From Lewinella sp. W8 (GTDB taxonomy: Bacteria; Bacteroidota; Bacteroidia; Chitinophagales; Saprospiraceae), in assembly GCF_004375085.3 (NCBI RefSeq), contig NZ_SNAQ03000008.1:1-64000 (forward strand): a stretch of DNA of 64,000 nucleotides. The letters run 5' to 3'. Below the pieces are notes generated by a model that ran no database searches, had not been told where the DNA came from, and saw only the letters and a list, made by a program, of their open reading frames with translations. The translations under genes were made by a program, and so were the position numbers. Shown piece by piece: positions 1 through 64,000 of this stretch; position 1 is the stretch's first letter, and every line of letters begins with the position of its first letter.

Positions 1-271
1 ATAGAAGAGCTCAATGCTGTCTTGTCAAATTTATTGTCAGGGCCATTTCCACTTCAAGCCATTAGTAGAACTAATGCTATCCTATGATCTTGGCTTTGAA
101 CCTCGCCTACCATTGATGTCAAAGATCATCTCGCCGGCTCGCTCCTGAATGGTTCGCCGAAAGTCAAACCTTTCAGCGCGGCACCCAGGGCCGACTTTTA
201 TCTTCCAAAACCGGTTCCGAAAAACCAGTCTAAAAAGTCAATTTTTGATCGCCTTGCTTCCAAAGCGGCTG
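1..271 (-). other. probable rRNA operon leader (16S gene expected beyond the left edge)
   Basis: No convincing gene is present here. The minus strand downstream of three consensus promoters carries no good open frame and includes a boxA-like element at 113-133. In Bacteroidota, stacked promoters followed by a non-coding leader with a TTTGACA-type boxA usually precede a 16S rRNA gene. I infer that an rrn operon reading leftwards starts just outside the window. The 16S gene itself is not visible, so this is inference. A rightward open frame at 149-505 has low-complexity, unfamiliar composition and is not believed. Confidence 0.45.
113..133 (-). promoter_or_regulatory. boxA-like antitermination element
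   Basis: The minus strand reads GATCTTTGACATC. It resembles the boxA core (TGCTCTTTAACA in E. coli; TTCTTTGACAT-like versions precede 16S genes in Bacteroidota). It lies about 140 bases downstream of the nearest promoter. It supports the rRNA-leader reading of the left edge but is a short motif on its own. Confidence 0.4.
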
Positions 272-302
272 CAAAATTACAGCGACTATTTTTACTGTGC
301 AA
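272..302 (-). promoter_or_regulatory. promoter P1 of the leftward rRNA leader
   Basis: On the minus strand TTG (300-302), a 20-base spacer and TAATTTTG (272-279) match the Bacteroidota sigma consensus TTG-N19..21-TAnnTTTG exactly. It is the promoter nearest the presumed rRNA gene and points out of the window. Confidence 0.7.
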
Positions 303-375
303 GAACTGAAGAGATTTTTTTGAAAATTATTTTCAAAGCCATCCCCTCATCGCAACCCCGCTCATTTGCGGGCCG

Positions 376-407
376 CAAAGGTACCAACTTCATTTTCACT
401 CCAGCAA
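376..407 (-). promoter_or_regulatory. promoter P2 of the leftward rRNA leader
   Basis: The minus strand carries TTG (405-407), a 21-base spacer and TACCTTTG (376-383). It stands about 100 bases upstream of P1 and faces the same way. Confidence 0.7.
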
Positions 408-591
408 GCTTTTTGAAAAGATTTTTCCAAAAAGATTCGATCAGCAAAAAACGCTTCGTTGAAGCCGAGAATGGTGCTATCCGGTGGGCGTTCCCAAAGG
501 ACTAATCAACACTATTTCTCGTAAGTTGGTAATGAACTCCAACGCCTTGAAAAGGGTCGGAAAGGTGGACCGTTTGTCACGGGCCGGAATA

Positions 592-623
592 CAAAGATAA
601 GGGCATCAAGCAATACTACGCAA
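592..623 (-). promoter_or_regulatory. promoter P3 of the leftward rRNA leader
   Basis: The minus strand carries TTG (621-623), a 21-base spacer and TATCTTTG (592-599). It is the farthest of three same-direction promoters. Such stacking is usual for stable RNA operons and rare for ordinary genes. Confidence 0.62.
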
Positions 624-793
624 GGGGAAGCGGGCCGTAAAACAATATTTTTTTTAGCCCCAACCGAAAAGTTGGCCTTTTGGAACAACAGCCATTTTTT
701 CGTTGGCCCGCACTCCCCTACTCCACATTTTTTCGGGCGGTACCCACAAACTTTTTTTCCGGCGCATGGATTCCTGATCCAATCGGGTCACCG

Positions 794-824
794 AAAAAAA
801 CAGAGACCATATATATAAGGTCTC
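794..824 (-). terminator. stem-loop with T-run, reading left
   Basis: GAGACC (803-808) pairs with GGTCTC (819-824) around an AT loop. On the minus strand it is followed by seven T's (794-800). It may be a second terminator behind the glutamine synthetase gene, insulating the rRNA promoters. The remainder of 624-984 shows no gene. Confidence 0.5.
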
Positions 825-984
825 AAACCCAAGTCCACTAATGCCCGTTACCGGCCCCGGACGGCCCCCGGGCTACTCCCGGCATTCTACGCTCCGTCGC
901 CCACTTCAATCAATGGTGGTGCGGCTACAACTTTCGGTTACCGGGGAAAAACGACGGCACCATGGCCGCTGATCATTCTGGAGC

Positions 985-1022
985 CAAAAAGAAAAACCCG
1001 GACCACCTGACGGTGATCCGGG
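985..1022 (-). terminator. Rho-independent terminator of the glutamine synthetase gene
   Basis: An 11-bp stem with one G-U pair (997-1022, four-base loop) is followed on the minus strand by a T-rich run (985-996). It lies about 110 bases after the stop codon of the synthetase gene. Confidence 0.85.
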
Positions 1023-1134
1023 AAAATCCGCGCTCCTCCCGCAGGAGGAACCTGAGCTGATTTAACCTTCTTCAATTTCTTGTTGTACGGCCGTGGGCCA
1101 GAAGAAGATCAGCTCTACAGGAATTGGAAGAAGC

Positions 1135-2148
1135 CTAGGAAACGGGCTTCACGGTTTCTACGATACGGGCCGCAACCTTGTAGGGGTCTGCGGCACTGTT
1201 GGGACGACGGTCTTCGAGCCATCCTTTCCAGCCACGTTCAACGGTCGCCACGGGGATGCGGATCGAAGCGCCACGGTCAGAAATACCGAAGCTGAACTCG
1301 TCGATGCTCTGGGTCTCGTGCAGTCCCGTCAGGCGCAGGTGATTGTCGTGACCGTAAACGGCGATGTGCTCGGCGGTCAGCGGACGGAAAGCTTCACACA
1401 CCTTCTCGTAATCTTCTTTCTTACCGCTGTTGCGGAGGAAGGAGTTGGAGAAGTTGGCGTGCATACCGGAACCGTTCCAGTCACCCTTGACCGGCTTACA
1501 GTGGTACTCGATGGCGATGCCGTACTGTTCGGCGACCCGCTCGAGGAAGAAGCGGCCCAGCCAAATCTGGTCACCGGCTTCCTTGGCCCCCTTGGCGAAG
1601 GTCTGGAATTCCCACTGTCCGGGAGCCACCTCCGCGTTGATGCCTTCTACCGTAAGTCCGGCATCGAGACATACGTCCAGGTGCTCCTCAATGATTTCCC
1701 GACCGTAGGCGCGCTTGGCACCAACGGAGCAGTAGTAAGGTCCCTGGGGAGCGGGGTCGGAACCGTCGGCGGGGAAGCCGAGGGGACGATCCGTTTCGGG
1801 ATCCCAGAGGAAGTACTCCTGCTCGAAACCGAACCAGAAGTCCTGGTCCTCGTCCTGAATGGTGGCCCGGGCGTTGGTCGGGTGAGGAGTACCGTCGGCG
1901 TTGAGCACCTCGGTCAGCACCACGAAGCCATTCTTGCGCTGCGGATCGGGAACGATCATTACGGGCTTGAGCAGACAGTCGGAGGCACCACCGGAAGCCT
2001 GGTTGGTGGAAGAACCGTCGAAGGACCACATGGGGCAGTCTTCCAGCTTACCGCTGAAATCTTCCTCAATGCGGGTTTTACAACGGAGGGTTTGCATTGG
2101 CTCATTTCCGTCGAGCCAGACGTACTGTAGCTTATGTTTGGTAGCCAT
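1135..2148 (-). CDS. glnII: glutamine synthetase, type II (GSII)
   Basis: This enzyme joins ammonium to glutamate using ATP, in the cytoplasm. The 337 residues have the short length of GSII, not the ~470 of GSI or ~700 of GSIII. Visible GSII signatures are WSFDGSSTNQA near residue 45, the EQEYFL metal-binding segment near 110, a VAPGQWEFQ segment near 175, the NGSGMHAN-type ATP/glutamate motif near 228, and a late RIPV segment with arginines. The start is the ATG giving MATKHKLQY, with no alternative upstream. It is the last gene of a leftward run with an outer-membrane barrel, Amt and PII, so it assimilates the ammonium that Amt admits. A strong terminator follows. GSII is the eukaryote-like class and is patchy in Bacteroidota. 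Identification is secure. Confidence 0.95.
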   Translation of the reverse strand: MATKHKLQYVWLDGNEPMQTLRCKTRIEEDFSGKLEDCPMWSFDGSSTNQASGGASDCLLKPVMIVPDPQRKNGFVVLTEVLNADGTPHPTNARATIQDEDQDFWFGFEQEYFLWDPETDRPLGFPADGSDPAPQGPYYCSVGAKRAYGREIIEEHLDVCLDAGLTVEGINAEVAPGQWEFQTFAKGAKEAGDQIWLGRFFLERVAEQYGIAIEYHCKPVKGDWNGSGMHANFSNSFLRNSGKKEDYEKVCEAFRPLTAEHIAVYGHDNHLRLTGLHETQSIDEFSFGISDRGASIRIPVATVERGWKGWLEDRRPNSAADPYKVAARIVETVKPVS

Positions 2149-2230
2149 AGTTATGGTGATGGTTAAATCAGAAGGTTAAATAATAAGCTCTACAAGAGCT
2201 GTTTCGTAATTGCCTGGGCGAGTATCTGGC

Positions 2231-2342
2231 AACGGTCCCGAGTTCCGTATTGCTCGTCGGGATCACTGATTTTAAGAAAATGCAGCGACGTGTTTATGCG
2301 ACTAGCCTTTGGGCAACGGCGTGCAGGTGCCAGGTTAATGCG
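2231..2342 (+). repeat. dispersed intergenic repeat, copy 1
   Basis: Between the glutamine synthetase and the outer-membrane barrel gene. It holds the GTCGGGATC..TGATTT block (2256-2273), AAAATGCAGCGACG (2277-2290), and a second part with CAACGGCGTGCAGGTGCC (2314-2331). The same blocks recur at 9272, 17341, 17402, 25172, 36445, 41001 and 46526, always between genes. Confidence 0.65.
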
Positions 2343-2379
2343 TCAGGCAGTGTTTTTTTGGTACTAATCTGCGTTCAGA

Positions 2380-3519
2380 CTAGAAGGAGTACACGGCAGC
2401 AAGGATGAAGGCGGCTACGCTTTCGTCGCTGGCGCCGTAGGTGTCACCGTCGTAAGCGTTGAAGAAGTTATTGCTACCGGTGTCGAAGCGGAATTCGGGG
2501 ATGATGCGCAGGTCACCAACCGTGATGTTTCCGCTGGCCGTCAGACTAAGTACGTTGGGTTCATCAACCGTTACACCTTCGGGGGCGGTGAGGTTGAAGT
2601 ATTCCGCCCGCAGGCCGACATCAACGGTTTCGGAAGCACCGATCGTCGCGTAGAGCGCCGTACCGAAGAAACCTCCCTGTCCGTCTCCGTCGATGGAGGT
2701 GGAGTAGCTGCTGGCGTTCAGTCCCAGCATGAAGGATTCACTTACTTCCAGGGTGGCGGTAAGGTCCATCTGGAACTCATTGAGGTCATTCTCTCCGAGT
2801 TCGGCTTCCTTACCGGCCAGGACGTTGAAGTAGGCCGCCAGTCCGCCGGTTTCGGCACTCAGCTGGGCGCCGATGTGCTTACCGGAGACATCATCGATCT
2901 TACCGTCGGTATCATTGAAGATACCCACCATGGCACCAAAACCCTCGGCGATGGCGATATCCACCTTAGCGCCGGTGTGGTAGAAGGGACCGTTGCTGAA
3001 CAGGTAGCTGGTGCTGTAATTCACGTTTGCGGGAGCATCGATGACTTCGTATCCCACGAATGTACCAAAATTACCTAAAGTAAAGGTTACGGCATCGCTG
3101 GGAGAGTAAGTGACGTAGAGTTGCTGGACGGTAGCGGAGAAGTTTCCGATGCCACCGTTACCCACAACTGCCCGGGGGCCAAAACCGATTTGGCCCACAA
3201 AGCCCACTTTACCAAGGCTTTTTTCCGCCAGCAGGTTTACGTTACCGATGCCAAATGTGTTGGTGAATTCGGTAAAGCTGGTTCCAAAGGGCAGATAGAC
3301 GCCTTCAGCGCCCTCCATCTCGGTCAGGTTGCCCTGGTAGTAGGCATCCACGTAACCGGTCAGGCTGAAATCATCATCCTCTTCTTCCTCTTTATCCTCC
3401 GTGGCCTCCGTTTCGGGGTCTGCGGGGAGCAGCTCCCCGGCGGTAGAAGCATCCTGGGCAAAAAGTGACATGCTGGTCAGGAACATAAGTCCGATGGCTA
3501 GTTGAAAAAACTGTTTCAT
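2380..3519 (-). CDS. outer-membrane beta-barrel protein (porin-like) of the ammonium operon
   Basis: A 379-residue protein with a clear Sec signal peptide (first ~22 residues, ending in SLFAQ). An acidic linker rich in D and E (residues 23-50) follows, then alternating hydrophobic/polar strands through to a C-terminal aromatic (AAVYSF), as expected of an outer-membrane barrel. It resembles the Bacteroidota porin/BBP2-like barrels often annotated as putative OmpL-like proteins. It sits between amt and the glutamine synthetase gene, all in one direction, so it may let small nitrogen compounds cross the outer membrane. The substrate is an inference from position. The family name is less certain than the barrel itself. 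Confidence 0.75.
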   Translation of the reverse strand: MKQFFQLAIGLMFLTSMSLFAQDASTAGELLPADPETEATEDKEEEEDDDFSLTGYVDAYYQGNLTEMEGAEGVYLPFGTSFTEFTNTFGIGNVNLLAEKSLGKVGFVGQIGFGPRAVVGNGGIGNFSATVQQLYVTYSPSDAVTFTLGNFGTFVGYEVIDAPANVNYSTSYLFSNGPFYHTGAKVDIAIAEGFGAMVGIFNDTDGKIDDVSGKHIGAQLSAETGGLAAYFNVLAGKEAELGENDLNEFQMDLTATLEVSESFMLGLNASSYSTSIDGDGQGGFFGTALYATIGASETVDVGLRAEYFNLTAPEGVTVDEPNVLSLTASGNITVGDLRIIPEFRFDTGSNNFFNAYDGDTYGASDESVAAFILAAVYSF

Positions 3520-3720
3520 TAGGTGAGTTATTTAGCTCGTGAAGGAGTGATTGTTGACTACTCCCGACACGGGCCGACCACCCGGTAAGTTGGACAGTTG
3601 CAGCTGCGTACTTACCTTCGCATTCTGGCAAAAAATTCGCCAGAAAATTCCATAGCTGGTGCGGTCTTTGGCCGTATCGGTGCCCGTCGGCGTTGCAGCG
3701 TCGGCGGGTCTTTTATTTTG

Positions 3721-3757
3721 GGGAGCCGGCTCCCGGGGGGGCGGTTGGCCGGCTCCC
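3721..3757. other. GC-rich inverted repeat between amt and the barrel gene
   Basis: GGGAGCCGGC (3721-3730) is perfectly repeated in inverse at 3748-3757, starting 9 bases after the amt stop codon. There is no T-run on either side, so it may be an mRNA-processing or attenuation stem that lowers readthrough into the downstream genes. Confidence 0.45.
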
Positions 3758-3765
3758 GCATTCGT

Positions 3766-5031
3766 TTAGTTTTCGGCCGTGAGTTGGAACACGCCGTCTT
3801 CTTTGCTCAGGGTGTAGGCGTGCATATCGTGCTCGCCGATGTCCAGTCCCTTGATTTCTTCCATTTCGTCTACCCGGATGCCCATGATGGCTTTCAGGGT
3901 ACCCATGATGGCGAAGCTGGCCAGGAAGCTGAAGGCGCCGATGGACAGCGTACCAATCAGCTGGGTCAGGAAGCTGAATTCAGGGTTGGTGCCGAAAATT
4001 CCTACGGCCAGGGTACCCCAGATACCACATACACCGTGTACGGAGGTTGCTCCTACCGGGTCATCGATTTTCAGGTATTTGTCGAACATGACGATGCTCA
4101 GGGGGATGATGATACCGGCAATCAATCCGATCAGGATGGCGGAACCACCGGTCACGCTATCGGCGCCGGCCGTGATGCCAACCAGGCCACCCAGGATGCC
4201 GTTCAGGACCATGGAGAGATCGTAGGATTTGAACATGAAGTAGGCCGTGAAGAAGGCTGCGATACCACCAGCGGCCGCGGCCAGGCTCGTGGTCACGAAC
4301 ACCAGGGAAACACCGTTGGCGTCAGCGCTCAGGACGGAACCGCCGTTGAAGCCGTACCAACCGAACCACAGCAGGAATACACCGATGGCGGCCAGCGGCA
4401 TGCTGTGTCCGGGAATGGCCGTGATTTGTCCGTTTTCCTTGTACTTACCACGACGGGGGCCAAGAAGAATCACGGCCGCGAGGGCAGCAAAACCACCGGC
4501 GGCGTGCACGAGGGTAGAACCGGCAAAGTCATAGAAACCACGGTCGGCCAACCAGCCTCCGCCCCAGTGCCACATACCCGTAATGGGGTAGCTGATGGCC
4601 ACAAAAATGGCCGCGAAAATCAGGAAGGGAACCAGTTTGATGCGCTCGGCCACGGCTCCGGAAACGATGGTGGCACAGGTGGCGGCGAACATGCCCTGAA
4701 AAATGAAATCGGAGTAACCGGTGTAGGTAGATCCTTCTTCGGCGGCGGCGGCGTAGTCCGCCGTGGCACCTCCGGCCCAGTCAAAGACGCCCAGATCCCC
4801 GATGAAGTTGGCGATCATGCCGTCTCCGGAAGGGTACATGAGGTTGTAGCCGATGGCGTAGTAGGTCAGCAAACCAATGCTGATGATCATGGAGTTTTTA
4901 AAGAGGATGTTGACAACGTTCTTGCGCTGAACGAAGCCAGCCTCGAGGGCGGCAAAGCCCAGGTGCATAATGAAGACGAAACAGGTCGCCACCAAGATCC
5001 ACAGGTTGTTTACGGTAAACATTGCTTCCAT
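3766..5031 (-). CDS. amt: ammonium transporter Amt
   Basis: A 421-residue inner-membrane ammonium channel of the Amt/Mep/Rh family, with about eleven hydrophobic segments. Recognisable pieces are the N-terminal FIMHLGFAALEAGF helix, the RIKLVPFL loop, the GMWHWGGGWL and ALVHAAGG-like (STLVHAAGGFAAL) pore segments with the first pore histidine, the WFGWYGFNGGS segment, and HGVCGIWGTLAVG with the second histidine. The cytosolic tail ends in HDMHAYTLSKEDGVF. It lies downstream of the PII gene, and PII proteins plug such channels when nitrogen is plentiful. Unlike many Amt proteins it lacks a cleavable signal peptide. Confidence 0.96.
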   Translation of the reverse strand: MEAMFTVNNLWILVATCFVFIMHLGFAALEAGFVQRKNVVNILFKNSMIISIGLLTYYAIGYNLMYPSGDGMIANFIGDLGVFDWAGGATADYAAAAEEGSTYTGYSDFIFQGMFAATCATIVSGAVAERIKLVPFLIFAAIFVAISYPITGMWHWGGGWLADRGFYDFAGSTLVHAAGGFAALAAVILLGPRRGKYKENGQITAIPGHSMPLAAIGVFLLWFGWYGFNGGSVLSADANGVSLVFVTTSLAAAAGGIAAFFTAYFMFKSYDLSMVLNGILGGLVGITAGADSVTGGSAILIGLIAGIIIPLSIVMFDKYLKIDDPVGATSVHGVCGIWGTLAVGIFGTNPEFSFLTQLIGTLSIGAFSFLASFAIMGTLKAIMGIRVDEMEEIKGLDIGEHDMHAYTLSKEDGVFQLTAEN

Positions 5032-5080
5032 AGCAAGTGCAGTTTTTAGAAAGTTGATTAGTCGGAATGAGGTTAACGAA

Positions 5081-5127
5081 TCCCCCGAGGCGGCTCCACT
5101 TTTTTACAGCAAAGAGGAGCCGGGGGA
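5081..5127. other. stem-loop in the glnB-amt spacer
   Basis: CGGCTCC (5091-5097) pairs with GGAGCCG (5116-5122), with outer TCCCCC/GGGGGA pairing at 5081-5086 and 5122-5127. It lies in the 241-base spacer between the PII and amt genes. It could separate their expression or act as a leader structure for amt. No other feature is seen in the spacer. Confidence 0.4.
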
Positions 5128-5272
5128 AATGACTAAAATGGTATGGCTGGTTAGTACTAAGGAAGGTTGTCCGGAATCGGACGGCGCAGATAGTCTGAAC
5201 AGAAGTGCGCCTTTAGGGGGTAATGCGGTGGGGTGGTTAAATCCTCCGGAATGGTGAGTGTGAACGTAAATC

Positions 5273-5611
5273 TTAAATGGCGCTCTCGTCTTCTTCACCG
5301 GTGCGGATGCGGACGATACGATCGACGTCAAAAACGGTGATCTTCCCGTCGCCAACTTTTCCGGTACGGCCGGCAGAGGTAATGGCCGTAATGATGGAGT
5401 CTACCTTGTCGGCGGGAGCAAGAATGTCAAGCTGCAGGCGGGCGATGTAATCCGCGTCGTAAACACTGCCGCGGTAAGTAAGCTGTTCCCCGCGTTGCAG
5501 GCCAAAACCCTTAACCTCGGAGAGCGTAAAAAATCGCACGTCGATCTCTGCCAGCGCGTCCCGGATAGCCTCGAAGCGGGACAGGCGGATGATGGCTTCA
5601 ATCTTCTTCAT
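5273..5611 (-). CDS. glnB: PII nitrogen-regulatory protein
   Basis: A 112-residue cytoplasmic signal protein that senses 2-oxoglutarate, ATP and ADP and controls Amt and other nitrogen proteins. It opens with MKKIEAIIRLSRFEAIRDAL and has the PII core VKGFG..RG in front of the T-loop. The T-loop reads YRGSVYDADY and keeps a tyrosine at the position of the uridylylation site Tyr51. The B-loop segment is TSAGRTGKVGDGKITVFDV, followed by VRIRTGE. It is the first gene of the leftward run with amt, the barrel and the glutamine synthetase. Whether this tyrosine is modified cannot be told from sequence. GlnK would be an equally good name. Confidence 0.93.
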   Translation of the reverse strand: MKKIEAIIRLSRFEAIRDALAEIDVRFFTLSEVKGFGLQRGEQLTYRGSVYDADYIARLQLDILAPADKVDSIITAITSAGRTGKVGDGKITVFDVDRIVRIRTGEEDESAI

Positions 5612-5720
5612 AAGAAGTGTTTATATTTGTGTCCAGCGTGGTCAGCGACTGAAACAATTCAATAGGTAGTTAGAAAAAATGGCTATCTGGTTCGGGGTTA
5701 GCGAAAGTTATCCCGATCGC

Positions 5721-5732
5721 TTGTGATCACAA
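5721..5732. promoter_or_regulatory. palindromic operator candidate TTGTGATCACAA
   Basis: A perfect 12-base palindrome in the divergent spacer between the PII gene and the rightward helical-repeat gene. It contains TGTGA and TCACA, the half-sites of CRP/FNR-type regulators, but without the usual six-base gap. It could serve either gene. No consensus promoter was found in the spacer. Confidence 0.35.
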
Positions 5733-5851
5733 ATCTGCAACGGGATTAACCACCCCAGGGAATTATTTACGCTTCCAATTTGTCAACTTCAACTACGCCC
5801 CTGCCAAAATAACCAGCTGATCTTCAAGACAATAAATTATCCAGCTGTACT

Positions 5852-7384
5852 ATGCCAACGGCCATAAAACACCAACTGTGGCGTTTGATCAAATCTCTAA
5901 ATAAGGCCGAGAAACGCAACTTCAAGCTTTATGCCACGCGGGCGGGCTCCACCGTTGACAGCAAATTCATCCAGCTCTTCAACGTACTGGACCGACTACC
6001 AGAACCCAACGACGCCCAGGCGCGGAAGAAGATGGGCATGACTGCCGGTCAGTACAGCAACCTGAAGCGCCACCTCTACCAACAACTCCTCACCAGCCTC
6101 CGGCTCATCTTCATCAACAAGGAGATCGACATCGAGCTTCGGGAACAGCTTGACTTCACCCGGATCCTCTACGGAAAAGGACACTATCTGGATGCCCTGC
6201 GCACCCTGGAACGGGCCAAGGCAAAGGCCGTGGAACATAACCAGGACCTCCTCCACCTGGAAATTCTCGAATTTCAGAAATTGATTGAGGCCCGCCACAT
6301 CACGCTATCCCGGCAGATTCACAACAAAATGGACCTGCTGCTCAACGAATCAGCGGAAAGAAGTTACAGCGTACTGAACACCAGTGAACTCTTTAACCTG
6401 AACATCCAGATTCATGGCCGCTACATCGAAAACGGGCACAGCCGGAGTCCGGAGGAAGCCGCAGAAAACGAAGAGTTCTGGAAACAGATTCAGACGCGGA
6501 GAGTAGATCGGGAAACCATCACCAGCACCTTCCATCAGAAGATCAACCGCTTCCAGGCGGCCATGTGGTACCACTACATCCAGCTTAACTTCACCGACGG
6601 GCTGGAGGCTTCCCTTAATGCCTACACGCTGTTCAAGCTGAGTCCACAAATGGTCGTCAAGGATCCCGATTTATACCTGCGCTGCCTCTACTACGTGGTG
6701 GTGTTCTCTTTCCTCGACGACCGGGCGGACCTAGTGAGAAAATTCACCGGCCGCCTGGAGGACTTCCTGGCCAATGAGGACATCCTGCTGAACGAAAACT
6801 CCCAGTTCATCGGCAGGATCTACCGGGAGTTGGCCCGGTATAATCTGTACTTCATCACGGACAACGTGGATCGGGCACGGGCCCTGAGTATTGGTCTGCA
6901 GAACGACTATCTGGAAAGGACGTTCGTGCCCAATGATCACCGGTGGGGGCTTTTCCTCTACAAAGCAGCCATCGCCGCTTTCCTGGACAAGGACTACGGT
7001 GGTGCGCTGGACAACCTCAACGACATCATCAACATGAAGGGTGGCACGCTGCGGGAAGATCTGTTGATCAACGCCAGACTACTCCATGTGCTGTGCAACT
7101 TCGAACTGGGGCACCATTCCCTGGTCGACTACCACCTGACAAATCTGAGCCGCTTGCTGCGGCGCAGCCGGGAGTCCGCAGAAGTGCATCGGATCGCGGT
7201 GACGGGGCTGCGCCGGTTACTGCGAACGCCCCCTGCGGAAACCGCCCAGGTGTACGAAAGCCTCGACGAAGCCTTTTCGGCGGTGGCCGACCATCCCTTC
7301 GAGCGAAAAGCACTTAAATATCTGAACCTAATCCAGTGGACCCGTATTCACCTTCCGGAAACTGCGCCGTCAGCCGGGTCCTGA
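5852..7384 (+). CDS. hypothetical helical-repeat protein (TPR-like)
   Basis: A 510-residue protein without signal peptide or membrane segments. It is mostly amphipathic helix and begins MPTAIKHQLWRLIKSLNKAEKRNFKLY, an opening I know only from uncharacterised Bacteroidota proteins. The middle (about 150-450) shows tetratricopeptide-like helical pairs such as the YLDALRTLERAKAKAVEHNQ stretch. It is transcribed divergently from the PII operon across a 240-base spacer. A cytoplasmic scaffold or regulatory role is likely from the fold type only. No catalytic motif is seen. Confidence 0.8.
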   Translation: MPTAIKHQLWRLIKSLNKAEKRNFKLYATRAGSTVDSKFIQLFNVLDRLPEPNDAQARKKMGMTAGQYSNLKRHLYQQLLTSLRLIFINKEIDIELREQLDFTRILYGKGHYLDALRTLERAKAKAVEHNQDLLHLEILEFQKLIEARHITLSRQIHNKMDLLLNESAERSYSVLNTSELFNLNIQIHGRYIENGHSRSPEEAAENEEFWKQIQTRRVDRETITSTFHQKINRFQAAMWYHYIQLNFTDGLEASLNAYTLFKLSPQMVVKDPDLYLRCLYYVVVFSFLDDRADLVRKFTGRLEDFLANEDILLNENSQFIGRIYRELARYNLYFITDNVDRARALSIGLQNDYLERTFVPNDHRWGLFLYKAAIAAFLDKDYGGALDNLNDIINMKGGTLREDLLINARLLHVLCNFELGHHSLVDYHLTNLSRLLRRSRESAEVHRIAVTGLRRLLRTPPAETAQVYESLDEAFSAVADHPFERKALKYLNLIQWTRIHLPETAPSAGS

Positions 7385-7508
7385 CCTGATCTAGTGAAAT
7401 ACAACGGACTTTGCCAGCCCCCCGACAGCAGGGGGGATTGGGAAAGTCGGCTACGACCAGGATAACTACATTGTTGATGCTTTTCCCCAATTATAGAATA
7501 ATAAAAAA

Positions 7509-7531
7509 GGATTGCTCCCCGCGAGCAACCC
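7509..7531. terminator. stem-loop after the helical-repeat gene
   Basis: GGaTTGCTC pairs with GAGCAAcCC (7509-7531). An A/T-rich tract flanks the left side, so on the minus strand it would end in a T-run, while to the right only CTTTCC follows. It may work as a weak terminator for the gene ending at 7384 or as a leader structure of the next gene, which starts 43 bases later. Confidence 0.45.
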
Positions 7532-7573
7532 TTTCCGTATTGCTCCATCAACTCACTATACAATACCTCGCGA

Positions 7574-8443
7574 ATGAAAAAATTTGACTTCCGTATTCTC
7601 AGCGCCGGATTAGGCCTGGCCCTCTTTTTCCTCCTTCTCGGTAATTCCAGCGGTCCGGCCGCAAACGGCAACTACTACACCGGTGCACCTACGGCTGGCG
7701 GTGGCATGGAATCCACGTGCAGTACCTGCCACAGTTCCGGCAGTTTTGGCGAGCCCAACATTCAGGTATCCTTTGCGCTGGATGGTGAAGAACCCGGCCT
7801 TGCCTCCGGTTACCTTCCCGGCGAAACCTACACGGTGACGGTGGCCATCGGGCACAATGAAACGGCGCCGGCGGGCTACGGATTTCAGGCTCAATTCCTG
7901 GATACCTTAGAACGGCCCGCCACTGCGGGGGTACTCTCCATGCCCAGTGACAACGCGCAGATCACCCCCGGCAATGGAGACCGGGTATACGCCGAGCACA
8001 GTACGAGGTCTACCGACAGTACGTTCACCTTCCAGTGGACGGCACCGGAAGAGGGTTCCGGGCCCGTCAACCTGTACGTGGTGGGCAATCTGGTGAATGG
8101 TGCTCAGGGTACGGTGGGAGATAACGGCAGCTCTTCCCCCACCATCGTTCGCCTCGCCGAGGAGCAGTCCACTTCCGTACGGGCGCTGGCCAGTATCCCT
8201 TTCCGCCTGTTCCCCAACCCCAGCACGGGCCCCACTACCCTGCAGGTCATCCCGCGGGTAGCCGGCACTTATGATCTTCGCCTACGCAGCCTCGACGGCC
8301 GGGTAGTCCGTCAGGAACGGCTGCAGCTTAACGCCGGCAGCCATCGCCTGTCGCTGCCCACCGAGGGGCTCGTCCCCGGATTCTACGGCGTTGAACTCAG
8401 TGGCCAGAACAGCCGACTCATCAGTAAATTGATCTTGAACTAA
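7574..8443 (+). CDS. secreted protein, choice-of-anchor V-like domain with CxxCH and T9SS sorting tail
   Basis: A 289-residue exported protein. The N-terminal ~30 residues are a signal peptide. Next comes NYYTGAPTAGGGMESTCSTCHSSG (shown here only as its key part, CSTCH near residue 53), which fits a c-type haem attachment site or a Reeler/choice-of-anchor V signature. A beta-rich domain with YTVTVAI and GYGFQAQ follows to about residue 195. The tail (about 210-289) begins FRLFPNPSTGP, the type A C-terminal domain recognised by the type IX secretion system, so the protein should end on or outside the cell surface. Function is unknown. Whether haem binds is open, because the CxxCH is part of the domain's usual signature. 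Confidence 0.8.
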   Translation: MKKFDFRILSAGLGLALFFLLLGNSSGPAANGNYYTGAPTAGGGMESTCSTCHSSGSFGEPNIQVSFALDGEEPGLASGYLPGETYTVTVAIGHNETAPAGYGFQAQFLDTLERPATAGVLSMPSDNAQITPGNGDRVYAEHSTRSTDSTFTFQWTAPEEGSGPVNLYVVGNLVNGAQGTVGDNGSSSPTIVRLAEEQSTSVRALASIPFRLFPNPSTGPTTLQVIPRVAGTYDLRLRSLDGRVVRQERLQLNAGSHRLSLPTEGLVPGFYGVELSGQNSRLISKLILN

Positions 8444-8503
8444 TTCCCGTATCCACTGCCTCCACGGTCTATCCCGGCATCCTGCGGTGACGCAAAATTG
8501 TCC

Positions 8504-8545
8504 ACAAGGCCCCTTTCTGATCGAGTGATCCGAAGGGGGCTTTGT
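8504..8545 (+). terminator. stem-loop terminator after the T9SS protein
   Basis: A 14-base arm (8504-8517) pairs with 8532-8545 with two wobble pairs, 60 bases after the stop. The T-run is short (TTTGT), so termination may be partial before the next gene. Confidence 0.55.
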
Positions 8546-8586
8546 AATTCGGGCAAAGCCCGGTATTTTCCGCAAAAAAGTATTTC

Positions 8587-9066
8587 ATGGCCCACTTTAC
8601 CTTGTCCAGCGACACTTTTTCCGGCCAGGTTCCCCTGGCGTCCGTTTACCATGATTTTGGTGCCGGTGGCGGCAACCAAAGTCCGGATTTGCGCTGGGAA
8701 AACGCCCCGGAAGGCACCGAGAGCTTCCTGATCATTCTACACGACCCCGACGCGCCGGGGCCGGGAGGATGGTGGCACTGGTGTGCTTTCGACCTTCCCG
8801 CCTCCTGTTCCTCCCTGCCCATGAACGCCAGTGCCGATGGCATGCCGGAGGGAACCATCCAAATCAAAAACAGCTACGGTAGTGTGGGGTACGGTGGGGC
8901 CTGTCCTCCTCCGGGTGACCAGGCGCACGCCTACCACCTGACCGTTTACGCGCTGAAAACCAAATCTTTGGGACTGAACGACGAAGTGTCTCCGGCCATG
9001 GCGCTCTTCGTCGCCGACGAGCACGTGATCGGGAAAGCGGGACTTACGGCCTTTTATAGCCGGTAG
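8587..9066 (+). CDS. YbhB/YbcL-family Raf kinase inhibitor-like protein (PEBP)
   Basis: A 159-residue protein of the phosphatidylethanolamine-binding-protein fold. Diagnostic segments are GGGNQSPDLRWENAP (about 28-42), the HDPDAPGPGGWWHWCAF block (about 52-68) containing the ligand-site DPDAP and the W/H cluster, YGGACPPPGDQAHAYHLTVYAL (about 99-120) and a C-terminal FVADEHVIGKA segment. No signal peptide is seen, so it is probably cytoplasmic. In bacteria the family's role is not settled. The start is the only ATG in a sensible position, 41 bases behind the preceding stem-loop. Confidence 0.93.
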   Translation: MAHFTLSSDTFSGQVPLASVYHDFGAGGGNQSPDLRWENAPEGTESFLIILHDPDAPGPGGWWHWCAFDLPASCSSLPMNASADGMPEGTIQIKNSYGSVGYGGACPPPGDQAHAYHLTVYALKTKSLGLNDEVSPAMALFVADEHVIGKAGLTAFYSR

Positions 9067-9271
9067 GTACGGGGGGAAGTCTCCATTCGCCGATTTCCTT
9101 CGGGCAAGGGGATAAAATTTTCTAGCTAGTTCTATTCGTTAAATAGTGTTCGGACACCATTTCACACGGCTACGCCTTCGTGAAACAGGCTTCCGACCAT
9201 GGTTTACCTCTAGAAGGAACGGTAGATTCTCATCACCCTACTGAAGGGCCATGGCCTCAAGTCTTGTTGCC

Positions 9272-9343
9272 CAGCTACCTTCGGTGGTCGCAAGGACTTG
9301 TCGAGATAGTTAATATTTAAAAAATGCAACGGCGTGCAGGTGC
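9272..9343 (+). repeat. dispersed intergenic repeat, copy 2
   Basis: The first 22 bases (9272-9293, CAGCTACCTTCGGTGGTCGC..) are identical to 17341-17362. The block then continues with a diverged GTCGAGAT..TTAAT part and AATGCAACGGCGTGCAGGTGC (last part 9323-9343). It lies in the 458-base gene-free stretch 9067-9524, which otherwise holds only the promoter of the next gene. Confidence 0.7.
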
Positions 9344-9468
9344 TGCGAATCGGAATCCTCGTGCTTAGCCAGGATGCCAGGCGCTCACCGACAGCCATGT
9401 TCTTGGGTTCATACCCCCAAGCATGTAAACTTAACATTGAATCAGCCCCTAAAACATTAAGTGAGGGT

Positions 9469-9476
9469 TAATTTTG
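9469..9476 (+). promoter_or_regulatory. -7 element of the TonB-dependent receptor gene
   Basis: TAATTTTG matches TAnnTTTG exactly. No TTG stands at the usual 19-21 bases upstream (the nearest is 29 away), so the -33 part is weak or absent. Transcription would start near 9484. This places the receptor start at the ATG at 9525 and rules out a TTG at 9474. Confidence 0.55.
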
Positions 9477-9524
9477 CCGGAAATTAGCCAGGCTATCCGG
9501 CCTGGTGGGATCAACCTCACTTAC

Positions 9525-12500
9525 ATGAAACGCAACTTATTACTTCTCTTGCTCCTCGTAGGTACTACGCTGGGGCTTTCCGCGCAGGCCACCACGGCCT
9601 CGATCAACGGCCGGGTGACCGACGGCAGTGACGAGGGCTTGATTGGCGCTACCATCCAGGCTGTGCACACCCCAACCGGAACTACCTACGGAACGGTTGC
9701 CCAGTCAGACGGGTACTACAACCTCCCGAACCTCCGCATTGGTGGTCCGTACACCATCACGGTCAGCTTTCTGGGATTCGGCACCCAGACGGAAGACGGG
9801 ATTAATCTAAAGCTGGGAGAAAAACGCTCGCTGGACGTACAGCTCCTGGAAGACGGACAAACCCTCGACGAGGTGGTCGTGTCGGCCCGGAAAAACAGCG
9901 TCATCAACAGTGAACGCACCGGTGCGGCTACGCAAATCGGAACGACGGAACTGACCCGGCTACCAACAATTTCTCGTTCGGCCAGTGACTTCACCCGACT
10001 GACGCCGGCCTCGGACGGTAACAGCTTCGGTGGTCGAAACGATCAGTATAATAACTTCACCCTGGACGGGTCCGTGTTCAACAACCCCTTTGGTTTGGAC
10101 GAGGCTACGGCGGGCGGGCAATCAAACGCCCAACCCATCTCCCTGGACGCCATCGAACAGATTCAGGTCAACCTGGCCCCCTACGACGTAACCCAGGCGG
10201 GCTTTACGGGCGCGGGCGTAAACGCCGTGACCAAATCGGGAACCAACGAATTCAAGGGTACCGTTTTTGGTTTCTTCCGTAACCAGGATCTTACGGGAAG
10301 CAAGGTTGAGGGTGAAGACATCTTCGTTCCCGAGCTTTCCCAACTGCAGACGGGTGCCAGCCTTGGCGGCCCGATCATCAAAGACAAGCTTTTCTTCTTC
10401 GCCAACTTTGAGCTGGAGCGGCGCTCAGACCTGGGTTCTAACTTTCTGGCCTCGCGACCTGGGTTAATGGGCGAGCAGGTCAGTCGGGTGGAAGCCGCGG
10501 ACCTGGATGCCATCAGCACTGCGCTGCAGAACCGGTTTGGTTACGAAACCGGGGTTTATGAAGGCTACCTTCACGACACTGACAACGAAAAGGGGCTGTT
10601 TAAACTCGACTGGAACATTGCTCCCGGCAACACCTTAACGGCAACCTACAACTTCCTGAACGCCAGCCGTGACCTGAACGCTAACCGCTTCGCATTGGGT
10701 CGTCGTGGTCCAGATGCCTCCACGCTGCAGTTCTTCAATTCGGGGTACCAAATCAATAACAAAATTCAGTCCGGCATCATTGAATGGCGCAGTTTATTCG
10801 CCGATAAATTCAGCAATAAACTCCAGGTTGGATTTACCGATTATGAGGATTTCCGCAACCCCTTCAGCGATCCCTTCCCGAGCCTGATCATCCAGCGTGA
10901 CGGAACCAATTACGCCGTTGTGGGCCATGAACCCTTCTCCATCAACAACCGGCTGGACCAGAGCGTATTCCAAATCACCAACAACCTGCAATACTTTGCG
11001 GGTAAGCACACCGTAACGGTGGGCGTCAACTTTGAGCGCTTTGAATTTGACAACAGCTTCAACCTGGGCGCTTACCCCGGTGTTTTCGGTCCGGTAGATG
11101 CCGCGGCACAAAGCAGCCCCGAAGCCTTCATCGAGGCGGTGAACAACGGCGTTTTTGATCAAGCCGTAGCGGACGCCCAGGCAGCGTTTGCCAATGGGAA
11201 TGCCAGCACCCCACAAAGTACCGGATACAATGGAACGAACTGGGCATTGGCTGAAACCAACGTTGGCCAGCTAGGTCTCTACGTGCAGGACGAGATTTCC
11301 CTCACCCCTGACTTCACCCTGACGGTAGGCGTTCGCCTCGACAAACCGCTCTATTTCGATACCGCCGAAAAAATTCAGGAGAACATTGATCGTAACTGCT
11401 GTTACGACCCCACCATCACCTATTACGACGAAAACAACGAAGCCATCCAGTTTGACCACACGGACCTTCCCGACAACAGCTTCCTGATCAACCCTCGCGT
11501 TGGCTTCAACTGGGACGTCAACGGCGACCAGACTTTCCAGCTGCGCGGTGGATCCGGCCTGTTTAGTGGTCGTTTCCCCTTCGTGTGGATTGGTAACCAG
11601 GTCGCTAACCCCAACTTCTTCTTCTACAACACCACCGCTGCGGATTTTCAGTTTCCCCAGGTATGGCGTTCCAATCTCGGTGCCGACCTATCCTTCGGGG
11701 AAGGATGGACGGTCTCCGGCGACCTGATTTATACCGCCGACCAAAATGCCATGATCGTTCGCAATTACGGCCTACGCACACCCGGAGGCACCCTTCCCGG
11801 AGTGGACAACCGGCCCGTATACCGTTCTGCGGAAGATCGCGCCCAGGTATTTGGCGCCCCGACGAACGCCTACGTATTCACCAATACGGACATCGGCCGG
11901 AGCATCAATGCCTCCTTCGAACTCAAGCGCAACTGGCCCAACGGGTTATTCACCAGTATCGGATATAACTTTCTGGACGCTCAGGAAGCAAGCTCCATTG
12001 AAGCGGAGATTTCTTCCGACGCTTACGAGCGCAACCCCGCCTTCGGCAACGTAAATCAGGCGACCCTCGCTCCCAGCCTTTACGGTAATCGCCACCGGAT
12101 CGTGGGTAGTGCACACAAACGCTGGACGTACGGTGCCGAGGACCAGTGGGCGACCACCGTAGCACTCTTCTTCCAGTATGCACAGGGTGGTCGATTCAGC
12201 TACACCTACAGCGGTGACATTAACAACGATGGCTCTGGATTGAATGACCTCATTTACGTTCCAACTCAGGCCGAAATGTCAACCATCGAGTTTGTGGGTG
12301 GAGAGTCTCAGCGTCAGGCTTTCAACAACTTCATTGAACAGGATGAATACCTGAGCGGTCGTCGTGGTGACTACGCAGAGCGTTACGCTATTCTCAGCCC
12401 CTGGTACTCCAACTGGGATGTTCGCATCGCCCAGGATGTCCGTGTTCCCGGTAGCGACAACGTAATTCAGTTTACCGCCGACATCATCAACATCGGCAAC

Positions 12501-12683
12501 TTGCTCAACAGTAACTGGGGCGTACGACAATTCCCCGTCAACAACCAGCCCATCGGGGTATCGATTCAGGAAGATGGCACCCCCATTTACAGCTTCGACG
12601 AGACCCTGACGAACACCTTCACCAACGACTTCAGCCTGCTGAGTCGCTGGCAGGTTCAGTTTGGTCTGCGGTACAGCTTCTAA
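9525..12683 (+). CDS. TonB-dependent outer-membrane receptor with carboxypeptidase-like plug extension
   Basis: A 1052-residue outer-membrane transporter. Residues 1-22 are a signal peptide (MKRNLLLLLLLVGTTLGLSAQ). A carboxypeptidase-regulatory/CarbopepD-like domain follows (about 25-110; SINGRVTDGSDEGLIGATI and the VSFLGF turn). The plug begins around 120 with LDEVVVSARKNSV and includes the FTLDGSVFNNPFG and AYDVTQAGFTGAGVNAVTKSGTN-like stretch. A barrel with many GRxG/aromatic strands ends in WQVQFGLRYSF, with the terminal aromatic. It belongs to the Oar-like group of receptors, with no SusD partner beside it, so the substrate is unknown. A strong terminator follows. Confidence 0.92.
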   Translation: MKRNLLLLLLLVGTTLGLSAQATTASINGRVTDGSDEGLIGATIQAVHTPTGTTYGTVAQSDGYYNLPNLRIGGPYTITVSFLGFGTQTEDGINLKLGEKRSLDVQLLEDGQTLDEVVVSARKNSVINSERTGAATQIGTTELTRLPTISRSASDFTRLTPASDGNSFGGRNDQYNNFTLDGSVFNNPFGLDEATAGGQSNAQPISLDAIEQIQVNLAPYDVTQAGFTGAGVNAVTKSGTNEFKGTVFGFFRNQDLTGSKVEGEDIFVPELSQLQTGASLGGPIIKDKLFFFANFELERRSDLGSNFLASRPGLMGEQVSRVEAADLDAISTALQNRFGYETGVYEGYLHDTDNEKGLFKLDWNIAPGNTLTATYNFLNASRDLNANRFALGRRGPDASTLQFFNSGYQINNKIQSGIIEWRSLFADKFSNKLQVGFTDYEDFRNPFSDPFPSLIIQRDGTNYAVVGHEPFSINNRLDQSVFQITNNLQYFAGKHTVTVGVNFERFEFDNSFNLGAYPGVFGPVDAAAQSSPEAFIEAVNNGVFDQAVADAQAAFANGNASTPQSTGYNGTNWALAETNVGQLGLYVQDEISLTPDFTLTVGVRLDKPLYFDTAEKIQENIDRNCCYDPTITYYDENNEAIQFDHTDLPDNSFLINPRVGFNWDVNGDQTFQLRGGSGLFSGRFPFVWIGNQVANPNFFFYNTTAADFQFPQVWRSNLGADLSFGEGWTVSGDLIYTADQNAMIVRNYGLRTPGGTLPGVDNRPVYRSAEDRAQVFGAPTNAYVFTNTDIGRSINASFELKRNWPNGLFTSIGYNFLDAQEASSIEAEISSDAYERNPAFGNVNQATLAPSLYGNRHRIVGSAHKRWTYGAEDQWATTVALFFQYAQGGRFSYTYSGDINNDGSGLNDLIYVPTQAEMSTIEFVGGESQRQAFNNFIEQDEYLSGRRGDYAERYAILSPWYSNWDVRIAQDVRVPGSDNVIQFTADIINIGNLLNSNWGVRQFPVNNQPIGVSIQEDGTPIYSFDETLTNTFTNDFSLLSRWQVQFGLRYSF

Positions 12684-12701
12684 ACAGCATTACCAAATGC
12701 A

Positions 12702-12743
12702 AATCCCCCGGCTTCCGGTAAGAAGTCGGGGGATTTCTTTTAT
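12702..12743 (+). terminator. Rho-independent terminator of the receptor gene
   Basis: AATCCCCCG (12702-12710) pairs with CGGGGGATT (12727-12735), followed by TTCTTTTATT. It begins 19 bases after the stop codon. Confidence 0.85.
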
Positions 12744-12791
12744 TGTAAAACCCTGCATTCAGCGTTCACTTCAGTCTCTTCGGGAATCTTC

Positions 12792-13688
12792 TTAATCCAG
12801 GTACCGTTTGGTCAGTCCCTGATAGGCGTCAATCCGCCGGTCCCGGAAGAAGGGCCAGATTCTACGGACGTCCTCCGTCCGTTGCCGGTCGATGATGACC
12901 ACCGCTGTCGCCGGCTCATCCACGGGGGCATCGTAGAGGAGTTCTCCCTGCGGACCGGCCACAAAGGAGGAACCCCAGAACTGAATGCCGCCGGTTACCT
13001 CACTGGGGTCCGCTTCGTAGCCGGTTCGGTTCACGGAGACGACCGGCAGGCCGTTCGCGACGGCGTGGCCGCGCTGGCTGATCCTCCAGGCATCCCGCTG
13101 GCGAGCCTTTTCCTCCGACGAATCGGTTGATTCGTAGCCAATGGCCGTGGGATAAATCAGGAGTTCGGCGCCCGCCAGGGCCATCAACCTTGCCGCCTCC
13201 GGGTACCACTGGTCCCAGCAGACCAGGACGCCCAGCACGCCGACGCTGGTCTTGATGGGGGTGAAGCCGAGATCACCGGGCGTGAAGTAAAACTTTTCGT
13301 AGTAGGCCGGGTCATCGGGGATGTGCATTTTCCGGTACTTGCCCGCGATGGACCCATCGCGCTCAATGACCACGGCGGTATTGTGGCAGAGGCCCGGAGC
13401 ACGCCGTTCAAAGAGGGACAGCACGATGACCAGGTCAAGCTCTTTGGCTAAACGTCCGAAAAAATCGGTACTCGGACCGGGGATGGTTTCCGCCTGTTCA
13501 AATACCGTCACGTCCTCGGTCTGGCAGAAATACCTGCCCGCGTGGAGTTCCTGAAGGACGACCAGTTGTGCTCCCTGGGCCTTACAGTTTCTGATTTCCC
13601 GTTCGCTGACGGCCCAGTTGGCCGTACGATCATCGGAGTTGGCCTGTTGGACCAGGCCAACGGCTAAATAACGAGCCTCATGTGTCAT
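12792..13688 (-). CDS. aguB: N-carbamoylputrescine amidase
   Basis: A 298-residue nitrilase-superfamily enzyme that converts N-carbamoylputrescine to putrescine, CO2 and ammonia. The catalytic triad is visible: Glu47 in QELHAGRYFC, Lys120 in KYRKMHIPDD and Cys157 in VLVCWDQWYPEAAR. The HAGRYFC and CWDQWYPE wording is that of AguB, not of general nitrilases. The start ATG is 26 bases behind the stop of an Lrp-type regulator gene on the same strand, so the two may be co-transcribed. The agmatine deiminase that makes the substrate (AguA) is not in the window. Confidence 0.92.
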   Translation of the reverse strand: MTHEARYLAVGLVQQANSDDRTANWAVSEREIRNCKAQGAQLVVLQELHAGRYFCQTEDVTVFEQAETIPGPSTDFFGRLAKELDLVIVLSLFERRAPGLCHNTAVVIERDGSIAGKYRKMHIPDDPAYYEKFYFTPGDLGFTPIKTSVGVLGVLVCWDQWYPEAARLMALAGAELLIYPTAIGYESTDSSEEKARQRDAWRISQRGHAVANGLPVVSVNRTGYEADPSEVTGGIQFWGSSFVAGPQGELLYDAPVDEPATAVVIIDRQRTEDVRRIWPFFRDRRIDAYQGLTKRYLD

Positions 13689-13714
13689 GGAAAGGCGCTT
13701 TAACGACCGCGAAC

Positions 13715-14197
13715 TTACTCTCCGTCTCCGTAGTCGTAGGGGAGTCGCTTGGAGTCCTTGACGGTAGAAAGCGTCATCAGGGTCTTGAGCCGCTCGATTT
13801 CGTCAATCTGCTGGAGCGTCTTAAACAGCAGGCGTTCGTAGGTGGGAATGTCCTTACAAACAATCTTGATGAGGAAGTCTGCTTCACCGGTAATGATGTA
13901 GCATTCGGTAATTTCCTCGATGCTGTCAACCTGTTCCAGAAAACTCTCCCGGGCCTGTTCTTTACGCCAGTCCAACGAGACCAAAACGAAAGTTTTCACC
14001 ATCAGACCAATGGCCTCGGGGTTCACCTGAGCGTGGTAGCTGTTGATCACTTCATTTTGTTCCAACTTTTTTACCCGTTCGAGCGTAGGAGCGGGGCTCA
14101 AGCCGATGCGTTTTGACAGGTCGAGGTTGGTGATCTTACTGTTATCCTGAAGGATTTTCAGGATGTGCAGGTCTATTTTATCTAGTTTGTCAGACAT
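13715..14197 (-). CDS. Lrp/AsnC-family transcriptional regulator
   Basis: A 160-residue DNA-binding regulator. The N-terminal helix-turn-helix (about 8-50) reads LHILKILQDNSKITNLDLSKRIGLSP. A RAM (amino-acid-sensing) domain of alternating beta-alpha-beta follows from about 65, including ECYIITGEADFLIKIVCKD. Such proteins respond to amino acids and form octamers. It stands between glutamate dehydrogenase and the putrescine gene, both nitrogen-metabolism genes on the same strand, which makes them natural targets, though this is inference. Confidence 0.92.
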   Translation of the reverse strand: MSDKLDKIDLHILKILQDNSKITNLDLSKRIGLSPAPTLERVKKLEQNEVINSYHAQVNPEAIGLMVKTFVLVSLDWRKEQARESFLEQVDSIEEITECYIITGEADFLIKIVCKDIPTYERLLFKTLQQIDEIERLKTLMTLSTVKDSKRLPYDYGDGE

Positions 14198-14272
14198 GGA
14201 TGTAAGCAGAAATTTTCAGATCGCCCAAAAAGCGTTTGCAGGGTCTTTATGGACAACGCCACTGGTGTGTAG

Positions 14273-14327
14273 ATGAAAACGAACCCGGAGTGGAAACAGC
14301 CAGTGGGCCATCCCTTACTCCGGGTTC
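14273..14327 (-). terminator. terminator after glutamate dehydrogenase
   Basis: An 11-bp perfect stem (14281-14291 with 14317-14327) around a 25-base loop is followed on the minus strand by GTTTTCATC. It separates the dehydrogenase from the Lrp gene. Confidence 0.6.
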
Positions 14328-14466
14328 ATCGTTCCATTTGAAACAATCGTTGGTGAATAATTTAGGCTAACAAAGCATTCGCTTTATTGCGGGGCGAAGA
14401 TACCCCTTTGCCAACTATTATTTCAATTCGAGGCAAAGAAAAGTATAAAATTTGCCGCAATTCGAT

Positions 14467-15888
14467 TTAGGGCCAAATACCTAGCGCGATATAATCATTG
14501 GATATCTTGCTAATTGCCAGTGCAAAAGCAGCGGTTCGCAGGTCATTGATCCCCTCTTTTTCCCGGTAGAGTTCGTAAATCCCCTGGAAGCCGGTAATCA
14601 TCGTTTCTTCCAGGCCGGAACGGACCAGGTCAATTTCATCCGCCCCACGAACGATCATCTGCTTATCCCGCTCACTGACGGTTTTCCCCGTGGTTTGCTC
14701 GATCTGTTCGATGATCCGACGGTAGGCTCCCTCGTCAAAACGCTTTTCGAGGCGACCGAAGCGCATGTGGCTCAGGTTCTTAAGCCACTCGAAGTAACTC
14801 ACCGTCACCCCGCCGGCGTTGAGATAGATATCGGGAATGACCACGACGCCTTTCTTAGCCAGAATCTCCGCACCGTCGGCGGTTACGGGACCGTTGGCGG
14901 CCTCCGCGATGATCTTAGCCTTTACGTTGGGGGCGTTATCGCGGTCAATCTGGTTTTCCAGTGCGGCCGGAACGAGAATGTCACACTCAAATTCCATGAC
15001 GGCGCGACGATCCTCCTTGCCGAAGGTCTGCACGCCGGGGAAACTCAGGATGCTGCCGTGCTCCTGGCGGTGGCGCATTACTTCGTGGATGTCAAAGCCG
15101 TCCTTACTGTAGATGGCTCCTTCCACTTCGGAAACGCCAATAATCTTGACACCGCCTTCGTCCTGGCTGATGGTGGCCGTATGGGCGCCCACGTTACCGA
15201 GTCCCTGAACCACCATGGTTTTCCCCTCGATTCCCAGGGAAAGACCAAGTTTGTCCATCAGGTCTTTTTGGTTGCAGGCTTCCCGAATGCCGTAGAAAAC
15301 ACCACGGCCGGTCGCTTCCGTGCGGCCGCGTACTCCGTTCTGGTTGACGGGTTTACCCGTTACGCATCCCGCAGCATTAATGTCATCACCGTGGAAGGAA
15401 CGGTAAGTATCGTAGATCCAGGCCATCTCGCGGCTACCGGTGCCGTAGTCGGGTGCCGGAACGTCAATGGCCGGGCCGATGAATTTGCGCCGAATCAGTT
15501 CGGTGGTGTAACGGCGGGTAATCTTTTCCAGATCGGACTCGCTGTATTCCCAGGGATTGATCCGTACGCCCCCCTTTGCTCCCCCAAAGGGAACGTCCAC
15601 GATGGCACACTTGTAGGACATCAGGGTAGCCAGGGCTACCACTTCTTCCTGATTAACGTGGTTAGAATACCGGATGCCGCCCTTAGTGGGGCTACGGTGG
15701 TGGCTGTGTTGCGCCCGGTAGGCCTCGATTACCTTAACCTCCCCGTTAATCTTAACGGGAAAATATACCTGGTATACCGAGTTACAAACCTTGATTTGCT
15801 TCAGCAGACCTTCGGGCAGGTCCGTGAAGGGAGCGGCAGCATCAAAGTAGCGATTGACACTGTCCAGAAAAGAGACGTTATTAGGCAT
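14467..15888 (-). CDS. Glu/Leu/Phe/Val-type glutamate dehydrogenase
   Basis: A 473-residue NAD(P)-linked amino-acid dehydrogenase interconverting glutamate and 2-oxoglutarate plus ammonia. The catalytic lysine motif VPFGGAKGGVRINP stands near residue 100, preceded by HHRSPTKGGIRYS with another active-site lysine. The Rossmann fold starts at VVQGLGNVGAHTA (about 228). A downstream AAN(G)PVT-type segment reads IAEAANGPVTADG. The ATG at 15888 overlaps the end of the upstream small gene as ATGCCTAA, indicating translational coupling. A TTG at 15897 is the other possible start and is less likely. Close similarity to leucine dehydrogenases leaves the preferred amino acid open, but length and motifs favour glutamate. 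Confidence 0.93.
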   Translation of the reverse strand: MPNNVSFLDSVNRYFDAAAPFTDLPEGLLKQIKVCNSVYQVYFPVKINGEVKVIEAYRAQHSHHRSPTKGGIRYSNHVNQEEVVALATLMSYKCAIVDVPFGGAKGGVRINPWEYSESDLEKITRRYTTELIRRKFIGPAIDVPAPDYGTGSREMAWIYDTYRSFHGDDINAAGCVTGKPVNQNGVRGRTEATGRGVFYGIREACNQKDLMDKLGLSLGIEGKTMVVQGLGNVGAHTATISQDEGGVKIIGVSEVEGAIYSKDGFDIHEVMRHRQEHGSILSFPGVQTFGKEDRRAVMEFECDILVPAALENQIDRDNAPNVKAKIIAEAANGPVTADGAEILAKKGVVVIPDIYLNAGGVTVSYFEWLKNLSHMRFGRLEKRFDEGAYRRIIEQIEQTTGKTVSERDKQMIVRGADEIDLVRSGLEETMITGFQGIYELYREKEGINDLRTAAFALAISKISNDYIALGIWP

Positions 15889-16099
15889 GATCGTCAATTT
15901 GGTTTTCTAAGTCGCTGAGGCGACGGTCCAAAGACCATAAGTAAAAAGCAAGCCCCAGAAAAACGAGCACGATCACTCCCACAACTACGTATATCTTTCC
16001 CACGCTGCGCAGGAAGTCTGCGGGAGGAGTATCTCCCTGAGCCAGCATCATCGCAGTGGCGCACAGGAACGTCAGAAAGGTGGTGGTCAATCGGCGCAT
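15881..16099 (-). CDS. CcmD-like small membrane protein
   Basis: A 72-residue protein with a signal-like N-terminal helix (residues 4-20, LTTTFLTFLCATAMMLAQ) and a second membrane helix (about 34-54), then a charged tail RRLSDLENQIDD. This matches the short CcmD-family proteins of Bacteroidota. CcmD normally helps CcmC export haem in cytochrome c maturation, but no other ccm gene is here. It overlaps the glutamate dehydrogenase start by eight bases. Its function beside that gene is unknown. Confidence 0.75.
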   Translation of the reverse strand: MRRLTTTFLTFLCATAMMLAQGDTPPADFLRSVGKIYVVVGVIVLVFLGLAFYLWSLDRRLSDLENQIDDHA

Positions 16100-16127
16100 G
16101 AGTCCGGACTATTTTGGTTAGGCAAGG

Positions 16128-16135
16128 CAAAGGTA
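16128..16135 (-). promoter_or_regulatory. -7 element of the CcmD-like/glutamate dehydrogenase operon
   Basis: The minus strand reads TACCTTTG, a perfect TAnnTTTG, 29 bases before the ATG of the small membrane protein. No TTG stands at the correct distance upstream, so only the -7 half is supported. Confidence 0.5.
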
Positions 16136-16341
16136 TACTTTGCAATGGAGGCGAAAGTCGGGTTTTTGTCGGGATTGCGCAACTACCCGCAAAAACAATA
16201 GTTATCCCGCCCGTATCCACGACAACAATCCTCCACAAAAGCAGTCCCAAAGCGGCAATTTTTCGCGCCGAGGGGGCATCTTCCAACGAATCCTGGAGGG
16301 TGATTATTCATCGAATCTGGCCCTGGATTTATCGAAAGAAA

Positions 16342-16372
16342 TTGGGAAGAGCATGGTCATCGCCTAGTTTGG
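16342..16372 (+). promoter_or_regulatory. near-consensus promoter of the first small paralog
   Basis: TTG (16342-16344), a 20-base spacer and TAGTTTGG (16365-16372), one base off TAnnTTTG. It is 22 bases ahead of the ATG at 16395. Confidence 0.4.
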
Positions 16373-16394
16373 TCACGAATAAACTGATGCACCA

Positions 16395-16766
16395 ATGAGA
16401 TTAGTAAGCGTTCCCGTCGGAGACAACCTCCTGGAAGTATACAATAATATGTGGACCGGTGTCGAAACGGTTTCCTTCAACGGCCGGACGGTCAGCCGGC
16501 AGTTCAACTGGTTCGAAGGTATCCACCACTTCACCGTGATGGCGGACGACGGCGTCAGCGTTGACGATTATCGGGTAGAGATTCGCTTCAGTATGGCGGG
16601 GATCGTCGTCGATGTGTACCAAAACGAAGTGTGCTTGCTGGCGGGGAGCCGCCGCGCCCGTCGTAAATATGAAGATCAGCGTCGCTTTCAGCCGCGCAAT
16701 TGTCGTCGCCAGCGGCAGCACGTCAAGGAACCCGTAAAACTCTGGCGGGAGGAACACCTCGTGTAA
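16395..16766 (+). CDS. hypothetical small protein, paralog A of a tandem pair
   Basis: A 123-residue protein, paralogous to the next gene. Residues 1-85 form a beta-rich module: GDNLLEVYNNMWTGVETVSF, NGRTVSRQFNWFEGIHHFTV, then a VDVYQNEVCLLAG segment. The rest is a basic tail rich in R, Q and K, ending KLWREEHLV. There is no signal peptide or membrane helix. Short Bacteroidota proteins with the wording ETV.NG..VS...F..G..H.F exist but are uncharacterised. The basic tail could bind nucleic acid or membrane phosphates, which is only a guess. Confidence 0.7.
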   Translation: MRLVSVPVGDNLLEVYNNMWTGVETVSFNGRTVSRQFNWFEGIHHFTVMADDGVSVDDYRVEIRFSMAGIVVDVYQNEVCLLAGSRRARRKYEDQRRFQPRNCRRQRQHVKEPVKLWREEHLV

Positions 16767-16915
16767 CACTCACGTTGACTGAAATCATCGACCGCCACCC
16801 GGCTTATGTTGGGCAATGCTGGTTGGGAAAATCCTATTGCAGCATTAGCAGACCAGACGTTTTCTACCTTGCTTCCTCCCAGACAGTTCATCCCGCCAGA
16901 TAATTAATTCAATTC

Positions 16916-17302
16916 ATGCAAATCTTAGCCCTGAGGATAGATGATGACCTTCTGGAGGTCCATCACAACATGCTCAACAATAAGGACACCATATTTCTGA
17001 ACGGGGAGGAAGTTCACGTCAAACGACGGTACTTCGGCACCACCCATAAGTTCAGTGCGCTGGCCACGGATGGATTTACGACCAATCACTTTCGGGTCCG
17101 CGTGGGGATGGGCATGAACGGACTGACCTTTGAAGTTACCAAAAATGAGGTGTGTTACCTGGCCACCAGCTCCCGAAAAATCAGTATGCCCCAGCGTCGC
17201 CGGCGACCGGCAGCTGCTCCCCGCGCCGCCCGTCATCAGGAGCGGCGGACGGTATCCCGGTCGACGGAATCGCCCCTAGACGACGAAGATTTGTTGGTCT
17301 GA
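16916..17302 (+). CDS. hypothetical small protein, paralog B of a tandem pair
   Basis: A 128-residue protein, 149 bases behind paralog A. The shared core aligns without large gaps: DDLLEVHHNMLNNKDTIFLNG, then YFGTTHKFSALATDG, then MNGLTFEVTKNEVCYLA. The tail again is arginine-rich (PQRRRRPAAAPRAARHQERR) and ends DDEDLLV, echoing the LV end of paralog A. Cores are more alike than tails, as expected after duplication. Function is unknown, and no catalytic residue stands out. Confidence 0.7.
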   Translation: MQILALRIDDDLLEVHHNMLNNKDTIFLNGEEVHVKRRYFGTTHKFSALATDGFTTNHFRVRVGMGMNGLTFEVTKNEVCYLATSSRKISMPQRRRRPAAAPRAARHQERRTVSRSTESPLDDEDLLV

Positions 17303-17340
17303 TTGGCCAGGAAGGGGGAACTGCCCCGAGTTTTGCTTCG

Positions 17341-17458
17341 CAGCTACCTTCGGTGGTCGCAATGCTAGTCGGGATCGTTGATTTCAAAGGAAATGCAACG
17401 GCCCCGAGTTCCGTTCAGCTCGTCGGGATCGTTGATTTCTGAGGAAATGCAACGGCGT
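17341..17458 (+). repeat. dispersed intergenic repeat, copies 3 and 4 in tandem
   Basis: Two copies lie head to tail. The first (17341-17401) starts with the 22-base block also found at 9272. The second (17402-17458) starts with the CCCGAGTTCCGT block also found at 2237. Both carry GTCGGGATCGTTGATTTC and AAATGCAACGGC. Downstream, GTGCGGGTGC (17490-17499) and an inverse CTGGCACCCGC (17555-17565) echo the end block of the family. The gene-free stretch 17303-17719 is otherwise empty. Confidence 0.7.
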
Positions 17459-17719
17459 GTGAAGTGAAACGGAATACTCGGCTCAGCCGGTGCGGGTGCA
17501 AAGTTCGTTCGCGGGGCAGTGTTTAGGGGTACCAAAACTTTGCCATACCCATTCCCTGGCACCCGCAACTTGTTGCCCAAAAATCAGTTGAGCACCTACT
17601 ATATTCTTCTAAAACCCTCCCGGTCTGGCCATCGGACAAAGTCCGGGGAATATCGGCCAACCCGCCCCCAACAACTGGCCGGGCAACGTACCTTAGCGCC
17701 CCACAAAAGCCCCCCCTGT

Positions 17720-18802
17720 ATGGCTGGAAGCAGCTTTGGACTGAACTTTCGCATCACCACTTTCGGAGAAAGCCACGGCCCCGGTTTGGGGGTCGTCATC
17801 GACGGATGCCCGGCGGGCATTGACTTTGACGAAGACTTTATCCAGGGAGAACTGGCCCGCCGGCGCCCCGGACAAAGCCGGATTGTCACCCAACGCAAGG
17901 AAGAAGATGGCGTTCAGGTCATCAGCGGCGTTTTCGAGGGCAAGACGACGGGCACCCCCATCGGCATGGTGATTTACAATAAGGATCAGCGCAGCCGGGA
18001 TTACGGACACATTTTTGACAAATTTCGTCCGAGTCACGCCGACTACACCTTTTCGGCCAAGTACGGCATCCGCGATTATCGCGGAGGGGGGCGCAGCAGT
18101 GCCCGGGAGACGGCCGCCCGGGTAGCCGCCGGTGCCGTGGCGCAGTTGTTGCTCCGGCATTATGGCATCAGCATTCACAGCTTCGTCAGTCAGGTGGGGC
18201 ACCTCAAGGTCGAGGCCCCTTACCAGTCGCTGGATTTCAGTCAGATTGAGGCCAACGACGTCCGATGCCCGGATCCCGAAGTAGCCAAAGCCATGGAGGC
18301 CGAAATCCTCACCGTCCGCAAGGCCGGCGATACCATCGGCGGAGTGGTTTCCTGCGTCGTTCAGGGCGTTCCCGCCGGATGGGGTCAACCCGTTTTTGAC
18401 AAGCTCCACGCCGACCTCGGCAAGGCCATTTTGAGCATCAACGCCTGCAAGGGATTTGAGTACGGCAGTGGTTTTGCGGGAGTCACGCTACGGGGCAGCG
18501 CCCACAACGATGAGTTCTATACCGATGAGGAAGGGCGGGTCAGAACCCGGACCAACCTGAGCGGAGGCATCCAGGGAGGGATCTCCAACGGAGAAGACAT
18601 CTACTTCCGGGCGGCCTTCAAGCCGGTCGCCACCATCATCCAGGACCAGGAGAGCGTCAACGAAGCCGGCGAAAAAGTAATCGTGAGTGGTAAGGGACGT
18701 CACGATCCCTGCGTCTTACCCCGGGCGGTGCCCATCGTGGACAACATGGTTGCCCTAGTGCTGGCCGATCACTGTTTGCGGGCGCGGAGCGACCGGATGT
18801 AG
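17720..18802 (+). CDS. aroC: chorismate synthase
   Basis: A 360-residue enzyme that makes chorismate from EPSP using reduced FMN, the last common step to aromatic amino acids. Signatures are the N-terminal [22 protein letters not shown] (key part GESHGPG, about residues 14-20), the RRRPGQS.. segment with R-E-D contacts, [20 protein letters not shown] (about 115-134) and [13 protein letters not shown] near 275. The ATG beginning [10 protein letters not shown] is chosen. Longer frames reaching back to 17519 run through repeat sequence and lack family similarity. It stands alone, with no other aro gene nearby. Confidence 0.97.
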
Positions 18803-18812
18803 CCGCTCCATC

Positions 18813-19676
18813 CTAGAGGGCGACGTTGGCCCGGTAGCGCGCCAGGCAGTCTTCCAGGGCGTCTTCCCAGGGGCGGGGCGCCCCCACAATGGCGCTGATT
18901 TTGGTCGTATCCAAGACGCTGTAACTGGGCCGTTTGGCCGGGGTTGGGTACTGGGCCGTAGTGATGGCCTTGAGGTCGCAGTGGACGCCACTGATGGCGA
19001 AGATCCGTGCAGCAAAATCATACCAGGAGCACTGGCCGGCGTTGGCGAAATTATAGATCCCGGAGGGTGCCTGGCTCTGCGCGAGGCGGATGGCGGCCGC
19101 GGCGAGGTCCGCGGCGTACGTCGGGCCACCGATCTGGTCGTTTACGATGGAGAGCTGACCACGCTCCTCGCCGAGCCGCAGCATTGTCCGCAGGAAGTTA
19201 TGGCCATACTCTGCGTAGACCCAACTGGTCCGGATGATGTAGGCATCCGGGTGATGGTGCAGGACTTCATTCTCCCCCAACAACTTGGTGCGGGCGTAGA
19301 CGCTGCTTCCCTGGGTGCGGTCATCCTCTTTCAGCGGACGATCGTAACCGTCGGCGTAGACATAATCAGAAGAAAAGTGGACGAAGCCGATGTTTGCCTG
19401 GTGGCAGGCCGCCGCCAGGCGGCGGACACCCTCCACGTTGACCTCTCTGGCCTTATCCGGCTCACTTTCGGCCCGATCCACGGCCGTGTAGGCGGCCGCA
19501 TTAAAGACCACGTCTGGCTGGGCTTCCCGCAGGGCCACCCGCAGATCGTCGGGCTTGGTAATGTTCAGGCTGGACCGATTGTAGGCAAAAACCCGCACGT
19601 CATCCAGCGTTTTTGCCGCGCCAATTAGTTTTTGCCCCAGTTGGCCGCCGGCGCCACAGATCATGATTCTTTTCAT
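18813..19676 (-). CDS. rfbD: dTDP-4-dehydrorhamnose reductase (RmlD/RfbD)
   Basis: A 287-residue NAD(P)H-dependent reductase making dTDP-rhamnose for cell-envelope polysaccharide. The Rossmann motif GAGGQLGQKL stands at the N-terminus. FNAAAYTAVDRAE (about 60-72), HFSSDYVYADG (about 100) with the catalytic serine/threonine region, and YARTKLLGE (YxxxK, about 127-135) follow. IRTSWVYAEYGHNFL and the late RPSYSVLDT are typical of RmlD. The ATG at 19676 is preferred to a TTG nine bases upstream. No other rml gene is adjacent. Its 3' end lies 11 bases from that of aroC, tail to tail. Confidence 0.92.
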   Translation of the reverse strand: MKRIMICGAGGQLGQKLIGAAKTLDDVRVFAYNRSSLNITKPDDLRVALREAQPDVVFNAAAYTAVDRAESEPDKAREVNVEGVRRLAAACHQANIGFVHFSSDYVYADGYDRPLKEDDRTQGSSVYARTKLLGENEVLHHHPDAYIIRTSWVYAEYGHNFLRTMLRLGEERGQLSIVNDQIGGPTYAADLAAAAIRLAQSQAPSGIYNFANAGQCSWYDFAARIFAISGVHCDLKAITTAQYPTPAKRPSYSVLDTTKISAIVGAPRPWEDALEDCLARYRANVAL

Positions 19677-20116
19677 CTCCTTCAATACTGTTCAAGCCTC
19701 CCCCGGGTTGAATCCCGCCCGGGAAAACTATGGTTAAAATTTTGCTCGCCCCGGAAACATTGGGCTCCGGAGTTAGGCTGTTCCCTGAGGTTTCATCAGC
19801 GATTCCTGTAGGTAAGCACATTGATTTTTCCTAATGATAGCATCGTGTTGCGAAGTTTTTCTACCGGTGAAGGAGCTCTAGATTTCGTAACATCGGGCGG
19901 TAGTTGAATCTCCTTCATGGGGTGAAAAATGAAAAGTCTATGTTGTAACCTAGAGCAAGCCTTTTCCGGAAAGATGTTCTGCTACGGGAATGGCTCGGCG
20001 TGGAACGCCTCGACCGGTTTTTGCGGGACAACACTCCGCAGTCATGACCGGGCAAAATGGCCGAAAGTCCCGTACCCAAAAGCCCAAATGGGTTCTGGGT
20101 TTTACCTTCGCCTGTA
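19677..20116. other. 440-base spacer between divergent genes, no gene found
   Basis: It holds the 5' sides of two divergent genes. An inverted pair TGAAGGAG / CTCCTTCA stands at about 19868 and 19911, and TACCTTCG (20103-20110), one base off the -7 consensus, lies seven bases ahead of the helicase ATG. Short frames in it look like noise. Confidence 0.4.
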
Positions 20117-23100
20117 ATGACAGATTCCCAGAGGAACGACGCCTTCCGCAAGTACTTTTACCGGCAGCTTGATCGCATTGCGGAGGACGGAAGTATGTCC
20201 CCCGTGGCCCGGGGCCATGCCCTGCGTCGGTTAGTCCTGGAAATCTTTGAGCAGGCCACTGCCAACGAGCGCCTTCACTTCAGCACGAATTTCGCCCGGA
20301 TCAGTTATTCGGCCCATAAGTTTGGCATTCCCCACCAGCACATCTTTCAGGAGCGCCACTTCCGCAGGAGGAAAATAGATGGCCTGAACGAGGAGGAGCT
20401 TGAGCGGCAACTCTTCACCGGCTACAAGCTGGCCACCGAATTGATCCGATACGTGTTCGGAGGAGCAGTCCCGGACAACCGGGTGGAACTGCTGACCCTC
20501 CCCTACCCCTTTCCCTACCGGGCACCCGAGGTCAGGGAGCGATTTCCCTCCCTGCGGGTGATCGCCGTGGAAGAAGACGAAGAAGAGGCCCTGCTGTACG
20601 TCCGGGAAGAAGTCCGGGCCGAACAAGTCTACGCCATTCCCTTTGCGCGGGAGACCGTCCCCAATCCGCTGGTGGCCCAGGCCATTGCCATCATCCGCAA
20701 GGTTAGCGGTATGCCGGTCCTGCTCAACCTCATTTCTGCCGAGTTGCGGGACGATGGTTTTCTCTATCCGGACCAAATCGTAGTCGAGCCCGATTACCTG
20801 ATCGACGTAACGGCCGTTGCGGAAAGCTTTGACGGGGTAAAAAGCTACCAGCCCTGGAGCAGCCTGACCAAAAAGCTGCTGCCCTACCGCCAGACCATCC
20901 CCCTGCTTCGGGGAAACCTGGTCAACTACTTTCTGGACCGACTGGTGGAGGACCCCGAAACCGACTTCAAGGAGCTGCTACGGAACATCTTCCAAACCCA
21001 GCCTCTGGCGCTCTGCCTGTTCGACGACCGGGAAATCAAACAGCTCATTGAGCAACTAAAGCACCATTACGTTACTCTCCAGAAATTCGTCCGGCAGGAT
21101 ATGGCGGCCATCAACCTCGATCGGGCCTCCATCCTACTGGAACCGACCTTCCTCAGTCCGGAATACGGCGTTCAGGGGCGGCTGGACCTACTGCAGGCGG
21201 CGCCCGGCCCCAATGACCCAACGACCATCGTTGAGTTAAAAACCAGCAAGTACTGGAAGCCCAACAAGTTTGGCATCAACCAAACCAACTACATCCAGAC
21301 GCTCCTTTATGACCTGATGATCAACCAGGCGCTGGGGGCCGACGCCAACGTACGGAGCTACATCCTGTACAGCAATGATTACGAGGCCGGACTGAAGTAC
21401 GCTCCACCCGAGCGAAACCAGATGCTGGAAGCCGTGGCCGCCCGAAACCAGTTGATCGGGGTGGAGTTTTTGCTCACTCAGCTGGGTACCGACCCCAACG
21501 GCAATCTCCGCGAAGAGATCGGTCAACTGATGAGTCGGTTAAATCCCGATCACATTCCCGGCCTGGGCAGTTTCAGCAAGCGGGACCACCAAAAAACACT
21601 GGAGGTTTTTTCCCAGCTGACGCCGGTGGAGCAATGCTATTTCGGGGCCTTTTTGGGCTTCGTGGCCCGAGAGCAAAAACTGGCCAAAACCGGCGAACAA
21701 CGACTGGAGGGCATCAATGGCCTGGCCAGCCTCTGGCTGGACGAGCGGGAGCAGAAAACCGAGCGCTTTGAGATCCTCGACGGTCTGACGTTCTCGTCCT
21801 ACGACCAGGATACTGCGACCCTCAATCTGAAACGGCCGGCGGATGATGACCGGCTGGTCAAGTTTCGGCAGGGAGACATCATTGCCCTTTACGGAACTTC
21901 GGGACGGGAAGCCTCCCCCCGCGATCCGATTCGCTCCCAAATCCTGAAATCCACCCTGATTTCCCTGCGGCCCGACGCCGTGCAGCTTCGGCTGCGCAGC
22001 CACCAGCTCAGTGATGCCGTCTTCCACCGGTCGCGGTACTGGAGTATTGAAAAGGACGTCCTGGACAGCAGTTTCCGCAACCACTACCAGGGCATGATGG
22101 TCTGGGCGGACAGTCCGCCGCCGCGGCGGCGGCAGTGGCTGGGACTAGATCCCCCCGGAGAAGCCGCTCCCCTTGCCCACCAAATTGATCCGGGCCTGAC
22201 GGACCAGCAGAACCGGATTCTGCAGCGCATCATTACGGCGCCGGATTACTTTTTGCTCTGGGGTCCGCCGGGAACGGGAAAAACGAGTCAGATGCTGCAC
22301 CATCTGGTACGGTACCTGCTGGAGCATACCGAGGAGCATCTGCTGCTCGTGGCCTACACCAACCGGGCGGTGGACGAAATCTGCGAGTCGATTGAACGCA
22401 TTACCGGACCCGACGGGAGCCCCTACACGGATTACCTGCGCATTGGCAGTCGCTACGGCGTGGCCCCGCAGTTTGAAGAGCGGCTACTGCAGATTCAGAG
22501 TAGCCGCGTCAATACGCGTAGTGCCCTTACGGATTTGATTCGTCAGCGACGGGTCGTGGTGGGTACGGTTGCCAGTGTGGGTGGCAAGGAAGCCCTGTTT
22601 ACCCTCAAGCAATTTGATCGCATCATCGTCGACGAGGCCAGTCAGATTCTGGAACCGTTGCTGGCGGGGCTGTTGCCCCGCGCCCCCCGTAGCCTGCTGA
22701 TCGGGGACCACCGTCAATTACCCGCCGTGGTGCAGCAGCGCGAAGAAGACAGCCGGGTGTACGACCAGGGACTCCGTAAGCTGGGCCTTCAGCACCTCAG
22801 CACCAGCCTGTTCGAGCGGCTTTACCGCACGGCCCAGGAACGGGAATGGCACTGGGCCTACGACCAGTTGAGCCACCAGGGGCGGATGCACGCCGACATC
22901 ATGGACTTTCCCGCCACCCACTTCTACGACCATCAGCTGGACATTCTTCCGGAAAGCATTGCCCACCGAAAAACACAGCTCCTGCCACTGCCCCCGGCAC
23001 CCGCGTCCGCGCCCCCCTTAGTCCAAAAAATCAGCGACCAACGACTGCTCTTCCTCGAGACCGAACCGGACCTCCTTACCGGCGACCCCAAAGTAAACGA

Positions 23101-23536
23101 TCACGAAGCCGCGCTGATGGTGGACCTCATTGGGGCCTTCGAAGCACTGTACGCCGGCAGCGACCGGCCCATCCGACCGGGGGACATCGGCATCATCACG
23201 CCCTACCGTGCCCAGATCGCCCACATTCGTCAACGGCTGGTTAAGGCCGGACAGTCGCCCGACGACTTTACGGTGGATACCGTGGAACGCTATCAGGGCG
23301 GCGCCAAGCGAATTATCCTGATTTCCCTTTGCACCAACGAGGACAAGCAGATTCAGATGCTTTCCCAGATCAGCGAGGAGGGCGTGGACCGTAAGCTGAA
23401 CGTAGCCATGACGCGGGCCCGCGAACACCTCGTGCTGGTGGGCTGCCCCCACATCCTGCGACAGAGCACCGTGTACGGAGCACTGCTGGATTATTTATCG
23501 GGTGATCAAGCCCGGACAAGCCCCTACTCGGGGTAG
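20117..23536 (+). CDS. Dna2-like fused PD-(D/E)XK nuclease and superfamily 1 helicase
   Basis: A 1139-residue DNA-processing protein. The first ~400 residues end in a nuclease core: QGRLDLLQ (Asp near 355) and IVELKTSKY (E-x-K near 372), the PD-(D/E)XK arrangement, followed by a QTLLYDLMI helix as in RecB/Cas4/Dna2 nucleases. The helicase has Walker A GPPGTGKTS near 716, YTNRAVDEI (motif Ia), IIVDEASQ (Walker B) near 838, GDHRQLPAVV (motif III), TVERYQGGAKRIILIS (motif V) near 1055 and LNVAMTRAREHLVLVG (motif VI) near 1094. This is the UPF1/Dna2 branch. The four iron-sulphur cysteines of eukaryotic Dna2 are not seen. ATG at 20117 is chosen over 20057 because the family-like sequence begins there. 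It stands alone, without cas or defence neighbours. Repair or antiphage roles are both possible. Confidence 0.87.
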   Translation: MTDSQRNDAFRKYFYRQLDRIAEDGSMSPVARGHALRRLVLEIFEQATANERLHFSTNFARISYSAHKFGIPHQHIFQERHFRRRKIDGLNEEELERQLFTGYKLATELIRYVFGGAVPDNRVELLTLPYPFPYRAPEVRERFPSLRVIAVEEDEEEALLYVREEVRAEQVYAIPFARETVPNPLVAQAIAIIRKVSGMPVLLNLISAELRDDGFLYPDQIVVEPDYLIDVTAVAESFDGVKSYQPWSSLTKKLLPYRQTIPLLRGNLVNYFLDRLVEDPETDFKELLRNIFQTQPLALCLFDDREIKQLIEQLKHHYVTLQKFVRQDMAAINLDRASILLEPTFLSPEYGVQGRLDLLQAAPGPNDPTTIVELKTSKYWKPNKFGINQTNYIQTLLYDLMINQALGADANVRSYILYSNDYEAGLKYAPPERNQMLEAVAARNQLIGVEFLLTQLGTDPNGNLREEIGQLMSRLNPDHIPGLGSFSKRDHQKTLEVFSQLTPVEQCYFGAFLGFVAREQKLAKTGEQRLEGINGLASLWLDEREQKTERFEILDGLTFSSYDQDTATLNLKRPADDDRLVKFRQGDIIALYGTSGREASPRDPIRSQILKSTLISLRPDAVQLRLRSHQLSDAVFHRSRYWSIEKDVLDSSFRNHYQGMMVWADSPPPRRRQWLGLDPPGEAAPLAHQIDPGLTDQQNRILQRIITAPDYFLLWGPPGTGKTSQMLHHLVRYLLEHTEEHLLLVAYTNRAVDEICESIERITGPDGSPYTDYLRIGSRYGVAPQFEERLLQIQSSRVNTRSALTDLIRQRRVVVGTVASVGGKEALFTLKQFDRIIVDEASQILEPLLAGLLPRAPRSLLIGDHRQLPAVVQQREEDSRVYDQGLRKLGLQHLSTSLFERLYRTAQEREWHWAYDQLSHQGRMHADIMDFPATHFYDHQLDILPESIAHRKTQLLPLPPAPASAPPLVQKISDQRLLFLETEPDLLTGDPKVNDHEAALMVDLIGAFEALYAGSDRPIRPGDIGIITPYRAQIAHIRQRLVKAGQSPDDFTVDTVERYQGGAKRIILISLCTNEDKQIQMLSQISEEGVDRKLNVAMTRAREHLVLVGCPHILRQSTVYGALLDYLSGDQARTSPYSG

Positions 23537-24633
23537 GTCTTTCGGTAGCCTTCGACCAGTTGGACGACCCGCCCGTAATTGAGCATGCCTTCGTGAATGC
23601 CCTGGGCCTTCAGGTAGGCATTGTAGGTGGCGTTCCGGACGGCCGGGGCGATGTCCTGATACTTTTCCCCGTTTTCGTAAATCGCCTGAAGGTCATTCCG
23701 GATGCCGGAGTACAGGGACGTCCGTCGCCAGGCGAGGTATCCTTCGGGATCCGCGTAGCGGAGCCTACCCGCCAGGCGGCGCCAGTGGGCCAATTCAAAA
23801 GCGTATTGCAGGGCAGGATCGGTGGCGCGTTGACCGGCCAGCCAGGCCAGAAAGGAGCAGGTACCTTCTCCGCCAAAACCGTAGGCGTGGGACAGTTCGT
23901 GCGCCATCACGGCGGGTTCCTGCAGGGGGTGGAGGCCCGCATCCAGATTACCCTCTCCGGCCCAGGGCCAGTAGACGCCGGCGGTGCTTAGTCGCAGGAG
24001 GATGCCACGGGGAAGCAGTCGCCGGGCCCGGGGGCGCCCGCCGGCGGGAATACCGTGGTCTTCCAGTGCCCGGGCCACGAGGGGGCGTACGGCACCTTCC
24101 AGATCCGCCGGAAAATCTTTGGCGCTGAGGGCCAGGGTATCCGGGCTGACCCGTTGCCGCAGATCGGCCAATCGTTCTCCTCCGGAATACACCCGTTCGC
24201 GGAGCTCCTCCAGCGAGGGGGAATAGGGAGCAAACTCCATGGTTTCTTCCACCGGTAGGCGGCCGTAATTAATCCCCCAGAAGAGGAGGAAAAAGGCCAC
24301 CAGCGTGCTGGCCGCACGGATGAACCACAGGCCACCCAGGAGGACCGACTGCCCCCAGCCCGGGCGGGGGACCATCCGGCGCCACGCCCCCCATTTCCGA
24401 ACCACGACGACCAGAACTAGGCCCCAGAATACGTAGAACAGCGGAATGGGCAGGCGCGCGATGGTGTGGTCCCAGATCGCCCGAAAAAAGGGGAAGACGT
24501 TGCGACTGTACATCGTTTCGATGGCCTCCGCCGGGAGCGAAAAGCGGAGGATCAGGACCAGCGCCAGGACGAACAAGCTCCCGCCGGTTCGCTGGAGGGC
24601 CAGTTTGAGGAAATTGGTGTCGTTTTGCGTCAC
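23524..24633 (-). CDS. DUF3810 membrane protein
   Basis: About 369 residues if translation begins at the GTG at 24633 (VTQNDTNFLKLAL). An ATG at 24690 would add 19 residues. Three hydrophobic segments (about 12-30, 55-75 and 95-115) are followed by WGINYGRLPVEE and, near the middle, the HELSHAYGFGGEG stretch, a HExxH zinc-protease-like motif with a downstream glutamate. The DUF3810 family is widespread in Bacteroidota and uncharacterised. The HExxH suggests a membrane metallopeptidase. Its 3' end overlaps that of the helicase by 13 bases, tail to tail. The trxA promoter lies over its 5' end, which favours the shorter start. Confidence 0.85.
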   Translation of the reverse strand: MTQNDTNFLKLALQRTGGSLFVLALVLILRFSLPAEAIETMYSRNVFPFFRAIWDHTIARLPIPLFYVFWGLVLVVVVRKWGAWRRMVPRPGWGQSVLLGGLWFIRAASTLVAFFLLFWGINYGRLPVEETMEFAPYSPSLEELRERVYSGGERLADLRQRVSPDTLALSAKDFPADLEGAVRPLVARALEDHGIPAGGRPRARRLLPRGILLRLSTAGVYWPWAGEGNLDAGLHPLQEPAVMAHELSHAYGFGGEGTCSFLAWLAGQRATDPALQYAFELAHWRRLAGRLRYADPEGYLAWRRTSLYSGIRNDLQAIYENGEKYQDIAPAVRNATYNAYLKAQGIHEGMLNYGRVVQLVEGYRKTYPE

Positions 24634-24656
24634 TTCGATACGGGATTTTACCTTTG
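24625..24656 (+). promoter_or_regulatory. promoter of thioredoxin
   Basis: TTG (24625-24627), 21 bases, TACCTTTG (24649-24656). Transcription would begin near 24663, about 68 bases ahead of the trxA ATG. It overlaps the beginning of the divergent DUF3810 gene. Confidence 0.6.
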
Positions 24657-24730
24657 CGTCAACCTTCACTATACGAAGACGTTTTACCATCGTGCAATTC
24701 GCACAGAGAACCTGAAAAAATACAATACTA

Positions 24731-25057
24731 ATGGCTTTCGAACTGACAGATGCCAACTTCCAGGAAAACGTACTGGATAAAAAAGGAATTGCCGTCGTTG
24801 ACTTTTGGGCGGAATGGTGTGGTCCCTGCCGCATGATTGGTCCCGTTATTGAGGAGCTTTCTCAAGAATATGACGGAAAGGCCCTCGTTGCGAAGGTTGA
24901 CGTAGACGAAAATTCCGAGTTGAGCTTTAAGTACGGCGTCCGTTCGATCCCCACCATCCTGATCCTCAAAGACGGGGAAGTGGTGGATAAGCACGTTGGC
25001 GTTACGACCAAGCAGGCCCTCGTTGAGAAGATCGAGGCCCAGCTGGCCGCCGCTTAA
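24731..25057 (+). CDS. trxA: thioredoxin
   Basis: A 108-residue cytoplasmic disulphide reductase. The redox site WAEWCGPCRM has Cys30 and Cys33. The cis-proline segment SIPTILI and the GEVVDKHVG turn are in place, and the length is exactly that of TrxA. It is preceded by a consensus promoter and followed by a strong terminator, so it is a single-gene unit. Confidence 0.96.
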   Translation: MAFELTDANFQENVLDKKGIAVVDFWAEWCGPCRMIGPVIEELSQEYDGKALVAKVDVDENSELSFKYGVRSIPTILILKDGEVVDKHVGVTTKQALVEKIEAQLAAA

Positions 25058-25078
25058 TTGCGGTAGGATACTTACTGT

Positions 25079-25122
25079 ACGAAGCACCATCGTCCTGCGG
25101 GGCGGTGGTGCTTCGTTGTTTC
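25079..25122 (+). terminator. Rho-independent terminator of thioredoxin
   Basis: An 11-bp perfect stem (25079-25089 with 25106-25116) is followed by TTGTTTC, 22 bases after the stop. Confidence 0.85.
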
Positions 25123-25171
25123 GGGCAGGGGAAAAGTAATGGTCTTCCAGAGCGATTTGGGAAGATCAGGT

Positions 25172-25256
25172 AACGCTCCCGAGATACGCAAAGCACGTCG
25201 GGATCATAGATTTAAGGGTGAATGCGACGAAGCGCAGGTGCCGGGTTAAATTGCTC
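25172..25256 (+). repeat. dispersed intergenic repeat, copy 5
   Basis: Contains CTCCCGAG (25176-25183), CGTCGGGATCATAGATTTAA (25196-25215), AATGCGACG and GCGCAGGTGCCGGGTTAA (25232-25249). Its right end touches the -33 element of the next gene's promoter. Confidence 0.65.
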
Positions 25257-25280
25257 AAGGAGCCAGGGCCCTTATCTTTA
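25251..25280 (+). promoter_or_regulatory. promoter of the beta-lactamase-fold hydrolase
   Basis: TTG (25251-25253), 19 bases, TATCTTTA (25273-25280), one base off consensus, 27 bases ahead of the ATG. Confidence 0.5.
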
Positions 25281-25307
25281 TCGTGAAAGAGCCAGAAAAG
25301 GATTACC

Positions 25308-26441
25308 ATGAAACGCTACTGCCTATTGCTTTGCCTCATGGGGCTGCTGTTACCTAGCTGTCGGCAGAGTCCGCCGCCGCCCGGTGAGACTTTCCCCAAA
25401 GATCTTCCCTACGAAGCTCCCACCACCGTATTTCCGGATACCGGTTGGGTCAACGCCAGTCCGGAATCCCTCGGGGTTACCCCCGATTCATTGATGGCGG
25501 CGCTGGAGTATTTATCCCAATACTGTAAGGAAGACGGACTGGAAGAGACCATGATCGTGCGGCACGGTCGGGTCATCTGGTCGGGGGACAGCCTGGCGAA
25601 AGTCCACGACATCTGGTCGTGTACGAAGTCCTTCGTCAGTACGGCGGCCGGCCTCATGGCGGCCGAAGGCCTCCTTGACCTGGACCAGCCCGTGGCGGTC
25701 CACGAGCCCCTGCTGGCGGAACAGTACCCCAACGCCACCTACCGTCACTTTCTGACCATGACCAGCGGGTACAACGCCCGGGGCAGTACTCGCTGGCCGG
25801 GTGACGTCAGTGAAGACTGGTCCGCAACGCCATTCACGCCAGCAGCACCACTCTTTGAGCCGGGGACGGCCTTTGCCTACTGGGACGAGGCCATGATCAT
25901 GCTCGGGCGGGCTCTGACCAAGGTCAGCGAAGTCTCGCTGGAGAACTACCTAGCCGAAACCCTGCTCTACCCCATCGGCATCGAAGACTGGAGCTGGTGG
26001 TACGAGGAGGCGCTACCGGACGGGACGCCCATCAACTTCGGGGGAACGGGGCTCAAGATGTGCGCCCTGGATCAGGCGCGCTTCGGCCTGCTGTTTCTGA
26101 ACGACGGAGTCTGGAACGGCCAACGAATACTTCCCGAAGGATGGGTGGCGGAAGCCACCGCCAATCAAGTTCCCACCTCCCTGGCGCTGGCCGATACCGA
26201 CCGGCAATCCACCGACGGCCGGGGCATCTACGGATATAACTGGTGGGTGATCAACGAGGGCACCGATGCTCCGGTTGCCGGGGCCTTTACGAGCGGACTC
26301 AACCATAACGTGTGCCTGATCATTCCCGCGTGGGACATGGTCATCGTCCGGCAGGGGGTGGACGGAAATCCGGACGACATTTCCAAGCACGCCCTGTACA
26401 GTGAGATTATCCGGATTTTGGACGGCGGGGTGCGGTATTGA
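25308..26441 (+). CDS. serine hydrolase of the beta-lactamase class C / penicillin-binding family, lipoprotein
   Basis: A 377-residue exported protein. The signal peptide ends in LLLPSC, a plausible lipobox with Cys18, so it is likely anchored in an envelope membrane. The nucleophile motif SxxK is SCTK (Ser104, Lys107) in DIWSCTKSFVSTAAGL. The second motif is YWDEA near residue 188, where Tyr is kept but the usual Asn is not. GGTGLKMCALDQARFG and an NHNVCLIIPA stretch near the end replace the KTG region. These proteins act as esterases, peptidases or amidases, and the substrate cannot be read from sequence. True beta-lactamase activity is unlikely to be its main role. Confidence 0.85.
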   Translation: MKRYCLLLCLMGLLLPSCRQSPPPPGETFPKDLPYEAPTTVFPDTGWVNASPESLGVTPDSLMAALEYLSQYCKEDGLEETMIVRHGRVIWSGDSLAKVHDIWSCTKSFVSTAAGLMAAEGLLDLDQPVAVHEPLLAEQYPNATYRHFLTMTSGYNARGSTRWPGDVSEDWSATPFTPAAPLFEPGTAFAYWDEAMIMLGRALTKVSEVSLENYLAETLLYPIGIEDWSWWYEEALPDGTPINFGGTGLKMCALDQARFGLLFLNDGVWNGQRILPEGWVAEATANQVPTSLALADTDRQSTDGRGIYGYNWWVINEGTDAPVAGAFTSGLNHNVCLIIPAWDMVIVRQGVDGNPDDISKHALYSEIIRILDGGVRY

Positions 26442-26493
26442 TTTGACCGAAGGGTAAAATACCATTGTTTGGCTCAAATTTTTCCAAATTCCG

Positions 26494-26528
26494 TCGACAG
26501 AGTCTACATGTAGACTCTGTCGATTTTT
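26494..26528. terminator. perfect 30-bp palindrome, shared convergent terminator
   Basis: Bases 26494-26523 form a perfect inverted repeat (arm TCGACAGAGTCTACA) and are followed on the plus strand by five T's. It lies between two convergent genes, 53 bases after the hydrolase stop and 26 before the end of the DCC gene. As an RNA it would make a hairpin with a four-base loop at best. Confidence 0.7.
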
Positions 26529-26548
26529 GCCAACACAAAAATCATTGC

Positions 26549-27181
26549 TCACCCTAACCGTCGCCACAATTCCCCGACCAACACTGCCCAAAAAACGAGA
26601 ATGGTCACCTTTCCGGGCATCCAGGAACTCAGGCAGGAAGCCAGGAGGATTGTCGTAGCTAAATGTCCGAGAGAATCCAGGCGGTCGGCTCTAGAGATTA
26701 GCCAGGCACCAATAAAGAAGACCCCGAAAAGTGTCCACCCCCCGGGGATACCCAGTAAGGTGGCAAAAATTATGGCCAATGCAATCCACATCAGTCTCCA
26801 CCCCCGGTGGACATCCGGGGCACAATCATACCCATTTTCCGGAGCCCGGGTACCGGCGATGATGCGCCGGTTGTAGGTGATCAACCAGTAAAGGGGCTTT
26901 AGGATGGCGAGCAATACGGGGCTTCGAAAAATGGGCCGTAAGCGAGGCATGGCCCTGGACAGAACGGTAGTCATGGCGTCCAAACCGTAGAGAACTTCCC
27001 CGCTCCGCACGTCCACCAGAGGGATTTCGTGACGACCGCGGTCCAGATCAATGCGGGGAAGTATCTCTTCGTCAATGGCGCTGAAGGGCGTCCGGTCGCT
27101 CCATCCACAACGCTTGAATGCACCAGTATACACCCGACACATCGGGCAGGCATCATCGTATAGAAAGGTGGGCTGGGTCAT
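26549..27181 (-). CDS. thiol-disulphide oxidoreductase-like DCC protein (DUF393)
   Basis: A 210-residue protein. The N-terminus FLYDDACPMCRVYTG carries the DxxCxxC motif (Cys12, Cys15) that names the DCC family. A thioredoxin-like part runs to about residue 115, and two or three membrane helices follow (about 130-205), ending in LVFWAVLVGELWRRLG. The start ATG (MTQPTFLY) is fixed by a promoter lying just upstream. A frame reaching back to 27235 would start above that promoter. Family members are presumed redox proteins of unknown partner. Confidence 0.87.
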   Translation of the reverse strand: MTQPTFLYDDACPMCRVYTGAFKRCGWSDRTPFSAIDEEILPRIDLDRGRHEIPLVDVRSGEVLYGLDAMTTVLSRAMPRLRPIFRSPVLLAILKPLYWLITYNRRIIAGTRAPENGYDCAPDVHRGWRLMWIALAIIFATLLGIPGGWTLFGVFFIGAWLISRADRLDSLGHLATTILLASCLSSWMPGKVTILVFWAVLVGELWRRLG

Positions 27182-27204
27182 GCTTGAGGTCAATTGGGTC
27201 ACCC

Positions 27205-27235
27205 CAAAGATAGGAGCTTTATTGCAAACTTTCAA
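27205..27235 (-). promoter_or_regulatory. promoter of the DCC gene
   Basis: On the minus strand TTG (27233-27235), 20 bases, TATCTTTG (27205-27212): a full consensus match. Transcription would start about 17 bases ahead of the ATG at 27181. Confidence 0.7.
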
Positions 27236-27271
27236 TTTTTTCTGAAAGTTCAGAATAAAAAATGCCCCAAC

Positions 27272-28231
27272 CTACTTCCCCTGGGCTTCTCCATTCTTTC
27301 GGTCGGGAAGCAGCGCATTGAGTGCCATCTCCGTCCAGTGGACAAAGGGTAGGAAAATCAGGACGCCCAGGATATTAAAGAGCATGTGCGCGTTGGCGAT
27401 CATGCTTCCAATATCCTCGCTGGCCGATATACGCTCGATCAAGTCCACGAAGGGCGTAAATAATAGTAGGCCCACCATGATGGTCATCAGGTTGAAGAAG
27501 ACGTGAAACAAGCCCGCCTTGAGGGCCTGACGGCTGCCGTTGATGGTTGCCAGCAGGGTGTCTGAGCAAGTGCCCAGCTCGGCCCCCAGCATGATGGCAA
27601 TACCCCCAGCCGCCGAAAGCATTTGCTGCTTTCCAAGGACAATAGCCATACCGACCGTTCCACTGGAGGATTGAATAATCAGCGTGATTAATCCCCCGAT
27701 CAGCGCCCCATGGAGGGCATCATCTTCTACGCGGCTGATCCACTGCGCAAAAATTTCGCTTTCCTTCAGGGGCAACACCGATTGCTCGATGATGAACAAA
27801 CCGAAAAAAAGCATTCCGAAATACAGCAACACTCTGCCGTAGGATTTCCAGCGGTCGCTCTTCAAAAAAATCATCATCGCAAAACCAATCAGCAGGGGGA
27901 CGATGGAATATTTACCGACGGAAAGGGCGATGATCTGGCTGGAGAAGGTGGTCCCGATGTTCGCCCCCATGATCAGCCCAATGGCCTGTCGGAAGGTGAG
28001 GGTCCGGGCGTTGATAAAGACAATGACGAGGATAATTACCGCGGAAGAAGAGTCCAGCAGTACCGTAAGGATTGCCCCGATGAAGATTGCGGAGAAGATA
28101 TTGGAGGTATATCTTTTAATGATGGACTTTGCCCCGTCCGTAAAAACACCTTTAAGGACCTCAGAGAGCTGGGTAATGGCGAACAGGAAGAGGACCAGTC
28201 CTCCAATCAGGAAGGTGACGATTTCGCTCAT
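27272..28231 (-). CDS. Na/Pi cotransporter family protein
   Basis: A 319-residue inner-membrane protein with eight or so helices and the paired serine motifs of the NptA/PNaS family: DSSSAVIILVIVF (about 60) and QSSSGTVGMAIVL (about 190). Each is followed by a GANIGTT / GAELGTCSD segment. The C-terminal PhoU-like domain found in many relatives is absent, so this is the short form. It probably moves phosphate or a similar anion with sodium. It lies 56 bases behind the flavin monooxygenase gene on the same strand. Sodium coupling fits a marine lifestyle. Confidence 0.9.
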   Translation of the reverse strand: MSEIVTFLIGGLVLFLFAITQLSEVLKGVFTDGAKSIIKRYTSNIFSAIFIGAILTVLLDSSSAVIILVIVFINARTLTFRQAIGLIMGANIGTTFSSQIIALSVGKYSIVPLLIGFAMMIFLKSDRWKSYGRVLLYFGMLFFGLFIIEQSVLPLKESEIFAQWISRVEDDALHGALIGGLITLIIQSSSGTVGMAIVLGKQQMLSAAGGIAIMLGAELGTCSDTLLATINGSRQALKAGLFHVFFNLMTIMVGLLLFTPFVDLIERISASEDIGSMIANAHMLFNILGVLIFLPFVHWTEMALNALLPDRKNGEAQGK

Positions 28232-28287
28232 GATGCTTCGGTTTGGTCCATTAAAAAACGCTCCGTAGTTAGCGGAATCTTGCCGTG

Positions 28288-29436
28288 CTAAAATCTAGGC
28301 CCCGCCGCCAGTGGCGTCTGGGGTACTTCAGCTGGGCGTCGTCCCATCTCCTCCGGTAAAGAACAGGTTTTTAACCGCGGCAAAACGTAGCGGCCAAACA
28401 GGTCACATTCTTCCAGGTGAGGATACCCCGACAGAATGAAGGACCTAATCCCCATAGCATGATACCGCATTAATTTTTCGTACACCTGATCGGGGTCCCC
28501 GACGATTGCCGCTCCGCACCCGGAGCGTGCCCGCCCGATACCCGTCCAGAGATGGTCTTCCACGAAGCCTTCCAAATCACTTTGGTTTCTCATTTCCGCC
28601 TGCCGGGAGACCCCGTAGCTTTGGGCATCCAGGGCCCGATTGCGTATTTCCTCCCCTTGTTCCGCATCAAGGTGAGACATCAGATTTCGGGCCGCCTGTC
28701 TTGCTTCATCTTCGGTTTCCCGGACAATCACGTGCACCCGCAACCCAAAATCCACCGTTCGCTGGAAGCGGCGATCCGCCTGATCACTCATATTCTCCAT
28801 CAGTTCCCGGAGGCGAGCTTCCGTTTCGGGCCACATCAGGTACACGTCGCAGTGTTCGGCGCACAGTTCTACCCCCGGTGGCGAGTAGCCACCGAAGTAC
28901 AGGAGAGGTCCACCATTTTGCTGGTAGGGCTTCACGGGGGCGGTTGGCAGGTCAAGATCGTAATATTCCCCCCTAAACTTCAGGTGATCCTGCGTCCAGC
29001 ACTGTTTTAGTATCTCAATGACTTCACGGCTTCGCTGATATCGGGCGGCGCTTTCCATCTCGGTCCCTGGGAGGTTGGAGGAGATAATGTTGACCGTCAG
29101 CTTTCCGAGTAGTATATGGTCCAGGGTCGCCAGGGCCCGCGCCAACATGGGGGGATGGACCTCGCCGCACCGAATGGCCGTCAGGAGATTCATTTGTCGC
29201 AACTGTGGGGCCAGAGCAGCGGCAAACGTCAGGGTATCCTGGCCTACCTGATAGCTACTGGGAAGAAGCATATTCCGAAAGCCCAATTCATCCGCCGTAC
29301 GGGCAATTTGCGCAGCATTACGATAACTGCTACGATAAAAAGGATCCCGACGCCCAAGAAAGCGATCGTCTCCGTCACAGATGGGGGCGAACCAGGAGAC
29401 TTCGGCGGAATCAAGATGGGGAGAGCGGATGTGCAT
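28288..29436 (-). CDS. LLM-class flavin-dependent monooxygenase (SsuD-like)
   Basis: A 382-residue luciferase-like TIM-barrel protein. Recognisable segments are SWFAPICDGDDRFLG near the start, NMLLPSSYQVGQDTLTFAAALAP (about 55-77), LTAIRCGEVHPPMLARALATLDHILLGKLTVNIISSNLPGT-type wording (about 83-125, with NIISS the flavin/substrate strand), YQRSREVIEILKQCWTQD and KPYQQNGGPLLYFGGYSP. This pattern is that of alkanesulphonate and related monooxygenases using FMNH2. No flavin reductase or sulphonate transporter is adjacent. It is divergent from the CitMHS cluster. Confidence 0.9.
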   Translation of the reverse strand: MHIRSPHLDSAEVSWFAPICDGDDRFLGRRDPFYRSSYRNAAQIARTADELGFRNMLLPSSYQVGQDTLTFAAALAPQLRQMNLLTAIRCGEVHPPMLARALATLDHILLGKLTVNIISSNLPGTEMESAARYQRSREVIEILKQCWTQDHLKFRGEYYDLDLPTAPVKPYQQNGGPLLYFGGYSPPGVELCAEHCDVYLMWPETEARLRELMENMSDQADRRFQRTVDFGLRVHVIVRETEDEARQAARNLMSHLDAEQGEEIRNRALDAQSYGVSRQAEMRNQSDLEGFVEDHLWTGIGRARSGCGAAIVGDPDQVYEKLMRYHAMGIRSFILSGYPHLEECDLFGRYVLPRLKTCSLPEEMGRRPAEVPQTPLAAGPRF

Positions 29437-29759
29437 TTTGGTGATGACGTCTGATGGTTACTGGAAGTCTATTTTGTAAAAAAAATACTCCCACAATATG
29501 ACTCCTGGAGTCTGGTAATTAGGTGCCAAAACGGAGCTCCTGAGTTGGACCCAAAAGATTTTCGGATTAAATATCTTCAATTGATAGTCGTAAACTTAGC
29601 ACTCGTAGCCTGAGAATTCTTGTAAAATCCATGAAAAATGGCGGCGAGTATAATCCCATTTTTGAAGGACTTCAGGACATTTTCCAAAATCAAAACTTCT
29701 TATCCAGAAAAGCTACTGCTCTTAAAGTAGAAAGCACATCCCCCAAAACAGATGAGTCC

Positions 29760-31070
29760 ATGTTTTTAAGTGGTTTGTTCATTATCCTCGTTCTACTGTT
29801 CCTGATTCTCAGTAAGAGGATGAGCGCGCTGGCAGCCTTGATTCTGGTTCCCGTGGGAGGAGCCCTCCTGTCGGGTTATGGCAGTGACACGTTCACCTTC
29901 GCCGTAGCCGGAATTCAGAGTATTGCTCCCGTAGTGGCAATGTTTGTTTTTGCCATTCTGTTTTTCAGTTTACTAAAGGACACAGGATTATTCGACCCCA
30001 TAATCCGGGGGATACTAGGACGGGTGGGAAAAAATCCGGCATGGATCACCTTGGGCACGGCCCTGCTGGCCATGACGGTTCATTTTGACGGTTCGGGGGC
30101 AACGACCTTCTTAATTACCATCCCAGCTCTACTTCCTTTGTATGAGGAACTAAATATGGACCGTCGGGTACTCGCTTGTATTGTATCGTTGGCGGCGGGC
30201 ACCATGAACATGGTGCCTTGGGGTGGCCCTACCTTACGGGCAGCAACCGCCCTGGAGGTGTCCGTTAATGAGTTGTATGCTCCACTATTAATCCCTCAGC
30301 TTGGTGGCCTGTTGTTTGTCCTAGGAGTTGCCTGGTGGCTCGGCCGTCGGGAGGCTAAACGTCTGGGGCATACCACAGGCATGGAAAATGCACTTCCGGA
30401 TACTGAGCACATTTACCGGACAATTGACGAAGAAACCGCTGCCCTTCGCCGTCCTGGTATGTTATGGTTCAATGCGCTGCTGGCAGTGGCAGTACTGGTC
30501 ATATTAATCACTGGATGGATTCCCCCAGCACTCGTATTTATGCTCGGGTTCATCACCGCTCTTTTACTTAACTACCCCAACCAAACTGAGCAAAAGAATC
30601 GCATTATGGCGCATGCTCAGGCAGCTATACTTATGGCGGCAATTTTACTTGCGGCCGGCGTATTCACGGGAATCATGAAAGAATCCGGCATGCTTACGGC
30701 GATGGCCGAACAAGCGACTCAATGGATTCCCCGGGAGGCAGGGTCACACTTACCGACGATGCTGGCGGTCTGTAGTATGCCACTCAGTTTTGCCTTCGAT
30801 CCTAACTCTTTTTACTTCGGCCTGTTGCCCGTGCTGGCACAAACGGGCATTGAATTCGGCATTCCCCCCGCCACGATGGGTCATGCTGCCCTGATGGGAC
30901 AAATGACCACTGGTTTTCCCGTCAGCCCCCTGACCGCCTCAACCTTCCTTTTAATTGGCCTGGCTAAAGTAGACCTAGCCGATCACCAGCGCTATACTTT
31001 CGGTTACGCGTTTTTGACATCCCTGGTAATGACGTTGATCGCAATACTGATCGGCGTAATCCCTTTGTAA
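29760..31070 (+). CDS. CitMHS-family citrate/carboxylate transporter
   Basis: A 436-residue inner-membrane symporter with about twelve hydrophobic segments. Family landmarks are MTVHFDGSGATTFLITIPALLP (about 108-129), AAGTMNMVPWGGPTLRAATAL (about 148-168), the late MPLSFAFDPNSFYFGLLPVL and the GQMTTGFPVSPLTAS segment. Members carry metal-citrate or other tricarboxylates with protons. The ATG at 29760 (MFLSGLFIILVLL) is chosen because the extra residues from an ATG at 29631 are unlike the family. It heads a rightward run with an AtuA-like protein 12 bases behind and two esterases. Confidence 0.88.
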   Translation: MFLSGLFIILVLLFLILSKRMSALAALILVPVGGALLSGYGSDTFTFAVAGIQSIAPVVAMFVFAILFFSLLKDTGLFDPIIRGILGRVGKNPAWITLGTALLAMTVHFDGSGATTFLITIPALLPLYEELNMDRRVLACIVSLAAGTMNMVPWGGPTLRAATALEVSVNELYAPLLIPQLGGLLFVLGVAWWLGRREAKRLGHTTGMENALPDTEHIYRTIDEETAALRRPGMLWFNALLAVAVLVILITGWIPPALVFMLGFITALLLNYPNQTEQKNRIMAHAQAAILMAAILLAAGVFTGIMKESGMLTAMAEQATQWIPREAGSHLPTMLAVCSMPLSFAFDPNSFYFGLLPVLAQTGIEFGIPPATMGHAALMGQMTTGFPVSPLTASTFLLIGLAKVDLADHQRYTFGYAFLTSLVMTLIAILIGVIPL

Positions 31071-31082
31071 ACCCCATGTAGG

Positions 31083-32849
31083 ATGAAAAATAGCATCAGA
31101 ATCGGAGGAGGAGCCGGATATTCGGGAGACCGTATCGAACCCGCCAGAGACCTTGCGCTACGGGGCAAAATTGATTATCTGGTCTTTGAATGTCTCGCCG
31201 AACGAACTATTGCCCTGGCACAACTCAGCAAGTTGCAGGACCCCGAAGGAGGGTACGACGCGCTGCTAGAAGACCGAATGCGAGCTTGCCTCCCCACCTG
31301 TCAGGCAAAAGGCATACGGGTTATCAGTAACATGGGAGCCGCCAACCCATTAGCCGCGGCCAGGCGAACGCTACAGATCGCCGAAGAATTGGGGCTTGGA
31401 TCGATAAAAGTCGCGGCCGTAGGTGGTGATGATGTGCTTGAGTTTCTTCAGCGGGACAACTACGCCTTTTTGGAAAGCGACCAAACCGTAGACTCAATCC
31501 GGTCACAAATGATCTCAGCCAACGCCTACCTTGGTGTGGAAGGGATAGTGGATGCCCTACATCAGGGAGCGGACGTAATCCTGACGGGCAGAGTGGCTGA
31601 CCCAGCGCTATTCCTTGCCCCCATGATTTTTGAATTTGGTTGGTCGATGAATGACTATGACCTACTGGGCAAGGGAACCACCCTCGGGCATTTAATGGAG
31701 TGCGCCGGACAGGTCACCGGTGGCTATTTCGCCGACCCAGGATATAAGGACGTAAAGGATTTAGCGCGCCTGGGCTTCCCAATTGCGGAAATTACACCGG
31801 ACGGTTCCTTTTTCATAAGTAAGCTTCCTGATACCGGTGGGCAGGTAACCATCAAAAGTTGCGTTGAACAGCTGCTTTACGAAATCCATGATCCCGCCAC
31901 CTACCTCACTCCTGATGTGGTAGCAGACTTTTCGAAGGTACACTTTGAGGAAGTTCAAAAGAATAAGATCCTCGTTCGTGGCGCAACGGGAAGGGCGCCT
32001 ACGGGGCAATTAAAAGTATCCGTTGGTTATCAGGAAGGCTACATTGGAGAGGGACAAATCAGCTATGGGGGGAGCGGTGCCATGAATCGTGCTCAGCTGG
32101 CACTTGATATAGTGCGCGAGAGACTTCGAATGTCAGGTAACTCTTATACCGATTGCCGGTTTGAAATCATCGGGTACAACCACCTCTACGGCGGTGCCCT
32201 ATCCAGCGGTGAACCTGCCGAAGTCCGTATACGGGTGGCTGCTAAAACCGCGGATCGTTCGTCCGCCAAACGGGTTGGGTGGGAAGTAGAGGCCCTTTAT
32301 ACTAACGGCCCCGCTGGAGGTGGAGGAGCAATAAAAACAGTTCAGGAGGTGATTGCCATTCAATCGGTATTACTGGACGCCAATCTGGTGAAGCCCAGCG
32401 TATCAATTGAACGTGGACAAAACCAAACCACTTCACCTGAAGGACACCTTATCGCTACTACCGCAAAAGAGGATCATCCACCGTTACCGAACACCAGTAC
32501 CATCAGTAAGGTCCAACCCTTAATCCCAAGCCCTCATCTTACCTTAAAATCGCTCGCCCATTCCCGCACCGGTGATAAGGGAAATATTGCCAACATCTCG
32601 GTGATTGCCTACGATAAAACCAACTTTTCGCTACTGGAGCGCGAGTTAACTGCTGAAAAAGTCAAAGACTATCTGTCAGAAATCGTGGAAGGAGAGGTTT
32701 TACGCTACGCATTACCGCAATTAGGAGCACTTAATTTTGTTCTCTATAACGCTTTGGCCGGAGGAGTAACCCGCTCTTTAGCTTTAGACAAGCACGGTAA
32801 AACACTATCATCAACCCTGTTAGACATGAAACTGAATGTAAATGACTGA
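31083..32849 (+). CDS. AtuA-family protein (DUF1446, acyclic terpene utilisation) with C-terminal AtuA-like domain
   Basis: A 588-residue cytoplasmic protein. The first ~440 residues are DUF1446: IRIGGGAGYSGDRIEPARDLA, YLVFECLAERTIALAQL, DVILTGRVADPALFLAPM, GHLMECAGQVTGGYFADPGYK, then YGGSGAMNRAQLALDIVRERL. The last ~105 residues form the ferredoxin-fold AtuA-like domain (HSRTGDKGNIANISVIAYD). In Pseudomonas, AtuA is needed to grow on citronellol, but its reaction is not settled, and many relatives lie beside carboxylate transporters as here. The stop is followed three bases later by the next gene. Confidence 0.9.
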   Translation: MKNSIRIGGGAGYSGDRIEPARDLALRGKIDYLVFECLAERTIALAQLSKLQDPEGGYDALLEDRMRACLPTCQAKGIRVISNMGAANPLAAARRTLQIAEELGLGSIKVAAVGGDDVLEFLQRDNYAFLESDQTVDSIRSQMISANAYLGVEGIVDALHQGADVILTGRVADPALFLAPMIFEFGWSMNDYDLLGKGTTLGHLMECAGQVTGGYFADPGYKDVKDLARLGFPIAEITPDGSFFISKLPDTGGQVTIKSCVEQLLYEIHDPATYLTPDVVADFSKVHFEEVQKNKILVRGATGRAPTGQLKVSVGYQEGYIGEGQISYGGSGAMNRAQLALDIVRERLRMSGNSYTDCRFEIIGYNHLYGGALSSGEPAEVRIRVAAKTADRSSAKRVGWEVEALYTNGPAGGGGAIKTVQEVIAIQSVLLDANLVKPSVSIERGQNQTTSPEGHLIATTAKEDHPPLPNTSTISKVQPLIPSPHLTLKSLAHSRTGDKGNIANISVIAYDKTNFSLLERELTAEKVKDYLSEIVEGEVLRYALPQLGALNFVLYNALAGGVTRSLALDKHGKTLSSTLLDMKLNVND

Positions 32850-32852
32850 GCA

Positions 32853-33908
32853 ATGAACAAACTATGCGCAACATCAGCTCGCTACCTCATCATGATTACC
32901 CTGTGTGGAGTAGTAGCGTTTATCAATGCACAAGTCCCCAAGGGGACGGTGATCGTCGACTCTCTCTATTCGGCTCACCTGGAAAATGACTATGGCGAAC
33001 ACCCCACTCGCGCTCTTTCGGTTTACTTACCTCCGGGTTATGAAGGAGGTACCGACTCCTATCCAGTTATTTATTATCTCCATGGCTTTTTGAACAATCA
33101 TGAATTGTGGCCGGAAATGGTAGAAGTACTGGACTTTGCCATTGCCAATCACCGAATTCGCCCGTTTATCTTAGTAGTATCGGATCAGCGCACTACCTAC
33201 GACGGAAGCTTCTACAGCAATTCTGGTTTATTCGGTAATTGGGAAGATTTTACGGTATTCGATCTGGTTGAACACATGGATAAAAACTATCGTACCATTC
33301 CCAACCGAAACAGCCGTGGCATTACCGGGCACAGTATGGGAGGCTACGGTGCGCTTAAGATCGCCATGCGGCACCCGGATATCTTCAGTTCGGTCTATGC
33401 GTTAAGCCCGGGAGCTTTGGCAATCGCCCGTGAATACGGGCCGAACAGCAACACTTACCGCGAACTGAGTAAAGTAACGTCAACCAAACAACTCTCTGAG
33501 ACTTACTTCCCAAAGGTTATTGTTGCCTTTGCTAAATCATGGTCTCCCAATCCTGACAAGCCGCCGTTTTATTGCGACATTCCCTTTGCATACCACAATG
33601 AAGAACTTGTCGTCAAAGAAGATGTACTTCAAAAATGGTATAAAAATATGCCCCTCTACATGATTGATGACTACCTAGACAACCTGAGGCAGTTGCGGGC
33701 CATCAAACTGGACTGGGGGAGAAATGCCGGTGATCGCTTCACCATACAATGCGAAATGTTCAGTCAGCGACTTGAGAACGTTGGCATCACCCATTTTGCC
33801 GAAGAATACATTGGCACCCACGTAAGCGGAATCTTCACAAAAGATGGACGAGTTCCAAATCAAATGCTCCCCTTCTTTGACCATTACCTCGACTTTTCAG
33901 CTCAATAA
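32853..33908 (+). CDS. secreted esterase, alpha/beta hydrolase (esterase D-like)
   Basis: A 351-residue protein with an N-terminal signal peptide (to about residue 27, ending INAQ). The fold is shown by YPVIYYLHGFLNNHELW (oxyanion region), ILVVSDQRTTYDGSFY, and GITGHSMGGYGALKIAMRHPD with nucleophile Ser161. A late SGIFTKDG stretch follows a probable catalytic His (THVSG). This is the feruloyl-esterase/esterase-D type. It starts three bases after the AtuA-like gene and ends eight bases before the next esterase, so it is co-transcribed with them. It would release a carboxylic acid outside the cytoplasm for the CitMHS carrier, which is inference. Confidence 0.87.
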   Translation: MNKLCATSARYLIMITLCGVVAFINAQVPKGTVIVDSLYSAHLENDYGEHPTRALSVYLPPGYEGGTDSYPVIYYLHGFLNNHELWPEMVEVLDFAIANHRIRPFILVVSDQRTTYDGSFYSNSGLFGNWEDFTVFDLVEHMDKNYRTIPNRNSRGITGHSMGGYGALKIAMRHPDIFSSVYALSPGALAIAREYGPNSNTYRELSKVTSTKQLSETYFPKVIVAFAKSWSPNPDKPPFYCDIPFAYHNEELVVKEDVLQKWYKNMPLYMIDDYLDNLRQLRAIKLDWGRNAGDRFTIQCEMFSQRLENVGITHFAEEYIGTHVSGIFTKDGRVPNQMLPFFDHYLDFSAQ

Positions 33909-33915
33909 CTCCACC

Positions 33916-35448
33916 ATGAAAACCTTCCTCCTTAGCCTGCTCGTGTGGCCGCTATTCCTTACGGCCCAAACGCCGATTGTGTCCACGGACTACGGAAAAG
34001 TCCAGGGGACCCAAACGGAATCCGGCCTCCAGGTTTTCCGGGGCATTCCCTTTGCCGCTCCCCCCGTAGGCCACCTGCGCTGGCGCGCACCCCAACCGCC
34101 AACGGCATGGGAAGGGATCCGGCCCTGCGACAGCTGGGGACCGAGCCCCATGCAGGCCAAACCCGTCCCCTTCCTCTTCTGGTCGCAGGAGTTTCTGATT
34201 CCGGAAGAACCGATCAGTGAAGACTGCCTGTACCTCAACGTTTGGACCGGCGCCAAAAAGCCGGAAGAACAACGACCCGTATTCGTGTACATTTACGGCG
34301 GAGGATTTCGCAGTGGCGGCAGTGCCTGCCCCATCTACGACGGAGAGGCCATGGCGGAAAAGGGAGTGGTGTTCGTCAGCATCAACTACCGGGTCGGCAT
34401 CTTTGGTTTTCTCGCCCATCCGGAGTTAAGCAAGGAGTCCGACAATGGGGTATCCGGCAACTACGCTCTCCTGGACATGATCGCTGCCCTGCACTGGGTA
34501 CAGGACAACATCGCCGCCTTCGGCGGCGACCCGGACAACGTCACCATCGCCGGTCAATCAGCCGGTGCCTTCGCGGTAAGCTACCTTACCGCTTCTCCCC
34601 TGGCCAGCGGATTATTTCACCGGGCAATTGCCCAGAGTGGTGGCAGCTTTGCCTCGAGTGCCCTGACCCCGCCCGTTACCCTGTCGGATGCCGAGAAGGC
34701 TGGCTTGCAGTTTCAGTCCAGAATGAACTGCGAAAACCTCACCGAACTGCGCGCAAAAAAGGCCGAAGATTTACTGATGGATCGGGCCGCTCTAATTAGT
34801 CCAAACATTGACGGCCATGTCCTTCCCGCTCTGAACGCCGAAATCTACCGCAACGGCCAACACCATGACGTACCACTCCTGATCGGCTGGAACAAAGACG
34901 ATCGGGTAATGATCGGTGGCCCACCGCCAGCCACGGAATTCCGGGCCAACCTGAACGACCGTTTTGGCGAGCTCGCCTCAGAAGCCCTGAGCGTCTATCC
35001 TGCCCGTACCGAAGAAGAGGCCGCCCAGTCTCATTTCGATCTGGGACGCGATCAGACCTTCGGCGTTCAGGTGTACGCCTGGGCAAAAATTCAGGACCAG
35101 TACGGACAATCGCCAGTGTACGTCTACAATTTCAACCGGGGATTACCCGCATATACTCCCGAAACCGCCTACGGGGCCTTCCATTCTGGAGAAATCGTCT
35201 ACGCCTACGATAACCTGCATACCCTCGACCGGCCCTGGGAAGCAGTAGACCAGAAGATCGCCACGGATATGTCCGCCTACTGGGTCAATTTTGCCACCAC
35301 CGGAAACCCCAACGGTAAGGGGCTCCCCCGCTGGTCACCCTTTACCGCCAAAAAAGAACGGGTACTGGTAATCGATGAAAAAACCCGCACTAAGGTGCTC
35401 CCGGACCAAGACAAATTACGCTTCCTGGAAAAAGCCTTGAAACAATAG
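33916..35448 (+). CDS. type B carboxylesterase, secreted
   Basis: A 510-residue hydrolase with a signal peptide (MKTFLLSLLVWPLFLTAQ). The family pattern is clear: YGKVQGT..GLQVFRGIPFAAPPVG near residue 30-55, SEDCLYLNVW with the conserved Cys near 102, YIYGGGFRSGGS (oxyanion hole) near 133, and TIAGQSAGAFAVSYL with nucleophile Ser215, then AIAQSGG. A late YGAFHSGEIVYAY provides the histidine. The ATG at 33916 begins the signal peptide. A longer frame from 33844 overlaps the preceding gene and is rejected. It looks GC-richer than the three genes before it. Confidence 0.93.
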   Translation: MKTFLLSLLVWPLFLTAQTPIVSTDYGKVQGTQTESGLQVFRGIPFAAPPVGHLRWRAPQPPTAWEGIRPCDSWGPSPMQAKPVPFLFWSQEFLIPEEPISEDCLYLNVWTGAKKPEEQRPVFVYIYGGGFRSGGSACPIYDGEAMAEKGVVFVSINYRVGIFGFLAHPELSKESDNGVSGNYALLDMIAALHWVQDNIAAFGGDPDNVTIAGQSAGAFAVSYLTASPLASGLFHRAIAQSGGSFASSALTPPVTLSDAEKAGLQFQSRMNCENLTELRAKKAEDLLMDRAALISPNIDGHVLPALNAEIYRNGQHHDVPLLIGWNKDDRVMIGGPPPATEFRANLNDRFGELASEALSVYPARTEEEAAQSHFDLGRDQTFGVQVYAWAKIQDQYGQSPVYVYNFNRGLPAYTPETAYGAFHSGEIVYAYDNLHTLDRPWEAVDQKIATDMSAYWVNFATTGNPNGKGLPRWSPFTAKKERVLVIDEKTRTKVLPDQDKLRFLEKALKQ

Positions 35449-35597
35449 GGACTCAGGACAACTACACAACATTGCGGGGCCTCTCTTCGCCACATCCGTC
35501 TGTCAGTGGCCCCATACCCATTACGCCCTCCAGCAGTTGCCAAAGTGGGGAACCTCCTTCCCTGCCTATGGTCCACTCCCCGCTACCCGCTACTAAA

Positions 35598-36404
35598 CTA
35601 CTCCCCCCGCATCGCCCGGATCATCCCCATCCGGTCGTTGTGCAGATGGTCCATCCCGTCTACGTAAAGGGTGGTGCCGCTAGTGTAGGCGGACAGCGGA
35701 CTGGCGTAAAAACAAACCACGTTGGAGACGTCACGGATGGTCCCCAGCCTGCCCATCAGGTTATTGCCCTCGATGTTCGTCAGCATGGCCTTGATGGAAT
35801 CATCGTAGGTGTCCAGGCCGGAAGAAACGATTACTCCGGGGGCCACGCAATTGATCCGGAGGTTATAGTGCGCCCATTCCTGCGCGAGTGATTTGGTCAT
35901 ATTTTCCACCGCCGCCCGGGCCGCGCCGGTATGGGCCATACCGGGAAAACCGCGGTGCATGTTAACCACAATATTGACCACATTGCCCGATTTTTGGGGG
36001 ATAAAAAACCGCTGCGCCATGGCCTGCGTCATGAGAAAAGTACCGTTCAGGTTGACGTCAATGACCGCCTTCCAGCCCTTTTCGCTCATGTATTCTCCCA
36101 GCATGGGAAACTGCCCTCCGGCATTGTTAACCAGGATATCGAGGCGGCCGTAGGTGCCGGCAATTTTGTCCGCTACCGCAGCGATCTGTTCGCTGCTGCG
36201 GATGTCACAGGCCAGGTAATCCACGGGGCCCAGTTGCGACAGTTTGGCGGCGGCTTCCGCCAGGGGTTCTTCTTTGCGGGAACAAATAAAAAGCCTGGCA
36301 CCAAGCTCCAGAAAATGTTCCGCGATGCCGTAGCCAATGCCACTGCGTCCGCCGGTTACGAGCACTACTTTATCTTTAAAAAGGTCGGGACTGTACATGA
36401 TCAA
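35598..36404 (-). CDS. SDR oxidoreductase, PECR/dienoyl-CoA-reductase-like
   Basis: A 268-residue short-chain dehydrogenase/reductase. The cofactor motif is TGGRSGIGYGIAEHF near residue 17. The NNAGG segment is followed by FLMTQAMAQRF. The C-terminal SDR core reads AHTGAARAAVENMTKSLAQEWA and INCVAPGVI. The usual YxxxK is missing at this place, as in peroxisomal trans-2-enoyl-CoA reductase and citronellol/citronellal-dehydrogenase-like SDRs, whose wording (HSGAARAGV..LTKSLALEW) it matches. A fatty- or isoprenoid-acyl-CoA substrate is therefore likely. It is convergent with the esterase gene and near an AtuA-like gene. Confidence 0.88.
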   Translation of the reverse strand: MIMYSPDLFKDKVVLVTGGRSGIGYGIAEHFLELGARLFICSRKEEPLAEAAAKLSQLGPVDYLACDIRSSEQIAAVADKIAGTYGRLDILVNNAGGQFPMLGEYMSEKGWKAVIDVNLNGTFLMTQAMAQRFFIPQKSGNVVNIVVNMHRGFPGMAHTGAARAAVENMTKSLAQEWAHYNLRINCVAPGVIVSSGLDTYDDSIKAMLTNIEGNNLMGRLGTIRDVSNVVCFYASPLSAYTSGTTLYVDGMDHLHNDRMGMIRAMRGE

Positions 36405-36444
36405 ATTGAATTAAGCATCTTTCCGGGGCAGTAAGGCTTACTTT

Positions 36445-36475
36445 GGGCGACAAGCGCAGGTGCCAAATTAACCCG
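36445..36475 (+). repeat. dispersed intergenic repeat, copy 6 (end block only)
   Basis: GGGCGACAAGCGCAGGTGCC (36445-36464) followed by AAATTAACCCG matches the right-hand end of copies 1 and 5. The GTCGGGATC part is absent. Confidence 0.55.
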
Positions 36476-36602
36476 TTAAGCCGGCCTCCTGAATGATGCA
36501 CTGCACCCGCGCCTGGCGCCAAGATAAAATGACCTGGCCGAGCCACAAACTCTTTCCTTCAACCGCAACGATAAACCTTATATTTCTCCCCAAATCCCCA
36601 CC

Positions 36603-37481
36603 ATGAAACAACTCACCTTATCCCTGTGCCTGGCCTTCTTCGCCTGCGTACTATTTGCTCAGGAACCGATTACACTCACCTACGCCAAGCTACCGGACGG
36701 CGACCTCGAGTTGGACCTCTACCTACCCCAGAATACCGACAATGTCCCCACCCCACTGGTCGTATTCGTACACGGAGGAGGATTCTCCGGGGGAAACCGC
36801 TCGGGTGGCGCAAACCTTGGCCAGTACCTGGCCCAGAATGGCGTTGCGGTGGCCTCCATTTCCTATACGCTTTACATGAAGGGCCGCACCCAGGATTGGA
36901 GTTGCGACGGTATCCTACCCGAGAAGATCAAGGCCATCCAGATTGCCGCCAACCAGACCTGGCTGGCCACCAATTTCCTGCTCGGAAAGACCGAAACCTA
37001 CCGCATTGATCCGTCCCAGATTTTCATCGCCGGCTCCAGTGCCGGCGGAGAAACCGTGCTGCACGCGGCCTTTTGGGACCGCCAACAAATGCAACTCCTG
37101 CAACATGAACTCCCGCAGGATTTCCGCTACGCCGGGGTGATTTCCGGAGCCGGAGCCATCATGGACCTCAACCTGATCACCGCAGACAATGCCCTGCCCA
37201 CCATGCTCTTCCACGGCGACAGCGACCCGGTCGTGCCCTACGGCACGGCCGCCCACCACTACTGCCCACCCAACGCTTCGGGCTGGCTGATGCTGTTCGG
37301 TTCCCGCTCCATCGCCGATCACCTTTCATCTATGGAAGAAAACTACCTCATCAGCAGTTTCGTCGGCGGAGGACACGAATTCGCCGGGCACTACTTCAAC
37401 CAGGAAATTGACGTCATTGACTCCTTCGTCAAACTGGTCGTCCAGGGCGCCAGCTTCAAAATGGAAATGACGGTGGACTAG
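36603..37481 (+). CDS. secreted alpha/beta hydrolase (BD-FAE-like esterase)
   Basis: A 292-residue protein with a signal peptide (MKQLTLSLCLAFFACVLFAQ). The HGGGFSGGNR oxyanion motif is near residue 58 and the nucleophile elbow GSSAGGETVLHAAF has Ser146. LLFHGDSDPVVPYG-like wording (MLFHGDSDPVVPYG, about 200) gives the acid and GGGHEFAGHYF near 258 the histidine. It resembles bifunctional carbohydrate/feruloyl esterases. It is a single-gene unit, convergent with the large secreted protein that follows. Confidence 0.88.
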   Translation: MKQLTLSLCLAFFACVLFAQEPITLTYAKLPDGDLELDLYLPQNTDNVPTPLVVFVHGGGFSGGNRSGGANLGQYLAQNGVAVASISYTLYMKGRTQDWSCDGILPEKIKAIQIAANQTWLATNFLLGKTETYRIDPSQIFIAGSSAGGETVLHAAFWDRQQMQLLQHELPQDFRYAGVISGAGAIMDLNLITADNALPTMLFHGDSDPVVPYGTAAHHYCPPNASGWLMLFGSRSIADHLSSMEENYLISSFVGGGHEFAGHYFNQEIDVIDSFVKLVVQGASFKMEMTVD

Positions 37482-37495
37482 AGAGGCTTCCCTGC

Positions 37496-39343
37496 CTATC
37501 TGGAGACTACGAAACTCACGGCCCCGGCAGCTCCCGTACTTTGACTTCTGGCCACCAGGAAGTATATCCCGGGTTGCCACGAATCACGCCCCACAATATC
37601 GCCCGGACGGTAGTCACTGCGTTGTAGCATTTGCTGACCCAGCGTGTCGTAAACTTTTAGCTCATACTGACCATCAGGGAGAAGAACGCGAAACCGGCCG
37701 TTATTTGGGTTCGCGACAACTTCTATGGCCAGCTCCTGGGTGCCAATAAAACTTTCGGTTCTCACCGTGGTGCTGCAGCCTTCCGTATTGTCCAGAATCG
37801 CCCGGTATTTGGGGGCTTCCGCGTAATCACTCTCCTCCGTGAACTGGCTCGTCAGCAGTCCCCAACTTCCGTACCGCGGGCTGGTCGGCCCGATGAAGGA
37901 GAAATTCATCAGCAGGCCCGATTCTTCCTGAGGGATCAGCGTGCGGAGGCTATCGTACCACTCCCGGTACAGGTCATACATTCCGGGCAGGGATTGTGCC
38001 TCCACCAGGGCCGGGCCGTAGGGTTGTTCACTACCGAAGGGTTCCGGGGTCAGGTGTTGCCCGCCCTCGTAGTACAGCATCGGAATGCCCATTCCTTCGG
38101 TAAGGGAAGCATGCTGTTGCCGGAGAAAATCGAAAGACCTTCCCCGGATGGCCTGCCGGGCCAGCCGGATGACGTCCTCACCACTGGCCCCCGCCCCCAG
38201 GTTTTCGAGTTCTTCGATCCCACCTTCGGGAAACCCGAAATAGGCGGCCGGGGCGAAGGCATCGAAACTTCCCGGACGCATGTTGGAGACAATGCGCTCG
38301 CTGACGTCCAGCCACGCCCCCTGAACACCAACCACCCGCACCAGACGGTCTTCCTGACCGGCAAACTCTTCGGTCCAGATGTCCAGTGCATTTTGCACGA
38401 AGGGCACAATCCGCTCGGGCCAGGGAACGGATTGATCTCCCTGCTCGTTGCAGTAATGTGTCTGGGCAAAAATCCAGTTCCAGATTTCGTTGGAGTATTC
38501 TACGTGGATGGTCAGGGAAGGATCCAGCTCGTCGCGGAAAAGCCGGGCCATTTCACGGATGTACTGCTCGTCGGCCAGGTGGGGAATGCACACCCAGGCG
38601 TCTGACGCGCGGAGGTTACAAAGCTCAATCCACCACTCGTAGGGTACCCCGGCCTGGGTGTAGGTGTAGTCATCCACCTGCGGGCGATCCGCCCACTGCG
38701 CCAATTCCGAGCCATTGGTGTAGCCCCAATCCATAAAGCGCAGGCTATTAAAGGGCGTCAATTTTTCCAGCCATTCCCCCGACCAGGGGTTCGAAACGTG
38801 GGTAGCCTCCGTTCCGGGCAACAGAAAGCGAATATTCCGTACGGGGTCGCCGGCTTCGGAGGCGTAGAGCTCTAGTCCCATAATGTCACTATCGGGTTGG
38901 ACCTCCACAACCAGCCTTCCTTCGCTGCGTGCGGTTACCGTGGCGTCTCCCCACAGGTCAAGGTCCCCTTTCCCATCGTAGAGCAGAACGTACTCCCCGG
39001 CGGGTAGGGCCTCGGTGTTCGCCCATACGGTGCGCACGATTTGTGGTCCCTCCGTCCCGGCAATTCCGCTAACGGGTAAAGCCAGGGGGTAACCGTGGTC
39101 GCCGAGGGGGATCTGGTCCATCACGTCGGTATCCCACGCATTTTCTCCTCCGGGTATCCATTCGGCGTTGTGACTGATCCACTCCCGACTGAACTTCATG
39201 ATGTTCGCGAAGGGCCATTCACTTCCCCAGTCGGCCGGACCGGCCAGGTTGGTGCCAATTTGTAAGCGGCAGGGATCATCGTCAGCCTGTGCCGACAAAG
39301 CCGCGGCCGATAACAGCAACCAGAGAAAGAAGATGGTGCGCAT
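37496..39343 (-). CDS. large secreted protein with T9SS sorting tail, glycoside-hydrolase-like
   Basis: A 615-residue exported protein. Signal peptide MRTIFFLWLLLSAAALSAQA. The body (about 25-510) contains KFSREWISHNAEWIPGG, FNSLRFMDWGYTNGSELAQW, HVEYSNEIWNWIFAQTHYC (about 285-303; an N-E pair as in clan A glycosidases) and MLYYEGGQHLTPE (possible second glutamate). The last ~80 residues (VVANPNNGRFRVLLPDGQYELKVYD) are a type A T9SS C-terminal domain. A surface glycosidase is the best guess. I do not recognise the GH family. ATG 39343 starts the signal peptide, and the extra residues from 39397 are rejected. Confidence 0.82.
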   Translation of the reverse strand: MRTIFFLWLLLSAAALSAQADDDPCRLQIGTNLAGPADWGSEWPFANIMKFSREWISHNAEWIPGGENAWDTDVMDQIPLGDHGYPLALPVSGIAGTEGPQIVRTVWANTEALPAGEYVLLYDGKGDLDLWGDATVTARSEGRLVVEVQPDSDIMGLELYASEAGDPVRNIRFLLPGTEATHVSNPWSGEWLEKLTPFNSLRFMDWGYTNGSELAQWADRPQVDDYTYTQAGVPYEWWIELCNLRASDAWVCIPHLADEQYIREMARLFRDELDPSLTIHVEYSNEIWNWIFAQTHYCNEQGDQSVPWPERIVPFVQNALDIWTEEFAGQEDRLVRVVGVQGAWLDVSERIVSNMRPGSFDAFAPAAYFGFPEGGIEELENLGAGASGEDVIRLARQAIRGRSFDFLRQQHASLTEGMGIPMLYYEGGQHLTPEPFGSEQPYGPALVEAQSLPGMYDLYREWYDSLRTLIPQEESGLLMNFSFIGPTSPRYGSWGLLTSQFTEESDYAEAPKYRAILDNTEGCSTTVRTESFIGTQELAIEVVANPNNGRFRVLLPDGQYELKVYDTLGQQMLQRSDYRPGDIVGRDSWQPGIYFLVARSQSTGAAGAVSFVVSR

Positions 39344-39547
39344 GGGAGTCAATTTTCCACGAAGCACACACATATTCAGGAAAACTCCAAATGACAAGGA
39401 GGGTTTCTTTGCTGCTTGCTAGTTGCTGGTTGCTTAGGGAGCCGTTGGGGAAAGCGGAGAGAAGAAGCCCTGGCCAACAAGGTTCCAGGGCCGCAGGAGG
39501 CACACCTCCCCGGCAATGGATGATTAAACGCCCATCTTTTACTCGTC

Positions 39548-40906
39548 TTAGATCGCCTGCAGCAGGTCATATTGTGCCAGCAGGTAGCGGCGACCGCTGC
39601 GGTCGATGGCAATGACGGCGGGGTTTTCCTTGTTGATGTGGCGACTCAATTCGGAGAGGGTCAAGTCTCCGTCGATGGTGGGAAAGGGATCTCGCATAAT
39701 GGCGGACACGGCTTGTTCGGCGTGCTCCATGGGGTTGGCCAGCAGGTGGTTCAGGACGTCGGTTTCGGTGATGGCCCCCACGACCTCCTCGCCGTCCATG
39801 ACCGGCAGCTGGCTGAAGTCGTGGTCCTTCATCATCTTCAGGGTCTGGCGAACGGTGGCGGTATGTTCGACACCACTGAAGGGGGTATTGTCCTTCATTT
39901 TGATGAGGTCCCGGACGCGCAGTTCGGCTTCCAGGAAGCCGCGATCCCGCATCCAGTCGTCGTTGTAGAGTTTACCGATGTAGCGGCTGCCGTGATCGTG
40001 GATGACGACGACCACCAGGTCATCTTCGGTGAGTTGGTCCTTCATTTGGAGGAGTCCGGCCACGGCGGACCCGGCGGAATACCCGAGCAGGAGGCCTTCT
40101 TCACGCGCCAGACGGCGCGCCATGACGGCACCGTCCTTATCGGTCACCTTTTCGAAGTGGTCGATGATGTCAAAATCGACGTTCTTCGGCAGGATATCCT
40201 CCCCGATGCCTTCGGTGATGTAGGGGTAAATTTCCTTTTCGTCAAACTCCCCGGTTTCGTGGTACTTCTTGAAGACGGAGCCGTAGGTGTCCACACCCCA
40301 GACCTTGATGTCGGGGTTTTGCTCCTTCAGGTACCGGCCCGTGCCGGAGATGGTGCCCCCGGTACCCACGCCCACGATCATGTGCGTCAGCATGCCGTCA
40401 GTTTGCTTCCAGATTTCCGGACCGGTGCTTTCGTAGTGGGCCAGTCGGTTGGACAGGTTGTCGTACTGGTTGAACCAGTAGCTGTTGGGAATTTCCTTGC
40501 TCAGGCGCTCGGCCACGGAGTAGTAGCTCCGCGGGTCATCAGGTTCTACGTTGGTGGGACAGACGATAACCTCCGCCCCGACGGCCCGGAGGATGTCGAA
40601 TTTCTCCTTACTCTGCTTATCGCTGGTGGTAAAAATGCAGCGGTATCCCTTCACACAACCGGCCAGGGCGAGGCCCATGCCGGTGTTGCCGGACGTACAC
40701 TCGATGATCGTCCCTCCGGGTTTGAGGCGCCCATCGGCCTCGGCATCTTCCACCATTTTGAGGGCCATGCGGTCCTTGATGGAATGCCCCGGGTTGAAGG
40801 TTTCGACCTTCATCAACACCCGGCAAGGCAGCTCGCTGGTCACTTTGTGCAGTTCCACCAGCGGGGTGTTTCCGATGGTTTCGAGGATATTATTCTTTAC
40901 GTCCAT
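39548..40906 (-). CDS. cystathionine beta-synthase with C-terminal CBS pair
   Basis: A 452-residue PLP enzyme joining serine and homocysteine to cystathionine, or a cysteine-synthase relative with the same build. The PLP lysine is Lys44 in FNPGHSIKDRM. ECTSGNTGMGLALAG (about 75-89) is the substrate loop, VGVGTGGTISGTGRYL (about 175-190) the phosphate-binding loop and GYSAGSAVAG follows. Two CBS modules occupy about 330-452 (FSQLPVMDGEEVVGAITETDVLNHLL, then PTIDGDLTLSELS). Length and CBS pair are those of cystathionine beta-synthase, without the N-terminal haem domain of animals. ATG at 40906 is preferred to 40930. No cystathionine gamma-lyase is adjacent. Confidence 0.92.
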   Translation of the reverse strand: MDVKNNILETIGNTPLVELHKVTSELPCRVLMKVETFNPGHSIKDRMALKMVEDAEADGRLKPGGTIIECTSGNTGMGLALAGCVKGYRCIFTTSDKQSKEKFDILRAVGAEVIVCPTNVEPDDPRSYYSVAERLSKEIPNSYWFNQYDNLSNRLAHYESTGPEIWKQTDGMLTHMIVGVGTGGTISGTGRYLKEQNPDIKVWGVDTYGSVFKKYHETGEFDEKEIYPYITEGIGEDILPKNVDFDIIDHFEKVTDKDGAVMARRLAREEGLLLGYSAGSAVAGLLQMKDQLTEDDLVVVVIHDHGSRYIGKLYNDDWMRDRGFLEAELRVRDLIKMKDNTPFSGVEHTATVRQTLKMMKDHDFSQLPVMDGEEVVGAITETDVLNHLLANPMEHAEQAVSAIMRDPFPTIDGDLTLSELSRHINKENPAVIAIDRSGRRYLLAQYDLLQAI

Positions 40907-41000
40907 TTGGTTATTGCGCTTAGAGAGCACGAAGGTAGGAAGAATGTTATTCCCCTGGATTTCCGGGGTGTAAAAATTATCCGGGAGGATTGTTTTCCGG

Positions 41001-41131
41001 CAACGGTCTCCTGCTCCGTCAGGCTCATCGGGATTACTGAATTAAGTGGGGCAACGAGGTGCGGGTGCCAGCGTAGTCCGAAGTAGCCAAGCCAGTGGGT
41101 ATTGCTCCTCAGAAATTACCCTGGCACCTGC
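41001..41131 (+). repeat. dispersed intergenic repeat, copy 7, with inverted end block
   Basis: CAACGGTCTCCTGCTCCGTC (41001-41020), CTCATCGGGATTACTGA and GGTGCGGGTGCCAG (41058-41071) follow the family plan. CTGGCACCTGC (41121-41131) is the reverse complement of the usual end block, so the region 41058-41131 could fold back on itself. The copy lies 93 bases ahead of the rhodopsin gene. Confidence 0.55.
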
Positions 41132-41223
41132 GGTGATCGCTCAATAACATTACAATTTCATGAACCGGATGTCCCCGGTAGAATTATGCATTTAGAAATG
41201 CATTAGTAAACCAAGAATTCATT

Positions 41224-42078
41224 ATGACCCCACAACTAGGCAACGCCAACTTTGAAAACTACATTGGCGCCACCGACGGCTATTCCGAAATGGCCTATCA
41301 GATGGTGGCCCACCTGCTCACCCTCGGCTATGCAGTAATGTTTGCCGCGCTGATCTACTTCATCCTTACCCTCCGGTACGTAGCGCCCCGTTTTCGGATG
41401 TCCAACATCCTTTCGGTCGTCGTGATGGTATCGGCCGGTCTGCTGCTCTATTCCCAGAGCGAAAACTGGAAAAGCTCCTTCGTCTACGACGCCGACGCCG
41501 GTGTCTATCTGTTGAATGCCGGTGGCGACCTGTTCAATAACGGTTACCGCTACCTGAACTGGCTCATCGACGTCCCCATGCTGCTCTTTCAGATGCTCTT
41601 CGTAATTACCCTGACCAAAAGCAGTTTCAGCAGCGTCCGTAACCAGTTCTGGTTCTCCGGCGTAGGTATGATCGTAACCGGCTACATCGGCCAGTATTAC
41701 GAAGTCTCCAACCTCACGGCCTTCTTCGTGTGGGGCGCCATCTCTACGGTCTTCTTCTTTCACGTCCTCTACCTGATGAACAAAATCATCAAGGAAGGGA
41801 AAGAAGGGCTGGAGGAGAGCGGTAAAAAGGTACTGTCCACCATCTGGATCATCTTTCTGATCAGTTGGTTTCTCTACCCCGGCGCCTACCTGATGCCCTA
41901 CCTCGGTGGACTGGGAGAAGACGGCCTGCTCTTCAACGAAAGCGGCGTGGTGGGTCGTCAGATGACCTACACGGCCGCCGACATCATTTCCAAGGTGATC
42001 TACGGCGTCCTGCTCGGTGTGCTGGCGCAAAAGATCAGTACCAAGGAAGGCTATGACTACACGAAGCAGCTGGGGTAA
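41224..42078 (+). CDS. sodium-pumping rhodopsin (NDQ type, KR2-like)
   Basis: A 284-residue light-driven sodium exporter of the inner membrane with seven helices. The pump motif on helix C is intact: Asn112, Asp116 and Gln123 in RYLNWLIDVPMLLFQ. The retinal lysine is Lys257 in ADIISKVIYGVLLG, with Asp253 four residues before it. The N-terminus TPQLGNANFENYIGAT is nearly that of Krokinobacter KR2, whose numbering matches here up to helix F. A two-residue insertion in the GLGEDG loop shifts the lysine from 255 to 257. No retinal-making genes (blh, crt) or second rhodopsin lie beside it, so retinal must come from elsewhere in the genome or outside. A terminator follows. Confidence 0.97.
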   Translation: MTPQLGNANFENYIGATDGYSEMAYQMVAHLLTLGYAVMFAALIYFILTLRYVAPRFRMSNILSVVVMVSAGLLLYSQSENWKSSFVYDADAGVYLLNAGGDLFNNGYRYLNWLIDVPMLLFQMLFVITLTKSSFSSVRNQFWFSGVGMIVTGYIGQYYEVSNLTAFFVWGAISTVFFFHVLYLMNKIIKEGKEGLEESGKKVLSTIWIIFLISWFLYPGAYLMPYLGGLGEDGLLFNESGVVGRQMTYTAADIISKVIYGVLLGVLAQKISTKEGYDYTKQLG

Positions 42079-42105
42079 ATTCCCCCGTATAAGACTTTTT
42101 TGAGG

Positions 42106-42142
42106 CAGCGCCACCGGAGAATTCGGTGGCGCTGTTGTTTTT
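42106..42142 (+). terminator. Rho-independent terminator of the rhodopsin gene
   Basis: CAGCGCCACCG (42106-42116) pairs perfectly with CGGTGGCGCTG (42124-42134), followed by TTGTTTTT, 28 bases after the stop codon. Confidence 0.9.
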
Positions 42143-42156
42143 ACGGTCGTTATGTG

Positions 42157-42541
42157 CTCGGACTGGAAGTCCTCGACCGGTGCCTCCCGGTCGAGGAGCT
42201 CCGCTCCGAGAGCATATCGGGTGCGGTTTTTATCCCCGCTTCGGCTCGGACTGGAAGTCCTCGACCGGTGCCTCCCGGTCGAGGAGCTCCGCGCCGAGAG
42301 CATATCGGGTGCGGTTTTTATCCCCGCTTCGGCTCGGACTGGAAGTCCTCGACCGATTACCCGTCCGTTCGAAAAGCTCCGCTCCGAGAACATATCGGGT
42401 GGGTTTTTCATCCCCACTTAGGCTCGGACTGGAAGTCCTCGACCGATTACCCGTCCGTTCGAAAAGCTCCGCTTCGAGAACATATTGGGTGGGGGCTTTC
42501 ATCCCCACTTCGGACTCGGACTGGAAGTCCTCGACCGGTGG
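42157..42541 (+). repeat. REP-like repeat array, left of the RAYT gene (four units and a partial fifth)
   Basis: Units begin CTCGGACTGGAAGTCCTCGA at 42157, 42245, 42333, 42423 and 42515, with lengths 88, 88, 90 and 92, the last partial. Each has a small GGACT-AGTCC hairpin. In units 1 and 2 the block CCTCGACCGG pairs with CCGGTCGAGG around a six-base loop. Units 3 and 4 replace this with ATTACCCGTCCGTTCG. A GAGAGCATAT/GAGAACATAT part and a TTTTTATCCCC or CTTTCATCCCC part follow. Several long frames across the array are only repeat artefacts. The partial unit ends 12-16 bases from the RAYT stop codon. Confidence 0.85.
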
Positions 42542-42553
42542 TGCTGGCCAAAA

Positions 42554-43213
42554 TCATTGGTCGGTAGAAAACAGTTCTCGATAGTCTGCGTGGACGAAAA
42601 TACCCGGCCATTCTCTCCAACTGTTGACTAATCCAGCTTTCCAGGGATTATTCAGGATATACCATATCACCCTATTCAGCTTTTGCGGACGAACTTCTCG
42701 ATCAAAATAATTCGCGGCCCAGAAGGGCTTTCCGGTACGCCCTAAAAATTGATTAGCCACCTGCGCCGTATAACTTTTGTGCCGTTGCATTACTTTTCCC
42801 AGGTCTACTTGATCCTTACTGGCGGGAACATCCAATAAGACATGTACATGGTTACCCATTACACAGCAGACCAGTAACTCCACTGAACCTTCTCTAGCCA
42901 AAAAGTTCCAGGAATCTAGTACTACCCTTCGAATTGTTGGCTGCTGTAAATACAGGGGACCCTTGTGCGTAGAATTTAATAATTGGTCCAATTGACGTCC
43001 TAATTCCTGATAAATATTTCTCAGGATTTTATTTCTTTTCAACATACCATGATTTACATCATAGCCAAGCAAGTTTCGCTCTAGTTTCTGTATCTCCCGA
43101 TGTCGCTTTTCACGTAATGCGACCAGCTTATCCTTTGGTATACTCCCCGCTAACCTATAGACTACATGGCAGGGACTGCGAGTGATGGGGCGATGAGATA
43201 TATTGACAAACAT
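42554..43213 (-). CDS. REP-associated tyrosine transposase (RAYT, Y1/HUH family)
   Basis: A 219-residue single-strand DNA transposase-like enzyme. The HUH metal site is His122-Val-His124 in VMGNHVHVLLDVP, the catalytic tyrosine is probably Tyr148 in QRHKSYTAQVANQ, and GKPFWAANYFDREV with a late VIWYILNNPWKAGLV completes the TnpA_REP pattern. Such proteins nick and join at palindromic REP repeats. Here repeat arrays stand on both sides of the gene. The ATG at 43213 is chosen; an in-frame ATG at 43276 would add a hydrophobic stretch not typical of the family. The gene is AT-richer than its neighbours, which suggests arrival by transfer. Confidence 0.9.
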   Translation of the reverse strand: MFVNISHRPITRSPCHVVYRLAGSIPKDKLVALREKRHREIQKLERNLLGYDVNHGMLKRNKILRNIYQELGRQLDQLLNSTHKGPLYLQQPTIRRVVLDSWNFLAREGSVELLVCCVMGNHVHVLLDVPASKDQVDLGKVMQRHKSYTAQVANQFLGRTGKPFWAANYFDREVRPQKLNRVIWYILNNPWKAGLVNSWREWPGIFVHADYRELFSTDQ

Positions 43214-43531
43214 TATTACATAATTCCACAAAAAAACAAACAAATAAAATAAAATTTTCGTAACCCACACAAACAATTAAATTTCGATAACCCCCATAAA
43301 TGAATCACCACCCGCAGCTGACGGTGTCAGGCCTTATTCCCAACAAAGGTTTATCGCTCGCTATTGCCCGAATGAGATTAATCGTCACCAATCATTTAGA
43401 ATAAGACTAGAGCAATTCGGACCACCCTGGTTTGGCTCCCTAGAATTTGCATGACCATCTCTGTTTAACTCACGCTGTTGTGGCTCAAAATTCGTGATGA
43501 CTCCTGTTTGCTTGAACTCGGTTTATATGCA
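43214..43531. other. AT-rich spacer upstream of the RAYT gene, no gene found
   Basis: The part next to the gene contains two near copies of AATTT(T)CG(A)TAACCC (about 43252 and 43279). No open frame with family-like sequence and no consensus promoter were found. Confidence 0.4.
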
Positions 43532-43700
43532 CTCGGACTGGAAGTCCTCGACCGCTGTCTCACCCGGGCGAGAAGCTCCACTTCGAGAGCATATTGGGTG
43601 GGGGCTTTCATCCCCGCTTCGGCTCAGACTGAAAGTCCTCGACCGGAGGAGCTGAAAAGGATTTATATCCCTGTTAACCCCTCGGGCTGGAAGTCCTCGA
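43532..43700 (+). repeat. REP-like repeat array, right of the RAYT gene (three units)
   Basis: The head motif recurs at 43532 (full unit to 43622), at 43623 (variant CTCAGACTGAAAGTCCTCGA) and at 43681 (variant CTCGGGCTGGAAGTCCTCGA). The first unit carries the CATATTGGGTGGGGGCTTTC part as in unit 4 of the left array. All units on both sides of the transposase gene have the same orientation. Confidence 0.8.
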
Positions 43701-43870
43701 TCTGTGGAGGACTGACTCGGTAAATTATTCCACCCAGTATCCATCTATCCAGTGAGAGACGTAGTGTTCTTCTGTAATCGGGTTCACCGTATGCAACTCC
43801 AGGTTTACTTCGTGGTAGCCAGGGACAGAAGCTTTAGGGTGAAAGAGTGCTTGGCCGTCTTTCGAAAGAG

Positions 43871-43897
43871 AAAAAAAAACAGCGCCACCGGGCGCTG
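43871..43897 (-). terminator. second terminator-like hairpin, reading left
   Basis: CAGCGCC pairs with GGCGCTG (43880-43897, four-base loop) and is followed on the minus strand by nine T's (43871-43879). It is a strong terminator by shape. Confidence 0.65.
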
Positions 43898-43929
43898 CAG
43901 AGTATTCGTTAATCTCAAGGTCGTAATCA

Positions 43930-44244
43930 CTAAAAAAACGCTCGGAGGAAAGGCCAGACCGAGCTAATCTTAGGGTGTTCTCCGGGATTCCAGGCGAGGA
44001 GCTGCTCAGATCTCTTGTTCATTACAATCGCCGTGCGAAGCGGATTTCTGGCCCAAAGCAGTTTAAAAATGCTCCATCGGTCGGGAATTACTGATCGAAG
44101 GGCACCCAAAGCATCCTTCAGCGCCCGCTCATCGGAGCAATTAACCGTGACTAAGCGGCCATCACCCACTAAATGAATACGACCTCCACCCGGGGTATCC
44201 AGGAGGAGGTCACCATTAATTTCTGGAGCCGATCGATTAGGCAT
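43930..44244 (-). CDS. hypothetical small protein, second of a coupled pair
   Basis: A 104-residue protein starting MPNRSAPEINGDLLLDTPGG. Its ATG overlaps the stop of the gene before it as ATGCCTAA, so the two are translationally coupled. A beta-rich start (RIHLVGDGRLVTVNCSDERAL) and a helix (KDALGALRSVIPD) can be seen. No family is recognised. The stop codon lies in a run of seven T's that also forms a terminator tail, and a long out-of-phase frame continues beyond it, so the present C-terminus (WPFLRAFF) may be a truncation. Confidence 0.6.
   Translation of the reverse strand: MPNRSAPEINGDLLLDTPGGGRIHLVGDGRLVTVNCSDERALKDALGALRSVIPDRWSIFKLLWARNPLRTAIVMNKRSEQLLAWNPGEHPKISSVWPFLRAFF
43932..43964 (-). 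terminator. terminator-like hairpin at the end of the small-gene pair
   Basis: GCTCGG pairs with CCGAGC (43940-43964, 13-base loop) and is followed on the minus strand by seven T's, within which the stop codon lies. Confidence 0.5.
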
Positions 44245-44449
44245 TCTCGGTGCCATTTTCGTCGTCGGAAGTACGGACCCGTAGGGTGCCGTTCATTTTC
44301 CATTTCGCGGATTTTGCATCCTCGTCGGTGCTGGCGGGGACCCACACCTGGAAGTTATCAAAATCGTAGGTAATCTCGGCGCCCCGGCCGGTAAGCTTAT
44401 CGTACAGGCCGATGGCCAGTTCGGGCCAGGAATTGGTATTCTGTGCCAT
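44237..44449 (-). CDS. hypothetical small protein, first of a coupled pair
   Basis: A 70-residue protein, MAQNTNSWPELAIGLYDKLTG at its start, then AEITYDFDNFQVWVPAS and KWKMNGTLRVRTSD. The sequence is acidic and beta-rich, with no signal peptide. Short Bacteroidota proteins with the WPELAIGLYDKLTGRGAEI wording occur, all of unknown function. It overlaps the next gene by eight bases. It is likely a genuine gene because of that coupling and its even codon pattern. Confidence 0.65.
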   Translation of the reverse strand: MAQNTNSWPELAIGLYDKLTGRGAEITYDFDNFQVWVPASTDEDAKSAKWKMNGTLRVRTSDDENGTENA

Positions 44450-44616
44450 AATAGTTTTTGGTTTACTAATGCGTTAAAATTCACTGGTGTAACCGCGAAT
44501 TTTGCAATTGTGTTCAGTTAATCGCAAAAACAGGCGAACGGGCACCACCACTTTCTACGGGACAATACGGACAAACATCCCGCCCTGCTTCCGGGTTCCA
44601 GGTCAAAAACTTCAGC

Positions 44617-44865
44617 ATGTCAAAAGACCATGGCCCCAGCATCAAAAATGACGACCAATACGAAGCCCTGCGTGATCAGGGAATGAGTAAAGAGAAAGCG
44701 GCCCGCATTGCCAATAGCCCCGACGCCAGTAAGCAAGGGGGCAAAGCCGCACCATACGAAGAGCGGACCAAAGAGGAGCTTTACGAATTAGCCCAGGACC
44801 TCGACATTTCCGGAAGGTCTTTGATGGATAAAGAAGAACTTATCAAGGCACTGAGGGATGAATAA
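44617..44865 (+). CDS. small protein with Rho-N/SAP-like C-terminus
   Basis: An 82-residue, highly charged protein. The first half reads SIKNDDQYEALRDQGMSKEKAARIAN, a helical stretch found in short bacterial proteins of the DUF7218 type. The second half, RTKEELYELAQDLDISGRSLMDKEELIKAL, is the helix-extended-helix of Rho N-terminal and SAP-like domains, which bind nucleic acid. It stands alone between two leftward units. A stress or chromatin role is possible but unproven. Confidence 0.82.
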   Translation: MSKDHGPSIKNDDQYEALRDQGMSKEKAARIANSPDASKQGGKAAPYEERTKEELYELAQDLDISGRSLMDKEELIKALRDE

Positions 44866-44894
44866 ATTATCGCCCTTTCTGGAGCGCAGGAAAA

Positions 44895-46460
44895 TTAGTC
44901 CTTGATTTCGTATTGTACACGAAGCATATCCATGATACGCCCGAGCTCCACGTCAGACAGTGGCCTTTCATATATCAGTATGCGGGCAATTTCGCCGTCG
45001 AAGGATTCTGCCCCCGGATGGTTGGTCGCATCGCGCTCGGTACCGATGGCTAGTCGGGAGGGATTCGCCCGCGGGTTGACGGGCACTCGCCCACTGGCAA
45101 CCGGATTCGCCGCATTCACGAATAAATCAATGGCTACCGTTCCCGGTCCGCTCCCCATGCGACCAGCCAGAACGTAGAATTTTCCGGCTTCCAATTGGGG
45201 GCCGGTCACTTTTGGATTATTGTCGTCAAACCGCCCGAAGGTGATCCCGTTTCGGGAACCACACCACACCGTCAGGTCATCTTCCAGACAACCCCATATC
45301 CCTGCATAATTTCCGCCGTTCCGTAAATTTCCGAGGAAGGAGTTTACGTCCCGAAGTCGGGATTGGCCTAAGGCCGTCATTCCTTCCGGGTCAGCGGTGG
45401 GATAGGGTTTAAGGACCACCAGCCAGGTGTATCCACTTCCCCGCATCAGGTGATCCAGCGCGTCTTCCTGCTCATTAATGAGTTCATCTTCCGCGAAGGA
45501 AACGGCACTTCCCGTACTGGTTTTCACCAACCTAGGTCGCCCCGAGCCCGGGTTGCTAAGCCTTACGCCGTAATCATTGGGGAGAAACGACTGAACGGGA
45601 GACCCTGCCACCTGATTCTTCCAAGCCACTACCCTGCCCCGCTGATTAGTTTGACCCCCCTGGCGGGCATCGAGATCGACCATCAGTCCGTTGTTGACCG
45701 GAAGACGATGCCCGGCGGCGTAGCCCGCCGCCCAACGAATACCTCCCGTAATCATGTGCTGAAAATCAGCCCGTCGATATACTTCGGGACGATGCCCCAG
45801 TGCCGTGAAAAATGCCCGCCCCCCGTCGTAGTGATGATACCAGGTAACGGGATGATCTTTCCCCATGCGAAACTTTTCCGGAGCGGAAAAAGTCCGCTCG
45901 TCCAGACTCATCAATACATTCACCCGGTCCCGGGGACTTTGCTCAAAAAAGTACCATTCGTCCGTAAAATCCATACTGTCGGGCAATGCGGCCGTTGCCG
46001 GATGCCCATGGTGCTCTACGCCAACGGTGGCCTCCTGGAGCTCCGGGTGGCCGCCAAAGGTCGCTCCGACTAATCCACGATACCAACGGAGAAAATCCGG
46101 TGCCTCCCGTCGAATAGCCCCCGCGCAATGAATACCCACCCATCCACCGCCGCCCCTGACGTAACGCTGAAGGGCCATCGCGGAGGCGGCATCAAAAATT
46201 GGCCCTTCACTTCCACAGTTATTGTTGAAGATCACGACGTCAATATCCGCCAGAAACTCATCGGTAATCCGGGCGGATTCCCGGAGGTGTAAGATCTCCC
46301 ATCCGTGTAAGCGCCCCAGTCCGCTCATCATTTCCTTCGCAGCCTGCTGTGATTCATGCCGGTACCCCGTGTCTCCCTGAAAGTTGAGGATGCGGAGGGA
46401 CTGGGCGGAAAGGGAGAGGCTGAGGAGGAGGCTAAGGAAAGTTAGGCGGAAGTGGTTCAT
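44895..46460 (-). CDS. secreted ThuA-domain protein with LamG-like C-terminus
   Basis: A 521-residue exported protein with signal peptide MNHFRLTFLSLLLSLSLSAQ. Residues ~22-255 are a ThuA (trehalose-utilisation, glutamine-amidotransferase-like) domain: RILNFQGDTGYRHESQ, IDVVIFNNNCGSEGPIF, RGGGGWVGIHCAG, and FTALGHRPEVYRRADFQHMITGGIRWAAG-type wording at its end. Residues ~275-521 (VDLDARQGGQTNQRGRVVAWKN to the end) look like a concanavalin/LamG sugar-binding module. Such proteins act on polysaccharides outside the cytoplasm, though ThuA chemistry is unclear. ATG at 46460 begins the signal peptide; 87 upstream bases are excluded. Confidence 0.88.
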   Translation of the reverse strand: MNHFRLTFLSLLLSLSLSAQSLRILNFQGDTGYRHESQQAAKEMMSGLGRLHGWEILHLRESARITDEFLADIDVVIFNNNCGSEGPIFDAASAMALQRYVRGGGGWVGIHCAGAIRREAPDFLRWYRGLVGATFGGHPELQEATVGVEHHGHPATAALPDSMDFTDEWYFFEQSPRDRVNVLMSLDERTFSAPEKFRMGKDHPVTWYHHYDGGRAFFTALGHRPEVYRRADFQHMITGGIRWAAGYAAGHRLPVNNGLMVDLDARQGGQTNQRGRVVAWKNQVAGSPVQSFLPNDYGVRLSNPGSGRPRLVKTSTGSAVSFAEDELINEQEDALDHLMRGSGYTWLVVLKPYPTADPEGMTALGQSRLRDVNSFLGNLRNGGNYAGIWGCLEDDLTVWCGSRNGITFGRFDDNNPKVTGPQLEAGKFYVLAGRMGSGPGTVAIDLFVNAANPVASGRVPVNPRANPSRLAIGTERDATNHPGAESFDGEIARILIYERPLSDVELGRIMDMLRVQYEIKD

Positions 46461-46525
46461 GGATTGATGCCGTGGATATGGAAATATAGACGTTAGGGGA
46501 GTTAGTGGATACCTACTGTTCCTTT

Positions 46526-46549
46526 TTGCGACGGAGCGCAGGTGCAAAG
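46526..46549 (+). repeat. dispersed intergenic repeat, copy 8 (end block only)
   Basis: TTGCGACGGAGCGCAGGTGC followed by AAAG matches the end block of copies 5 and 6. It lies between the ThuA gene and the promoter of the CBS-domain gene. Confidence 0.5.
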
Positions 46550-46590
46550 TCTTCCACCCAAATCACCTCCCCCAATGACATACATCATCC

Positions 46591-46618
46591 TTGCCGCTTG
46601 CGAGCCCGGGTAACTTTG
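46591..46618 (+). promoter_or_regulatory. promoter of the CBS-domain gene
   Basis: TTG (46591-46593), 17 bases (slightly short), TAACTTTG (46611-46618), a perfect -7. The leader to the ATG is about 58 bases. Confidence 0.5.
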
Positions 46619-46682
46619 GCATGCAGTTAGGGCACCGGAAAATGGGAGTGTTCTGACGCCTCGTTAAATAAAAAGAACCACC

Positions 46683-47096
46683 ATGAAAAAGCGCACGCCC
46701 GTTTCCAAAATTATGTCCACCGATCTGATGTCCGTCAACGTGACCCAGAGTCTGCGTCAGGTCGATGAAATGATTCGGGGAGAACACATCCGCCACGTAC
46801 CCGTAGTGTCCGGCAAGCGAATCATCGGCATGCTCAGCAAGACCGATCTGCAGAAAATCAGCTTCGTAAATACCGTTGACGGCGACGGACTGACGATGGC
46901 CATGTACGATAACCTGACCATCGATCAGGTCATGACCACCGACGTGGTCACCGTAGACAAAAACGATACGATCCTGGACGTGGCGGTCATCCTCTCCAAG
47001 AATGAATTCCACGCTCTCCCCGTTACGGAAAACGGGGAGTTGGTCGGGATTGTGACCACCACGGACCTGATCAAATACCTTATTGATCAGTACTAA
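46683..47096 (+). CDS. CBS-domain pair protein
   Basis: A 137-residue protein made of two CBS modules: VSKIMSTDLMSVNVTQSLRQVDEMI..IRHVPVVSGKRIIGMLSKTDL-type (about 5-60) and TIDQVMTTDVVTVDKNDTI..FHALPVTENGELVGIVTTTDLIKYL-type (about 76-135). Stand-alone pairs bind adenosine nucleotides and tune partner proteins. No partner is evident here. It is a single-gene unit with its own promoter and terminator. Confidence 0.93.
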   Translation: MKKRTPVSKIMSTDLMSVNVTQSLRQVDEMIRGEHIRHVPVVSGKRIIGMLSKTDLQKISFVNTVDGDGLTMAMYDNLTIDQVMTTDVVTVDKNDTILDVAVILSKNEFHALPVTENGELVGIVTTTDLIKYLIDQY

Positions 47097-47159
47097 GTTC
47101 TTAGTCACAAACACCGATCTCCTACCGGAGCACTTCCCGTAGTCAGATAAATCCAAATT

Positions 47160-47194
47160 GCCCCTCCTTTGCTTCGGCAAGGGAGGGCTTTTTT
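47160..47194 (+). terminator. Rho-independent terminator of the CBS-domain gene
   Basis: A 12-bp stem with one wobble pair around CTTCGG (47160-47188) is followed by six T's. Confidence 0.85.
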
Positions 47195-47357
47195 GTAACG
47201 AACGGTATGAAATAAAGGAATATCAAATACATAAACTCTTGACAGGAGTCTGAAAACAGGAATTTAATTATTCGTTCAAATAATTAAATTTAATATCTAA
47301 CTATTCGCAACCAACTGATAAAAAGGGAGTTTAGCACCCGTACCAAAAACCTTCACC

Positions 47358-48065
47358 ATGAGAAGTGCATTAAAACTACCCTTATTTTTCACCATGCTTG
47401 TTTTCGCACTCATCCTTGCCGGATGTGAAAAAGACAGCATCGCACCAAACCAGGAATCCGCCCCGGCGCCCATGCTGAGCCTGAAGGAGGCCGTACAGGT
47501 TAATCCCGACGGCAGCTACAAGTTCACCCTCACCGGCGCCCAGATTGCCTACATTGTCGACCAGGAGCTTGGCCCCGACAGTCCGGAAGCCTTCGAGGAC
47601 AAACACGAGGCCTTCCGTAGCCTGCTGGCCGTGGACGTCAACCAGAAGTCGGCCAGTTCCTCCAGTACCATCACCTACAGCCTCGGAGCTGAGGTGGTCA
47701 CCCAACTCAGCTTCACCGATCCACCGAACGACTGGATCTACGACTTTGAGGGCATCGGTGGCCTGGAGCCCTTCGTGGACGTAGCCCACTTCGAAGCACG
47801 GCAGTCCCGTATTTTCGGCACCTTTGCCATCATGCGCGCCTACGCAGACGCCTACACCAGCGCCGGTCAGGGAATCTTCAACCGGGCAGATTCTTCGGCC
47901 GATATTACTTCCTGCACCAACACCCGACGCAATCCCCGCCGCGTAGTGGGAGAGGCCGAAATCAGCCTCGACATTAACGCGGTAGTGGACGGATTTGCCG
48001 TCGTTGAATGCCGCAGCGGACTGGTGGAAGCAGAACCCGTTCCGCTGGAACCCAGCATTGAGTAA
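47358..48065 (+). CDS. hypothetical lipoprotein
   Basis: A 235-residue protein with signal peptide MRSALKLPLFFTMLVFALILAGC; LILAGC is a good lipobox with Cys23. The mature part is acidic and shows no family I know. AVDVNQKSASSSSTITYSL, IGGLEPFVDVAHFEARQ and RRVVGEAEISLDINAVV are its main segments. Two cysteines late in the chain could pair. It is a single-gene unit with a strong terminator. The 260-base stretch ahead of it is AT-rich and holds no gene. Confidence 0.75.
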   Translation: MRSALKLPLFFTMLVFALILAGCEKDSIAPNQESAPAPMLSLKEAVQVNPDGSYKFTLTGAQIAYIVDQELGPDSPEAFEDKHEAFRSLLAVDVNQKSASSSSTITYSLGAEVVTQLSFTDPPNDWIYDFEGIGGLEPFVDVAHFEARQSRIFGTFAIMRAYADAYTSAGQGIFNRADSSADITSCTNTRRNPRRVVGEAEISLDINAVVDGFAVVECRSGLVEAEPVPLEPSIE

Positions 48066-48106
48066 TTGAATCCTACCGGTGTTCTCACCGTAATGTAGAA
48101 ACACCC

Positions 48107-48138
48107 GCCCGGTACCGACCACGGTACCGGGCATTTTT
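48107..48138 (+). terminator. Rho-independent terminator of the lipoprotein gene
   Basis: GCCCGGTACC (48107-48116) pairs perfectly with GGTACCGGGC (48123-48132), followed by ATTTTTG. Confidence 0.88.
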
Positions 48139-48244
48139 GTTTACCTGATCACCCCGAAAGGGTCACCCACCTTCACCGTTGACTTTTTAATGTTAAAGCC
48201 GCTCCTTCTTGCACCATTATGCCCCTGAATATCATTCATTTATC

Positions 48245-48886
48245 ATGCACCTACTTGGCCTCACTTCCCGCTACGCTCTGCTTGGGCTCCTACTCACTGT
48301 TCTGACGGCGTTGGTTCTTTCCGGACCACCCAGTCCACAGCCTCAGACTTCCGTCAAATTCCGTGAACCCTTCCCAGCTGCCTCGGCCGATTTTCTCCCG
48401 CCGGACATCGACTTTAAGGCATTCGAGGAATCCCTCAATATATCCTCCGAAGAATTCTACTTCGAACCCGCCTTTGGGAATACACCCGATCTGAACAACA
48501 GCTGTTTCGACGTCTCATACGCTCCTGAACTACTTCAGGGCATGTCCGCCAACAAACCCTTGTTTACCGGTCAAACCGTCGAAGCCCAGGAGTTGATGTT
48601 CAAGGATATTGAATCCTATCTCCTGAAGCAACTTCACGAAGAAATCATCCGGGGTACGGAGGAGTGTATGGAAGGTTCGATCATCATCAGCCTCCAAATC
48701 GACGAAGAGGGTGCCATGGGCCCCACCATGTTGGCCCATAACCTCACCGGCGGGACCGATTATGCGGGCCTGGCCATTATGGCCTATTTCTCCGAACTCC
48801 GACTTGAAGGCCATCAGTGGGAGAATACAACTGGAGAGCCGATGGAAGTAAGGCTCCCGCTGAGGTTTAAGTTAGTATCAAAGTAG
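48245..48886 (+). CDS. hypothetical membrane-anchored protein with TonB C-terminal-like domain
   Basis: A 213-residue protein from the ATG at 48245 (MHLLGLTSRYALLGLLLTVL). An N-terminal hydrophobic helix is followed by a proline-containing linker. The last ~80 residues, IISLQIDEEGAMGPTMLAHN then GLAIMAYFSEL and MEVRLPLRFKL, follow the pattern of TonB C-terminal domains (a V.F.V..DG...P....G.p....iPv.F layout). It may deliver energy to a TonB-dependent receptor or be a TonB-like envelope protein of other use. No ExbBD genes are near. Confidence 0.65.
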   Translation: MHLLGLTSRYALLGLLLTVLTALVLSGPPSPQPQTSVKFREPFPAASADFLPPDIDFKAFEESLNISSEEFYFEPAFGNTPDLNNSCFDVSYAPELLQGMSANKPLFTGQTVEAQELMFKDIESYLLKQLHEEIIRGTEECMEGSIIISLQIDEEGAMGPTMLAHNLTGGTDYAGLAIMAYFSELRLEGHQWENTTGEPMEVRLPLRFKLVSK

Positions 48887-48906
48887 AATTCTCGGACCTT
48901 AAGCCA

Positions 48907-49743
48907 TTATTCAAATAGCTCCTTCTTAATCTCATCGGCATCCCCCGCCTTCGCGTGGCGGTACCCTGAATAGATACCGATAACCAATTGAAGGCTCAAC
49001 CCAAGGACGAAGGTAACGGAGAGGTAGGCCAGCAAGACTCTCCAAATCCGTCCCCCAACGGTATAATTACCCGGTGCACTAAACTGCCAGAAGAGGACAA
49101 ACCCCATGATCATTACGAAAACCGTGAAGACACCATAGACCGACGAATACGTCTCAAACGGTACGGGAATCATGCCAAATAGAAGCAAGGCAAACCCGAA
49201 CATAGTATTCATCGCCAGCATAAAGGTGATGGCCACGGAATGTTCCATGAGGTTGTACTTCATCCGCCGGAAAACCAGCCGATTGATGTAGGCTGCCAGG
49301 GGAACGATCACCAAAAAAATAAATTTCTGACTGGCCAACATCTTCTCAATGTCTTCCAAACTGAGCCAGTCCCTGGCCGTGGGAAACTGTTGCTCCAGTT
49401 GGGAGGCGAAGGTCTCATACAGCATCTGGGAAGGCGTATTCGTCGCCACGGAATACAGTACCGCTTCGACGGCCAGCATGATCAGTAGGAACCCGACAAA
49501 GTTGAAGTACCGCCGCCGTTTGCCCGCCAGGTAGTCATTAATCATGTGCCCCGGACGGTGAGCCAGATCCCACATGGTGTGCAATATCCCCCGGTCCAGG
49601 TTGAGGTAGTCCGATAGGTACTCAGCGGAAAAAACGCGGCGAAAGTTGAGCCGATCCGTACTCGCGCGTTGCGCGCAGTTCGGGCAGAATTTTCCCGAAA
49701 ACACCGTTTCACAATTCAGGCAGGTAATGGGTTCTTGCGCCAT
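48907..49743 (-). CDS. DUF3667 membrane protein with zinc ribbon, copy A
   Basis: A 278-residue protein. The N-terminus ITCLNCETVFSGKFCPNCAQ is a zinc ribbon (CxxC..CxxC). YLNLDRGILHTMWDLAHRPGHMINDYLAGKRRRYFNFVGFLLIMLA-type wording is the DUF3667 signature (key part PGHMINDYLAGKRRRYF, about 67-83). Four to five membrane helices follow. Function is unknown. It ends a leftward pair with another DUF3667 gene 110 bases upstream. Confidence 0.88.
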   Translation of the reverse strand: MAQEPITCLNCETVFSGKFCPNCAQRASTDRLNFRRVFSAEYLSDYLNLDRGILHTMWDLAHRPGHMINDYLAGKRRRYFNFVGFLLIMLAVEAVLYSVATNTPSQMLYETFASQLEQQFPTARDWLSLEDIEKMLASQKFIFLVIVPLAAYINRLVFRRMKYNLMEHSVAITFMLAMNTMFGFALLLFGMIPVPFETYSSVYGVFTVFVMIMGFVLFWQFSAPGNYTVGGRIWRVLLAYLSVTFVLGLSLQLVIGIYSGYRHAKAGDADEIKKELFE

Positions 49744-49853
49744 CTAAACAGGGTTGTGCTGGTGGCTAATGTACTTCATTTGCCAGACACCATCGTCACG
49801 TAGCACCCTTCGGCTCCGCCTCCCGGAGGCCATATCTGTCCCCGAAAATTTGC

Positions 49854-51062
49854 CTAGTACAAAATGAGTGAGAATACCATGGCAACCGCAGTGGAAATGG
49901 TCAGAATGAAGTTGTACCCGAAAAACATCAGGAATGCCTTGATGAGCGTTTTCCCCCAACCCTGGCGGTAGACCCTCTTCTGAGCGACAATGAAATAAAC
50001 GATGGTTACCGGAATGGACGCCCACAATACGGCCGGAGAATCAAACCAGTAAAATACCAGCGCGGCGAGGGCCTGAAACAGAAACAGGAAGCTGTGCACG
50101 TGCAAGGAGAAAACCATGTGCTCCACGTAGGTGCGCTTACGTCGAACGTAAAAGAGTTTAAGCATCAGGGCCGTAAGTGGAATGAGGATCAGGATTCCCC
50201 AGATCATTTGTCCCATCAGGTTGGCCACTCCCCGACCACCCGCCCGGTTGATGGCGGCATTCTGGCTGATCTGGTACCTATTGAGCCAACCCTTTACCCC
50301 GTATTTTTCCGGAATTTGCTCCGGTGACATGGTATTGTAATCCGCCACGTCAATGTAGATGGTGCGGTCCTGAATCCGCTGCAGATCATGGAGGTCCAGA
50401 TAGGCCAGACTCATCGAATCCCTGGAGGCAGACAGATGCCGCGTCCGAATGGTATCCAACAATGCCCGGGCGTCCGGATCGGGGAATTCCTCCGCCAGGG
50501 TGTCCAGTTCGGCCCGTAACTCAAACTCAAAAAGACGGTGATAGGCATTCGACCGACGGGACTCCACACTCGCGTCAAAACTTTCGCCAACCCGATCAAC
50601 CGCAAAGATGGAGTAGGCACCAAGCATCAGCACCGTGGATACGAAAAACAAACGTAGTGGCTGAAAAAAGGGGCGCTGCACCCCCGCCAGGTATTTAATG
50701 GTTAACTGACCGGGAATGGGCAAATCCCGTAAGGTTCGGAAGAGCCGGTTGTCCAGGTTAAAAACCGTCTCAAATAACTCGCTGAATAAGCCCCACAGGG
50801 TCGGCGGACCCGTATACTTTTTCTGGCCGCATCCGGGGCAATATTTGTCTCCGTCCTTCAGGGGGCGGGCGCAGTTCTTACAGGAATCTTCTGGCGGAAG
50901 GGATGATTCGGTCAAGGTGGGGCAATCTTGATGCAGAAGCAAATTACTTCTACTGACGACCCATCTCCAAAATTTTCGACAAAAAGCCTTGATTGTCCGC
51001 ACCAAAGGCCCGTTAGTCAACGACCTCCCTAACTTAATCGAACAATACCTTGCCAAAGGCAT
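49854..51062 (-). CDS. DUF3667 membrane protein with zinc ribbon, copy B
   Basis: Up to 402 residues. The zinc ribbon is SCKNCARPLKDGDKYCPGCGQ, followed by FNLDNRLFRTLRDLPIPGQLTIKYLAGVQRPFFQPLRLFF-type DUF3667 wording and about five membrane helices. A ~150-residue soluble insertion (ESFDASVESRRSNAYHRLFE to the DMTYNTMSPEQIP-like part) separates the first helix from the rest. The frame opens at 51062, but ~60 residues ahead of the ribbon are unlike the family, so a TTG at about 50915 or 50942 is the likelier start. It is paired with copy A. Roles are unknown. Confidence 0.82.
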   Translation of the reverse strand: MPLARYCSIKLGRSLTNGPLVRTIKAFCRKFWRWVVSRSNLLLHQDCPTLTESSLPPEDSCKNCARPLKDGDKYCPGCGQKKYTGPPTLWGLFSELFETVFNLDNRLFRTLRDLPIPGQLTIKYLAGVQRPFFQPLRLFFVSTVLMLGAYSIFAVDRVGESFDASVESRRSNAYHRLFEFELRAELDTLAEEFPDPDARALLDTIRTRHLSASRDSMSLAYLDLHDLQRIQDRTIYIDVADYNTMSPEQIPEKYGVKGWLNRYQISQNAAINRAGGRGVANLMGQMIWGILILIPLTALMLKLFYVRRKRTYVEHMVFSLHVHSFLFLFQALAALVFYWFDSPAVLWASIPVTIVYFIVAQKRVYRQGWGKTLIKAFLMFFGYNFILTISTAVAMVFSLILY

Positions 51063-51124
51063 TTTCCCGATACCTTAGAATCATCATCCTGATTAATTTA
51101 ACCGATCAGCAAGCTAGCCTCCTA

Positions 51125-52231
51125 ATGAAAAAAATACTGTCCTTCTTTGGATTGCTGCTCGTGGGCGCCTTCTTCGGCTACGCCATGGCCAAACTATTCC
51201 TCGGCGATGCTTCCGATCTTTTCCCCAAACAGTTCGGACTTTTCTTCATTCTACTGCTCCCCCTGAGTTTTTTATTCGTCGTGGGCGTACACGAACTGGG
51301 GCACGTGCTCTTCGGGCGGTGGCAAAACTTTGAATTTTTCGGACTGACCGTCGGTCCCTTTTCCTGGCGCCCCGACGAAAACGGTAACGTCCGATTTGCC
51401 TGGAACACCTCCCTCAACCTGGCCGGCGGAGTCGCCGTCATGCTCCCCAACGGCGGAGAGCAACTCTCTCAGCGCTTCACCTGGTTTGCGGCCGGAGGTC
51501 CCCTGAGTTCGCTCCTCCTGGCCCTCCTGCTTTACGTACTGAGCAGCCTACTCCCTGCGGGCAGCTTCCTGGCCTTCATGGCCGGTGGACTTTCGCTCCT
51601 CTCCGCCGTCATTTTCCTGGCCACCATCCTCCCCTTCCGGGCGGGCGGTTTCGCCAGTGACGGGATGCGTATCCTCACGTTCTGGCGCGGGGGAAAAGTG
51701 GCCCGGGCCGACATTGCCGGTCTCCAAACCATCGCCCACATTCGCACCGGCAAGCCCTACCGGGAACTACCCCTGGAAGACATGGTCGCCGTAGCGGAAG
51801 ACCCCGACATCCCCGAGCAACAGCGGGTGACGATGGATTACTACCGCTACCTGGTGGCGCTGTCCGAGAACGACGTAGACCGTGCGGGGGAACTGCTGGA
51901 TTCGGTGATGGACCGGCTCGACGCCTACCCCCCCGGAGTGCAGGGCACTTTCTACGCCGAATTAGCCCTCTTTAAGGCTCGCTACCGGCGGGATCTGAAG
52001 GCTGCCGAATCCGCCTGGGAAAAATTCACCCCAATTCCACTGACCGAAGCGGCCAGTATCCACCTCACTAAGGCCGCCATCGCCGATCTCCGGGAAGATT
52101 ACACCGCCCTGTCCGCCGAACTCCCGGGATTGAAAAAGGGCCTGCCAAAAATGCTTGATCAGAGCCGGCGACCGATCATCGAATACTGGGTGCGGGAGTG
52201 GGAAGAAAAGGTGGCTAGCCAAGTGGGTTAA
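51125..52231 (+). CDS. M50-type intramembrane metallopeptidase (site-2 protease-like)
   Basis: A 368-residue inner-membrane protein. The zinc site HELGH (His56, Glu57, His60) lies in VVGVHELGHVLFGRW on the second hydrophobic segment. FFGLTVGPFSW follows, then helices at about 125-145 and 150-170. The second half from ~190 is soluble and helical (YRYLVALSENDVDRAGELLDSVMDRL, TPR-like), an unusual add-on for the family. The NPDG-like third zinc-ligand motif of classical site-2 proteases is not obvious; RAGGFASDGMRIL near 175 may supply it. Substrate unknown. ATG at 51125 is used; a start at 51050 adds non-family residues. Confidence 0.8.
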   Translation: MKKILSFFGLLLVGAFFGYAMAKLFLGDASDLFPKQFGLFFILLLPLSFLFVVGVHELGHVLFGRWQNFEFFGLTVGPFSWRPDENGNVRFAWNTSLNLAGGVAVMLPNGGEQLSQRFTWFAAGGPLSSLLLALLLYVLSSLLPAGSFLAFMAGGLSLLSAVIFLATILPFRAGGFASDGMRILTFWRGGKVARADIAGLQTIAHIRTGKPYRELPLEDMVAVAEDPDIPEQQRVTMDYYRYLVALSENDVDRAGELLDSVMDRLDAYPPGVQGTFYAELALFKARYRRDLKAAESAWEKFTPIPLTEAASIHLTKAAIADLREDYTALSAELPGLKKGLPKMLDQSRRPIIEYWVREWEEKVASQVG

Positions 52232-52261
52232 ACCGCCACGTTCTTAATGGACAGCACCCAC

Positions 52262-53884
52262 TTATCGCCCGCCGGCCACTGGGATAACTTCAGCCTCCAA
52301 ACCAAAACTACTGCGGTACTGGCGCACCATAAAGTTAGCGTCCCCCTCCACGGCCAGCGGTTCCCCCAGCAGGATTGAGTATCCCGGGGCCGTAGGTTCA
52401 AAACAGTCGGTCCTCCAGACCATGGTGCCGATTCCGTAGCGGTCGTGCAGGTTTTGGGCGCGGTCGCGGGATGCAATGAAGGACGGGAAACGGCCATACT
52501 CCACCAGAAAGTAATCCAGAGAATCTCCCGGAAAGAGGGAGACACACTCGTAGTCGATAAAGATTTCTCCATCGGACCGGATACGGTAGCGGAAAATATC
52601 CGTTTCCTCTTCTTCAATTACTTCCACGATGGGATCGGCGGACCTAAGGGGGCCGTCATCCAGGTCCTCCCGGGCCTCCGCCGCCGTAAGGGTGTGGTCG
52701 TATTCCCCCGGCAATACTCCGGGTTCGGCGTCGCTGCGACTGGGGTCCGCCGCTGGCTCGAGGGGAGCCAGCGAGGGGGCGGCGGTTTTCTCTCCCGGAG
52801 TGGCCAAGGGTTCCCAGCGGGAGTGCTCGTAAAGCAGGAAGGCGGTAGACAGGAAACTGACCACGGCCAGGGTCATCACCCAGTACGGCAATTCATAATA
52901 GCCCGGCAGTCTTTTCGCATCTCGGGGGTACAGAAGACGGACAAAGCGTCGCCAGCGCCAGCGCAAATCGGCCAGCAGTTTAGCGGGCGTATAGATCCGG
53001 CGCTTGCGGCCCCGTTTGGCGGGTACCATATTCTCCAGAAACTCTTCCTGACGTTGTTCCACCGGCAGGTAAGTTCCGATGGCCAGAGGATCCTGCATTT
53101 CTTCCTCCGGAGGAGCCTCCTCCACGGGGGCGGGCGTCTTCTTGCCTCCGGGCAACCGCTTCGTCAAATCCCGGACGATGGGCGGTGCCTCAATGGCCGC
53201 CACCCAGGCCGGCAGGGCTCCCCGACTACCCCCAAACTGATCGATCTGACTGGGCTCCAAGCGGGAAACGGGGGCGTGCCCCTCCCGGATTTCAATGAGC
53301 CCGAAGCCAAAGCGGACACACTGCCGCTGTAACTCCCGGAATTTGCGCGCCTTGCGGCGCGCGTGGTCGTCCCCCTCGAAGATGGCCGCATCGTAGGCAA
53401 TCCACTGGGCGTCGGCGTAAAACCGCATGAACTGAGCTACCGCATAAATGTACCGGTAGTACTTCAGCGTACTGAGCAGCAGGGCCGTGCCCACAAAGCT
53501 GAGGACGAATACGTAGGCCAGGAAGTAGTAAACATCCGGACGCCCGAACCACTGCCATACCGACTCCCCCTGCACCAGCGTTAACGCCAAAAAAATGGCC
53601 ATGCCCGTCAGCGTGATGATCCCGGCATGCACGCAGATTCTTGCGACGTTGACCCGGTACTCAATCTCGTGTCGCTCCTCCAGGCCCGTGGCCTCGATGG
53701 TGGCAATGAACCAGTCCAGATTCGGCTTCTGGAAGGCCAGGCGCGCGTCGATGATCACCCCCTTGTAGAAATGAGGCTTATCCACCACCCGGGTACCGCT
53801 CGTCGCGGAGCGCGGACGGAATTTGTAGTGCTGCCGCAGGAATCCCAGCGCCAGCCTCCGGATGTTTTGTTCGGTGTAAGCCAT
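52262..53884 (-). CDS. hypothetical membrane protein
   Basis: A 540-residue protein beginning MAYTEQNIRRLALGFLRQHY. Two helices in the N-terminal third (about 90-115 and 125-150) flank a short loop, and one more stands near 385. A basic stretch AKRGRKRRIYTPAK lies near 290-305. The C-terminal ~80 residues (IFRYRIRSDGEIFIDYECVSLF, then RQYRSSFGLEAEVIP) look like a soluble beta domain. I do not recognise the family. The gene is divergent from folP with 46 bases between the start codons. Opening at 54013 would run into folP and is rejected. Confidence 0.75.
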   Translation of the reverse strand: MAYTEQNIRRLALGFLRQHYKFRPRSATSGTRVVDKPHFYKGVIIDARLAFQKPNLDWFIATIEATGLEERHEIEYRVNVARICVHAGIITLTGMAIFLALTLVQGESVWQWFGRPDVYYFLAYVFVLSFVGTALLLSTLKYYRYIYAVAQFMRFYADAQWIAYDAAIFEGDDHARRKARKFRELQRQCVRFGFGLIEIREGHAPVSRLEPSQIDQFGGSRGALPAWVAAIEAPPIVRDLTKRLPGGKKTPAPVEEAPPEEEMQDPLAIGTYLPVEQRQEEFLENMVPAKRGRKRRIYTPAKLLADLRWRWRRFVRLLYPRDAKRLPGYYELPYWVMTLAVVSFLSTAFLLYEHSRWEPLATPGEKTAAPSLAPLEPAADPSRSDAEPGVLPGEYDHTLTAAEAREDLDDGPLRSADPIVEVIEEEETDIFRYRIRSDGEIFIDYECVSLFPGDSLDYFLVEYGRFPSFIASRDRAQNLHDRYGIGTMVWRTDCFEPTAPGYSILLGEPLAVEGDANFMVRQYRSSFGLEAEVIPVAGGR

Positions 53885-53930
53885 CGGGATACGCAAAAAA
53901 CGAATATTTTGCCGATTCAACTCCAAGCCA

Positions 53931-54803
53931 GTGTCCAAATCTCCCTTCCAAGCCTTTACGCTGAACTGCAACGGGCGCCTTCTGGTCGCCGAACGCCCCC
54001 TCGTAATGGGCATTCTTAACGTGACGCCGGACAGCTTTTACGCCGGCTCCCGGATCGATTCGGTACAGCAGGCGGTGGACCGCAGTGGCAGGATGCTCGA
54101 AGCCGGTGCGACCTTCCTGGACGTCGGTGGCATGAGTAGCCGTCCGGGGGCGGAACTGATCCCCGCTACCGAAGAGATGGACCGCGTCTTGCCGGTGATC
54201 GAAGCCCTGAGCACCACCTTCCCGGACGCCTACCTGAGCGTAGACACCGTCTACGGCGCCACCGCAAAGGCGGCCGTAGCCGCCGGCGCCCACCTGATCA
54301 ACGACATTTCCGCCGGGAACCTAGACCCCGAAATGTTCCGCATCCTCCCCTCCCTGCGGGTCCCCTACGTGCTCATGCATATGCCCGGCAAACCCGCCGA
54401 TATGCAACAGAAAACCGATCTGTACGGAGACGAGGTGGTCACGGTGGTCTGGGATTTCCTCGCCGAGAAAATGATTGAACTGCGGCAGGCCGGCGTAAAC
54501 GACATCCTGGTGGATCCGGGCTGGGGTTTCGGCAAAACGGTTGCCCAGAACTATGAACTCCTGAAAAATCTGAGCGTTTTCACTAAGCTGGGGGTTCCGG
54601 TATTTGTGGGCATCAGCCGCAAGTCTTCCATCTGGCGGCCGCTGGGCATCACCGCAGACGCCAGTCTGGCGGCCACCACGGCCCTGCATCTGTACGCCCT
54701 CCAGGCGGGGGCGGCCATCCTGCGGGTACACGACGTGGGCGAAGCCGTGCAGGCCGTAAAACTGATGGACCTACTGGAGCAGGCGCCCATCGTAGGGGAA
54801 TAA
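53931..54803 (+). CDS. folP: dihydropteroate synthase
   Basis: A 290-residue cytoplasmic enzyme joining p-aminobenzoate to dihydropterin pyrophosphate in folate synthesis, the sulphonamide target. Family segments are VMGILNVTPDSFYAGSRI (about 24-41), GATFLDVGGMSSRPGAE (about 62-78), LSVDTVYGATAKAAVAAGAHLINDIS-type wording (about 102-127), LMHMPGKP (about 146-153), ILVDPGWGFGKT (about 191-202) and FVGISRKS (about 225-232) with the pterin-binding lysine and arginine. No other folate gene is adjacent. Confidence 0.97.
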   Translation: MSKSPFQAFTLNCNGRLLVAERPLVMGILNVTPDSFYAGSRIDSVQQAVDRSGRMLEAGATFLDVGGMSSRPGAELIPATEEMDRVLPVIEALSTTFPDAYLSVDTVYGATAKAAVAAGAHLINDISAGNLDPEMFRILPSLRVPYVLMHMPGKPADMQQKTDLYGDEVVTVVWDFLAEKMIELRQAGVNDILVDPGWGFGKTVAQNYELLKNLSVFTKLGVPVFVGISRKSSIWRPLGITADASLAATTALHLYALQAGAAILRVHDVGEAVQAVKLMDLLEQAPIVGE

Positions 54804-54871
54804 GGCGTAGTTTAGTCCCCGTCCAGCGACCAGCTTATTGACCACCAATCCAACTGAACAAAAAATCTTTC

Positions 54872-56053
54872 ATGGCAGAACCATCCGCAGCACCGCGTGG
54901 CGTCAACCGGACCCAGCTGATCATCGTCCTCCTGATCACGGGCATCCTCGGCACCCTGGCCTGGAAATCCTACTACGGAGAACCCGGCAGCTTCCTCGCC
55001 GGCCCGGCCGAATACCAGCTACAGTACCGGCCGGCCGATTTTCAGGTGAACCTCGATACGGAAACCGCCCTGGCCATCCTGCAGAACCCCCGGCGCTACC
55101 GCCGGGAGTTTGACCAGTTGGTCTACGACATCAATACGGATATCCTGACCCACGTGAGTAACCGGATGGGCCTCAACGACAGTCTGCGCACCGAAGTGCT
55201 CCGGGAATACGACCTCCAGCACCCGCAGTTTACCGAACTGTACTATCGGGATTTTTTGCGGATGCGCGACACCAGCGGCGCTATCTACGAGACCTGGTAC
55301 GAGGAAGGCGGGCAGAAGGTGACCGAAATCTTTGAGGAGGTCGCCAGCAACTACACCTGCTTCATGCTCAACAAGGTGCTGGCCGTCGTGATCAGGACCC
55401 GCAACGGCAACATTCTGGCCAAGGGTGCGGACGTGGAGAACCCCTGTAAGATCGCCACCGGAGAGGCCCTGCGCCCCCTCATGGCCAGGATGGCGGAGCG
55501 GGCGGCCATTGATGACTTTAGTCGCAGCAGGGGCCTTTTCCAGGAAAAGGTGGAAAACGTAATCGGTGAACTGGCTACCCTGGAAATCCGTGACAAAAAG
55601 GGCATCAACAAGCAGCTGCAGACCTCCATCTGGGGCATGAACGTGTCCGAAACCGACGTGGAAATTACGGCCATCTCCATCCTGAAGGTTGGCTTCCGCC
55701 TCAACGATTATTTCGACATTCAGCTCGACAGCCGCAGCAAAACTCTCAACATCACCCTGCCGGAACCCCTGATTTTGAGCCACGAGGTGCTGCCCAAAAT
55801 CGAAAAGCTGGAGATCGGCTGGTTGCGGGAACTGGAAAGCGTCAACATCAACGAGGGCGTCAACAGCCTGCGGGAAGCCTTCCGGGCCGAGGCCCTGGAA
55901 AGCAACGTGATGGATCGCGCCAAGGGCAACGCCCGTGACCTGATGGACACCATGTTTACGCCCCTGGTCCGCAACATCGGGGAGGACTACAAGGTGGAAG
56001 TCCGTTTCCGGGCGGCTCCCATGCGGGAAACCCAGGGAGACTTTGCGCAATAA
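54872..56053 (+). CDS. DUF4230 domain protein, membrane-anchored
   Basis: A 393-residue protein. One N-terminal membrane helix (about 15-32, LIIVLLITGILGTLAW) anchors it. Residues ~60-200 are helical. The C-terminal ~180 residues form DUF4230: WGMNVSETDVEITAIS, FDIQLDSRSKTLNITLPEP, ILSHEVLPKIEKLEIGW and a closing helix EAFRAEALESNVMDRAKGNARDL. The family is common and uncharacterised. It reads into a terminator hairpin shared with the tRNA gene on the other strand. Confidence 0.82.
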   Translation: MAEPSAAPRGVNRTQLIIVLLITGILGTLAWKSYYGEPGSFLAGPAEYQLQYRPADFQVNLDTETALAILQNPRRYRREFDQLVYDINTDILTHVSNRMGLNDSLRTEVLREYDLQHPQFTELYYRDFLRMRDTSGAIYETWYEEGGQKVTEIFEEVASNYTCFMLNKVLAVVIRTRNGNILAKGADVENPCKIATGEALRPLMARMAERAAIDDFSRSRGLFQEKVENVIGELATLEIRDKKGINKQLQTSIWGMNVSETDVEITAISILKVGFRLNDYFDIQLDSRSKTLNITLPEPLILSHEVLPKIEKLEIGWLRELESVNINEGVNSLREAFRAEALESNVMDRAKGNARDLMDTMFTPLVRNIGEDYKVEVRFRAAPMRETQGDFAQ

Positions 56054-56086
56054 AAAAGCGCGATCCTGACGGTTGTCGGGATCACG
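56052..56086 (-). terminator. terminator behind tRNA-Arg (works both ways)
   Basis: GATCC/GGATC with flanking GCG/CGC (about 56059-56086) forms a hairpin, and on the minus strand six T's follow (56053-56058). It would end the leftward tRNA transcript and perhaps the rightward DUF4230 transcript. Confidence 0.7.
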
Positions 56087-56095
56087 CTGGTGCAG

Positions 56096-56169
56096 CACTC
56101 CGTATAGGACTCGAACCTATGACCTGAGAATTAGAAGTTCCCTGCTCTATCCAGCTGAGCTAACGGAGC
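56096..56169 (-). tRNA. tRNA-Arg (anticodon UCU)
   Basis: A 74-nt cloverleaf on the minus strand. The acceptor GCTCCGT pairs with ACGGAGT (one G-U), the D-stem is GCTC/GAGC, the anticodon stem GGGAA/TTCTC encloses loop CTTCTAA with anticodon TCT, and the T-arm ATAGG-TTCGAGT-CCTAT is perfect. It reads AGA codons. The discriminator base is G and CCA is not encoded. A consensus promoter and a terminator frame it. Confidence 0.96.
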
Positions 56170-56182
56170 GTTTAAGGCGCCA

Positions 56183-56214
56183 CAAAAGTAACGCACAATA
56201 TTCACTCATCGCAA
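56183..56214 (-). promoter_or_regulatory. promoter of tRNA-Arg
   Basis: On the minus strand TTG (56212-56214), 21 bases, TACTTTTG (56183-56190), an exact consensus match, 13 bases ahead of the mature tRNA 5' end. Confidence 0.75.
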
Positions 56215-56352
56215 CATAGAACACGCTAATTACCCGGAAGAGTTGCCGGATATTCGGGCCCGGCGGTTGAATGCTGCACGTTCCTAGTTAAGGAACCCCT
56301 AATCACCCTCCCGGACAGAACCAAAGCTCGTCCCCTTACGTCTCTTAATTGT

Positions 56353-57252
56353 ATGTTTCGCAGAAAAGGTTTTTTCCTCCTGGTGGTACTCTTGCTCGGG
56401 CTCGGCTACGTCGCCTTCCGACTGGTACCCTTCGTCAACAATCAGTGGACGGACGAGGACCTCGTGATCGCCTTTGACAACGAACGCTACGGTAGCGCGG
56501 AAGTGGGCTACCTGAGCGGGACCAGCCGTAAACTACGGTACCTCCGGCTCGGAAAGGACATCCACAAACCGCTGCTCGTGTTCGTGCACGGCTCCCCCTC
56601 CTCGAGTGCCTTCTGGATCAACCTGCTGCGCGACAGCACCCTCCGCGAACGGGCGAACCTCCTGGCGATCGACCGGCCGGGCTACGGCGGCAGCGGACTG
56701 GGTATGCCCATGATCGACGTTAAGGAACAGGCCGCCAACGTGGCCTCCATCATCCGGCAGTTACGGATCGGCGACCAACCGGTAATCCTTCACGGGAGCA
56801 GTTACGGCGGCACGGTGAGCGCCCGTATCGCCATGGACTTTCCGGAAATGATCGACGGCCTGCTGCTGCAGTCCGCCAGTACGGCCCCGCGGGAAGAATT
56901 TACCTACTGGGTCTCTCATCCGACCAGCCACTGGTCGCTCCGCTGGCTGCTGCCCCGGGCCATCCAGACGGCCAACGCCGAGAAACTCAACCACCAGGAG
57001 CAGTTGGAGGCTATGGCTCCGCACTGGGATAACATCGACGCCAATACCGTAATCCTGCACGGTACGGACGACTGGCTCATCTACCCACCCAATGCCTATT
57101 ATTCCTGCGACCAACTGGTGAACGCCGAGAAGGTGGTCCACCACATGTTGGAGGGCAAGCAGCACGACCTCATCTGGACGGCCCCCAAACTACTCAAGCA
57201 CTACCTGGGCGAAATCCTTACGGAGGTCGTCAGGGAGCACAGCGATAAATAA
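56353..57252 (+). CDS. alpha/beta hydrolase
   Basis: A 299-residue protein with an N-terminal membrane or signal helix (FFLLVVLLLGLGYVAFRLV). The oxyanion motif FVHGSPSSSAFW is near 77, the nucleophile elbow LHGSSYGGTVSA has Ser150, the acid is in VILHGTDDWLIYPPN (about 238) and the histidine in MLEGKQHDLIW (about 272). Substrate is not predictable. Its 3' end overlaps the tail of the convergent methyltransferase gene by about 20 bases. Confidence 0.9.
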   Translation: MFRRKGFFLLVVLLLGLGYVAFRLVPFVNNQWTDEDLVIAFDNERYGSAEVGYLSGTSRKLRYLRLGKDIHKPLLVFVHGSPSSSAFWINLLRDSTLRERANLLAIDRPGYGGSGLGMPMIDVKEQAANVASIIRQLRIGDQPVILHGSSYGGTVSARIAMDFPEMIDGLLLQSASTAPREEFTYWVSHPTSHWSLRWLLPRAIQTANAEKLNHQEQLEAMAPHWDNIDANTVILHGTDDWLIYPPNAYYSCDQLVNAEKVVHHMLEGKQHDLIWTAPKLLKHYLGEILTEVVREHSDK

Positions 57253-58384
57253 CGAACTTCCGGTTCCGGGCCACTTCCAGAACCTCACCGAATTCCCGGC
57301 GGAGGTGGGTGGCGTAGTTGAGGTGCTGGTTGGCAACAATGACCAGGTGCCCGTCCGGGTGAAGTTTTTTCCGCGCCTGCCGAAATAAACCCAGGGAGGT
57401 ATTGATCTCATTGTGGTGCCCGTCGTGGAAGGGCGGATTGGTCACGATCAGGTCGAAAAGTTCCGGACCCGGAAGGCCATCAAGGGCGCTCAGCTGGTGG
57501 ACGCTGGCCCTCGGGCCAGCCCAGGCGAGGTTCTCCCGCGCGGAACGAACGGCCACCTCCGAAATGTCGGTGGCCGCCAGGGTGGCTTCCGGATACCGCA
57601 TCAGTAACTGGTCACCAATCACGCCGTTTCCGCAGCCAATGTCCAGTATCCGCCCCGGAGCCGGAAGGTCGGTCAGGGCCGGTACGGCAGTCCAGCGATC
57701 CAGCAGAAACTGCGTCGCGATGTCAATATGGTCCGAAGAAAATACGCCAAAATACTGGCGGTATTCCTTGTCGCGAAAGTCTAAACGGTGGAAGCGCTGG
57801 CCCGGAGGTCCCTGATCCCGCAAATCATCCAGCAGTAGCAGCCGTGCCTTTTTGTAGGCCCGGGACTGCCCGACACTACCCGCGTACCGGGCAGCAATCT
57901 CCAGCAAACGGGGCGTGAAGTGCCGCGTCATGAAGGCCGCCGCAACCCGACGCCCCGCGGGAGCCCGGTGGGCGATGCCTTCCAGGTACAATTCAAACAG
58001 ATCCAACGATTTGGGTACGTGCATCAACACCTGCTCCACGGAGTCGGGCAATCCCAAAAAAACACTTGATGTGGTAACAGAGGCCACCTCTCCTTCCGGC
58101 CAATTGGCCCGGTAGTGACGCCGAAATTGTTCGTGATGACCGACCTTATCACTGACCAGGTGTACGGAACCGGCCGCCAGACAAGTCCCCACAATACCTC
58201 CCCGGTCATGATAAACGGCTACCGGAGGAAGCGGCTCCGGGGCCGCCGAATCATGGACCCAATCGAGCAGCAGTTCGTCCGCCGGTTTGATCCGGGGGGC
58301 TTCCCGCAGGCCACCCAGAAACTGGCGACTGAACCGGTAGGTTCGATCACGATAAATCACCTCGGTAGCCTTAGATAATTGCAT
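57230..58384 (-). CDS. class I methyltransferase, RlmG-like (23S rRNA guanine-N2)
   Basis: A 384-residue protein with the two-domain build of RlmG/RsmC. The N-terminal half is a degenerate methyltransferase fold. The C-terminal half carries ILDIGCGNGVIGDQLLMRYPE (SAM site), then the catalytic NPPF in LIVTNPPFHDGHHNEINTS, and VIVANQHLNYATHLRREFGE. These follow E. coli RlmG (modifying 23S G1835) closely in order and spacing. The ATG at 58384 is preferred; a frame to 58429 exists. RsmC remains a possible alternative. Confidence 0.87.
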   Translation of the reverse strand: MQLSKATEVIYRDRTYRFSRQFLGGLREAPRIKPADELLLDWVHDSAAPEPLPPVAVYHDRGGIVGTCLAAGSVHLVSDKVGHHEQFRRHYRANWPEGEVASVTTSSVFLGLPDSVEQVLMHVPKSLDLFELYLEGIAHRAPAGRRVAAAFMTRHFTPRLLEIAARYAGSVGQSRAYKKARLLLLDDLRDQGPPGQRFHRLDFRDKEYRQYFGVFSSDHIDIATQFLLDRWTAVPALTDLPAPGRILDIGCGNGVIGDQLLMRYPEATLAATDISEVAVRSARENLAWAGPRASVHQLSALDGLPGPELFDLIVTNPPFHDGHHNEINTSLGLFRQARKKLHPDGHLVIVANQHLNYATHLRREFGEVLEVARNRKFVIYRCAP

Positions 58385-58492
58385 CGCCCGAAGGTAGCGG
58401 TTTTGCGGCACTGAAGATTCTTCGGACAATGGCTACGCTAAGGAGTCCGACTGCGTATTTTGGCGCCTCCGGACCATCAACTGTCCCAGCAC

Positions 58493-61486
58493 ATGACCGA
58501 TTACCAAAACCTTGACGTCGTTAAGCGATTAGCGGAAGACCACTTTGACCTGGCGGTAAAACGGGTGAAGGCCCTGGACGGGGAAGTTGATCTCAACTAC
58601 TACCTCCAAACGGAGGATGGTCGGCAATTCACGCTCAAGATCAGTCCTCCGGACGCCAATCGGTCGGCGATCGACTTCCAGACGTCCCTTTTGGATCACC
58701 TCGCCGGAAAGTCGCTACCCTTCCAAACCCCGCGTCCCGTAGGGCCTACCGTCCGGCTACCGGATCAACGATGGCTACGCGTGCAGAGCTGGGTGGAAGG
58801 CAAGATGCTAGACACCCTCCATCCGCGCAGCCGGGCGTTGCGCACCGACTGGGGAGCCACGGCCGGACAGTTGGCGGGGGCGCTGAACGACTTCACCCAT
58901 CCGGAGGCCCCCAAAAACTACAAGTGGAATCCCTCTCAATGCCTCGATCAACGAGCATTGGCCTCCTGTCTGAACGCGGAGGACCGAGAGTTGGCGGAAT
59001 ATTTCTGGAACCATTTTGAGGAATCCGTTATCCCCGTCCTTCCCGAGTTACGGCACGGGATCAACTACAACGACGCCCACGAGCACAACCTTCTCGTTGA
59101 TGAGCGGGGTCGGATTACGGGAGTCATTGACTTTGGAGACGCCATGTACACCGCGAAGGTCAACGAACTGGCCATCGCCTGCGCCTACGCGGGCATGCAC
59201 GCCGCGGCACCCGTCGAGGCCATGCAGGATGTCGTGCGGGGTTTTCACGGGGTTTTCCCGCTGGAGGAACGGGAGGTTTCCGTGCTCTATGGTCTCCTTG
59301 CGGCCCGTCTGCTGATTACCCTGACCACGGCCGCCGACAACCTGCGGAGACATCCCGATAACCCCTACCTCCAGGTATCCGCCCGCCCCGCCCGGGAGTT
59401 ACTGCGCCGGCTCCGAAGCGTTCACCCTACCCTGGCGGAAGCCCACTTTCGCGTGGCCTGTGGCTGGTCCGCGCATCCCGGAGCCGCGGCGTTTCGGCGG
59501 TGGGCAGCAACCCACGGAGCCTCCTGCTATCCTGTAGTGGACATTGCCGGCCGTTCCCTGGCGGTCATGGATCTGGGGGTGGGGAGCCGGGAGCTGGGGC
59601 ATTACCTCAACTACGAATCCCTACCGCGCTTCACCCGCCACGTAGCGCGCTGGCTCGAGGACCGGGGGGCAGCGTTCGGCGTCGGGGGCTACGGGGAGGT
59701 CCGGCCCGTATACACCACCGACGATTTTGCCGACCGGGGCAACGGCGGTCCCCGCTGGCGCACCACCCACCTGGGGCTCGACGTCTGGGGACCGGCCCTT
59801 ACGCCCGTCTACGCGCCCTGGCCCGGCCGGGTGCACAGCGTGGGGATGGACGTCACCGAGGGGGGATACGGTCCTACGATTATTTTGGAGCACCAGACGA
59901 AGGAACTGACCTTTTACACTCTATATGGTCATTTGGATCCGGATTCCGTGAAACATTTGGGCGACGGAGCGCAGGTGCAGGCCGGTGACCAGATTGCGGC
60001 CTTCGGCCGCCCGGCAGTGAACGGAGGCTGGCCCCCGCACCTCCACTTTCAGGTCATGCTGGACCCCCTGGGCAACGTGGCCGATTTCCCCGGAGTGGCC
60101 TTCCCGGAAATCGCCGACGTCTGGCTGGGCTTGTGCCCGGACCCCGCCCTCCTTTTTCCCGGACTTCCCCCAGCCACTCCCTCACCACGCCCCGGGCTGG
60201 AGGAAATAATCCAGCGCCGGAGGGAACGGCTCGGCTACGGGTTGAGTGTTTCCTACTCTGCGCCCCTGCACATCCTGCGGGGCGTGCGTCAGTACCTGCT
60301 GGACGCCAGCGGTCGCCGGTACCTGGACACCGTCAACAACGTCGCCCACCTGGGGCACGAGCACCCCGCCGTCACGGAAGCCCTGCGGCAGGGGGAGGTA
60401 CTGAACACCAACAGCCGTTATCTGCACGAGGAAGTATTGCGGTTCGCCGAAGAGCTGGCGGCCACCCTACCGAAGGAACTTTCGGTGGTGCACTTCGTCA
60501 ACTCCGGAAGCGAAGCCAACGAACTGGCCCTGCGGATGTGTGAGACCTGGTCCGGGACCCGCAACATGGTGGCCGTAGAGATCGGCTACCACGGTAATAC
60601 CGGGCGGGCCATCGACGTGAGCAGTTACAAATTTGACGGTAAGGGCGGCGCGGGAGCGCCGCCGCAGACGGCCCTCCTGCCCCTTCCGGACACCTATCGG
60701 GGCAGGCACCGTGACCCCAGCACTGCGGGATACGAATACGCCACCTACACCGACGCAGCCCTCGCGCAATTCACCGCCCGCGGAGAAAGGGTGGGCGGAT
60801 TCATCGCCGAAAGCATCCTGAGTTGCGGCGGACAGATCGTGTTGCCCGCGGGCTACCTCCGGGCGGTCTACGAAAAAATCCGTGCTGCCGGCGGACTTTG
60901 CATTGCCGACGAGGTGCAGGTGGGTGTGGGCCGCGTTGGCGACCATTTCTGGGGCTTTGAACTACAGGGCGTGGTGCCGGACATCGTCACCATCGGTAAG
61001 CCGATCGGGAACGGGCACCCGTTGGGTGCCGTGGTGTGCACCCCCGAAGTGGCGGAGGCCTTCGCCAACGGGATGGAGTACTTCAATACCTTCGGCGGCA
61101 ACCCGGTCAGCAGCGCCGTAGGGCGCGCCGTCTTGTCTACCGTGCAGCGGGAAGGCCTTCAGGAACACGCCAAAAAAACCGGTGGGTATTTGCTGAAATT
61201 ACTCCGGGAGTTACAAGCGCAGCACCCGATCATTGGCGACGTCCGGGGGCACGGCCTGTTCCTGGGCTTTGAGCTCACGGCCAATCCCGAGACCCTGGCA
61301 CCTGCGGTCACGCCCGCTAAATACCTGAAAAATCGGATGCGACAACTCGGCTTCCTGATGAGCACCGACGGTCCCGATGAGAACGTGCTCAAGATCAAGC
61401 CGCCCATGTGCTTTGACCGGAAAAACGGGGAACAGCTCGTTGAATACCTCGACCTGGTCTTCCGGGAAGATGCCATGCGGCGATAG
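58493..61486 (+). CDS. three-domain fusion: APH-type kinase, M23 peptidase, class III aminotransferase-fold phospholyase
   Basis: A 997-residue cytoplasmic protein. Residues ~1-320 are an aminoglycoside/choline/hydroxylysine-kinase fold with [12 protein letters not shown] (Asp194, Asn199) and IDFGD (Asp213). Residues ~330-560 hold an M23 LytM-like peptidase with all ligands: HLGLD (His426, Asp430), YGHLD and HLHF (His516, His518). Residues ~570-997 are a class III aminotransferase with Lys836 in IGKPIGNG and the [13 protein letters not shown] strand. It is closest in wording to AGXT2L (ethanolamine-phosphate or phosphohydroxylysine phospholyases). Bacterial kinase-phospholyase fusions are known. 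The kinase would phosphorylate an amino alcohol and the PLP domain remove phosphate and ammonia. The peptidase role is unclear. ATG at 58493 is used. Confidence 0.9.
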
Positions 61487-61488
61487 CG

Positions 61489-63015
61489 CTACTTCTCTCC
61501 AAAAACGGCGTATTGAAAGCGCGGGAAGGGGCTTGGTACGTGTTCCCGCAGCATGATGGCTTCCATTTCGGCGACCACTTCAGGATGCTCCCCGGCCACG
61601 TCCTGTGTCTCTTGCGGATCGGTTTCCAGGTCGTACAATTCGGTTTGCACCCTACCCTCCTGCAAGTCCTTCCGGATGGCTTTCCAGCGCCCCTTCCGGA
61701 CGGCCTGCTGCCCCCGGTAAGCGGGAAACTCCCAGTAAAGATGGTCGTGGGGCCTTTGTTCCTCCCCCAGTAGCGTGGGCAAGAAACTGATGCCGTCATT
61801 TGCGGGCGGGGTGCGACCGGCCACTTCCGCCAGCGTGGGCAGGATGTCCTGAAAGCCGGAAATGTGATCCGTCCTGGTTCCGGGCTTGATGTTCGTGGGC
61901 CAGTGGGCGATCATGGGCACCCGAATCCCTCCCTCGTGCACGAATCCCTTGGCGAACCCGTAACCGGCCCGAAAAGGTTGGGCGCTATCGAAAAATTCCG
62001 AGGCTGCCCCGCCCGCGTAGCTGGGTCCGTTGTCACTGCTGAAAATGATGAGGGTATTTTCGTACTGCCCTAATTCCTTCAGTTTTGCCACCAAATCCCC
62101 CACCTGTTCGTCGAGATAAGAGATCATGGCCGCATAGGTAGCGCGGGGGTACTGACAGGGGAAGTAGGCCTTCTCGCGGTAGGCCGCTTCGGGCCCTAAC
62201 TTCTCGCGGTAGTGATCCACCCAACGCTGGGGAGCCTGCAGGGGAACGTGCGGCAACGGGGAGGCGTAGTAGAGAAAGAAGGGGGTGTCACGTTGTTCTT
62301 CGATGAACTCCAGTGCCGCCCGGTGCATCAACTCCGGAGCGTAGTCTTCGAGGATGAACTGGTTAAAAAATTCGTCGTCCGTCTGGTCTTCCCCCTGCTC
62401 GTGTTCCTGGTGGGGCGCCATTAATTCGTTGTTCAGGAAAACCCGCTGGTCATTTTCCCAGAGGTGGGTGGGATAGAGGTTGTGCGCCTGACGCTGGCAG
62501 TTGTAGCCGTAGAAATAGTCAAACCCCTGGCGGTTGGGAACGCCTTCGGATCCGGGGGCTCCCAGACCCCACTTGCCCACCAGGGCGGTGCGGTACCCTC
62601 CCTCTTGCAGGACTTCCCCGAGGGTGATCAAGGAATCGGGGATGGGGCGCTGCCCCTCCAGCGAAGGATCATCCAGCATGGCCCGGTAGTTCCAGACGTC
62701 GCCGCGGGTGCCGTCTTCGTCGTTGCCCCGCACGTGGGCGTGGCCAGTGTGCTTTCCCATCAGGAGTACGCCCCGGGCGGGGGCACAGACCGGTGCTCCG
62801 GTGTAGTGCTGGGTGAACCGCATGCCTCCTTTTGCCAGGGCGTCCAGGTGCGGGGTTTCGATCAGGTCCTGCCCGTAGACCCCCAGTTCTCCGTAGCCAA
62901 GGTCATCGGCGAGGATGTAGATGATGTTGGGGGGAGGCAGTTGATCGTCCGGAGGATTCTGGTGGCAACAGATCAGCAACGGGCAACAAAGGACAAAAAG
63001 AAGCGAACGGAACAT
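61489..63015 (-). CDS. sulfatase (arylsulfatase family), exported
   Basis: A 508-residue hydrolase of sulphate esters. Exported by a signal peptide (MFRSLLFVLCCPLLICC), perhaps as a lipoprotein. The metal site is ADDLGYGELG (about 36-45). The formylglycine site is Cys77 in PVCAPARGVLLMGKHTGHAHVRGN (CxPxR). FSSDNGPSYAGG near 335 gives more metal ligands and HEGGIRVPMIAHWP near 372 the family's basic segment. The Cys type needs a formylglycine-generating enzyme, not seen here. Marine Bacteroidota use such enzymes on sulphated algal polysaccharides. Its 3' end lies two bases from that of the fusion gene, tail to tail. Confidence 0.93.
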   Translation of the reverse strand: MFRSLLFVLCCPLLICCHQNPPDDQLPPPNIIYILADDLGYGELGVYGQDLIETPHLDALAKGGMRFTQHYTGAPVCAPARGVLLMGKHTGHAHVRGNDEDGTRGDVWNYRAMLDDPSLEGQRPIPDSLITLGEVLQEGGYRTALVGKWGLGAPGSEGVPNRQGFDYFYGYNCQRQAHNLYPTHLWENDQRVFLNNELMAPHQEHEQGEDQTDDEFFNQFILEDYAPELMHRAALEFIEEQRDTPFFLYYASPLPHVPLQAPQRWVDHYREKLGPEAAYREKAYFPCQYPRATYAAMISYLDEQVGDLVAKLKELGQYENTLIIFSSDNGPSYAGGAASEFFDSAQPFRAGYGFAKGFVHEGGIRVPMIAHWPTNIKPGTRTDHISGFQDILPTLAEVAGRTPPANDGISFLPTLLGEEQRPHDHLYWEFPAYRGQQAVRKGRWKAIRKDLQEGRVQTELYDLETDPQETQDVAGEHPEVVAEMEAIMLREHVPSPFPRFQYAVFGEK

Positions 63016-63034
63016 GGCGGTCTAAGGTAGGGAA

Positions 63035-63071
63035 GCCCCCCGTACTGGTTCTTGCGAAAAGTACGGGGGGC
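63035..63071. terminator. GC-rich hairpin between katG and the sulfatase gene
   Basis: A perfect 11-12-bp stem (63035-63046 with 63060-63071) stands 65 bases after the katG stop on the minus strand. The tail CTTCCC has few T's, so it may act more as an mRNA 3' stabiliser than a full stop. Confidence 0.55.
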
Positions 63072-63135
63072 CACCAAATTAACGGTCACGTTCAAGACGT
63101 CCCGAGGGAATCGGGACACCCAACGGGCGGTCAAC

Positions 63136-64000
63136 TTACCGGAGATCGAACCGGTCCAGGTTCATGACCTTGTGCCAGGCACGGATAAAGTCCCGCAGGA
63201 ACTTATCCTCATTATCCGCCGAAGCATACACTTCCGCTACTGCCCGCAATACCGAATTGGACCCAAAGACCAGATCGGTGCGGCTGGCCCGCCATTTTGC
63301 GGCTCCCGTATGGCGGTCATGGCCCCTAAACTCCACCTGACTGTCGCTGGTGGCCGTCCAGCCGGTATTCATATCGAGCAGGTTTACGAAAAAGGCGTTG
63401 TTGAGCTGACCGGGGGTATTGGTAAGCACCCCAAGATCGTCATTCGTGGCATTAACGCCCAGTACGCGTAGTCCGCCCACCAGTACCGTCATCTCCGGAA
63501 TTGTCAGCCCCAGCAGCTGTGCGCGGTCCACGAGCAAGTGTTCGGCGGGAGCCGTGGATTGTGGGTGCTGGTAGTTACGGAAGCCGTCCGCGATGGGTTC
63601 CAGGACCGCAAAAGATTCAATGTCCGTTTGTTCCTGGGTGGCGTCCACCCGGCCCGGCGTGAAGGGTACCTTGTGGTCCTTTCCGCCTGCGGCAATGGCC
63701 CGCTCGATCCCGAGCGCACCGGCCAGCACGATCAGGTCCGCCAGGGATACTTCTCCATTGAACGCTTGCCGGACGCCTTCGAGGACGTCGAGGACCCGAT
63801 GCAATTGGGCGGGGTTGTTTACCGACCAGTTCCGCTGGGGCAGGAGTCTGATGCGGGCGCCGTTGGCGCCACCCCGCATGTCTGATCCGCGGAAATTGGC
63901 CGCAGAAGCCCAGGCGGTAGCGACCATTTCCGAATTGGTCAGGTCCGTAGCTGCGATCAGGTCCTTGAGCGTTGCGACTTGTCCGGCGTCAAGGGAATAA
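63136..64000 (-). CDS. katG: catalase-peroxidase KatG, C-terminal part (cut by the window edge)
   Basis: The last ~287 residues of a bifunctional haem catalase-peroxidase that removes hydrogen peroxide. [46 protein letters not shown] and the [29 protein letters not shown] and [25 protein letters not shown]-type segments are those of the KatG C-terminal domain. The frame stays open to base 64000, so the N-terminal catalytic half lies outside. The ATG at 63927 is internal, not a start. A hairpin follows the stop. Confidence 0.96.

Follow-up and report, generated by a model that had tools for sequence, protein, structure and literature searches.

Results

The RAYT gene and its flanking arrays

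The window (the whole 64-kb stretch of DNA analysed here) belongs to the source genome G000, a 6.18-Mb draft in 91 contigs, and holds a RAYT gene between two sets of REP-like repeats (Table 1). The gene product scores 33.5 bits against PF01797 (cut-off 23) and 65.6 bits against the NCBIfam model REP_Tyr_transpos, the latter under its cut-off of 80. It carries the motifs NHVH (H122, H124), W165 (WA) and YILNNP with a HuH-Y distance of 63, the HuH and Tyr alignment columns are invariant, and the structure model matches PDB 4er8; by analogy, Tyr185 in YILNNP would be the catalytic residue. A Y1 HUH domain with HuH and a single Tyr, REP hairpins that flank the gene and have dispersed intergenic copies, and one gene copy per REP type, as expected of a RAYT, were all found, the window RAYT being single-copy in G000 with its closest paralogue there 40% identical. 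The motifs and fold, together with the flanking repeats and their dispersed copies, make the locus a RAYT/REPtron, and head search, TRF and RAYT motifs confirmed the original prediction of a RAYT gene between REP-like arrays of the same orientation.

On the left side, five exact copies of the head CTCGGACTGGAAGTCCTCGA are spaced by 88, 88, 90 and 92 bases, the fifth consisting of the head only, just as the predicted five copies (one partial) of an 88-92-base unit would have it; TRF reports period 88, 4.3 copies and 90% matches. The right side has one exact head and two variants, so that the claim of a head common to all units stands for the left five and the copy at 43532, while those at 43623 and 43681 carry mismatches. 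All eight heads share one orientation and are best read on the minus strand, the RAYT coding strand, where the repeat is CGGTCGA-GGACT-TCC-AGTCC-GAG. The last left head ends at 42534 and the low end of the stop codon lies at 42554; the array does adjoin the stop codon, but at a gap of 15-19 bases, by choice of repeat end, rather than the 12-16 given before.

The 88-92-base unit, previously taken for the elementary repeat, is made up of one REP, its inverted partner and a spacer, and the elementary repeat is the conserved part of about 22 nt. The partner carries a different stem, GGTCGA-GGAGC-TCC-GCTCC-GAG. REP and inverted REP together form the larger palindrome, which is perfect in unit 1, has one stem mismatch in unit 2 and is altered in units 3-5; its predicted limitation to some units was borne out by folding, with z of -3.85 and -3.99 (two strands) for unit 42156-42243 vs. 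-0.99 and 0.34 for units 42333-42422 and 43532-43622.

Table 1. Positions of the RAYT gene, its REPs and a dispersed relative in the window
Feature	Position	Strand	Basis
RAYT gene, 219 aa from likely ATG 43213; open frame 42554-43276	42554..43213	-	PF01797, motifs, model
Left tandem array, four 88-92-base units and fifth head, directly beyond RAYT stop codon	42156..42540	-	repeat search, TRF
REP 1, GGTCGA-GGACT-TCC-AGTCC-GAG	42157..42178	-	exact 22-mer, grammar match
Inverted partner REP, unit 1; forms larger palindrome with REP 1	42189..42210	+	inverted-repeat search, folding, grammar
REP 2, sequence as REP 1	42245..42266	-	exact 22-mer, grammar match
Inverted partner REP, unit 2, one stem mismatch	42277..42298	+	inverted pair and sequence
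REP 3, sequence as REP 1	42333..42354	-	exact 22-mer, grammar match
REP 4, sequence as REP 1	42423..42444	-	exact 22-mer, grammar match
REP 5, sequence as REP 1, closest to stop codon	42515..42536	-	exact 22-mer, grammar match
REP, right side of RAYT gene, exact	43532..43553	-	exact 22-mer, grammar match
Variant head, 2 mismatches	43623..43642	-	head search
Variant head, 1 mismatch	43681..43700	-	head search
Dispersed REP relative, stem GGCGT/ACGCC, one end of longer dispersed element	19994..20015	-	grammar match, BLAST

The RAYT gene has a GC content of 42%, the left array 61% and the window 56%; most other RAYT genes in the genus are likewise AT-richer than their surroundings. Gene and arrays are flanked by terminator-like stretches at 42106-42142 and 43872-43891, which have the word CAGCGCCACCGG in common in opposite orientation. 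The upstream neighbour (41224-42078), presumably akin to microbial rhodopsin by its resemblance, has 74-75% identical relatives in three of 20 congeners.

REP copies in the source genome

The full REP grammar matches eight times in the 64-kb window, seven times at the RAYT locus and once at 19995; the latter, a variant with a GGCGT stem, overturns the statement that the window holds no other copy. This REP terminates a dispersed element of about 170 bases (19850-20021). Among 28 non-self BLAST pieces from 15 repeat-holding G000 loci, 23 share an end at 20020-20021, 5-6 bases beyond the tag, as if the GGCGT-stem REP marked the element's end.

Genome-wide, the exact 22-nt head has 14 copies on four contigs (C5, C33, C55, C88) and three more with one mismatch, so that one of the two outcomes that would have broken the predicted link, an absence of copies elsewhere, did not occur. 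The frame CTCGNNNTGGAANNNNTCGA has 53 matches in G000 vs. none for the reversed control; of these matches, at least one is due to chance, as its stem is unpaired. The copies are extragenic: four of 52 placed copies, all from one array on C91, fall inside coding-scored frames, whereas 6818 of 9000 positions drawn at random from these stretches do so. Selection on nothing but the core frame gave 51 copies, in which the two preceding positions hold G 51 and 50 times. Across 14 distinct repeats 91.4% of cells are paired and 18 cells are changed on both sides; the resulting stem covariation score of 0.567 was reached by none of 500 shuffles, and the best slid pairing gave 0.141. G000 contains five well-paired stem types within one unchanged frame, and among the loci read, the types GGCGT, GACGT, GCACT and GGAGT have no RAYT of their own adjoining. 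Single REPs also occur on other contigs (L186, L198).

Several further arrays were seen in G000. One on C33 (L168, 135004-135503) is built of the window REP, with about 92 or 38 bases from unit to unit, and the Y1 family search lists no gene on that contig, although the array lies in the same genome as the window RAYT. Arrays of GGCGT-stem REPs on C44, C91 and C11 (L167, L169, L173), with periods of about 178, 165 and 176 bases, also hold GGCTTGCTCCGCAAGCC hairpins resembling those beside another G000 RAYT, L101. Two further Y1 genes of a different type (L104 at C91:154448 and L105 at C5:127183) have CTCGAAGCG-type repeats near start and stop.

A clade-specific hairpin tag

RAYT relatives were found in 19 of 20 same-genus genomes, the exception being G018. 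A close copy of the window RAYT is absent from these 20 congeners, where identity reaches at most 45% over most of the length and 50% over a 112-residue fragment. A flank search for repeated hairpins showed that most surveyed RAYTs sit among repeated hairpins of their own. At 22 of 33 clade-A loci (138 hairpins), GG..GA stands immediately 5' of a perfect 5-bp stem; the other 11 lack this combination. Shuffled flanks gave a mean of 1.1 loci (maximum 4) and the runner-up of 256 same-form patterns gave 8, the GG..GA pattern having been selected on the same data used for the counts. One of the 22 (L099) is probably a chance match, since the loop of the match begins with C and the repeated hairpin seen by eye begins GGTCAA. 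The combination occurs at one of 14 clade-B loci and at none of 20 other RAYTs. Of the 138 tagged hairpins, 134 have a T-first loop and 129 are followed by GA; with equal locus weighting, no further conservation was detected within 25-30 bases.

Independent support for GG..GA comes from two clade members outside the genus: L256 of Lewinella cohaerens has GGTCGA-GCCGC-TGT-GCGGC twice, and L275 of a Saprospiraceae MAG has GGCTGA-CATGC-TCT-GCATG on both sides. In a phylum-wide search, 26 of 28 readable loci were without a GG..GA tag. A tree of 115 RAYTs places all 21 tagged rows in one clade of 47 (SH-aLRT 100) and none among the remaining 68 sequences. The suggestion of a distinct RAYT/REP lineage is supported. 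We are fairly confident that the window RAYT belongs to a lineage found mainly in the genus holding Neolewinella, in which the REP tag GGNNGA replaces GTAG. On the protein side, the residue after W in clade A is A, E, N, D or T, and the link of the suspected tag-reading residues to the tag has counterexamples.

Tags vary further among the relatives. A subclade of four loci (L135, L142, L145, L155) has no GG..GA and shows GGYTCG hairpins in three of the four; L135 and L155, at the same chromosomal site, differ in the loop-closing pair by a compensating change. Clade B (L123, L130, L136, L143, L154, L160), nested near the window RAYT, has repeats of the approximate form GTACAAT-GCNGCC-TCC-GGNGC, an apparent further change of tag judging from these sequences. 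Another RAYT clade with WQ is represented in the same genus by L103, L124, L131, L144, L150 and L157. In most of these the repeats have GTAG-like tags together with ACGGCTTCAGCCGT-type hairpins; the genus thus has two tag systems side by side.

Species-private repeats and stem turnover

The window 22-mer has no exact copy in any of the 20 congeners and four one-mismatch copies, in G005 and G011. As none of these genomes has a close RAYT copy either, the other finding that would have spoken against the predicted link, the same arrays in genomes without the RAYT, did not turn up. The 22-mer of L118, a RAYT of G003, behaves alike, with 12 exact and eight one-mismatch copies in G003 vs. no exact and a single one-mismatch copy (in G007) in the other 20 genomes.

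Stem distance showed no correlation with RAYT identity over 21 loci (Spearman -0.08, p 0.23); co-evolution of stem and protein is thus unsupported, because stem sequence does not track RAYT identity. A common stem occurs in 22 of 210 locus pairs, most of them at 38-50% protein identity. Within single genomes, stems differ in seven of eight clade-A RAYT pairs, L109 and L111 being the pair that shares one, and similar hairpins are kept in the close ortholog pairs L111/L137, L119/L149, L140/L152 and L143/L154. From the sequences compared, we take stems to turn over fast while their pairing is preserved.

Of seven RAYT pairs compared, five occupy conserved sites. At one site of a sister subclade, beside PhoD, G009 and G017 have the RAYT and its arrays, whereas both are missing from G004, G013 and G016, where the left neighbour lies directly beside PhoD; in G012 they are absent as far as the left leader shows. 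Between L119 (G003) and L149 (G015), from two species, the RAYT segment is inverted and the flanks are conserved on both sides, as expected of recombination between inverted REPs.

Discussion

In view of the gene family and fold, the flanking and dispersed repeats, the covarying stems and the clade-specific tag, we consider it likely that the locus is a REPtron, in which a RAYT gene is accompanied by the REPs, hairpin sites recognised by its product in single-stranded form, and that these are spread between genes. What we infer from sequence is that the RAYT binds and cuts, which strand it chooses, that REPs move, and what each part of a REP does. The REP would fold once single-stranded, for instance during replication, and the RAYT would bind its tag, T-first loop and paired stem, the letters of the stem being largely irrelevant. 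Tyr185 and the HVH motif would nick and rejoin beside the REP. REPs and REP pairs would be the mobile part, spreading to intergenic sites, and arrays may arise by joining beside existing REPs; such spread would keep REPs alike within a genome. In GTAG systems the tag has a part in selecting the dinucleotide to be cleaved, and the base that opens the loop can be critical (as described in the cited part of PMC8266576). Were GGNNGA to act likewise, it would select a different dinucleotide, TC if simple complementarity applies; a search around tagged hairpins for a fixed cleavage dinucleotide beyond GG...GA returned none, and a TC site was not prominent. Several observations speak against the reading as a whole: stems do not track RAYT identity, a fixed cleavage site did not emerge, the suspected tag-reading residues have counterexamples, 11 of the 33 clade-A loci are without the tagged 5-bp stem, four REP types of G000 have no RAYT adjoining among the loci read, and the window RAYT stays under the NCBIfam cut-off. 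We give about even chances to the more specific proposition that the hairpin label shifted from GTAG to GGNNGA, that the protein segment presumed to read it changed as well, and that the stem letters are nearly free.

Each RAYT might instead read the stem letters of its own REP, with RAYT-less REP types as relics of lost RAYTs. Exact repeats private to single species, the similar hairpins of the four close ortholog pairs and the differing stems of most RAYT pairs within one genome would all suit such a match, and we regard it as possible, though unlikely. It is hard to square with the lack of correlation between stem and RAYT identity, with stems shared by distant locus pairs and even by L109 and L111 within one genome, and with five paired stem types in one unchanged frame in G000. 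Less probable still is that the RAYT has been domesticated for another task and the repeats grow and spread by slippage and recombination only. The regularity of the tandem arrays, the L119/L149 inversion as a sign of recombination and the residence of most compared pairs at conserved sites, like a resident gene, are what one would then expect; slippage, however, leaves both the lone REPs L186 and L198 on other contigs and the clade-specific tag unexplained, and at the PhoD site the arrays are missing where the gene is missing.

We attach very little probability to the hairpins being transcription terminators or RNA stabilisers among which the RAYT gene is incidental. Although the copies are extragenic, with 15 between convergent vs. 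three between divergent genes (arrays counted per copy), an Rfam search up to E 1 gave no match, a REP on its own folds weakly (-3.4 kcal/mol as DNA) and lacks a T run, and the upstream gene has a terminator-like hairpin of its own at about 42106-42142; nor would this role explain the tag and its limitation to one RAYT clade. A secondary role of the REP hairpins in RNA may nevertheless exist. That gene and flanks form an autonomous IS200/IS605 insertion sequence is hardly credible, given the single gene copy in G000 with the next most similar at 40% identity, the Y motif YILNNP in place of the Y[IV]ENQ given for subclass 1.1, and the many hairpins per gene, most of them located elsewhere; neither Y[IV]ENQ nor near-identical multiple copies of the gene were found.

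A clade whose tag and first loop base are fixed while its paired stems vary freely separates the parts of recognition by natural variation. The GGNNGA clade predicts what the enzyme reads and amounts to a natural test of RAYT DNA choice; the biochemistry of REP recognition by RAYTs is established for a few GTAG systems, according to the cited part of PMC8266576. If the proposal is true, one genus holds about 20 private enzyme-repeat pairs from which the recognition rule (tag, first loop T, pairing) could be derived, and its species-private REP families make the tempo of REP turnover measurable.

Comparison with known systems

RAYTs with REPs in Bacteroidetes are already known, two Bacteroidetes-rich TnpA-Y1 subclasses with REPs or REP-like structures having been listed by Quentin et al. 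2018 (PMC6006769), so the view of RAYT/REP systems as a gammaproteobacterial matter was too narrow. A GGNNGA tag with such stem renewal within one genus was not found in the literature searched, supplements lying outside its scope. The window RAYT is 17% identical to E. coli TnpA-REP (4er8) over the aligned part, and its model has two long helices (27-47 and 53-81) before the helix 92-107; judged by aligned length, the E. coli protein is too short to accommodate these two. The E. coli tag is GTAG, whereas the window REP has GGTCGA and a 5-bp stem, and thus not the 5' GT[AG]G at the hairpin foot that defines the GTAG REP superfamily.

As in REPINs and BIMEs, a REP is followed by an inverted REP. 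This two-REP unit is present in 42156-42243 and altered in units 3-5, and among the 21 tagged loci the stems of the REP pair differ in seven and agree in nine, with REPs on one strand only in five; the window system differs in its tag and in the same-direction tandem units around the gene. The CGTC-tagged repeats in the cited part of PMC3733652 are likewise non-GTAG and palindromic, with some in Bacteroidetes, but have 8-9 bp stems and the CGTC tag and are reported there without a transposase.

Among the groups of PMC6006769, subclass 2.7 has [ND]HVH and YI[LR][NQ]NP in common with the window RAYT and a similar length (median 213 vs. 219). Its HuH and Y motifs are thus matched, but its W motif (WQ vs. 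WA) and its long GT[AG]G REPs (vs. GGTCGA) are not, and it is found in Cyanobacteria and few other phyla. Subclass 2.6 is, like the window RAYT, mostly from Bacteroidetes, with flanking repeats that lack GT[AG]G and are weakly structured; the repeats agree, whereas YIH[QN]NP, WQ and a median HuH-Y distance of 82 stand against YILNNP, WA and 63. Class 3, whose Y motif ends in EQ and whose members come from other phyla, resembles the window RAYT in NHVH, in W[TA] and in REP-like structures whose tag, CnGA, likewise ends in GA.
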